32,405 nucleotides of DNA from Paracoccaceae bacterium. Lineage in GTDB: Bacteria; Pseudomonadota; Alphaproteobacteria; Rhodobacterales; Rhodobacteraceae. The DNA lies in the NCBI GenBank assembly GCA_003567315.1, contig PWZT01000030.1, positions 1 through 32,405 on the forward strand, read 5' to 3'. Below are positions 1-32,405 of this stretch, in pieces. The first letter of the stretch is position 1. The number at the start of each line of letters is the position of its first letter. The notes beneath the pieces were generated by a model, which was not told the DNA's origin, did no database searches, and was given only the letters and a program-made list of their open reading frames with translations. Position numbers and translations under genes: made by a program.

Positions 1-550
1 GATCGGCGACCATCTTGGTCTCGTGCACGCCAAGCGCGGCGGTGGGTTCGTCCATGATCAGGATGCGCGCGTTGAAATAGACCGCGCGGGCGATGGCCAC
101 CGACTGGCGCTGCCCGCCCGACAGCGCACTGACCGGCTCGGCCACTTTCTTGAAGTTGGGGTTGAGCCGCGCCATGATCTTGCGCGTCTCGGATTCCATG
201 CGGCTGTCATCCAGAAACCCGAACATGGTGCGCAATTCGCGGCCCAGAAACAGATTGGCGGGCGCAGGCAGGTTATCGGCCAGTGCAAGCGTCTGGTGGA
301 TGGTCTCGATATTGTGCGCGCGCGCGTCGCGGGGCGAGTTGATCTCGACCTTTTCGCCGTCGATCAGGATCTCGCCGCTATCGGCCTTGTAGGCGCCCGA
401 GAGAATCTTGATGAGCGTCGACTTGCCCGCGCCGTTATGGCCCAGCAGGCCCACGACCTCGCCCGCATGCAGGTCGATCGACACGTCATCGACCGCCTGC
501 ACGCCGCCAAAGGCGATCGAGATGTTGCGCATTTCCACAAGTGGCGTCAT
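1..550 (-). CDS. xylG: D-xylose ABC transporter ATP-binding protein, C-terminus cut by window edge
   Basis: This is the ATPase that powers sugar import on the cytoplasmic face of the membrane. The first 183 residues are visible. The Walker A motif GHNGAGKST is at residues 37-45, the ABC signature LSGGQRQ at 143-149 and Walker B with the catalytic Glu (ILIMDEP) at 163-169. The stretch [20 protein letters not shown] is typical of the XylG/FrcA sugar group. The ATG lies 4 bases after the stop of the permease gene, so the two are co-transcribed and probably translationally coupled. The xylose assignment comes from the adjacent binding protein, not from this fragment. Whether the protein is the short single-cassette form (about 260 residues) or the 500-residue double cassette cannot be seen. 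Confidence 0.93.
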
Positions 551-554
551 GGCG

Positions 555-1861
555 CTATCCCCTCCCTGTCCGCTGGCGGTAAATAATGTCGATCAGCACG
601 GCGAGCACCAGAACCGAGCCCACGACGATATTCTGCAAGGGCGCATCCACCCCCACCATCGCCATGCCCGATTGCAGCGACTGCATGATCAGCGCGCCCA
701 GGATCGCGCCATAGATCGTCCCTAACCCCCCGGCGAGCGCCGTGCCGCCGATGACCGCGGCAGCGATCACGCGCAGCTCATCGAGCGTGCCGATATCGTT
801 CGAATGGTTGGTCAGTCGGGCCGAGGCGACCACAGCGGAAATCGCGCAGAGCACGCCCATGATGGCAAACACCTTGACCGTGAGCAGCCGCGTGTTGATG
901 CCCGACAATTCCGCCGCCTGCGGGTTGCCACCCGTGGCGAAGATGTAGCGCCCCAGCCGCGTCTTGCGCGCGATGATTGTCATCACCACGGCAACGACGA
1001 TCAGCAGCAACACCGAGATCGGCAGACCATAGGCTTCGGTATAGCCCTCGGGCATGACCTCACCGCGCGCTTCGAACTGACGGCGCAGGCGGGCCGGGGG
1101 CACCTGATAGGAATTCAGGATCGCGATGAAGCCCAGAATCGCACCGGTGATGATCGTGCCCAGCGCCACTTCGGCCCAGATCGGCTTGACCATGAAACCG
1201 TGCCGTTGCTTGTCGCGCCGGGTCAACCACAGCCCGGCCAGCGCCGCGAGCGTGGCGACAATGCCCACCACCCAGGACCAGAACGCGCCCAAGGTGCCGT
1301 TGATGCCGCCAAACATCTGGAAGGTCGGGTCCAGCGGCCCGATGGTCTGGCCATTGGTCAGATACCAACCGGTATTGCGCCAGACGAGCAGCCCGCCCAG
1401 CGTGACGATGAAGGCCGGGATCATCATGTAACCCGTGAGCCAGCCCTGAAACGCCCCGATCAGCCCGCCCGCGATGATGCCCGCGAGGATGGCCAGCCAG
1501 GGGATCATCGGGTGGCCGAGCGGCAGGCCAGATATTGCGGCAGCCAGGCGGTCTGCATCATCGCCATGACCGCCGAACAGGTGGCCAGAAGCGCGCCCAC
1601 AGACAGATCAATATGGCGCGTGACGATGACGAACACCATCCCCGTGGCCATGATCGCCACGCTGACCGTCTGGATCGTCAGGTTGAAGATGTTGCGCGGG
1701 GTCAGGAACCGCCCGTCGGTCAACAGGTTGAACACGACGAGGACAGCGATAAAGGCCCCGATCATGCCCAGAAGCCGCGTGTCGATCTCCAGCGCGTCGG
1801 TCAGCCGGGCGCGCCGCCGGGGTTTGGCCCCGGCGTCCTTGTCAGTTTCAGTGGTGCTCAT
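555..1861 (-). pseudogene. xylH: D-xylose ABC transporter permease, split by a one-base frameshift
   Basis: This is the membrane permease of the xylose transporter. The N-terminal part (118 codons, 1505-1861) begins with a charged tail and a first membrane helix near residues 30-46, then carries the family segment GMVFVIVTRHIDLSVGALLA. It leaves frame after AWLPQYL and stops at 1505. The rest (317 codons, 555-1508) continues in another frame with PMIPWLAILAGIIAGG, the conserved GYMMIPAFIVTLGG and several further helices. Adding one G in the CTGGCCTG stretch (about 1528-1537) restores one open frame of about 435 residues, the normal XylH length. The downstream frame happens to have an ATG overlapping the stop (ATGA), so a reinitiated two-part protein is conceivable. 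Either a recent mutation or a sequencing error explains the break. Flanking xylF and xylG are intact. Confidence 0.85.
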
Positions 1862-1901
1862 CAGCCTGTCCTCGGGGCTTGTCCTGCCATCACGCAGGGA
1901 T

Positions 1902-1929
1902 GGGGCGGCGGCGGGATGCCGCGCGCCCC
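1902..1929 (-). terminator. Stem-loop between xylF and xylH
   Basis: A GC-rich inverted repeat lies in the 86-bp gap between xylF and xylH. GGGGCG (1902-1907) pairs with CGCCCC (1924-1929), and GCGGC (1908-1912) pairs with GCCGC (1918-1922), leaving one bulged base and a five-base loop. There is no T-tract on either side, so it is more likely a partial attenuator or 3' mRNA stabiliser that favours the binding-protein message than a full terminator. Confidence 0.5.
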
Positions 1930-1947
1930 GCTGTCAGATAGCTGTGC

Positions 1948-2973
1948 TCAATCGCAGGGCGCGGGGCCACCGCTGACACCCTGGCAGAGCGCCTCCTGGC
2001 TGATCCAGCCCGCATCGACCACCAGCGACAGGTTGTCAGCCGTGATCGGCACTGGCTCGAGGAACATCGACACCATCTCGGTGCCGCCCGGCGAGGTCCA
2101 CATCTCCGCGCCCTCGATGTCCTCCATCGCGGTGCCGCCTGCGAGTTGCACGGCGATCTCGCCCGCCGCGCGGCCCAGATCACGCGCATCTTTCCACACG
2201 GAAACCGTCTGCGTGCCCAGCGCGATGCGGTTGAGCGCGGCATGATCGCCATCCTGCCCCGAGACCGGGATGCCATCCATGCCCTGTGCGGTCAGCGCCG
2301 CGACAACGCCGCCTGCCGTGCCATCATTCGAGGCCACGACCGCATCGACCATATTGTCCTGCGCGGTGAGGATCTGCTCCATGTTGCGCTGGGCATTGGC
2401 GGGCAGCCAGCCATCGGTATAGGCCTCGCCCACGATGGTGATGTCGCCCGCATCAATCGCGTCCTGCAACACTTCCTGCTGGCCGCCGCGCAGGAAATCC
2501 GCATTGGGGTCGGTGGGCGAGCCCTTGATCATCACGTAATTGCCGCTGGGCTGCTGTTCGAGCACGGCGCGGGCCTGCATGCGCCCGACCTCTACATTGT
2601 CGAAGGTCAGGTAGAAGGCGCGGTTGTCCTCGATCAGCCGGTCATAGGCGATGACGGGGATGCCTTCATCCGCCGCCGCCTGCACGGCGGGTCCAATGGC
2701 GGCTGCGTCCTGCGCGAGCACGATCAGCGCATCCACACCTTGCGCGATCAGGCTCTCGATATCGGACAACTGCTTGGACGAAGAGGATTGCGCGTCGGCC
2801 GAGGCATAGCTTGCACCCGCCTCATCGAGGGCAGCGCGGATCGCGGCTTCATCCGTTTGCCAGCGCTCTTCCTGAAAGTTCGACCAGCTTACGCCAATGG
2901 TCAGCGAATCGGCCCAGGCCGCAGAGCCAAAGCCGACAGTCGCATCAATCGCTGCGGTCAGAATCCTGTTCAT
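1948..2973 (-). CDS. xylF: D-xylose-binding periplasmic protein
   Basis: This 341-residue type I periplasmic binding protein captures D-xylose for the XylHG importer. A signal peptide covers about residues 1-21, ending in SAAWA. The mature part follows the E. coli XylF pattern: FQEERWQTD near the N-terminus, a sugar-binding AYDRLI segment, the hinge-side IKGSPTDPNADFLRGGQ, DGWLPANA, the VVASNDGTAGG loop and SGQDGD. These features distinguish the xylose group from the ribose and galactose groups. It is the first gene of a leftward xylF-xylH-xylG operon and is divergent from a ROK regulator 209 bp away. A TTGACA promoter and a 9-bp box lie upstream. Reading of family and substrate is firm; induction by xylose is inferred. 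Confidence 0.93.
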   Translation of the reverse strand: MNRILTAAIDATVGFGSAAWADSLTIGVSWSNFQEERWQTDEAAIRAALDEAGASYASADAQSSSSKQLSDIESLIAQGVDALIVLAQDAAAIGPAVQAAADEGIPVIAYDRLIEDNRAFYLTFDNVEVGRMQARAVLEQQPSGNYVMIKGSPTDPNADFLRGGQQEVLQDAIDAGDITIVGEAYTDGWLPANAQRNMEQILTAQDNMVDAVVASNDGTAGGVVAALTAQGMDGIPVSGQDGDHAALNRIALGTQTVSVWKDARDLGRAAGEIAVQLAGGTAMEDIEGAEMWTSPGGTEMVSMFLEPVPITADNLSLVVDAGWISQEALCQGVSGGPAPCD

Positions 2974-3025
2974 GTAGTCCTCCCTGAACGTGACCGGGCC
3001 GACTCTTGCCAGTCCCGACCCCGGA

Positions 3026-3059
3026 ATGATGCCATAAATTATTTACCTGTCAAATTTAA
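3026..3059 (-). promoter_or_regulatory. Candidate xylF promoter with ROK operator box
   Basis: On the minus strand TTGACA (3053-3048) and CATCAT (3031-3026) are separated by 16 bases and resemble sigma-70 -35 and -10 elements. The box CAAATTTAA (+ strand, 3051-3059) overlaps the -35 element. The same 9 bases recur at 3156-3164 near the regulator promoter. Such AT-rich boxes stand out in this GC-rich sequence and fit a ROK repressor operator. Confidence 0.5.
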
Positions 3060-3114
3060 GATATCAGCATCCCGCGTAAATCTGGGTATTTTTCTCAAAT
3101 ACACGCAGAATGGC

Positions 3115-3164
3115 TTGCGCAATGGCCCTCATAAGGGCTTATATTCTTTAACGTGCAAATTTAA
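3115..3164 (+). promoter_or_regulatory. Candidate promoter and operator of the ROK regulator gene
   Basis: TTGCGC (3115-3120) and TATATT (3140-3145), spaced 19 bases, could be the regulator's promoter. The second CAAATTTAA box (3156-3164) sits just after the predicted transcription start, suitable for autorepression. A short palindrome, GCCCT-cata-AGGGC (3125-3138), lies between the two promoter elements. The spacing is longer than ideal, so the promoter is tentative; the repeated box is directly seen. Confidence 0.4.
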
Positions 3165-3182
3165 TCTTGGAGGGAGGCCAGG

Positions 3183-4502
3183 ATGATACCGCCCGAACGC
3201 GCGAAACGCGGTGCCTTGCCCGACGCGCTCGCGCAAGGCTGCGGTCCGCTGCTTGCCCGAGGGGACAGCCCGCCCGGCAGCCAGGCCCGTCCGCTGCGCC
3301 AGATCCTGTTCGAGCATGTGCGCGCGCAGGGCAGCACTACACGCGCCGGCACGGGCCGCGCGCTGGGTGTCAGCGGCGCTTCGGTCAGCGCCGTGACCGC
3401 CGAGCTGATCGCCGAGGGCTTTCTGCGCGAAACCGACAGCCCCGAGCCCGCCGAGGGCGACAGCCCGCGCAGCGGGCGCGGCCGCCCCCCCGTGGCGCTT
3501 CGGGTCGCGGCCGAGGCGCATCATGTCATTGGCGTCAAGCTCGGTGATCTGCGGCATACCGCAGTGCTGAGCGATTTCGCCGGACAGCACATCGCCGATC
3601 TGACCCTGCCCACGCGCCCGATGCGCAAGAGCGCGGCCCTTCTGGTGGCCGAAGCCCGCGCCCTGATCGACCAGCTTCTCGCGCAGCAGGGCATGGACCG
3701 CACGCAGATCAGCGGCATCGGGCTGGGCATGGCCGGGATGGTCGATCACGCATCGGGCGATGTGCCCTGGTCGCCCATGCTCGACGCGCCCGGTCACAGG
3801 CTGCGCGCGCAATTCGAGGAAGCGCTGGGTCTGCCCACGCATATCGACAATGACGCCAATCTGCTTACCCTCGCCGAGCTGTGGTTCGGTAGCGGGCGCG
3901 GCACCTCGGATTTCGCCGTGGTCACGATCGAGCATGGCGTGGGCATGGGGCTGGTGCTGTTCAACCAACTCTATCGCGGTGCACGCGGGCTGGGGATGGA
4001 GCTTGGCCACACCAAGGTGCAGCTCGACGGGGCACTGTGTCGCTGCGGCAAGCGCGGCTGCCTCGAAGCCTATGTCGCCGATTATGCGCTGGCGCGCGAG
4101 GCTGCGACCGCGCTCGACCAGCATACGAGCCTCGCCGAAAGCCCGCTTGCGCTGCTCGAGGATCTCTTCGCCGAGGCGCGGCGCGGCAATGAGGCGGCGC
4201 TGTCGATCTTCCGCCGCGCCGGGCGCTATCTGGCGTTGGGTCTGTCGAATGTCGCGCAGATCTTCGACCCCGAGGTGATCATTCTCTCGGGCGGGCGGAT
4301 GCAGTTCGACTATCTCTATGCGCGCGAGGTGCTGGCCGAGATGCAGGCCATGACGCTGACCGGGGCGCGCACCCCTGCACGGGTCGAGATCCACGCCTGG
4401 GGTGATCTGGTCTGGGCGCAGGGCGCCGTGGCGCTTGCGCTAGGGCAGTTGACGGAGGCGCTGCTGGGCGCGCAGCCCGCCCGCGCCTCGCTCAGCGCAT
4501 GA
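3183..4502 (+). CDS. ROK-family transcriptional regulator, probable xylose repressor
   Basis: The 439-residue protein has a winged helix-turn-helix region at about residues 36-82 (PLRQILFEHV to ELIAEGFLRE) and a ROK sugar-kinase-like domain from about 112. The ROK zinc site is visible as CRCGKRGC (Cys286, Cys288, Cys293) with a preceding His in ELGH (276), together with the IDNDANLLTLAE and GVGMGLV motifs. An SD-like GGAGGG (about 3170-3175) precedes the chosen ATG. The N-terminal 35 residues are Pro/Ala-rich and longer than usual. Divergence from xylF and shared 9-bp boxes indicate that it controls the xylose operon, with xylose or a derivative as effector; this is inference. The stop overlaps the next start by ATGA. 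Confidence 0.88.
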   Translation: MIPPERAKRGALPDALAQGCGPLLARGDSPPGSQARPLRQILFEHVRAQGSTTRAGTGRALGVSGASVSAVTAELIAEGFLRETDSPEPAEGDSPRSGRGRPPVALRVAAEAHHVIGVKLGDLRHTAVLSDFAGQHIADLTLPTRPMRKSAALLVAEARALIDQLLAQQGMDRTQISGIGLGMAGMVDHASGDVPWSPMLDAPGHRLRAQFEEALGLPTHIDNDANLLTLAELWFGSGRGTSDFAVVTIEHGVGMGLVLFNQLYRGARGLGMELGHTKVQLDGALCRCGKRGCLEAYVADYALAREAATALDQHTSLAESPLALLEDLFAEARRGNEAALSIFRRAGRYLALGLSNVAQIFDPEVIILSGGRMQFDYLYAREVLAEMQAMTLTGARTPARVEIHAWGDLVWAQGAVALALGQLTEALLGAQPARASLSA

Positions 4503-5983
4503 GGGCCGCGCTCGCGCTTGCGCTCGCGACAGGTCCGGCGCTGGCCGATACGCCGCGCTTCACTGACCTCAGCGACAGGATCCCGGCGCATGTCTATGCG
4601 GGCGGCTGGGAGCATTTCGTCGGTGGCGGCGTCGCGGCGTTTGATTGCAGCGACAACGGCCTGCCCGATCTGTTCCTCGCGGGCGGCGAAGGCCCCTCCA
4701 GGCTGCTGCGCAACGAAGGCGAGATGCGGTTCACTTCGCAAGAGATCGACCTGCACGGCGTGACCGGGGCCTATCCGATCACTCTGGACAATGACGGGGT
4801 GATCGACCTCTTCGTGCTGCGCGCGGGGCCGAATGTCGTTCTGCGGGGCCTGGGCGACTGCCAGTTCGAGGATGTGACCGAGGCGCTGGGGATCGATGCC
4901 GGGAACGCCTGGTCAACGGCCTTCACAGCCTGGTGGGCGCCGGGGGCCGCGCGCCCGACGCTGTTTGTCGGCAATTACGTTGACCGTGATGACCCGGACG
5001 GCCCGTTCAACGCCTGCGACGACAACCAGCTTCTGCGCCCCGAGGGCGCGGGCTGGCGCAGCGCGCCCCTCACGCCCGGCTATTGCCCGCTCTCCGCGCT
5101 CGCCGCGCCCGACGCGCGCGACCGGATGACGCTGCGGCTGTCGAATGACCGCCACTACTATGTCCGTGACGGGCATGAGCAGATGCGGGACATTGCCGAG
5201 GAACGCTATCTCGGCCCCGAGGATGGCTGGCCCGAGTTGATGCTCTGGGGCATGGGCATTGCCAGCCGCGACATCACCGGCAATGGCCGGGCCGATGTCT
5301 ACCTGACCTCGATGGCCGACCAGATGCTGCAACTGGCCCAAACGGATGGCACCTATCGCGTTGCCCCGTTCGAGATGGGCCACACCGCGCATCGCCCATT
5401 CACCGGCGATGACGGCCGCCCCTCGACCGGCTGGCACGCGCAATGGGGGGATGTGACCAATAATGGCCGCGCGGATCTGTTCGTCGCCAAGGGCAATGTC
5501 GATCAGATGCCCGATCTGGCCATGGCTGATCCCAACAACCTGCTGCTGCAAGGCGCGGGCGGCCGCTTCACCGAGGCCGCACATCTTGCCGGCGTGGCGG
5601 ACCCGGCGCGCGCGCGCGGTGCCGCGCTGGTCGATCTGACTGGGAATGGCGCACTCGATCTCGTGGTGGTCAACCGCCGCGCCCCCGCGCGGCTCTACCG
5701 CAACGACACCGACCCCATCGGCAACTGGCTCGCCATCGAGCTGCGCCAGCCCGGCCCCAACCGCTTCGCCATCGGCGCGCGGGTCACGGTCACGACCGAA
5801 GACGGCACGCAATGGCAGGACCACAGCATCGGCGGCGGCCATGCCGGGGGGCAACTCGTGCCGCTGCATTTCGGCCTTGGCGTAGCAAACGCTGCGCAGG
5901 TGAAGGTCCGCTGGCCCGACGGGCGCGAGACGCAGATCAATGCCGCACAGGTCAACCGCACCCTCACCGTCAGCCCGGAGTGA
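4499..5983 (+). CDS. CRTAC1-type protein with FG-GAP/VCBS repeats and ASPIC/UnbV C-terminus
   Basis: The 494-residue exported protein starts with a short signal peptide (residues 1-16, ending ALA). It contains repeated Asp-rich FG-GAP/VCBS-like segments: FDCSDNGLPDLFLAGG, LDNDGVIDLFVL, DITGNGRADVYLTS, DVTNNGRADLFVAKGN and DLTGNGALDLVVVN. These form calcium-binding beta-propeller blades in the family. An ASPIC/UnbV domain occupies about residues 405-490 (NWLAIELRQ, GARVTV, LHFGLG, VKVRWPDG). The molecular function of bacterial CRTAC1-like proteins is not settled. The ATG lies inside the stop of the ROK regulator gene (4-base ATGA overlap), so the two are probably co-translated. It converges on a di-heme peroxidase, also exported; a joint periplasmic role is possible but unproven. 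Confidence 0.85.
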   Translation: MRAALALALATGPALADTPRFTDLSDRIPAHVYAGGWEHFVGGGVAAFDCSDNGLPDLFLAGGEGPSRLLRNEGEMRFTSQEIDLHGVTGAYPITLDNDGVIDLFVLRAGPNVVLRGLGDCQFEDVTEALGIDAGNAWSTAFTAWWAPGAARPTLFVGNYVDRDDPDGPFNACDDNQLLRPEGAGWRSAPLTPGYCPLSALAAPDARDRMTLRLSNDRHYYVRDGHEQMRDIAEERYLGPEDGWPELMLWGMGIASRDITGNGRADVYLTSMADQMLQLAQTDGTYRVAPFEMGHTAHRPFTGDDGRPSTGWHAQWGDVTNNGRADLFVAKGNVDQMPDLAMADPNNLLLQGAGGRFTEAAHLAGVADPARARGAALVDLTGNGALDLVVVNRRAPARLYRNDTDPIGNWLAIELRQPGPNRFAIGARVTVTTEDGTQWQDHSIGGGHAGGQLVPLHFGLGVANAAQVKVRWPDGRETQINAAQVNRTLTVSPE

Positions 5984-6036
5984 CGCAGCGCTTCATCTTG
6001 CCAAAAATACTCAAACACCGCGCCTGAATCCGCGCC

Positions 6037-7368
6037 TCAGGGTCGCGGGACAGGCAAGCCGCTCGGGACTGTCGCGGGCACGCCCAGCCGCCCCGACAGC
6101 GCCTCAGGGTCGCTCAGGCTCTCCAGAAAGGCAACCAGATCGGCAATATCGGCTTCGCTCAACGCGATCGGCTGGGTTGCGACAGCCGCCGCAATGGCAG
6201 CGACTTCATCGGGGTCATCCATGATCGCCCAATCCTCGACCGCCAACTCCGGCAGCACCACCTGCGCGCGGTCATAGCGCGGCAGGGCGGCGACCGGGTC
6301 GGCATGATCGCGGATGAAGCCCGCCAGCGTCGCGTGCGACCCGGCATGACCATAGGGCGCGGTGTGTGCGACATTGCGCAGCGAAGGCGTGCGGAAGGCA
6401 TAGGCATCCGCTGCCCGTCCCGTCACCCGCTTGCGCCCGGTATCGCGGCGATGCGTCTCGAACCGCGCCGCCTTGCCGGGACCAAGCTGCGGCGCCCCGC
6501 GCGCATGAAAGCGGTGATCGGTCTGGAACGGCCCGGCATGGCAGGTCGCGCAGGTGCCGCGCCCGTAGAAGATCTCCAACCCGCGCGCAGCCTCCTCGGG
6601 CAGATCGCCCTGTCCGCGCAGATAGGCGTCAAAAGGGCTGGTATCCGAACGGAACTCGACCGCGACAAAAGCCGCGATGGCGTTCGAGATGTCGGTGAAG
6701 GCGATCTCCTCGGCGGCACTCACATGGTCATGCGTCGCGATGAAGCGGTCGGCATAGTCGGGGATCGCCTGCACCCGTGCAGCGATCCGGTCCCACGCAC
6801 CGCCCGGCCCGGTGATCCGGCCTTGCCGCACGGCCTGCGCGATCTCGTTCTCGCTGTAATGGCCCGCCATCTCGTCGGGGCTGAGCACTGGAAACATGTT
6901 CTGCGCGGACAGCAGCGATGCGAACCCCGCCATCATGTCGTCCTCGAGCGGCGTGCGCAGCCCCGAGGGGCGGTCCGGATCAACCTCGATCCGGCCGTCA
7001 TGGAACATCACCGTAAACTCGGCATGACCCAGATTCCACAGCGCGGGCGAATTGCGCGGGATGCGCTGTTCGGGCAGGTTGTCGGGGTCCGCCACCCGGT
7101 CCGGTCCCAACCCGACCCCACCATCGCCCAAGCCCAGCGACACCCCGTCCGAAGTGCCGAAGGCGGGGTGGTGGCAGGTGGCGCAGGCAACCTCGCGATT
7201 ACCCGAGAGGATCGGGTCGTAGAAAAGCTGGTGGCCGAGCGCCACCAGCGCGTCCGGGTGCTGCGCGTAATCGCTGTCTTGCGGCGCGGATGGCAGGTTG
7301 GAAGTCCCCGCAACCGGCACCGCCCACAGCCCCAGAATCACCCCCGAGAGAATCCATTTCCTTTGCAT
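6037..7368 (-). CDS. Di-heme cytochrome c peroxidase / MauG-family protein
   Basis: The 443-residue periplasmic protein has a signal peptide (about residues 1-21). Two haem c sites are present: CATCH at 62-66 and CATCH at 273-277. FRTPSLRNVAHTAPYGHAG is the typical C-domain signature of bacterial di-heme peroxidases. Family members reduce hydrogen peroxide with electrons from c-type cytochromes, or, as in MauG, modify a partner protein; which applies here cannot be told from sequence. A GGAGG close to the ATG supports the start. The C-terminal 20 residues are Pro-rich. The gene converges on the CRTAC1 gene with only 53 bp between stops, and there is no obvious terminator in that gap. Confidence 0.88.
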   Translation of the reverse strand: MQRKWILSGVILGLWAVPVAGTSNLPSAPQDSDYAQHPDALVALGHQLFYDPILSGNREVACATCHHPAFGTSDGVSLGLGDGGVGLGPDRVADPDNLPEQRIPRNSPALWNLGHAEFTVMFHDGRIEVDPDRPSGLRTPLEDDMMAGFASLLSAQNMFPVLSPDEMAGHYSENEIAQAVRQGRITGPGGAWDRIAARVQAIPDYADRFIATHDHVSAAEEIAFTDISNAIAAFVAVEFRSDTSPFDAYLRGQGDLPEEAARGLEIFYGRGTCATCHAGPFQTDHRFHARGAPQLGPGKAARFETHRRDTGRKRVTGRAADAYAFRTPSLRNVAHTAPYGHAGSHATLAGFIRDHADPVAALPRYDRAQVVLPELAVEDWAIMDDPDEVAAIAAAVATQPIALSEADIADLVAFLESLSDPEALSGRLGVPATVPSGLPVPRP

Positions 7369-7957
7369 TTTCCTCCCGCCATGCCGATTGACAGCCTCCC
7401 CCGGCCCCGATCACCTGCCACCGCGTTCCACATGCAATGCACCTGATGCTGCCTGACCGAGCAGGGAGCACAAGGCATAGCACCGATCCCGGTTTTTCGA
7501 AACTGATCTCGAGATGTGCAAGCCTCCACGATCTGGCGACGTGGTAGCGCGCAAATCGGCCATTGACCGTCATGCCCGAATCAAAACCCCTCAAATGGCC
7601 CGGGCGAACGCCTGCGGCGGAGTGTCGACCAGCGCACGTGACCAAGCGTCCTGCCGGGCGCGGGTGGGCGCGGAGGGCGGCGCCTGCGCGCGCGGCGCGC
7701 GCGCGACATGGCAGACGCGGCGCAGGTGGTGCGGGTAGCGGATTTTCATTCCTGAAAGACAGCCTTCCAACGCACCGGCCAAAAGCGCCGGATTGGCGCG
7801 GTTGGCATGGGCTCGCAACAAAACACCGTTCGGAAAGGGAGCGGCCCATGCGCCTGCATCTCGCATTCATGGAGCGTTCCTTGTTGCGCCCGGCCGCGCG
7901 GCCACGGCGGATTTGACAGGGCTGATAGGCTGCGGCGACAGCGCAGGAGGTGACCGC
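7369..7957. other. Intergenic region without a convincing gene
   Basis: This 589-bp stretch should hold the peroxidase promoter (minus strand) and the promoter of the MAPEG gene (plus strand). It includes a very GC-rich alternating run around 7683-7706. Overlapping open frames occur in several phases, but none has a domain I recognise. A 22-codon frame at 7849-7917 has an SD-like GGGAG ahead of its ATG, but nothing else supports it. Confidence 0.5.
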
Positions 7958-8527
7958 ATGTCCCGAAACGCCTATCGCCGCCCACCGGAAGCCGTCGACA
8001 TGAAAGCCGAGGAGCGCGCGATCCGGCGCGATACGACCATCGCGACCGTTGTAACCTTGGCAGGCTTCACCGCCGCCTTCTGGTTCGGCCCGGCGCTGGC
8101 CGATCTGCCCGTCGAGGTCGCCGACCGCCTGGCCTTCGCCGCGCAGATCTGTGCCGTGCCGGGCTTCGTGCTGCTGGTGGCCGTCCTGATGGTCTCGACC
8201 ACGCGGCGCTTCTCGCCCGAGGATATCGGCGGGCAGGCCGCCGGGCCGCCCAGCGAAAGGCTGGCGATCAAGGCAGCCTTCCTGCAGAATACGTTGGAGC
8301 AGGTGGTGCTGGCCGCAGGCTTCTACTTCGCGCTGGCCGCCGTGGCCGGGGGCGCGTGGCTCGCGCTGCTGCCCGTCGCGGCGGGGCTGTTCGTGATCGG
8401 GCGAGTGCTGTTCTACCGCGGCTATCCGCGCGGCGCGCAGGGTCGGTCGCTGGGCATGGGGCTGACCATGATGCCCGCAGCACTTGGCTATCCGCTCGCA
8501 GCGGGGCTGGCACTGTTCGGGGGGTGA
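7958..8527 (+). CDS. MAPEG-family integral membrane protein
   Basis: The protein has 189 residues with four predicted hydrophobic helices. The MAPEG pattern is in the second half: ERLAIKAAFLQNTLEQVVLA followed by a helix and then GRVLFYRGYPRGAQGR with a final helix. MAPEG proteins are small membrane glutathione transferases or eicosanoid-type enzymes in eukaryotes; bacterial relatives are mostly uncharacterised. The frame is open further upstream, but the start at 7958 is favoured by AGGAGG at 7945-7950 with a 7-base spacer, and the extra upstream residues look non-coding. It stands alone, without an operon partner. Confidence 0.75.
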   Translation: MSRNAYRRPPEAVDMKAEERAIRRDTTIATVVTLAGFTAAFWFGPALADLPVEVADRLAFAAQICAVPGFVLLVAVLMVSTTRRFSPEDIGGQAAGPPSERLAIKAAFLQNTLEQVVLAAGFYFALAAVAGGAWLALLPVAAGLFVIGRVLFYRGYPRGAQGRSLGMGLTMMPAALGYPLAAGLALFGG

Positions 8528-9132
8528 GCCCGCGCAGCAACGGCAGAAGAAGATCGCGCGCGCCTGCAATCGCCCCGAAAACCTTCGCCGCGGGGAAGAG
8601 TCGCCTCCGCCCCGACAGCGTCGTGCGGACTGGTCGGCGCAACCGCGCGCGGTTTTCTGCCAATGCAGTTGATCCTTCACGAATGCATGTTGTCTTCTGC
8701 GGCGTGCAGACAAGCACCGGATCGGACAGATGCATCCGCTAAATTCCTCCACATCATTGTATTATCTGCTATAATTACGATCAGGGAGTTGATCAGTGCC
8801 AGGCACAAGGACCCGCGAACCCATGGCCGCAAGTGGTGAGAGCGGGCAGGCTTGCGCTTCTTTGCAGATGTTGCCGACAACTCCGCCGCTCCGATCCCTC
8901 TGCCCCTCGCGCGTGCGCCGCGGGATCGCGGGGAAACATAGGGTAGGTTTTCGTTCCTGTTTCCAGACGGCTTTCGCGGGCGCGCCGGCGGAAGGTTGCG
9001 GGCGCAAATGCGCGTATCGCGCACCCTTCGACCCGGTGTCGCGATTGCAATCGGGGGCCGTGCAGACTAGCCATGGAGCTATCGCTGCAAGGCTGCGTGC
9101 GCGGGCGCATTGCAGCAGGCATTGGAGGTATC
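8528..9132. other. Intergenic region, 605 bp
   Basis: No convincing coding sequence is seen. The only AT-rich patch is 8741-8780, where a perfect TATAAT occurs on the + strand (8770-8775). No good -35 sequence lies 16-18 bases upstream, so a promoter there for the following methyltransferase is possible but weak. Open frames on both strands here are the usual by-product of high GC. Confidence 0.45.
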
Positions 9133-9783
9133 ATGGCCAAGCATTCGGAGGATGACGAACCGCTCCTCTCGCTGAAGCAGGGCACGACCGACACGCGGGT
9201 CGTACAGGAATATTATGACGATTGGGGGGAGGGCTATGATACCACGCTCGAGGCGTGGCACTATCGTGCGCCCGAGGACGCCGCCGATCTGCTATCCCCA
9301 TATCTGAGGGCGGGAATGCGCGTTCTGGATGTAGGCTGCGGCACCGGGCTGTTGGGCGCGGCGCTGTGCAAACGGGCAGACATCGCGCTGGACGGTATGG
9401 ATATCTCGCAGGCTTCGCTGGAGCAGGCGCAAAAGCGTGGCATCTATCGAAAGTTGCTCCAGCATGACTTGCAGCAGACGCCGCTGCCCGCGGAGGACGG
9501 CAGTTATGACATTGCCGCGACGGTTGGCGTGCTGACCTACATCGCCGAGGCCGAGACCCTGCTGCGCGATCTGTGCCGCAGTGTCCGCACCGGCGGTGTG
9601 ATCGCGTTTACCCAGCGCAGCGATCTCTGGGAAGAGCGCGGGTTCGAGTTGATGATCACGCGGATGGAGGCTGAATGTTTCTGGCAGCGTGAGACGGTCA
9701 GCGATCCGATGCCCTACTTGCCAGGCAATGAAGACTTCGCGGATGAGATCCGGGTCATCCACAGCCTTTGCCGCGTCACCTGA
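9133..9783 (+). CDS. Class I SAM-dependent methyltransferase
   Basis: The 216-residue protein has motif I VLDVGCGTG at 64-72, an acidic motif II region (LDGMDIS) and motif IV-like ATVGVLTYI. The opening segment VVQEYYDDWGEGYDTTLE is typical of the UbiE/METTL27-like small methyltransferases of Rhodobacterales. The substrate is unknown. The frame extends upstream to 9073, but ATG 9133 is preceded by TTGGAGG at a suitable distance and begins a hydrophilic N-terminus like those of relatives. The gene is monocistronic by position, with a stem-loop shortly after its stop. Confidence 0.8.
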   Translation: MAKHSEDDEPLLSLKQGTTDTRVVQEYYDDWGEGYDTTLEAWHYRAPEDAADLLSPYLRAGMRVLDVGCGTGLLGAALCKRADIALDGMDISQASLEQAQKRGIYRKLLQHDLQQTPLPAEDGSYDIAATVGVLTYIAEAETLLRDLCRSVRTGGVIAFTQRSDLWEERGFELMITRMEAECFWQRETVSDPMPYLPGNEDFADEIRVIHSLCRVT

Positions 9784-9824
9784 GCGACAGGTTGGCCCAT
9801 GCGCAGGCGTCCGGGCCCCGGTGG

Positions 9825-9847
9825 CTCTGTTGCGCACTGCAACAGGG
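9825..9847. terminator. Candidate stem-loop between convergent genes
   Basis: CTGTTGC (9827-9833) pairs with GCAACAG (9839-9845) around a 5-base loop, and two more outer pairs are possible. It lies 40 bases after the methyltransferase stop and about 210 bases beyond the end of the convergent peptide-transporter operon. No T-tract follows on either strand, so terminator activity is uncertain. Confidence 0.35.
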
Positions 9848-10056
9848 TCGGGCCGGCCCCCGGAGCGCCTGGCGATCAAATTGACGCGTTGCGGCGTCGC
9901 CGAGGGGGCAGGCGGCGAAGTGTCGGGCGTGCATGCGCCCGGTCCTGCCGACAGGCGCGCCTGACCGCGCGCTGCCTTCCGCGCGCGTATTTCGAGCAAG
10001 ATGAAGCCAGGGCACGCAGGCTCGTCGCGGCGGGCGCAGGCTGATCGGGAGAGGGT

Positions 10057-11058
10057 CTAGACGGCCGCCTTCACAGGCTGGCCCGTGAGCAGGTGGCAGG
10101 CCGCTGTCCCGGAGTCTGTCTCCCGCGGATCCGGGATGGTCCGGCGGCAGACATCCATCACATGCGGGCAGCGCGGGTGGAACGCGCACCCCGGTGGCGG
10201 GTTGATGGGGTTGGGGATCTCGCCCTCGACCGGCACCCGCCTGCGCCCCGAAAGCGCCAGATCGGGCACGGCATCGAGCAGCATGCGCGTATAGGGGTGC
10301 TGCGGGTCCAGAAACAGTTTCTTGGCCTCGGCCACTTCCACAAGACGCCCGAGATAAAGAACGCCGATGCGGTTCGACATATGCCGCACCACGCTCAGAT
10401 CATGGCTGATGAGCAGATAGGTCAGGCCGAATTCGTCCTGCAGGTCACGCATCAGATTGAGGATCTGCGCCTGCACCGACACATCGAGCGCCGAGGTGGG
10501 CTCGTCGCAGACGATGAATTCGGGCCTGGACGAGAGCGCCCGGGCAATCGCGATTCGCTGGCGCTGACCGCCTGAAAACTCATGCGGGAATTTCTCGGCA
10601 TCGCTGGCCGACAGCCCCACCAGATCGAGAAGCCGCCCCACCTCGCGCCCGATCGCAGCCCCGCGCATCAGCCCGAAGGTGCGGATCGGCTCGGCGATGA
10701 TATCGCCCACGCGCCAGCGCGGGTTGAGACTGGCAAACGGGTCCTGAAAGATCATCTGGAAGCGGCGTCGCAGCGCGCGCATCGCGGCCCCCGAGGCGAA
10801 ATCCATCACCTTGCCATCGAAGCGAATCTCGCCCTCGGAGGGCTCCAACAGCCCCACGATCATCTTGGCGATGGTGGATTTGCCCGAGCCGGATTCGCCC
10901 ACCAGCGCGAAGGTCTCGCCCTTGCGGATCTCGAAATCCACATCGGCGGCGGCGGTCAGGAATTGCCGCTCCTCGCGCTCGAACACGCGGTTGAGAAAGG
11001 GCTTGGACACATCGAAGCGCCGTGTCAGCCCTTCGACCGAAAGCAGCACATCAGACAT
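10057..11058 (-). CDS. Dipeptide/oligopeptide ABC transporter ATP-binding protein (DppF/OppF type)
   Basis: The protein has 333 residues. Walker A is GESGSGKST (about 54-62), the signature is FSGGQRQRIAIARAL (about 161), Walker B is FIVCDEP (about 181-187) and the usual switch His is in LLISHDLS. The C-terminal oligo_HPY extension is visible as NPINPPPGCAFHPRCPH followed by a Cys, which identifies the peptide/nickel subfamily. It is the last gene of a five-gene leftward operon; its ATG overlaps the stop of the preceding ATPase by 8 bases. The frame could start one codon earlier at a TTG, but ATG is preferred. Confidence 0.92.
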   Translation of the reverse strand: MSDVLLSVEGLTRRFDVSKPFLNRVFEREERQFLTAAADVDFEIRKGETFALVGESGSGKSTIAKMIVGLLEPSEGEIRFDGKVMDFASGAAMRALRRRFQMIFQDPFASLNPRWRVGDIIAEPIRTFGLMRGAAIGREVGRLLDLVGLSASDAEKFPHEFSGGQRQRIAIARALSSRPEFIVCDEPTSALDVSVQAQILNLMRDLQDEFGLTYLLISHDLSVVRHMSNRIGVLYLGRLVEVAEAKKLFLDPQHPYTRMLLDAVPDLALSGRRRVPVEGEIPNPINPPPGCAFHPRCPHVMDVCRRTIPDPRETDSGTAACHLLTGQPVKAAV

Positions 11059-12040
11059 CAAACGCCTCTTTCATGGGTTCGTAAAGCCAGCAGGCGACAT
11101 GCCGCTTGCCCCCGCGCGCGATCAGTTCGGGGCGTTCGACCAGGCAGCGGTTGAACACCTCCTTGCAGCGCGGATTGAACGCACAGCCTTGCGGGATCGC
11201 GTTCAGCCGCGGCATCGCGCCGGGGATTTGCGTCAGCCGGTCGGCGGTCTGCGTGAGCGTCGGGATCGAGCCCATCAGCCCGACCGTGTAGGGGTGCTCG
11301 GCGGCCTGGATGACATCGCGCACAGGCCCGATCTCGGCCATTCGCCCGGCATAGAGCACCGCCACGCGATCGGCGGTCTCGGCGATCACGCCCATATCAT
11401 GCGTGATCAGCATGACCGAGGCGCCGCGCTCGGCGCAGATTTCCTTGAGCACGTCGATGATCTGCGCCTGCACGGAGACATCAAGCGCGGTGGTCGGCTC
11501 ATCCGCGATCACAAGCTCCGGCTCTGCGGCCAGTGCCAGCGCGATCACCACGCGCTGGCGCATGCCGCCCGAGAAATGATGCGGGTAATCATCAATGCGG
11601 CGCGCGGCTGCCGGGATGCCCACACGATCGAGCAGCCCCACAGCGCGCTTGCGGGCTTCCTTTTCCGAGACATCGACATGGGTGCGGATCGTCTCGATCA
11701 GTTGCTGCGCGACTGTGTAGAGCGGGTTGAGGCTGGTCAGCGGATCCTGAAACACCATCCCGATCCGCCGCCCGCGCACGCGGCGCATTTTCTCGGGCGG
11801 CAGATTGTCGATGCGCTCGCCGCGCAGCCAGATCTCGCCGCCAGCGATGCGCCCCGGCGGCTCCAGCAGCCCGATGATGGCGGCCCCGGTCAGCGATTTG
11901 CCCGCCCCGGATTCGCCCACCATGCCCAGAACCTCGCCCTCCGCGATGTCGAAGGACACATGATCGAGCGCGCGCAGCGTGCCGCGGCGGGTGGGAAACT
12001 CCACGACCAGATCGCGGACGGACAGGAGGGGTGTGGCCAT
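11051..12040 (-). CDS. Dipeptide/oligopeptide ABC transporter ATP-binding protein (DppD/OppD type)
   Basis: The 329-residue ATPase has Walker A GESGAGKS at 42-49, signature FSGGMRQRVVIALAL at about 156-170 and Walker B LVIADEP at 176-182. The C-terminal peptide-transporter extension GCAFNPRCKEVFNRC is present. It pairs with the DppF-type subunit to form the heterodimeric motor. The frame is open far upstream, but the ATG at 12040 is chosen because AGGAGGGG precedes it and because it starts directly at the conserved LSVRDLVVEF strand. The start overlaps the last base of the permease stop (TGATG), so the genes are coupled. Confidence 0.92.
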   Translation of the reverse strand: MATPLLSVRDLVVEFPTRRGTLRALDHVSFDIAEGEVLGMVGESGAGKSLTGAAIIGLLEPPGRIAGGEIWLRGERIDNLPPEKMRRVRGRRIGMVFQDPLTSLNPLYTVAQQLIETIRTHVDVSEKEARKRAVGLLDRVGIPAAARRIDDYPHHFSGGMRQRVVIALALAAEPELVIADEPTTALDVSVQAQIIDVLKEICAERGASVMLITHDMGVIAETADRVAVLYAGRMAEIGPVRDVIQAAEHPYTVGLMGSIPTLTQTADRLTQIPGAMPRLNAIPQGCAFNPRCKEVFNRCLVERPELIARGGKRHVACWLYEPMKEAFDV

Positions 12041-12981
12041 CAGCGCAACCTCGGGTTCAGGGCGTCGCGCAGCCAGTCGCCCAGCAGGTTGACCGAGAGC
12101 GCCAGCGCCAGCAGTGTGATCGCGGGGAAAAGCAGGATCCACCACTCGCCAGAGAAGAGGAAGCCCTGCCCGATGCGGATGAGCGTCCCGAGGCTGGGCT
12201 GCGTGGGCGGCACACCGACACCGAGGAAGGACAGCGTGGCCTCGGCAATGATGGCAAGCGCAAGCCCGATGGTCGCGATCACCAGAACCGGGCCCATCAC
12301 GTTGGGCAGGATATGGCGGATCAGGATCTTCACCGGATGCGCGCCGATCACGCGGGCGGCCTGCACATATTCCTTGGATTTCTCGACCATCGTGGCCCCG
12401 CGCACGACGCGCGCATATTGCACCCAGTCCGACAGGCCGATCGCCACGATCAGAACCCAGATCGCCATCGCCTCGCGGTAAGCAGGCGGAATGAAGCCGC
12501 GCGCAACGCCGAAGATCAGCAGCGCAAGCAGGATCGAGGGGAAGGTCAGTTGCACATCGGCGACGCGCATCAGGACACTGTCCACCCAGCCGCCGCGATA
12601 GCCCGCGATCAGCCCCAGCGTGATGCCCAGCACCATCGCGAACAGCACCGCCATGAAGCCCACGAAAAGCGAGATGCGCGCGCCATAGAGGATGGTCGAG
12701 AACACATCGCGGCCCTGATTGTCGGTGCCCAGCCAATAGACATTGCCGGTGAACTGGTTGGGCTCCATCGGTGGGGTGAAGCCGTCCATCAGGTTCAGTG
12801 AAGCCGGGTTGAACGGGTCATGCGGCGCGAGCCAGGGCGCGAAAATGGCCGCGAAAATGATGATCAGCGATGTCAGCGCTGCGAATATCGCGAGCGGCGA
12901 GTGCCGAAACGACCACGCGATATCGCTGTCCCAGGCGCGGGCAAATGCGTTCGGATCGGGTTTCGGGGTGATGTCTGACAT
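12040..12981 (-). CDS. Dipeptide/oligopeptide ABC transporter permease (DppC type)
   Basis: The protein has 313 residues from the ATG at 12981. The N-terminal cytoplasmic part is followed by a first helix and the DppC-typical periplasmic segment FAPWLAPHDPFNPA with WLGTDNQGRDVFSTILYGAR. Five more helices follow, with the EAA coupling loop recognisable in EYVQAARVIGAHPVKILIRH. A GGGGGAAA just upstream of this ATG supports it over the longer frame (to 13062), which would run into the preceding permease gene. Its partner DppB-type gene ends 10 bases upstream. Confidence 0.92.
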   Translation of the reverse strand: MSDITPKPDPNAFARAWDSDIAWSFRHSPLAIFAALTSLIIIFAAIFAPWLAPHDPFNPASLNLMDGFTPPMEPNQFTGNVYWLGTDNQGRDVFSTILYGARISLFVGFMAVLFAMVLGITLGLIAGYRGGWVDSVLMRVADVQLTFPSILLALLIFGVARGFIPPAYREAMAIWVLIVAIGLSDWVQYARVVRGATMVEKSKEYVQAARVIGAHPVKILIRHILPNVMGPVLVIATIGLALAIIAEATLSFLGVGVPPTQPSLGTLIRIGQGFLFSGEWWILLFPAITLLALALSVNLLGDWLRDALNPRLR

Positions 12982-12991
12982 GATTTCCCCC

Positions 12992-13978
12992 TTAATGCCG
13001 GGCATTCGCGCGATCGACGCGCAGGCGTGGATCGACGGCGTAATACAGCAGATCCACGACAAGGTTGATGATAACGAAAACCAGCGCGATCAGCATCAGA
13101 TAGGCGGCCATGACCGGCACATCGACGAAGCGGACCGAACTGATGAAGAGCGCGCCCACGCCGGGCCATTGGAACACGGTTTCGGTGATGATCGAGAATG
13201 CGATGATCGAGCCCATCTGCAGGCCCGTGATGGTGATGACCGGCACCAGCGTGTTCTTCAGCGCATGGCCGAAATTCACTGCCCGGTTGGACAAGCCTCG
13301 CGCCCTTGCGAATTTGATGTAATCCGCGCGCAGCACTTCCAGCATCTCGGCGCGCACAAGCCGCATGATCAGCGTCATCTGATAGAGCCCCAGCGTGATC
13401 GCCGGCAGAATGAGCGAGGCACGGCCCGACTCGGTCAGCAACCCCGTGCGCCACCAGTTGCCGATATAGACAGTGTCCCCGCGCCCGAACGAGGGCAGCC
13501 ACTGCAACTCCACGGCGAAGACCCAGATCAGCAACACGCCGATCAGGAAAGTGGGCAGCGACACGCCAATGAGCGAGACGGTCATGATCGTGCCCGAGAG
13601 CCATTTGCCGCGTCGGAGCGCTGTGTAGACGCCAAGGCTTACGCCGAAGATGAAGGCCAGGATGCCCGAGACCAGCGCAAGCTCCAGCGTGGCGGGCAGG
13701 CGCGAGACGATGAGCTCCATCACTGGCTGTTGCAGGCGGTAGGAAATCCCGAAATCGCCCGTCACGGCGCGGCCGATAAAATTCCAGAACTGCACGAGGA
13801 AAGGATCATTCAGCCCCAGCGCCTGGCGTATCTCGGCACGTTCGGCCAGCGTGGTCTCCTGCCCCACCATCGAGGCAATGGGGTCGCCCACGAAACGAAA
13901 CAGCGCAAAGGCCACGAGCGCCACGGTCAGCATCACGATAACCGATTGCACCAGACGGCGCAGGATGAAGGCAATCAT
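12992..13978 (-). CDS. Dipeptide/oligopeptide ABC transporter permease (DppB type)
   Basis: The 328-residue protein opens with MIAFILRRLVQSVIVMLTV, the standard DppB/OppB first helix. It then has the periplasmic region with LNDPFLVQFWNFIGRAVTGD, RLPATLELAL, and the EAA loop DYIKFARARGLSNRAV, ending with PGVGALF and a last helix. Six membrane segments are expected. It is the second gene of the operon, separated from the binding-protein gene by a 100-bp gap that contains a strong stem-loop. Confidence 0.92.
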   Translation of the reverse strand: MIAFILRRLVQSVIVMLTVALVAFALFRFVGDPIASMVGQETTLAERAEIRQALGLNDPFLVQFWNFIGRAVTGDFGISYRLQQPVMELIVSRLPATLELALVSGILAFIFGVSLGVYTALRRGKWLSGTIMTVSLIGVSLPTFLIGVLLIWVFAVELQWLPSFGRGDTVYIGNWWRTGLLTESGRASLILPAITLGLYQMTLIMRLVRAEMLEVLRADYIKFARARGLSNRAVNFGHALKNTLVPVITITGLQMGSIIAFSIITETVFQWPGVGALFISSVRFVDVPVMAAYLMLIALVFVIINLVVDLLYYAVDPRLRVDRANARH

Positions 13979-14033
13979 AACGGATCTCGCATCACAGGGC
14001 GTTAAAGGTCAGCAATGCTGCCCGAAAGGCAGC

Positions 14034-14061
14034 GGTCCGCGCGGGCTATCCCGCGCGGGCC
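14034..14061 (-). terminator. Stem-loop after the peptide-binding protein gene
   Basis: A nine-pair perfect stem, CCGCGCGGG (14037-14045) with CCCGCGCGG (14050-14058) and loop CTAT, can be extended by two outer G-C pairs past one mismatch. It lies 18 bases beyond the stop of the binding-protein gene in the direction of transcription and has no T-tract. Such structures commonly stabilise the upstream message and reduce read-through, giving an excess of binding protein over permease. Confidence 0.6.
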
Positions 14062-14078
14062 AAAGCGTCAAGCCTTGA

Positions 14079-15677
14079 TTAGTCGAAGGTGACCGTGGTC
14101 ATGCGCGGCTGGTTCTCGGGGTGGACATCGAGATTGATCCCGTCGCGCATCGCATAGGCGAGCACCTGATTGTGGACGTTCAGGAAAATGCGCTCCTCCA
14201 TCACCTCGTCCCAGATCTCGGCGATCAGCGCGTCGCGCTCTTCCAGATCGGTCATCGTGGCCAGCGCCTCTATCTTCGCGTCAAGCTCGGGGTTCGAGTA
14301 GCGCGAACCGTTGAACGAGCCATAGCTGCCCTCGCGCGTATGGACGAGGAAGTCGAACACATACTGGCTGTCAAAGGTCGGAACCCCCCAGCCCAGCAGG
14401 TAGAAATCGGTCTCCCAGTTCTCGATCAGCGGGAAATGCAGCGAGCGGGTCTGCGCGTTCAGATCGACGCGGATGCCGATCTGCGCCATCATGCCCACAA
14501 GCGACTGACAGATAGCTTCGTCGTTCAGATAGCGGTCATTCGGGCAATCAAGCTGCACCGAGAAGCCCGCGCCATAACCGGCCTCGTCCATCAATTCGCG
14601 CGCACGTTCCAGATCCGGGTCGGAGAAGGCGTGCATTTCTTCGGTCCAGCCATTGACGAAGGGCGGCAAGGGCGCCGCAGAGGGCTGGCTCTCGCCGCGC
14701 ATCACGACCTGCCGGATCGCATTGCGATCGATCGCGAGCGACATCGCCTCGCGCACCAGAGGATCCGCGAAGGGATTGCCCTCGGCATCCGATGACGCCA
14801 GCGAGTCCGAGGTCATGTCATAGCTGAAGAAGATATTGCGGTTCTCCGGCCCGCGCACCACGCGAACGCCGTCGGTCTGCTCCAGCCGGGCGATGTCCTG
14901 CACCGGAACATCCTGCACGATATCGACCTCACCCGAGAGCAGGGCAGCGACACGCGTCGCGGCCTCGGAGATGGGGGTGTAGATGATTTCGCTCACTGCA
15001 GGCGCATCGTCCCAATGATCCTCGAACACCTGCAGCACGGTGCGCACCTCGGGGTCACGCTCGACCAGCCGGTAGGGGCCAGTGCCGTTGGTGTTGCGCA
15101 CCGAATAGGCTTCTTCACCGGCGGCGAAATCGGGCGCGGTCTCGACTCCGTTTTCCTCGGCCCAGGCCTGCGACATGATGAAGGTATTCGTCAGGTTCTG
15201 CACATAGAGCGGCGCAGGGCCGGACATGCGCACATGCACGGTGGTGTCATCGACCGCTGTTACCTCCTCGACCGCAGCGTGCAGCGCGGCCATGCCCGAG
15301 GGCGTGGTGCGGGCGCGGTTGATCGAGAAGACCACGTCATCGACCGTCATCTCGCTGCCATCGTGGAACATCACCCCTTCGCGGATGGTGAAGACCCAGA
15401 CATCCTCATCCTCCTCGCTGATGCCCCATTCGGTGGCCAGACGCGGGGTCAATTCACCGTCATCGTCGCGGCCGACGAGCGTCTCGTAAATGTGATGGTT
15501 CAGCGTGTGGGTCGGGCCCTCGTTCTGGCTGTGCGGGTCGAGCGTGAGCGCATCCCCGACGCGCGCCCAGCGCAGCGTTTCTGCCGAGGCCGCGACCGCC
15601 GACAACGCCAAGGCGGATACGGCAAGCCCGGTGACAAGCCGCCCTCTCGAGTGGCGCAGTATCGAGTTCATAAGCAT
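14079..15677 (-). CDS. Peptide-type ABC transporter substrate-binding protein (family 5, DppA-like)
   Basis: The 532-residue periplasmic protein captures dipeptides or oligopeptides for the four downstream subunits. A signal peptide covers about residues 1-33, ending AVAASAE. Family-5 features follow: RWARVGDALTLDPHSQNEGPT, LVGRDDDGELTPRLATEW, FTIREGVMFHDGSEMT and AMSLAIDRNAIRQVV. The ATG at 15677 is preceded by GGGAG with a 6-base spacer; a second ATG six bases on is possible, and the frame's upstream extension to 15719 lacks support. The cargo is inferred; the adjacent gamma-glutamyltransferase suggests that Cys-Gly or gamma-glutamyl peptides are worth considering. Confidence 0.9.
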   Translation of the reverse strand: MLMNSILRHSRGRLVTGLAVSALALSAVAASAETLRWARVGDALTLDPHSQNEGPTHTLNHHIYETLVGRDDDGELTPRLATEWGISEEDEDVWVFTIREGVMFHDGSEMTVDDVVFSINRARTTPSGMAALHAAVEEVTAVDDTTVHVRMSGPAPLYVQNLTNTFIMSQAWAEENGVETAPDFAAGEEAYSVRNTNGTGPYRLVERDPEVRTVLQVFEDHWDDAPAVSEIIYTPISEAATRVAALLSGEVDIVQDVPVQDIARLEQTDGVRVVRGPENRNIFFSYDMTSDSLASSDAEGNPFADPLVREAMSLAIDRNAIRQVVMRGESQPSAAPLPPFVNGWTEEMHAFSDPDLERARELMDEAGYGAGFSVQLDCPNDRYLNDEAICQSLVGMMAQIGIRVDLNAQTRSLHFPLIENWETDFYLLGWGVPTFDSQYVFDFLVHTREGSYGSFNGSRYSNPELDAKIEALATMTDLEERDALIAEIWDEVMEERIFLNVHNQVLAYAMRDGINLDVHPENQPRMTTVTFD

Positions 15678-16531
15678 GAAGATCTCCCTGATCGTTTTTT
15701 CCCAATCTGCATGTCTCATCCGAGACCGCAGTGGCAGTGCAAGTGTTCCGAAGTTTGGCCTGACAAGTCAAGCGTGCGTACCGACTCGCGACGCATGCGA
15801 CGTGCGGCTGGTTTCGATGCGGAAAGCCCGCTTCGGGGTCAGCGGTGGTGCGCTGTGTCAGCAGGAAGGCCGATCTCCCGCGCGAGACGTGATGAGCGTG
15901 GCGAGAGAAGGGGCGGCCTGCCTTGGCGCTTCGGCTGAGCGTGGCGAAATGCTTGCCTATGGCGCGCTTTACGGCGCGAGCACCTCCGGCATGGGGGCCT
16001 TTGGAAATGTCGACCAGGCGTTGACCAGAATAGGAACGCGCCATATAAAAGCGGAACGCTCGGGATTTTAGCCGTTGATATATTTATGATTTTGGCTGCA
16101 AGCGCTACGGCGTGGCCGTGATCGGAGAGGCTTGACGGCTGTGTGAAGCGCCATGGCGTGAGGCCTTCGATACCGCTTTGCGAGCGGCTGTTGAGAGTGG
16201 CGCGCAGGGTAGCGTCGATATGGTCGGGGGGGTTCACATCGGACATCTTGCAGGATGCGGAGGATCAGGAAACGGGCCAATGGACCGCTTCCCGAAGAGC
16301 CCCCCCTGCGCATCCATCGACCGGCGAACTGAAACCGTGTTTGTCGGCTCGTGCCGTGCTCGCAGGCGCGCGACCGCAAGAAATCAAGAAAATTTGCAAA
16401 CACCAGGTGTGATTGCGCGCGCTGCGGCCGCCGTGACTTGCCCGGTCCATATCGCCTCGTTCGACATCATCGCGCTCCATGACTTCACTCGGTGCCCCGC
16501 CATGCACACTGGCAAAAGACATGCGCACGCA
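15678..16531. other. Long intergenic region, 854 bp
   Basis: This stretch separates the peptide operon from the FkbM gene and must contain the operon promoter. TTGACT occurs on the minus strand (15771-15766), but no clear -10 follows at the usual distance. A local AT-rich patch is at 16075-16100. Several open frames of 60-190 codons exist in both directions, yet none has recognisable domains, sensible hydrophobic pattern or a good ribosome site, so I call no gene here. A decayed gene cannot be excluded. Confidence 0.4.
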
Positions 16532-17275
16532 TCAGCGCCTGCGCGCGTAGATATCACCAGAATTCGCACTGTCGGGGAGCGCGTCGACGACGGCGATCGT
16601 GTCGCGCGCGGACAACCAGGGCCGATGGCGCAATGTTTGCGTCTCACCAATGCTGAGGTTGAAGTCGTACGGCCCCAGTTCGTCCAGATACTGGATACAG
16701 GCAAACGCCGCCGCGCGCTGGATCACTGTGAACTCGAATGACAGCAACGGCAATGCGTGGCTCAGTCCCTGCAGGACGGCCAGCTCAAAACCCTCGACAT
16801 CAATCTTGACGAAATCGGGTTCGCCGAATTCCGCGATCAGCGCGTCGAGCGTGGTGACCGGAACCTCGATCTGTCCCTCCCAGACCTGTCCTTGCCAACC
16901 CGGTGCATTCCGTGCAGCAGCGATGAAGTCGGGCGCGAGGGTGGCGACGGTGGGGTTTTTCGGGTTGAGATGCAGCGTCCCCGTGCTGACCTGTCGCCCG
17001 ACTGCATGCGGGCGCAAGGTCGCACGCGGGTTGCGCCCGTGGATGAGGCGCAGGGCGCGAAACAGACGCGGTTGCGGTTCCAGCGCGACCACCGATGCGC
17101 CCAGCCGCAGGAAGCTCGCGGTACGGTCCCCGACATGCGCGCCAATATCGAAGGCCAGCGCGCCCGGTCTGAGCAAGCGCGCATGCAGGCGATCCATGCG
17201 GGCGGTGCGCGCGGGGTCGCGGTAATAAGTCGCGAGCGAGCGTCCGATGGGCCTGGTCGCGCCGCTATTCCCCAA
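16532..17275 (-). CDS. FkbM-family SAM-dependent methyltransferase
   Basis: The enzyme methylates an unknown substrate, typically a sugar hydroxyl in this family. Visible motifs are the SAM site AFDIGAHVGDRTASFLRLGA, VVALEPQP (motif II acidic residue) and FVKIDVEGFELAVLQGL, with a C-terminal SANSGDIYAR. The frame reaches upstream to 17377 inside the gamma-glutamyltransferase gene. I favour the TTG at 17275, which overlaps that gene by 11 bases, has AGGGG about 7 bases upstream, and gives 247 residues aligning end to end with the paralogue at 25.5 kb. An ATG at 17197 would remove the first 26 residues. It is the downstream partner of the transferase gene in one transcription unit. Confidence 0.82.
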   Translation of the reverse strand: MGNSGATRPIGRSLATYYRDPARTARMDRLHARLLRPGALAFDIGAHVGDRTASFLRLGASVVALEPQPRLFRALRLIHGRNPRATLRPHAVGRQVSTGTLHLNPKNPTVATLAPDFIAAARNAPGWQGQVWEGQIEVPVTTLDALIAEFGEPDFVKIDVEGFELAVLQGLSHALPLLSFEFTVIQRAAAFACIQYLDELGPYDFNLSIGETQTLRHRPWLSARDTIAVVDALPDSANSGDIYARRR

Positions 17276-19061
17276 GCGCAATCCCCTCGCGGCGGCGATC
17301 GGCACCGCCCGAAAGCCGCCCGTCCTCGATCGAGATAGCCTGCACGCCGGACGGGCGCGGGCCGATGCGGACATCAAATCCCATCATCTCGAGCGGATCG
17401 GCGAGGTCGGCAGCCCAGGTGCCTTCTTCAAGGATGTAGGTGCCGAAGGCGTTGACGAGCTGCGGCATGTCGGCGGCCGCCTGCACGTCCATCCCCCAGT
17501 CCAGATGCGCGAGGATATGCGTGGCCGTGTAGACGATGATCGGCGCGCCGCCGGGCGATCCGGTCACCAGCACGGGCGTGCCATCGCGCAGCACCACTGT
17601 CGGCGCCATGGACGACCGCGGTCGCTTGCCGGGCTCCACCCGGTTGGCGATCGGCCAGCCGCCCTCGTGGCTGCGGAACGAGAAATCGGTAAGCTCATTG
17701 TTCAGCAGGAACCCGCGCACGAAGAGCCGCGCGCCGAAACCCGACTCGATCGTCGTGGTCATCGACAGCGCGTTGCCATCAGCATCGACGATCGAGATGT
17801 GGCTCGTCGCGGGGCGTTCGGGGTCGGTGTCGGGCGCCCAGAGCAGCGCGTGGTCCCATTCGGGCGCGCCCACCGGCACCTCGGGCAGGGCATCTTCTCG
17901 CCGCAGAAGTTCAGCGCGCCCGGCAAGGTAGCCGGGATCAGTCAGCCCTGCCACCGGCACCGGCACGAAATCACTGTCAGCAATGTAGCGACCCCGGTCG
18001 GCGAAGGCGAGCCGCGTGGCATCCCCGATCAGACGCCATGTCTCGGGCGACCTCGGGTCCATCGCGGCGATGTCGAAATGTTCCAGCTTGCCGAGGATCT
18101 GCGCCACTGTGATCGCGCCCGAGGAGGGCGGTCCCATCCCGCAGACCTCGGCCCCGCGATAGTCGGTGCAGACGGCCGGGCGCTCGATCACGCGGTAGCG
18201 GGCCAGATCCTCGAGGCTCAAGAGCCCCGGCGCGCCCTCGGCTCTGCGCACGGCGGCGACGATATCCTCGGCGATGGGACCACGGTAGAACGCGCTTGCG
18301 CCGTCCCGCGCCAATGCGCGCAAGGTCTCGGCGTAGTCCGGGTTGGTGCGAATATCGCCCTCGGCCAGCGCCGTGCCATCAGGGTAGAAATAGGCCGCCG
18401 TGGCGTCGAACCGCGTCAGGCGGTCTGCGTCACCCGCGATCTGGCCTGCAAGGCGCTTTGAGACGGCGAAGCCCTCTTCGGCCATCGCGATGGCGTCCTC
18501 GAACAGCCCCGCCCAGTTCGACCGACCCCAGCGGCGATGCGCGTCCTCTATCAGCGCGGGCGTGCCCGGCGTGCCGACGGCCAGCCCGCCGACAACCGCG
18601 TCCCAAAATGGCAGCGGTTCGCCATCCGCGTCCTGAAACAGGCGCGGTGTGGCGGCCAGCGGCGCGGTTTCGCGGCCGTCGAGCGTGGTCACCTCCCTCG
18701 TTTCGGCATCGTACCAGACCAGAAAAGCGCCGCCACCAAGCCCAGAGGATTGCGGCTCCACCAGCCCCAGGACCGCCTGCACCGCCACCATCGCATCGGC
18801 TGCGTTTCCCCCGTCGCGCAGCACCCGCGCGCCGGCCTCGGCTGCCAGCGGGTTCTGCGCGGCAACCATCCAGCGCCCGGCCTCGACCGGGTGGCCCGCT
18901 TCGCGCGCTTCCCAGGAAGCTGCGGCCCGGTCCGAAAGGCCCGCGAACGCTGCCGGCAGCGCGACCGCGATCTCGGGATCGACCGCATTGGCCTCCTGTT
19001 GCGCGGCTGCGGGCAGCGCAAGAATGAGTGTCAGCGCCGGGATCACCAGTGCGCGCCGCAT
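17265..19061 (-). CDS. ggt: Gamma-glutamyltransferase (gamma-glutamyl hydrolase), periplasmic
   Basis: The 598-residue N-terminal-nucleophile hydrolase cleaves glutathione and other gamma-glutamyl compounds. A signal peptide covers residues 1-20 (ending AAA). The large-subunit signatures are AAQNPLAAEAGARVLRDGGN, SSGLGGGAFLVW and PPSSGAITVAQIL. The catalytic Thr is Thr419 in ATSHISIVDADGNALSMTTT, where autocleavage would generate the small subunit; the downstream SMAP motif (RPRSSMAPTVVL) and GSPGGAPII oxyanion loop are present. The ATG at 19061 is preceded by AGGGGAG and begins a clean signal peptide, unlike the longer frame to 19256. It is followed by an overlapping FkbM gene, and the next operon is a peptide importer on the same strand, so joint use of extracellular glutathione is plausible. 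Confidence 0.92.
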   Translation of the reverse strand: MRRALVIPALTLILALPAAAQQEANAVDPEIAVALPAAFAGLSDRAAASWEAREAGHPVEAGRWMVAAQNPLAAEAGARVLRDGGNAADAMVAVQAVLGLVEPQSSGLGGGAFLVWYDAETREVTTLDGRETAPLAATPRLFQDADGEPLPFWDAVVGGLAVGTPGTPALIEDAHRRWGRSNWAGLFEDAIAMAEEGFAVSKRLAGQIAGDADRLTRFDATAAYFYPDGTALAEGDIRTNPDYAETLRALARDGASAFYRGPIAEDIVAAVRRAEGAPGLLSLEDLARYRVIERPAVCTDYRGAEVCGMGPPSSGAITVAQILGKLEHFDIAAMDPRSPETWRLIGDATRLAFADRGRYIADSDFVPVPVAGLTDPGYLAGRAELLRREDALPEVPVGAPEWDHALLWAPDTDPERPATSHISIVDADGNALSMTTTIESGFGARLFVRGFLLNNELTDFSFRSHEGGWPIANRVEPGKRPRSSMAPTVVLRDGTPVLVTGSPGGAPIIVYTATHILAHLDWGMDVQAAADMPQLVNAFGTYILEEGTWAADLADPLEMMGFDVRIGPRPSGVQAISIEDGRLSGGADRRREGIALGE

Positions 19062-19112
19062 CGCTCGAACTCCCCTTGGGTGCGGATGGCCTTTACGACA
19101 GGCTGCTCTATC

Positions 19113-19143
19113 ACTATCGACGTCGAGATAGGGCAAGGTCAAG
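19113..19143 (-). promoter_or_regulatory. Candidate ggt promoter with an overlapping palindrome
   Basis: On the minus strand TTGACC (19143-19138) and GATAGT (19118-19113) are 19 bases apart, about 50-60 bases before the ggt start. The spacer contains the perfect palindrome TCGACGTCGA (19117-19126), within a longer imperfect one. It may be an operator, but no other copy was noticed in the window. Confidence 0.3.
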
Positions 19144-19414
19144 TCGATTGCGCCTCCGCGCGCTCCGGGCGCGCGATTAACCGCAGGTCCTTTCAACATG
19201 CGCAGTTCGTGATGCGAAGTGCAAACTCGAGCGATCCAGCCGTTTCTTTTCCGCATCCATCCCCCGTCCTTTCACGCGCCGCCCTGATACCCAAATTGCG
19301 CCAAGGATTGAAGCCAGAGAGCGCCGGCGGTGCGGTTGCCTTTGCAGGGTCTCGCATGCCAGCCGTCGCTCGAGCTTTTACCAGCGCTGCCGCCCTGAGA
19401 CATGTTGCAAGGCG

Positions 19415-20256
19415 ATGGCCACCGCCTTTTCTGCCACCCCCCAACACGAAGAGCTTGTTGCCGCGGGTGTGTCCGAGCGCAGGCGGATGCTGGCCATGAT
19501 GCGCGACTTCACGGTCTTTGGCGAAACCCCGGGCGGGATCGCCAAGATCATAGCGGGTTGCTGGACGGAGATTTTGACCTCGGGCTGATCGGGATCCCCG
19601 AGGATGAGCTGGACGCGCTGCTGCAAGATGCCGATGATGACCGCGCGCCCATCGATGATGACATCGCCGACCACATCCCCGAGCCCCCGGCGGAACCGAT
19701 CACAAAGCTTGGCGACATCTGGCGGCTCGGGCATCACCGGCTGATCTGTGGCGATGCGACCGACCCAGCGGTGATGGCGCGGCTGATGGACGGGGCGCAG
19801 GCATCGCTGATACTAACCTCGCCACACTATGCCCAGCAGCGCGATTATGACGCGGTGAACGGGAAACTCGGCGATTGGGATGCGCTGATGCAGGGCGTGT
19901 TTGCCGCAGCACACGTCACCGCCGATGCCCAGTTGCTGGTGAATCTCGGCCTCGTCCATCGCGACGGCGAGTGGATCCCGTATTGGGAGGGCTGGGTCGA
20001 CTGGATGCGCGCGCAGGGCTGGCGGCGCTTCGGCTGGTATGCGTGGGACCAGGGGCCGGGCCTGCCCGGGGACCGGAACGGGCGGCTGATCGCCGCTGAA
20101 CGCACCGGGCGGCGCTGCTGCGCAGTGGAACTGGATCCCGTCTATTGCGACGTCGCCTTGCGGCGGTGGGAGATGGCGACGGGGCGAGCGGCCAGTCGTA
20201 TCGTCAACGAGAAGGAAGCGCAGAAGCCCCCGCGCCGGTCAAGAAAACGCGCATGA
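19415..20256 (+). pseudogene. Phage-type ParB-domain / DNA methyltransferase fusion, remnant with deletions
   Basis: Intact relatives combine an N-terminal ParB-like domain with a beta-class DNA methyltransferase and are usually 400-450 residues. Here a short frame from ATG 19415 carries a weak ParB-like end (LAMMRDFTVFG then KIIAG). At about 19553 the reading moves to another frame with LLDGDFDLGLIG, the linker that normally comes after the ParB domain. The methyltransferase part has DIWRLGHHRLICGDATD, the motif IV region LILTSPHY and the well-conserved VNLGLVHRDGEW and RFGWYAWDQGPGLPGD. It then jumps straight to AAERTGRRCCAVELDPVYCDVALRRWE, skipping the segment that normally holds motif I (FxGxG). 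Without it SAM binding should fail. The TSPHY in place of TSPPY is a further change. Confidence 0.7.
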
Positions 20257-20468
20257 CGCGGTCGCGCCGCATGTCTCTGATCGAGGCCATCACCAATTTA
20301 ACTGTGGGTTACGCGCTGGCGGTTGCGACGCAGATCTTGGTGTTCCCATGGTTCGGCCTGCACCCCAGCCTTGGCGACAACCTGGCGCTGGGCGGGGTCT
20401 TCACCGCAATCTCCCTGCTTCGGGGGTACGCGCTGCGCAGGCTGTTCGAGGCGATCGGCGAACGGTAG
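20253..20468 (+). CDS. Small phage-associated membrane protein, DUF7220-like
   Basis: The 71-residue protein starts in an ATGA overlap with the methyltransferase remnant. It contains MSLIEAITNLTVGYALAVATQ, split here by one-letter gaps in homologues, followed by ILVFPWFGLHPSL and ALGGVFTAISLLRGYALRRLFEAI. Two membrane helices are expected. Proteins of this pattern sit beside DNA methyltransferase and terminase genes in Rhodobacterales prophages; function is unknown. The reading frame is intact although its neighbour is deleted. The start could also be the Met six codons later. Confidence 0.7.
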   Translation: MTRSRRMSLIEAITNLTVGYALAVATQILVFPWFGLHPSLGDNLALGGVFTAISLLRGYALRRLFEAIGER

Positions 20469-20625
20469 CCTTGGGGCAGCGATGCGGGATCTTGCGCACG
20501 GTCGGGCCCGAGGGCAAATGGCGAAACTGCGCACGCGCAGCACAACGGAAGGTTCTTCACGCCAGCGCTTCTCGCGCATGACGGCGCAGGGCATCGCTTA
20601 GCGCCCGAAGTGGTTCTGCCGCGCG

Positions 20626-20937
20626 TCAGTTGATTTGCCAGAACAAGGGCCGGTCAAAAGCTGTCTCCGCAATCAGTTCCACCAATTCCCCTGCGCGCAG
20701 ATGATCCAGCACCAGTGGCGCGGGGTCATGCCCCAACCCCTGCACCCCCGCTGTCACAAAACCCTGGTCGAAGGCAGCCAATGGTTTGGCGGCGCCATAG
20801 GTTGTCCGAAGACGACTTGTACCCATTCATTTTGCAACTGATCCTTCTGGTTGGAGGTCAAAACAGGGGCGCGGGCCAAGGCTGAAAGGGTCACCCCGTC
20901 AGAGAAAAACCGTTGCACGAAACCGGGGCTGCGCGCC
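20626..20937 (-). pseudogene. ArgP/IciA-like LysR regulator, C-terminal remnant with frameshift
   Basis: Only about 105 residues of the effector-binding domain remain of a normally 300-residue LysR regulator. One frame gives SPGFVQRFFSDGV, LARAPVL, QKDQLQNEWV and HWLPST, then stops at 20754. A second frame continues the same protein with DQGFVTAGVQGLGHDPAPLV, then HLRAGELVELIAE and a final PLFWQIN. The pattern (YLATASPAF..RFF.DGV, WLPST, GWGMNP..LV..HL..G.LVEL) is that of ArgP. The shift lies near 20765-20775. No DNA-binding domain could be found upstream, so the 5' part is deleted. ArgP normally responds to lysine and arginine and drives an amino-acid exporter; that role is lost here. Confidence 0.7.
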
Positions 20938-21151
20938 TTTCATCGAAGGGTGCCACGATTCCCGCACACAGTCTTTCGCTCTCAATCAGGAAATCCGCCA
21001 CCGCTGCGCGACCCGAACAGTCGAGCGAACCGATCACACAAAAAAAGAAACAGAAACTCCTGCAAGATGTGCTGCAGCGCCTGGCCATCCCAGCCCAGTA
21101 TCTCGGAGGCGATCAGGGTCAGGGCAGCAGCACACCGGCCAGACATTCGCC

Positions 21152-22039
21152 TCAGGTTTCGGGCGTCAGATTGGCCGCGCCCGCTAATCGTGCGGCATTC
21201 CCGATGCTGTGGACACGCTGCAATCCTGCACTTGCGCGACCATGAACAGGCACATCCGCCTTTACGGCATCTTCCGACAGCGCACAGTCGAAAAGGACAT
21301 CGGTTCCGAGCGAGAAGACACGCGTTTCCGGTCGGACACAATCGGCAAGTTTCAATTCCGGTCGTTGTGTGGTCAATGCGGAAGGCCCTGCGCCGATCAA
21401 TAGCGGGGCGACGGCAACATGAAGTCGATTCAGCAATCGCGCCTCAAGAAATCTTGAGATAGTGATGCCTCCGCCTTCTATCAGTATCTTCTCCAACCCC
21501 GCCTTGCGCAGCGCCTGAAGCACAGTGCGTGCCGGAAAAAACCGTTCGCCAAGCGAAAGGCGGATCACCTCAACACCCGCAGGGCGACGGCGCTCGACGG
21601 CCTGGATCACGATCCGGCGCGTGCCGTCATCGCGCAGCATCGGGGCGTCATCAGGCAGCCTCCCGTTCGGGTCTATCACGACCCGGGCCGGATTGTGGCC
21701 GGGACACAGCCGCACTGTAAGGCGCGGATCGTCATGCAGGGCCGTGCCGACCCCGATCACCACGCCGTCTACCAGCGCCCGCAACCGGTGCAGATGCGCA
21801 AGACCACCTTGCCCGGAGACATCGCGCGCATCGCCCGCGACAGTAGCAATCCGTCCGTCCAGTGACTGCCCGATCTGCGCAACAGTCAGCGGGCCAAGGT
21901 CTCGGCGGGCAAGTGATCCATAGAGCGCCAATGTTGCCTGTTCGCCCGCGCTCCATGACCCGCAACAGGCACAGGCCGTGCCTGCATTGACAGACAAGAC
22001 ACGCTCCCAGACACGCGGCGTTACATCAAGAGGCTGCAT
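21152..22039 (-). CDS. RibD-family reductase domain protein without deaminase domain
   Basis: The 295-residue protein matches the C-terminal reductase half of RibD, which reduces a ribosylamino-pyrimidine phosphate to the ribityl form with NADPH. Motifs seen are AQIGQSLDGRIAT (55-67), HRLRALVDGVVIGVGTAL (about 84-101), DDPRLTVR, NPARVVIDPNGRLP and the glycine loop ILIEGGG. The zinc deaminase domain of bifunctional RibD is absent. Instead the first 50 residues form an unrelated lead-in with a CACC cluster. The frame extends to a TTG at 22057, but ATG 22039 has AAGGAGA at the right spacing. It is the last gene of a tight leftward operon headed by a GTP cyclohydrolase II, 14 bases after the methyltransferase gene. 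Confidence 0.85.
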   Translation of the reverse strand: MQPLDVTPRVWERVLSVNAGTACACCGSWSAGEQATLALYGSLARRDLGPLTVAQIGQSLDGRIATVAGDARDVSGQGGLAHLHRLRALVDGVVIGVGTALHDDPRLTVRLCPGHNPARVVIDPNGRLPDDAPMLRDDGTRRIVIQAVERRRPAGVEVIRLSLGERFFPARTVLQALRKAGLEKILIEGGGITISRFLEARLLNRLHVAVAPLLIGAGPSALTTQRPELKLADCVRPETRVFSLGTDVLFDCALSEDAVKADVPVHGRASAGLQRVHSIGNAARLAGAANLTPET

Positions 22040-22053
22040 TCCGCTTCTCCTTT

Positions 22054-22848
22054 TCAAGAGGCTCCCAGCATTTGCGACGCCAGGTCCGGCGGCACGGCCA
22101 GAATGTCACGATGCCCGATTGCGCACATGGCCTCTGGTATACGGGCGCGGCGCCGTGCGGCCCAGTCTCGGGCATCGGCGGAACCTGCCTCTGCGGCGGC
22201 CTGACCAACACCGCCCAGAAATTCGCGCTGCAACCCGGCTTGCGCAGGCCCCAGCCTCCACGGACTATCTGCTGCGACGACGACATAGCCCAGTGTCGTG
22301 AAAACGCGACTCGCCGCTGTTGCAGCATCCGGTCCGAGTGCTGGCCCGAGCCCTTTGTCGCCGCGTTGGTGACGGTTGAATGCAGCGACAACCTCGGCAT
22401 CCGCGTCGTCGGCGATGGACCATTCCATCACCCCGTCATAGGACAATGCCGCATAGAATGGCAGACCGCGCTCTGCGACGCGCCGGGCCAGGCCATGAAG
22501 CCAATCCTCGCCACACAGATCAAGAAGTGCCGAGGCCGTGACCAGCGTTGCCCCGTCCAATGGCAGCGCATCAAGTGCTGTCAGGTCACGGGTATGCGTA
22601 TGCACTTTCGCACTGTGCGTGGTTGCTGCCTGCGCCAGCAAATCTTCGTCGTGATCCACAAGATGCCAGATCGCGCCGCGCTCGGGACAAGCCCCGAAGC
22701 CACGCATGGTCGAGCCTGTTCCACTGCCCAGATCGACGATCACAGGCTCTGTCCCGGCCGAGCGCATGGCCAGCTGCGCAAGCCCTTTGTCGCGCGCGGC
22801 ATGATCGGCAGGTTCGCGCAAACTCAACCATTCGGCAGAAAACCCCAT
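22054..22848 (-). CDS. Class I SAM-dependent methyltransferase of the pteridine-like operon
   Basis: The 264-residue protein has motif I VIVDLGSGTGSTMRGF at about 36-51, followed by WHLVDHDEDLL (motif II) and ATLVTASALLDLCGEDWL (motif IV region). The N-terminal AEWLSLREPADHAARD is characteristic of relatives found in the same gene neighbourhood as RibA/RibD/PTPS-like genes. The substrate is not known; by context it could be the ring or side chain of the operon's product. The start is 3 bases after the PTPS-like gene, so translation is likely coupled. Confidence 0.85.
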   Translation of the reverse strand: MGFSAEWLSLREPADHAARDKGLAQLAMRSAGTEPVIVDLGSGTGSTMRGFGACPERGAIWHLVDHDEDLLAQAATTHSAKVHTHTRDLTALDALPLDGATLVTASALLDLCGEDWLHGLARRVAERGLPFYAALSYDGVMEWSIADDADAEVVAAFNRHQRGDKGLGPALGPDAATAASRVFTTLGYVVVAADSPWRLGPAQAGLQREFLGGVGQAAAEAGSADARDWAARRRARIPEAMCAIGHRDILAVPPDLASQMLGAS

Positions 22849-22851
22849 GGC

Positions 22852-23247
22852 TCAGATATCCGCCTCGAACCAGCCGCGCGCCACATGGCTTTCATGCAGC
22901 GTGATACGCAGTCGCTTTACGCGCCCGTTGTCATTAAGAGCACCCGCGCGGACCCGCGACGCCATTTCCTTGAAGATATGACCCGACAGGAATTCGGTTG
23001 TGGTGAAGATGCCCTTGAACTCTTCCGCATCGTCCAGGTTCTTGTAACGCAAGGGTTCCAGTACTTGCGCGAGGGCTTCGATAGCGAGCCCGATATCGAC
23101 AACCAGACCATGTGCGTCAATTTCTTCCGCAAAGAAAGCGGCATCAACCGTGAACGTAGCCCCATGAACGCCTTGCGCCGGGCCGAAGACCGGGGAGGGG
23201 AAGGAATGTGCGATCATGATATGGTCACGAACTTCAACAGCGTACAT
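22852..23247 (-). CDS. 6-pyruvoyl-tetrahydropterin synthase / QueD-like protein with altered active site
   Basis: The protein has 131 residues, the usual length for this fold. PTPS/QueD enzymes act on dihydroneopterin triphosphate using three zinc His ligands and a Cys in the pattern CxxxHGH. Here His14 (in MIAHSF) and His28 are kept, but the third ligand is Ala30 (HGATF instead of HGHxF) and the catalytic Cys position is Ala24. The TTTEFL segment and the C-terminal LHESHVARGWFE, with the pterin-anchoring Glu, are present. Zinc binding could use another residue such as His9. The chemistry is therefore probably not classical PTPS or QueD. It lies between a dehydrogenase and a methyltransferase gene in one operon. 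Confidence 0.82.
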   Translation of the reverse strand: MYAVEVRDHIMIAHSFPSPVFGPAQGVHGATFTVDAAFFAEEIDAHGLVVDIGLAIEALAQVLEPLRYKNLDDAEEFKGIFTTTEFLSGHIFKEMASRVRAGALNDNGRVKRLRITLHESHVARGWFEADI

Positions 23248-23273
23248 GGATAGCCTCTCTGGTGGTGCGTGTT

Positions 23274-24224
23274 TCAGGTGTATCGAATACGGTGGCAGAG
23301 TGTGTCAGGTGCCGCGAGGATGGTCGCATATTGGGTGGGCAGATCCTCGAAATCAGTCTCGCCCGAAATGAGCATGTCGAGCCTGTCATCATCGCGGAGC
23401 AGCGTCAGCGCTTTGCGCATCCGGCGTGCATATGACCAGCGTGGCGTGCGATCAGCGGGCAGATGACCAACCTGCGAACTTATCAAACGCAGGCGCTGGC
23501 TGTGAAAGGCAGCGCCCAAGTCGACCTGGACGGGCTGGGTGCCGTACCAGCTTGCCTCCACCACGGTGGCATTCATGCCCGCCATGGACAGCGCGCAAGA
23601 AAGCCCTTTTGCTGTGGCGCTGGTATGAATGACCACATCGCAGTCCTTCGGGGCCGCATCAGGCAGGACACAGCGTATCCCTAGATCCGCAGCCAGTTGG
23701 GACCGCTGCGGATTGATGTCCACCAGCGTGACCTCGGCACCCGGAAGACGTGCTAACAAAGTTCCTGTCAGTAGCCCGACCACGCCCGCGCCGATCACGG
23801 CAATCCGGTCGCCCGCACTGGCGCCGCTGTCCCAAAATATATTGAGCGCGGTTTCCATATTCGCGGCAAGGACAGCACGCGCCGTTGGCAAACCTGCGGG
23901 CAGTACCGTCAGGTTTTCTGGCGGCAACCGGTAGCGCGTCTGATGGGGGAACAGCGCGAAAACCAGTTCGCCCTCGAGCGCGCCTTCCATGACGCGGCCT
24001 ACGCTGCAATATCCGTATTTGACGGGGAAGTCGAAGGTCCCCTCCATCCCGGGCCCCCGCATCCGGTCATGTTCCGACTTGGGAACCTGGCCGCGCAGCA
24101 CCAGCCCTTCCGTGCCGCGGCTTATGCCCGAATAGAGCGTCTGAACCAGAACGCCGTCGCCTGTCCCTGCGGGGCGTATCTCCGCTTTGTTCGGGGCAAC
24201 ACACCAAAGAGCGCGCGCAGTCAT
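23274..24224 (-). CDS. MDR-superfamily dehydrogenase without catalytic zinc ligands
   Basis: The 316-residue oxidoreductase has a GroES-like N-terminal domain and a Rossmann domain with IAVIGAGVVGLLTG at 141-154 and the acidic LVDINPQR that binds the ribose of NAD(P). The N-terminal motif SGISRGTE replaces the Cys-bearing zinc motif of classical alcohol dehydrogenases, as in BchC-like and other zinc-free MDR proteins. It probably oxidises or reduces a hydroxyl or carbonyl on the pathway intermediate. Its ATG overlaps the stop of the GTP cyclohydrolase gene (ATGA), so the two are coupled; the next gene starts 26 bases after its stop. Confidence 0.85.
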   Translation of the reverse strand: MTARALWCVAPNKAEIRPAGTGDGVLVQTLYSGISRGTEGLVLRGQVPKSEHDRMRGPGMEGTFDFPVKYGYCSVGRVMEGALEGELVFALFPHQTRYRLPPENLTVLPAGLPTARAVLAANMETALNIFWDSGASAGDRIAVIGAGVVGLLTGTLLARLPGAEVTLVDINPQRSQLAADLGIRCVLPDAAPKDCDVVIHTSATAKGLSCALSMAGMNATVVEASWYGTQPVQVDLGAAFHSQRLRLISSQVGHLPADRTPRWSYARRMRKALTLLRDDDRLDMLISGETDFEDLPTQYATILAAPDTLCHRIRYT

Positions 24225-25387
24225 GTCAGAAGATGCCCGGATTTTGTTGCCTTGGTAGCCAGATACAGCGCATTTTGGCTCGTTTTGCCGACCTCCAGCG
24301 GAACTCGTTCGGTCACCTCTATGCCCTGCGCGGACAGAACAGTGAGCTTGGCAGGATTGTTCGTCAGCAACCTTGCCTGCGCGATGCCGAGTTGCTTTAG
24401 GAGGGCAGCACCATGACGAAAATCGCGTTCATCATCGTGGAATCCAAGATGATGATTGGCTTCTACCGTGTCCATACCGCCATCCTGCAAAGCATATGCA
24501 CGCATCTTGTTGCCCATGCCGATGCCGCGACCTTCCTGATTGAGATAGAGCAGTACCCCGCCACCAGAATCTGCCATTGTCGCGCAGGCGGCCCGAAGCT
24601 GCGGGCCGCAATCGCATTTCAGCGACCCCAGAACATCGCCTGTAAAACATGCCGAATGCAGCCGCACCAGCACAGGCCCTGAGAAATCCGGGGTACCAAT
24701 TTCGATAGCATAATGTTCGATACTACCGTCATCGGGCCGATAGACGTGTACGCGACCAGACTGGCTGACCGACATCGGCAAGGACGCCGTGGAGACTGGG
24801 TTGTGCATTCGCGCCGTTGTTAGTTCAGAGATCGCCTCGGCGGCATCGACATTGCTCAGGCCGTGCTGCTGTGCGGTGGTCGGGCCATCCTGGAGCGGCA
24901 AGAGCAGCACAGCAGGCAACAATTGTGCCGATTTGCAAAGCGCGATCGCGGCTTCGTGCAACAGTGCCCCGACATGGACCTGTGGCACGCATGATGCACA
25001 TAAACCTTCGAGAAGAGCTGCTGAGGCATGATCCAGTGGCGCCAGCGCAGGATCAGCTAGTGACTTGATTCTGGAAAGAGACACGTCGCGCGATAGGACA
25101 AGATGTAAAACATCGGTCTGTGGGAGGTCTTTGACACCAGATCGAAACAGGCGGTGGCGCGTCAAGACAAGATGACGTGGCTGTCCAGACAATGCCAACG
25201 CGGCGTGGCGTTCGGGGATAAGCATCTCAACTGCGATAACTAGCGCTGCTGTTTTACCCGAGGTCAGCACAACTGGTGTTCCCAATCGCACATCCCCTTT
25301 TACCCGCATCACTCTTTCGCGTCGGGAGGGTGACAGTGCAGCGCCGTTCTTCATGACCGGCAGAGGAGCGAGAGAGGCTTTGTTCAT
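24221..25387 (-). CDS. GTP cyclohydrolase II with N-terminal extension
   Basis: The enzyme opens GTP to 2,5-diamino-6-ribosylamino-pyrimidinone phosphate, formate and pyrophosphate. The catalytic domain covers the C-terminal 190 residues: VRLHSACFTGDVLGSLKCDC with the three zinc cysteines, LYLNQEGRGIGMGNKMRAY and DTVEANHHLGFHDDERDF, then LLTNNPAKL. The N-terminal half (about 190 residues) lacks DHBP synthase active-site motifs and resembles the degenerate lead domain of alphaproteobacterial RibA. The frame is open to 25435. I use ATG 25387, but ATG 25414 is equally possible because neither has a strong ribosome site. It heads the five-gene operon. A housekeeping ribA may exist elsewhere. Confidence 0.88.
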   Translation of the reverse strand: MNKASLAPLPVMKNGAALSPSRRERVMRVKGDVRLGTPVVLTSGKTAALVIAVEMLIPERHAALALSGQPRHLVLTRHRLFRSGVKDLPQTDVLHLVLSRDVSLSRIKSLADPALAPLDHASAALLEGLCASCVPQVHVGALLHEAAIALCKSAQLLPAVLLLPLQDGPTTAQQHGLSNVDAAEAISELTTARMHNPVSTASLPMSVSQSGRVHVYRPDDGSIEHYAIEIGTPDFSGPVLVRLHSACFTGDVLGSLKCDCGPQLRAACATMADSGGGVLLYLNQEGRGIGMGNKMRAYALQDGGMDTVEANHHLGFHDDERDFRHGAALLKQLGIAQARLLTNNPAKLTVLSAQGIEVTERVPLEVGKTSQNALYLATKATKSGHLLT

Positions 25388-25553
25388 GTTGCATTCACTG
25401 TGTTTCAGGCGCATTGACCTAGCTTTCTGCAGCAACAGGCAAGTGCCATGTTCGGATTATTGACTGAGCCGGGGCATGTGACAGGTTGTCCGGCTTGACG
25501 CTGGGCGACGCGTTTCCGCGCGCAAACTCATAAAGTCGGCGTCCGTTGCGATA

Positions 25554-26300
25554 ATGGAGATAAACCTGGGTCTGGCTCAATGGCGTGGATTTCTGCGGTC
25601 TCTGTTGATTTACAACAACCCGAAAATTGTGCGCCCGATGCGGCGCTTCTATCGTGAGTTACTGCGCGACGGCGATCTGGCATTCGACATCGGTGCGGAT
25701 GACGGAATGCGCGCCCGCGCGACGAGAGCCGCAGGGGCGCGTGTGGTAGCTCTGGAGCCGCAAGCGCCGTTCGCTGGATATCTGCGCGTCACCCTGCCGC
25801 GCGATATCCGGTTTCTGGAAGTCGCCGCCGGTCCAACGGAAACGGTGGCAAAAATGGCAGTGTCTCGGCGCCATCCGACAGTGTCGTCGCTGCGCAGTGG
25901 CTTTGCCGAAGAAGCCGGCGTCAAGCCGGGTTTCGAGCATGTGCGTTGGGATATTGAGCAGCATGTTGTGGTTACGATGCTTGACAAGCTGATCGCAGAG
26001 GAAGGTGTGCCGCGCTATATTAAGATCGATGTGGAAGGCTTTGAGCTCGACGTCCTCGCAGGGCTCAGCCAACCTGTAGAGCTGATCTCGGTCGAATACC
26101 TGCCCGGCCTGCCACATCTCAGCAATGCCGTGATTGACCGGTTGCTAGAGCTTGGGGCCTATCGCTTCAATTCTGTCGTAGGTGAGAGCAGCGCGTTTCT
26201 CTGGCAAGACTGGCACGATGGCGATGCCACCAAGGACTGGTTGCGCGGTTTGCCTGCCAACGCCAGCTCGGGCGACCTTTATGCCCGTCTATCCGACTGA
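25554..26300 (+). CDS. FkbM-family methyltransferase, paralogue of the 16.5-kb gene
   Basis: The 248-residue protein has AFDIGADDGMRARA (SAM site), VVALEPQAPF, YIKIDVEGFELDVLAGL and the C-terminal ASSGDLYARL. It aligns along its length with the FkbM protein next to ggt, including the N-terminal YYR/YNN...R.RR.Y..LL.. region, so the two are paralogues. In the glycine loop it has DDGM where the other has HVGD, so SAM binding may differ. No clear ribosome site is seen before the ATG. It is divergent from the GTP cyclohydrolase operon, with 166 bp between the two starts, and its last 22 bases overlap the convergent phosphatase gene. Confidence 0.87.
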   Translation: MEINLGLAQWRGFLRSLLIYNNPKIVRPMRRFYRELLRDGDLAFDIGADDGMRARATRAAGARVVALEPQAPFAGYLRVTLPRDIRFLEVAAGPTETVAKMAVSRRHPTVSSLRSGFAEEAGVKPGFEHVRWDIEQHVVVTMLDKLIAEEGVPRYIKIDVEGFELDVLAGLSQPVELISVEYLPGLPHLSNAVIDRLLELGAYRFNSVVGESSAFLWQDWHDGDATKDWLRGLPANASSGDLYARLSD

Positions 26301-27115
26301 TCGCGCAGGATTTCAGCGAAAGCGTCGAACACGCCTGGACAGGCCGTCAGAACTGTACCTGACCGCTCTGGCCTGTCACGCGGGTCAAGTGAGGTTACAG
26401 TCGCCCCTGCTTCGGACAGAAGCACCAGTCCCGCTGCGATGTCCCAGGGCTGCAATACGCGTTCCCAGAACCCGTCCAGTCGGCCAGCCGCGACATAAGC
26501 GAGGTCCAGCGACGCCGCACCCATGCGGCGCACCCCCGCACAATGCGGCATCAACCGCGCGATATCTGCTGCATGGGTGTCGATATGCGCCATGTCACCA
26601 AAGGGAATCCCTGTGCCGAACAAGGCCCCGCCAAGCGTACTGGTCTCCGCTACCCGGATCTGGTGGCCATTCAGACTGCCGCCAACACCAATGCGCGCGG
26701 CAAAGGTCTCGCCCTTCAGCGGATCATGCACCACCCCGATACGGCGTATGCCGTCAACTTCCAGCGCGACTGACACGGCCCAATGCGCGATGCCGCGCAG
26801 AAAATTGGTGGTGCCGTCAAGCGGGTCCACAATCCAGCGCCGCCTTGGCGCCAGCTGCGCCGTGGTTTCCTCGCCAAGCCACCCATCCTCTTGCCGGGCA
26901 GTCAGCAATATATCCCGCAGGCAAGCCTCAGCCTCAGTATCCGCACGCGACAAAAAATCCCCCGCCCGTTTGATCTGCACACGCAAGCTGTCCCGGTTCT
27001 GCCAGTGACGCATCAGAAGCTCACCCGCTTCATGTGCAGCGCGGATCGCAAGCACCAGATCCGCCGTGTCCTGTTCGTTGCATTTGGCATCCAGATGTGG
27101 GGGCGGCGGCATCAT
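26279..27115 (-). CDS. Inositol monophosphatase / CysQ-superfamily phosphatase
   Basis: The 278-residue Mg-dependent phosphatase has the motif GEE at 81-83, the metal-binding WIVDPLDGTTNFLRGIAHW at 94-112 and the second motif QPWDIAAGLVLLSEAG at about 222-237. Family members hydrolyse inositol phosphate, fructose bisphosphate or 3'-phosphoadenosine phosphate; substrate cannot be fixed from sequence. In this setting it could dephosphorylate a ribityl-pyrimidine or similar intermediate, which the operon otherwise lacks an enzyme for. The first ATG overlaps the stop of an upstream reading frame (ATGA), showing that it used to be, or is, translated after another gene. Its 3' end overlaps the convergent FkbM gene. 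Confidence 0.87.
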   Translation of the reverse strand: MMPPPPHLDAKCNEQDTADLVLAIRAAHEAGELLMRHWQNRDSLRVQIKRAGDFLSRADTEAEACLRDILLTARQEDGWLGEETTAQLAPRRRWIVDPLDGTTNFLRGIAHWAVSVALEVDGIRRIGVVHDPLKGETFAARIGVGGSLNGHQIRVAETSTLGGALFGTGIPFGDMAHIDTHAADIARLMPHCAGVRRMGAASLDLAYVAAGRLDGFWERVLQPWDIAAGLVLLSEAGATVTSLDPRDRPERSGTVLTACPGVFDAFAEILRDQSDRRA

Positions 27116-27266
27116 GTGTTGTCCTGCGGCTGGACCAGGGCGGCCAATGCTTCAGCATAGCGAACTGCAGGCACCACCAAGTCAACAGACCCGGGAGAGC
27201 CGCCAGAAGGGCTACTAGGGCTGAAATGGCCAATGCCAGCCCTCCATTGTTTGCAACAGAACCCAT
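27112..27266 (-). pseudogene. Possible C-terminal remnant of a glycosyltransferase
   Basis: A frame ending LVVPAVRYAEALAALVQPQD stops in an ATGA overlap with the phosphatase start, the arrangement of a real upstream gene. Just before it another frame reads NNGGLALAISALV, similar to the segment of GT4 glycosyltransferases that precedes such a tail. The two would need a frame change at about 27190, and nothing recognisable continues beyond 27270. The similarity is short and judged by eye, so a remnant is likely but its identity is only a suggestion. Confidence 0.4.
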
Positions 27267-27899
27267 CCCGCTTCAACCAGATTTAAATCGAATAGGTGTT
27301 CAGTCCCGCCAAGGCTGAAAGCCCGCCCGGGACACCCGGCATGAAAGCGTCGAACCCCAGCAAGCTGCACCCGGGCGCGCCGTCGCGCAGAAAGCGTCGC
27401 AAGCGGCGCGCAGATAGCGGTTCAGAACGCCGAAAGCCACGGCGGAAATCGACCGCTCGGGCGCCATGCCTGCCGTTCAGTGGGATGCGTGCCGCCTTGG
27501 GCTTGTCTCGTTGGCCGCGATGCAGTCTGCTGACGCGCCTCGGGGGGGGGCGCCGCAAAGCGGGCAGGCTCGGCCGGCAGACGGATCGGGGGGTGCGGAT
27601 GACGCGGTTGCGCACGGCGCCGGACAGTCTTTGTAACAGCCGCTCGCGCGCGGGCCTGCGGTTTCGGCCGGTTGTTCTGGCGGTCGATCTGATCATCGTG
27701 CCGAGCTATGTCGCCGGCACCGTGCTGGGCCTTCAGCAAGATATGTGGCGGCTCAACCTCATCCTCGCGGCGCTCGTGGCGGCGGATCTGTTGGCGCGTT
27801 GGCTGATCTCAGACGGCTGGCATCCTACGTGCAATGACCCTTATCTTTGGAAATTCAGGAATTTCCCCGCAAGACGTCTAGCCCTGCGGATGCCGACAG
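27267..27899. other. Gene-poor scar region with a nine-G run
   Basis: No gene is recognised in these 630 bases. A homopolymer of nine G lies at 27542-27550. On the + strand a frame around 27660-27820 encodes two plausible membrane helices (VVLAVDLIIVPSYVAGTVL and LNLILAALVAADLLARWLI), but the frame runs on into the antisense of the next gene and has no good start. It may be a fragment of a membrane protein. The rest consists of open frames in several phases without family resemblance. Confidence 0.4.
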
Positions 27900-27921
27900 C
27901 AGGGCCGGTTTTCCGGCCCTG
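27900..27921 (-). terminator. Probable intrinsic terminator of the coiled-coil stress-protein gene
   Basis: CAGGGCCGG (27900-27908) and CCGGCCCTG (27913-27921) form a perfect nine-pair stem around a four-base loop. It begins 12 bases after the stop of the leftward stress-protein gene. The T-run that follows classical terminators is missing, but position and strength favour this role. Confidence 0.6.
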
Positions 27922-27933
27922 TCTGGTTATCGG

Positions 27934-28221
27934 TCAGCGAAATCGCGCCATGGCCTTGTCGAAGGCGTCGGTCACGCTGTCCCAAGCCTTGTCGAAGCCT
28001 GCCTTCATGTCGCCCCATGCCTCGTCGCTTGTCTCGCGCATTTCCTTGATCTTCGCTTCGGCCTCGTCGCGCTGCTTGCGCAGCTCTGCGATCTGTTCCT
28101 CATACTCGATCTTTGCGTCGGCCTCGGCCTCGGCCGCCTTGGCCTGCAGCTTCTCGATATCGGTGTTCCACTGGTCCATGCGGGCTTTCGCCTTGGCGAT
28201 GTAGTCGTCCTTGTCGGCCAT
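27934..28221 (-). CDS. Coiled-coil protein of the sll1863 stress-response type
   Basis: The 95-residue protein is almost entirely helical, Ala/Glu/Lys-rich and predicted to form a coiled coil from about residue 15 to 70 (for example YEEQIAELRKQRDEAEAKIK). It ends with amphipathic WGDMKAGFDKAWDSVTDAF. This resembles the small proteins named after cyanobacterial sll1863, linked to stress responses; biochemical function is unknown. The frame is open to 28572, but the ATG at 28221 has AGCGAAAGG upstream and starts the family-typical N-terminus. It is divergent from the cupin gene, 94 bp away, suggesting shared control. Confidence 0.8.
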   Translation of the reverse strand: MADKDDYIAKAKARMDQWNTDIEKLQAKAAEAEADAKIEYEEQIAELRKQRDEAEAKIKEMRETSDEAWGDMKAGFDKAWDSVTDAFDKAMARFR

Positions 28222-28315
28222 GCCTTTCGCTCCCATTTTCATCCGGTTATTCGGATGTAGGCAGACACTGACGCCGGTGCAAGCTAGGATCAAGGAGGAT
28301 AGAAACGAATCGACT

Positions 28316-28708
28316 ATGAAGGACTCTGGCATGCCGGAAACATCGAAAGTCACCCTGCCGATCGCGCGCCTTGCCCGCGAGAATGAGGAGTTTCGCAAGG
28401 TGCTGTGGACGGGTGAAAAGACCCAGCTTGTGCTGATGGCGATTCCCGAAGGTTGCGAGATCGGCGGCGAGGTCCACGAGGGCCACGACCAGCTTCTGTA
28501 TTTTGTGGCCGGCACCGGCGAGGCGAAGATCGGTGATACCATCGGCCCCGTGGGCGAGGGCGACGTGGCCATTGTTCCGTCGGGGGCGTATCACAACTTT
28601 CGTAACACCGGCAGCGGCATGCTGAAGCTTTACACAACCTACAGCCCGCCCGAGCATGCGCCCGGCACCGAACACGCCACAAAGTCCGAGGCCGCCGCCG
28701 AGGAGTGA
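28316..28708 (+). CDS. Single-domain cupin protein
   Basis: The 130-residue protein carries one cupin fold: motif 1 GGEVHEGHDQLLYFVAGTGE with His54 and His57 as metal candidates, and motif 2 GDVAIVPSGAYHNFRNTG with His93. The C-terminal tail is acidic and disordered-looking. Cupins with this pattern are metal enzymes or sensors; no substrate can be assigned. AGGAGG (28293-28298) lies 17 bases before the ATG, longer than usual, but no start codon is closer to it. It probably shares a transcript with the flavin disulfide reductase 115 bp downstream. Confidence 0.82.
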   Translation: MKDSGMPETSKVTLPIARLARENEEFRKVLWTGEKTQLVLMAIPEGCEIGGEVHEGHDQLLYFVAGTGEAKIGDTIGPVGEGDVAIVPSGAYHNFRNTGSGMLKLYTTYSPPEHAPGTEHATKSEAAAEE

Positions 28709-28823
28709 CCGGGTAGGTCGGCACGGCTGCGGGCCTAGGCGCTGTGCGAGCCGCCAGATGGTGCTGCAGCCAACGGAAGTAGCCCGCGCGGCATCGGTGC
28801 GGGTACGCAGAAAGAGGAGCGCC

Positions 28824-30233
28824 ATGAAGGTCGATACCATAATCGTTGGTGCCGGTAGCGCAGGGCTGTCGGCCCTGCGCGAGGTGCGACGCTATACCGA
28901 CGATTTCCTGCTGATCAATGACGGACATTGGGGCACCACCTGCGCCGCCGTGGGCTGCATGCCGTCGAAGGCGCTGATCGAGGCTGCCAATGCGTTCCAC
29001 CGCCGCCACGCGCTTGACGATCTGGGCATCCGCGGGGCAGACGGCCTGCGCGCCGACATCCCCGCCGTGCTGGCCCGCGTCCGCGCTCTGCGCGACGATT
29101 TCGTCAAGGGGCCAAGCGCGGTGCCCGACAAACTGGGCGACCGCGCCATCGCCGGCCGCGCCCGACTGGCCGGCCCCGGCGCGGTGGAGGTGGACGGTCG
29201 ACGGATCGAAGCGCGCGCCATCATCCTCGCCCCCGGGAGCCGTCCTATCGTGCCGGGGCCGTGGCGGGCACTCAGTGACCGCCTGCTGACCAGCGACACG
29301 CTGTTCGAGCAGACCGACCTACCGCGCCGCATCGCCGTGATCGGGCTGGGCGCCATCGGCATCGAACTGGCGCAGGCGCTGTCGCGGCTGGGGCTCGAGG
29401 TTGCGGGCTTCGATGCCGCCCAGACGCTGGCCGGTATCGACGACCCGGCCGTGCTGTCCGCCTTACGCCCGCTGATAGAGGCGGAATTTCCCGTCCACTT
29501 GGGCACTGAAGCGACGTTGGAAGACCACGGCGGCGCCATCCGCGTCACCGCTGCGGGCATGGAGTTCGAGGCCGATGCGGTGCTCGCCGCCATCGGCCGT
29601 CGCCCCAATCTCGACGGGCTGGGGCTGGAGACGCTGGGCGTGCCGCTGGACGCGCGCGGCCTGCCCGCGCTCGACCCCGAGACACTGCGGATCGGCGACA
29701 CCGGCGTCTTTTTGGCCGGCGACGCCAACGCCCACCGCCCGCTGCTGCACGAGGCCGCCGACGAAGGCCACATCGCCGGGCGACTGGCCGCGCCCGATGC
29801 GCCCGCGCAGGGCCTCTGCCGACGTACCCCGCTGGCCATCACCTTCTGCAGCCCGCAGGTCGCCCGCGTCGGCCCGCCGCTCTCGGCGCTGCCCGAGGGC
29901 ACGCTCACTGGCGAGGTGGATTTCGCCCGCCAAGGCCGTGCCCGGATCGCCGCCGCCAATGCCGGGCTGATGCGCCTTTACGCCGACCCCGCCGACGGCC
30001 GGCTTCTGGGCGCCGAGATGTGCGCGCCGGCGGCCGAGCACATGGCGCATCTGCTGGCGCTGGCGGTGGAGCAGCGCCTAACCGTGCCGCAGATCCTCGC
30101 CATGCCCTTCTACCACCCGGTGCTGGAGGAAGGGCTGCGCACCGCTCTGCGCGACCTTGCGCGGCGCCTGCCCGATGCCGGCGGCTCGGACCTGTCGGCC
30201 TGCGACGCGATCGGGCACGACGCGCTGGACTGA
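28824..30233 (+). CDS. FAD-dependent pyridine nucleotide-disulfide oxidoreductase (dihydrolipoamide dehydrogenase-like)
   Basis: The 469-residue flavoenzyme has the FAD site IIVGAGSAGLSALREV at 6-21, the redox-active disulfide Cys40 and Cys45 in GTTCAAVGCMPSKAL, the NAD(P) site IAVIGLGAIGIELAQAL, the second FAD motif GVFLAGDANA and the C-terminal His431-Glu436 pair in HPVLEEGL that protonates the active-site thiol. Catalytic residues are complete. Unlike E2/E3 complex enzymes it stands next to a cupin and a stress protein, not next to dehydrogenase-complex genes, so a detoxifying or redox-sensing role (as in mercuric reductase or RclA relatives) is more likely than lipoamide turnover. GAGGAG before ATG 28824 decides the start against the longer frame. 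Confidence 0.87.
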   Translation: MKVDTIIVGAGSAGLSALREVRRYTDDFLLINDGHWGTTCAAVGCMPSKALIEAANAFHRRHALDDLGIRGADGLRADIPAVLARVRALRDDFVKGPSAVPDKLGDRAIAGRARLAGPGAVEVDGRRIEARAIILAPGSRPIVPGPWRALSDRLLTSDTLFEQTDLPRRIAVIGLGAIGIELAQALSRLGLEVAGFDAAQTLAGIDDPAVLSALRPLIEAEFPVHLGTEATLEDHGGAIRVTAAGMEFEADAVLAAIGRRPNLDGLGLETLGVPLDARGLPALDPETLRIGDTGVFLAGDANAHRPLLHEAADEGHIAGRLAAPDAPAQGLCRRTPLAITFCSPQVARVGPPLSALPEGTLTGEVDFARQGRARIAAANAGLMRLYADPADGRLLGAEMCAPAAEHMAHLLALAVEQRLTVPQILAMPFYHPVLEEGLRTALRDLARRLPDAGGSDLSACDAIGHDALD

Positions 30234-30416
30234 CCGGGCATCGGGGCCGCGAACGCGCCACGGGTCCATCGGTTTTCGAAACTGGCGATCGCGCGCCCCA
30301 TCGGCCCGCCGCGCTGCCCCGCGATGCAATCGCCCGCTGGTGCGCCGTCGACACGGTGCTATACTGCCATCGCCGGGCCTACGCCGGACGGGTGCAGCCT
30401 TAAGGGACCTGACTGC

Positions 30417-30476
30417 ATGAAGATCTTCCAATGCCCGGACTGCAGCGCAGCGCTGTTCTTCGATAACCTCGCCTGA
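30417..30476 (+). pseudogene. Truncated 5' end of a zinc-ribbon (zinc-binding peptidase-like) gene
   Basis: Nineteen codons, MKIFQCPDCSAALFFDNLA, then a stop. The opening matches the N-terminus of bacterial zinc-ribbon metallopeptidase-like proteins (about 350 residues), whose next residues would supply the second Cys pair. The homology ends at about 30470, where phage head-gene sequence begins. A TATACT (30360-30365) upstream could be its old promoter. Confidence 0.5.
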
Positions 30477-30589
30477 CCTATGCCAGCGACGCCGAGATGG
30501 CGGCGGCGCTGGGCGACATGAACCGCCAGATCACCGGCGCCGTGGGGCGTGTCTCCGTCGTCCGCATCCAATCCTCGAAAGGGCTCTGA
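30473..30589 (+). pseudogene. C-terminal fragment of a gpW-like phage head-tail joining protein
   Basis: The frame LTYASDAEMAAALGDMNRQI continues with RVSVVRIQSSKGL and a stop. This is the C-terminal half of the roughly 70-residue gpW-type joining protein found after the terminase gene in lambda-like prophages (typical LTYRSDAEMA...I.SSKGL). Its start is missing; the sequence directly abuts the zinc-ribbon fragment. Confidence 0.6.
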
Positions 30590-30592
30590 ACC

Positions 30593-30962
30593 ATGTAGAC
30601 CTACATTCAGAACGGCCACGTCGTCACCGTGCCGACGCCCACGGGCGGTATCGCCTCGGGCGAGGGGCTGATCGTCGGCAACATCTTCGGCATCGCCGCC
30701 TATTCCGCGGCCGAGGGCGATCCCCTCGAACTGGCCACTACCGGCGTCTACAAGCTGCCGAAAGCCACCGCCGCTGTGCTCGCGGTCGGTGCGCGCGTGG
30801 CTTGGGACAACACAACCAAGCAGGTCAACACGCCCGGCGCTGGCAAACTGAGACACTACCGGCGCTGGGCGCTTCCCAATCGGCATTGCTACCGAGGCAG
30901 CGGGTAACGGGACCACCAGCGTCGCGGTGCGACTGGATGGGGTGGCAACGGCGGCGGCGTAA
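30593..30962 (+). pseudogene. DUF2190 phage capsid-associated protein gene, nonsense and frameshift
   Basis: The second codon is a stop: ATG TAG, where a Lys codon AAG would be expected. The frame then reads TYIQNGHVVTVPTPTGGIAS and continues to VGARVAWDNTTKQVNTPGAG with no further interruption. After that (about 30845) it shifts; the conserved ending PIGIATEAAGNGTTSVAVRL followed by DGVATAAA is read in another frame up to the TAA at 30960-30962. DUF2190 proteins lie between the prohead protease and the major capsid gene in many phages. Both lesions are clear because the remaining protein is well preserved, suggesting recent decay. Confidence 0.75.
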
Positions 30963-30969
30963 AGGCCGC

Positions 30970-32382
30970 TCAATCACCAAGCTTGGTGATGCCGAGGGTG
31001 CGTTCGATCTGCTTCCGAAGATTCTTGAGGCCCCTGTTCTCGCTCGGAGTCTTCGGAAGCGTGATTGAACCCAGGCCGTCGTAACCCTTGTTCGCCTCAA
31101 GTCGGATGTGCCTGTTGTCCGACTTCTCCGAATACCCATGCCGGGCCAGGAGAGCCGTCAGTTCACTGGCGACACGCTTCGGGTCTTTGGTTGCCCTGGC
31201 AAGATCCTCGGAAAGTTCAGCAAGCGCGGGGGACTCGGGCAAACGGTCGACAACGCGTTGCAGAATAGCCCTGGTCCTCGCATCCAGCCCAATCTGTTCA
31301 GCAGCAGACAAGGTCGTTCTCGCTGCAAACCGCAGTCTGTCGGAAATCTCTCCCGAGTAAACCTCCGGCCCAATCCGCTGAACGAGATTGTCGGATGAGA
31401 ACTCGGACTCATCCGTCCCAAGGCTCGCAGCCGGGCTAGCGCTTAGTTGCTGCTCGAGTTGGCGAACTCGGTCCTGGAGGTTCTCGATTTCTTCGAAGTA
31501 CAGCTTTTCGTTCTCGGCCGCCGTCAGCCTGTTCCTGTCGCGCTCACGCTGGGCGCGGAGAGCTTGCTCCTGCAGCTCGGTCCAGTCCCAACCGAATGCC
31601 GGCATCTGACTTCGCAGGGCTGATGCCGCCGACCTGACCGCCGTAGCCAGTTCGTCCCCGTTTTGGATCTGCCAGCCGAGGTAGTATCGCCTAGCGATGC
31701 CTTGACCTGGGACTGACAAGCCAACCGTGCCACCGTAGGCGTTCCGGGCCTCAGTCGTTTCGCGAAGGTCAAACGAGAAAACTCGATCTGGCTCGACAAC
31801 GACATGGGCGATTCCGCCGAGGTCGTAGGCCAGCTTCTCAATTTCCTGTCGGCTGAGCAGCCAAGAACCGTTCCCGGTAGCCGAAACGTAGACAGTCGGC
31901 AGCCATTTCGCCGCCTCGCCCAAAGTCACCAACTTCGCAGTCGCGATTCCTGCGTCGGTGCCCTCAAGCCAGACCGGCTGATCGCTGACACCGATCCCTT
32001 GGTCCGTGCCGCCCCATCCGCTCTTCAGTAGCGCCTTGATGAGATATGGCTTTCGAGGAGTATCAAGCCGAGCGCCAGGCGTCGTGGCAATGCACTGGGT
32101 CCTGAGGCGGACCAGGTCCTGCCCACCATCCGCGGCACTGCGTTTCAGTACACATTCCGTTCGCCAAGAACGCCCAAGATCATCCGGAAGATCATGTCGA
32201 ATGCCGATGGCAGTCCAGCCATCACCGGTCCGCAACTCCCGCATGCGGAGTTCCTCGCCGGTATTCGAGCGAACGTGCACATTGGGGTCGTGTCTCGGAT
32301 TTGGTGGAAATTTGATGGCGGCGTAATCTCCGGGTGAACCAACACCCACCCAACTGGCGGCGGCAACCGCCAGGGAGATCAC
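30970..32382 (-). CDS. Unknown cargo protein with coiled coil and HicA-like C-terminal domain
   Basis: The frame encodes 470 residues and I cannot name the family. Residues about 45-230 look like one globular region (VRLRTQCIATTPGARLD, KPYLIKALLKSGWGG, VYVSATGNGSWLLSRQEIEKL, GGIAHVVVEPDRVFSFDLRE, YGGTVGLSVPGQG). Residues about 270-320 form a coiled coil. The last 70 residues (ELTALLARHGYSEKSDNRHI, then SITLPKTPSENRGLKNLRKQ) resemble a HicA/YcfA-type mRNA interferase, with RHIRL at the catalytic His position. The first codon is uncertain: GTG 32382, GTG 32349, or ATG 32244, which has GAGGAA upstream. The frame is also open to the window edge. Its 52-53% G+C is far below the 77% counted nearby at 29.7 kb. 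It lies antisense, 7 bases from a broken DUF2190 gene and next to a phage gene start, as cargo would. Confidence 0.6.
   Translation of the reverse strand: MISLAVAAASWVGVGSPGDYAAIKFPPNPRHDPNVHVRSNTGEELRMRELRTGDGWTAIGIRHDLPDDLGRSWRTECVLKRSAADGGQDLVRLRTQCIATTPGARLDTPRKPYLIKALLKSGWGGTDQGIGVSDQPVWLEGTDAGIATAKLVTLGEAAKWLPTVYVSATGNGSWLLSRQEIEKLAYDLGGIAHVVVEPDRVFSFDLRETTEARNAYGGTVGLSVPGQGIARRYYLGWQIQNGDELATAVRSAASALRSQMPAFGWDWTELQEQALRAQRERDRNRLTAAENEKLYFEEIENLQDRVRQLEQQLSASPAASLGTDESEFSSDNLVQRIGPEVYSGEISDRLRFAARTTLSAAEQIGLDARTRAILQRVVDRLPESPALAELSEDLARATKDPKRVASELTALLARHGYSEKSDNRHIRLEANKGYDGLGSITLPKTPSENRGLKNLRKQIERTLGITKLGD
30973..30990. repeat. Perfect 18-bp palindrome at the 3' end of the cargo gene
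   Basis: ATCACCAAGCTTGGTGAT is its own reverse complement. It encodes the last residues (ITKLGD) of the unknown protein and lies 10 bases from the end of the DUF2190 remnant. It could act as a hairpin terminating convergent transcripts, or mark a recombination or binding site. Confidence 0.6.
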
Positions 32383-32383
32383 G

Positions 32384-32405
32384 CCATGACCCAGATTACC
32401 GACAC
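32384..32405 (+). CDS. Start of a further phage head gene, cut by window edge
   Basis: An ATG followed by codons for TQITDT is preceded by AGGGAG seven to eight bases upstream, a good ribosome site. In phages that carry a DUF2190 gene the next gene is usually the major capsid protein, and openings of the form MxQIxD fit that, but seven residues prove nothing. It faces away from the cargo gene. Confidence 0.4.

Follow-up and report, generated by a model that had tools for sequence, protein, structure and literature searches.

A compact gene cluster and its surroundings

The window analysed here, by which we mean the whole 32,405-nucleotide stretch of a Paracoccaceae bacterium (contig PWZT01000030.1), carries a compact run of five genes on the minus strand. 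From left to right, these encode a RibD_C reductase domain (21152-22057; Pfam RibD_C, 118.8 bits), a class I SAM-dependent methyltransferase (22054-22848; Methyltransf_25 at 21.2 bits, under the cut-off of 27), a PTPS-IV protein with a tunnelling fold and the FGPAQ signature (22852-23247; PF01242, 71.1 bits), an MDR dehydrogenase without recognisable zinc ligands (23274-24224; ADH_zinc_N at 26.2 bits, cut-off 31.8) and GTP cyclohydrolase II (GCHII, 24221-25435; PF00925 GTP_cyclohydro2, 191.4 bits), separated in the same order by a 4-base overlap, a 3-base gap, a 26-base gap and a second 4-base overlap. Open reading frames and Pfam agree with an earlier note on this DNA, which had described five leftward genes with overlaps or gaps of 26 bases or less and a RibD reductase lacking its deaminase; RibD_C is the sole domain found there, and the deaminase domain is absent. 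The phosphatase that the note put just upstream, a member of the inositol-monophosphatase (IMPase) family (26279-27115; PF00459 Inositol_P, 182.7 bits), does lie on the same minus strand, but a plus-strand FkbM-family methyltransferase gene (25554-26300; PF05050, 45.8 bits) intervenes before GCHII. No GT4 glycosyltransferase, CDP-alcohol phosphatidyltransferase or flippase-like gene is present in the window, and scans for promoters and terminators gave signal no better than shuffles.

A patch of low G+C suspected near 25.1 kb exists as a mild dip, with 0.571-0.572 in two 1-kb windows over 24.5-26.0 kb and 0.588-0.739 in the others. Phage remnants had been proposed on both sides: the left flank bears this out, with an ORF of phrog_4276 and a piece of a DNA methyltransferase at 19.4-20.5 kb, while the right flank yielded a 26-bit match from the one ORF scanned against PHROGs.

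A neighbourhood conserved across phyla

That the cluster is more than a chance grouping is confirmed by the same genes adjoining in several phyla. A scan of GTDB genomes for the PTPS protein returned at least 569 confirmed relatives, from which 80 loci were kept for neighbourhood work; counts refer to the 62 with 7 kb on both sides, the 18 with less than 7 kb on one side being dropped. Within 7 kb of PTPS, the MDR and the SAM methyltransferase are each found at 62/62 loci, the GT4 glycosyltransferase at 61, the CDP-alcohol phosphatidyltransferase at 55 and a flippase-like protein at 42, with RibD_C (39/62), GCHII (36/62) and a creatininase-family protein (33/62, weak matches counted) less constant. 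Outside 7 kb, only a sulfatase-fold protein (four loci) and MdoH (one locus) appeared among 16 families tested. An even draw of 398 Pseudomonadota genomes gave PTPS-IV in 27, the window's included, with the MDR adjoining it in every case and GT4 within ~1.5 kb in 24. Among the matches listed, records come from Pseudomonadota, Actinomycetota, Acidobacteria, Gemmatimonadetes and Nannocystaceae, with a variant in Haloarcula, and all 78 aligned cluster homologues of the phosphatidyltransferase carry the CDP-alcohol phosphotransferase motif D..DG..AR..G...D...D. Co-occurrence of the families in other genomes, which the earlier note had named as a check, is therefore wide in both sets of counts. The cluster is part of a widespread pathway of many bacteria, with a variant form in some salt-loving archaea. 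A second profile search added one phosphatidyltransferase locus and nothing new for five other families, and all-against-all clustering of nearby ORFs (25 largest families) revealed no further gene in a fixed place beyond a few loci. Many ORF families near the loci resemble antisense ORFs of G+C-rich DNA.

Closer to the window, orthologues of its MDR occur in 12 of 148 other genomes of the same family; some MDR match (E <=0.001) is present in 116 of the 149 genomes, and only the 13 above a gap in score from 273.6 down to 56.7 bits were counted. Neighbourhoods covered at the 12 other loci contain GCHII in 2 and RibD_C in 7, and in genome G104 (locus L038) all pathway genes but GCHII lie within 19.5 kb. 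Given these counts, the partial presence of RibD_C across the 62 loci and its absence from all three Haloarcula stretches, the GCHII and RibD_C steps are either shared with housekeeping genes or not always needed by the pathway. The FkbM gene also adjoins the cluster at L037, L038, L039 and Palleronia L054 and is found in just 5/62 wider neighbourhoods; it is possibly an accessory second methyltransferase in the Paracoccaceae lineage of the window. An IMPase-family gene likewise adjoins at L037, L038, L041 and L054, with just 1/62 in the wider set, and its product is predicted to remove a 5'-phosphate in the window's lineage.

Patchy occurrence within the family, together with plasmid copies, makes horizontal gain plausible; the nearest match to the window MDR in a plasmid collection is from Palleronia sp. 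LCG004 (66.6%). A point against the pathway reading is that two Streptomyces plasmids hold PTPS relatives with no other family of the set. Carriage by viruses is unsupported, since the sole match from viral contigs was a remote MDR (32%).

The enzymes and their predicted roles

The window GCHII, with the motif NKMRAYAL, retains the Tyr that is replaced by Met, His or Cys in Actinomycetota clusters with a strong creatininase match. The SCO6655-type GCHII of Streptomyces coelicolor has a Met where the RAY motif has its Tyr, and the window protein is unlike it in this. The window enzyme is of the Tyr type and is predicted to perform the first step and to release 2,5-diamino-6-ribosylamino-4(3H)-pyrimidinone 5'-phosphate (DARPP) directly. 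First-step enzymes vary between clusters: 18 have Tyr-GCHII, 30 have Met/His/Cys-GCHII and three Haloarcula records have GTP cyclohydrolase III (PF05165 at 276.5 bits in the one record tested). A strong creatininase match accompanies Met/His/Cys-GCHII in 30/30 clusters, and three Tyr-GCHII clusters have a weak one (75-87 bits). On the GCHII tree this link amounts to one single change, so we set the association aside as statistical evidence and make no use of its Fisher values. The creatininase of S. fungicidicus, the sole protein tested, scored 141 to MftE (cut-off 172), 100 to creatininase and 37 to ArfB, all below cut-off. BrbF, also of the creatininase family, has been proven to act as a formamidase yielding DARPP (PMC9478397). 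The archaeal version is best regarded as related through its context and not as an established PTPS-IV, because the three Haloarcula PTPS proteins lack FGPAQ; the one at L060 shares 28% identity with the Thiodictyon query.

The best PDB matches of the RibD_C protein are 6p8c, named as a 2,5-diamino-6-ribosylamino-4(3H)-pyrimidinone 5'-phosphate reductase, and 2azn, named as a putative 5-amino-6-(5-phosphoribosylamino)uracil reductase; it reaches 100.7 bits to TIGR01508, under the cut-off of 186, and a higher 116.9 to ribD_Cterm. For the MDR, the Rossmann family ApbA exceeds its Pfam cut-off (24.7 versus 22.2 bits), BchC is the best NCBIfam model but stays far below its cut-off (55.5 bits, cut-off 291), and the MDR profile matches zinc-type polyol and related dehydrogenases in the PDB. 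Its description as zinc-free is borne out across the cluster: neither the catalytic-zinc Cys pattern nor the structural CxxCxxC occurs in any of 107 homologues, while the string YGY is in all 107 and GHE, wherever placed, in 3. The protein is predicted to oxidise a side-chain alcohol. For the SAM methyltransferase, an AlphaFold2 model (pLDDT 94.6) resembles class I methyltransferases of various kinds, a generic assignment only.

The PTPS carries VFGPAQG, and FGPAQ is present in 101/107 cluster homologues, being absent from the three Haloarcula proteins and from L064, L130 and L138. Public records label such proteins 6-carboxytetrahydropterin synthase and attach a queuosine term to them; their neighbours point to a different pathway, and the CxxxHGH motif of QueD (PTPS-I) occurs in 0/107, for which we set the queuosine-enzyme reading aside. 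The sole PDB match at E <=0.001 is 3d7j (SCO6650 of S. coelicolor; E 7.6e-37). PTPS-IV is predicted to bind a pterin or pyrimidine, and the missing CxxxHGH makes canonical pterin chemistry unlikely. The enzyme set is equally compatible with a product whose ring stays unclosed, with PTPS-IV acting on a ribitylamino-pyrimidine and no pterin made; chemical reasoning counters that, once the MDR has oxidised a position close to a free 5-amino group, the molecule would be prone to ring closure, and we regard an unclosed product as improbable. A role in F420 or deazaflavin synthesis, to which PTPS-IV has been linked as unpublished work in a passage of PMC5041015, appears exceedingly improbable and was set aside: CofH (TIGR03551) exceeds its cut-off in 0/39 genomes carrying PTPS-IV or the MDR orthologue, the window's included, and in 3/14 controls, although 12/39 have matches below cut-off, the best a split match of 208 bits in G344.

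Pathway genes elsewhere in the same genome

The window holds only part of the pathway: the genome's copies of the GT4, phosphatidyltransferase and flippase-like genes are on other contigs, unlinked to it. A GT4 on contig C30 is 51% identical (342 bits, as against 53 for the runner-up), and a CDP-alcohol phosphatidyltransferase on contig C22 reaches 168 bits against the cluster profile, which is low among cluster members (median 296) and above this genome's four other PF01066 members (<=36). Flippase-like, sulfatase-fold and cytochrome b561 genes adjoin the latter, and mdoG/mdoH-like genes also lie beside these lipid genes.

The same genome has a separate RibA (contig C67), 53% identical to the window GCHII, and a second, full RibD (370 aa, deaminase motif by eye) next to an ORF that is presumably NrdR-like. 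The earlier note had asked for housekeeping ribA and ribD, and both exist. GCHII and RibD_C are riboflavin families in Pfam, and SCO6655 is placed under riboflavin metabolism by uncurated KEGG, as given in a passage of PMC2853524; an ordinary riboflavin operon or back-up supply is nevertheless very improbable, being ruled against by the separate genes and the missing deaminase partner. A RibD-type deaminase pattern occurs in 1/10121 ORFs of the studied loci, apparently spuriously, and DHBP, lumazine and riboflavin synthases are not named in the annotated stretches viewed. To our knowledge, PTPS, MDR and GT4 have no role in riboflavin synthesis. The claim of a dedicated GTP-derived pathway other than riboflavin synthesis is upheld by these separate genes and by the wide co-occurrence of the families; its starting point appears to be GTP and its product a modified molecule resembling a pteridine or pyrimidine and distinct from vitamin B2.

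A proposed pathway

The sequence establishes which genes are present, that they are conserved together, that RibA and RibD exist separately and that the deaminase is missing. We propose, at a probability of about 0.58, that the window holds the soluble portion of a conserved GTP pathway that centres on PTPS-IV and does not make riboflavin. First, GCHII would open GTP to give DARPP, a task that a Tyr-less GCHII with a creatininase-family protein, or GTP cyclohydrolase III in Haloarcula, would perform elsewhere. Second, the RibD_C reductase would produce the ribityl form, the 2-amino group being kept because a deaminase is absent. Third, in the lineage of the window, the IMPase-family enzyme would take off the phosphate, and fourth, the zinc-less MDR would oxidise a ribityl hydroxyl; were this at C2', the ketone and the 5-amino group could condense to a dihydropterin, with PTPS-IV holding the ring and assisting. 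Fifth, the SAM methyltransferase would methylate and GT4 glycosylate; sixth, the phosphatidyltransferase would join an alcohol to a phospholipid head and the LPG-synthase-TM (flippase-like) protein carry the product across the membrane. The early steps are well supported, the first established for its families and the second for relatives; steps three to six and their order we infer. We know of no substrate for the MDR, PTPS-IV, methyltransferase, GT4 or phosphatidyltransferase. A methylated, oxidised pyrimidine or pteridine, as proposed in the earlier note, is probably not the end product, because GT4 and lipid genes also belong to the pathway.

The product, which is not vitamin B2, may end attached to a membrane lipid. 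Tentatively, and we rate this unlikely as a whole, a GTP-derived pteridine would form a phospholipid head group: DARPP would be reduced and re-oxidised at C2' to a pterin, methylated, glycosylated and flipped out as a phosphatidyl-pteridine, a sulfatase-fold enzyme in the window's lineage then perhaps transferring the phospho-head to periplasmic glucans and cytochrome b561 keeping it reduced. This reduce-then-oxidise route would take the place of the rearrangement catalysed by GTP cyclohydrolase I. Only a few lineages back the glucan and cytochrome parts of this reading (MdoH at 3/62 and cytochrome b561 at 1/62 wider loci; mdoH-like genes at 9/12 same-family loci). If the reading is true, the envelope would contain a lipid or polymer that bears a pterin, and haloarchaea would have a variant of it. 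Alternatively, though doubtfully, a soluble glycosylated, methylated pteridine, akin to cyanobacterial pterin glycosides, is the end product, with the phosphatidyltransferase and flippase-like genes making an acceptor or being mere envelope neighbours. GT4 is nearer to constant than either of those genes, and its profile best matches in the PDB a D-inositol 3-phosphate glycosyltransferase, an enzyme whose product is soluble. Against this, the two lipid genes recur beside PTPS in Actinomycetota and several Pseudomonadota, the phosphatidyltransferase also in Haloarcula, and the window's genome retains homologues of both. A direct test is feasible in a model organism, for instance S. coelicolor, given the gene set, its division between the window and C22, and the interchange of first-step enzymes.

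Comparison with known systems

To call the pathway undescribed, as the earlier note did, is too strong, although no description of the wider cluster or its product was found in open-licence PMC literature. The PTPS-IV signature FGPAQ is in print, as are 561 sequences whose neighbours include PF00925 and PF01872 (AGeNNT, PMC5445326, 2017), and the window shares the signature and both neighbours. That paper's passages on this neighbourhood assign PF00925 to FolE2/GTP cyclohydrolase I, whereas the window's is GCHII; they leave the MDR, GT4, CDP-alcohol phosphatidyltransferase, flippase-like and creatininase neighbours unnamed and give no pathway.

Streptomyces homologues have also been studied, SCO6650 through structure 3d7j and, reportedly, the S. 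coelicolor GCHII proteins. Where Streptomyces loci lack RibD_C, as at L100, the genes run PTPS, GT4, SAM methyltransferase, flippase-like, creatininase, GCHII, an order that would fit the locus numbers SCO6650 (PTPS) and SCO6655 (GCHII). SCO6650, the sole PDB counterpart of the window PTPS, is reportedly without zinc and catalytic triad, and SCO6655 is said to yield the formylated product only. Compared with the SCO6650-SCO6655 region, the window has a Tyr-GCHII, RibD_C, IMPase and FkbM, and the creatininase is absent.

In the archaeal and fungal riboflavin pathway, reduction precedes deamination, and the order proposed here, GCHII or GTP cyclohydrolase III, formamidase and RibD_C-type reductase, is alike; the window cluster differs in having no deaminase domain, and in extra PTPS, MDR, methylation, glycosylation and lipid genes. 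Clusters of the toxoflavin and pseudoiodinine type likewise bring GCHII together with methyltransferase and RibD-related genes to make something other than riboflavin, whereas here the deaminase domain is absent and the partners are PTPS-IV, MDR, GT4 and the phosphatidyltransferase.

A probable dedicated pathway beside riboflavin synthesis

The core claim made for this cluster, a dedicated pathway from GTP to something other than riboflavin, is well supported. Five closely packed leftward genes are confirmed by their ORF coordinates: a RibD_C protein (21152-22057), a SAM methyltransferase (22054-22848), a PTPS protein (22852-23247), a zinc-less MDR dehydrogenase (23274-24224) and GTP cyclohydrolase II (GCHII, 24221-25435). 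Pfam backs each family assigned to them in the earlier note, with weak matches for the methyltransferase and the MDR. An IMPase-family gene (26279-27115) does lie upstream on the same strand, as described there, but an omitted forward-strand FkbM-family methyltransferase (25554-26300, by Pfam), also seen next to the cluster in relatives of this genome, stands between it and GCHII. A second FkbM gene was found by Pfam on the reverse strand of the window at 16532-17377. The stretch at 19402-20468, adjoining the cluster, is likely a decayed phage remnant, judging from a partial DNA methyltransferase of phage type (phrog_498, 151 bits), whose C-terminal part separately matches other methyltransferase phrogs, and from the phrog_4276 ORF after it.

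Separate ribA and ribD genes are both present elsewhere in the source genome (2.84 Mb, 102 contigs, 90% complete), and riboflavin is predicted to be served by genes outside the window. Contig C23 encodes a RibD of full length (370 aa), in which a deaminase motif was recognised by eye, directly after an ORF that by eye is NrdR-like; contig C67 encodes a RibA of 401 aa, 53% identical to the window GCHII. A third, weaker GCHII-family ORF on contig C4 (L051 6254-7447) matches PF00925 in two pieces and a cluster GCHII at just 36 bits. A search of the genome, 90% complete as it stands, for a further PTPS-family gene of QueD type turned up none, which leaves the window PTPS as the sole member found.

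Distribution and conserved neighbours

Within the family the pathway is patchy, and copies occur on plasmids. MDR orthologues scoring at least 273 bits (next match 57) occur in 13 of 149 same-family genomes, the source genome included; around the other 12, several of them on short contigs, lie PTPS (10), SAM methyltransferase (9), GT4 glycosyltransferase (9), an mdoH-like gene (9), RibD_C (7, one partial), IMPase (3), FkbM (3) and GCHII (2). Three such genomes join window-type and membrane genes, and together with the counterparts in the source genome described below, this is why we regard the window as part of a larger pathway. G104 (L038) has the window set minus GCHII together with GT4 and membrane genes in one 19.5-kb stretch; G106 (L037) unites matches to MDR, PTPS, SAM methyltransferase, RibD_C, IMPase, FkbM, GT4, a flippase-like protein (LPG-synthase-TM) and a sulfatase-fold protein; and G074 (L039) groups membrane genes with MDR, GCHII, FkbM, GT4 and a partial RibD_C, neither PTPS nor SAM methyltransferase being found within the stretch examined. 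The source genome holds its counterparts on other contigs. Contig C30 encodes a cluster-type GT4 (342 bits; next best 53), and C22 (L190 7693-15567) carries adjacent genes for LPG-synthase-TM, a sulfatase-fold protein (63% to its G074 counterpart), a CDP-alcohol phosphatidyltransferase (168 bits to the cluster profile, where the four remaining PF01066 members of the genome reach at most 36) and cytochrome b561, adjoining mdoH- and mdoG-like genes.

Co-occurrence of these families extends widely beyond the source lineage. A PTPS scan of GTDB genome contigs matched at least 595 stretches and confirmed at least 569, of which the best 80 matches to a Thiodictyon query, hence an uneven sample, were analysed. 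Among the 62 of these 80 loci flanked by 7 kb or more on each side, the PTPS gene is accompanied by MDR and SAM methyltransferase in all 62, GT4 in 61, the phosphatidyltransferase in 55, LPG-synthase-TM in 42, RibD_C in 39, GCHII in 36 and creatininase, weak matches counted, in 33. Sulfatase-fold (16), FkbM (5), MdoH (3), IMPase (1) and cytochrome b561 (1) matches are fewer, and flanks past 7 kb added only sulfatase-fold (4) and MdoH (1) matches. IMPase is rare beyond the source lineage. An even draw of 398 Pseudomonadota genomes gave PTPS-IV, the PTPS subfamily with the FGPAQ signature, in 27, the source genome among them; MDR adjoins it in 27/27, with GT4 (24/27) and SAM methyltransferase (19/27) within ~1.5 kb. 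Three Haloarcula records place GTP cyclohydrolase III, MDR, a PTPS-family protein, SAM methyltransferase, CDP-alcohol phosphatidyltransferase and GT4 side by side; these three PTPS proteins lack FGPAQ, and the stretches yielded no RibD_C or flippase-like match. Counting against a strict link is a lone PTPS relative on two Streptomyces plasmids (L064 9001-9426, L065 9001-9399). Close to both copies are genes for a MEKHLA-domain protein, cupins, an MBL-fold hydrolase and a BTAD regulator, possibly a second context for such a protein.

A proposed route from GTP to a lipid-linked product

Tyr is kept in 18 of 48 cluster GCHII proteins, with a creatininase match absent in 15 of these and weak (75-87 bits) in three; in the 30 where Met, His or Cys takes its place, the match is always strong (303-574 bits). 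Since Tyr and Met/His/Cys form a single split on the GCHII tree, the association counts as one event, not many. BrbF, a creatininase-family protein, is a proven formamidase acting on a formylated GCH product, according to PMC9478397, but the Streptomyces creatininase has profile scores nearer MftE than ArfB. In Haloarcula the first position is filled by GTP cyclohydrolase III, a class yielding formylaminopyrimidine nucleotides, going by the title of a 2002 paper cited in PMC8305020. Three solutions of supply beside the same later genes argue that the pathway would start at a diamino-pyrimidine nucleotide.

After the second step, reduction by RibD_C, the chemistry is an unproven proposal. Cluster MDRs have neither zinc motif tested, and a YGY string is kept in 107/107, so that a conserved, different active site looks likelier than decay; with PDB matches to polyol and related dehydrogenases, this suggests that the enzyme may oxidise the ribityl chain. 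Were oxidation to fall at C2', chemical ring closure to a dihydropterin could follow. The window PTPS-IV has FGPAQ, its sole PDB match is 3d7j (SCO6650), and CxxxHGH occurs in 0/107 cluster homologues. GT4 best matches D-inositol 3-phosphate glycosyltransferase in the PDB, and the CDP-alcohol phosphatidyltransferase motif is present in 78/78 aligned homologues.

Relation to known systems

A rival role for PTPS-IV, in F420 synthesis, comes from PMC5041015 (2016), which gives its part in archaeal F420 as unpublished; CofH, however, exceeded the cut-off in 0/39 carrier genomes, a result that speaks against F420 in this case. The PTPS-IV neighbourhood is not new as such, being already in print: the relevant section of PMC5445326 (2017) describes a network node of 561 sequences with PF00925 and PF01872 as neighbours. 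Neither product nor wider gene set was found in print among open-licence papers, and what goes beyond the literature found is the membrane part, the split arrangement in the source genome and the hypothesis of a lipid-linked pteridine.
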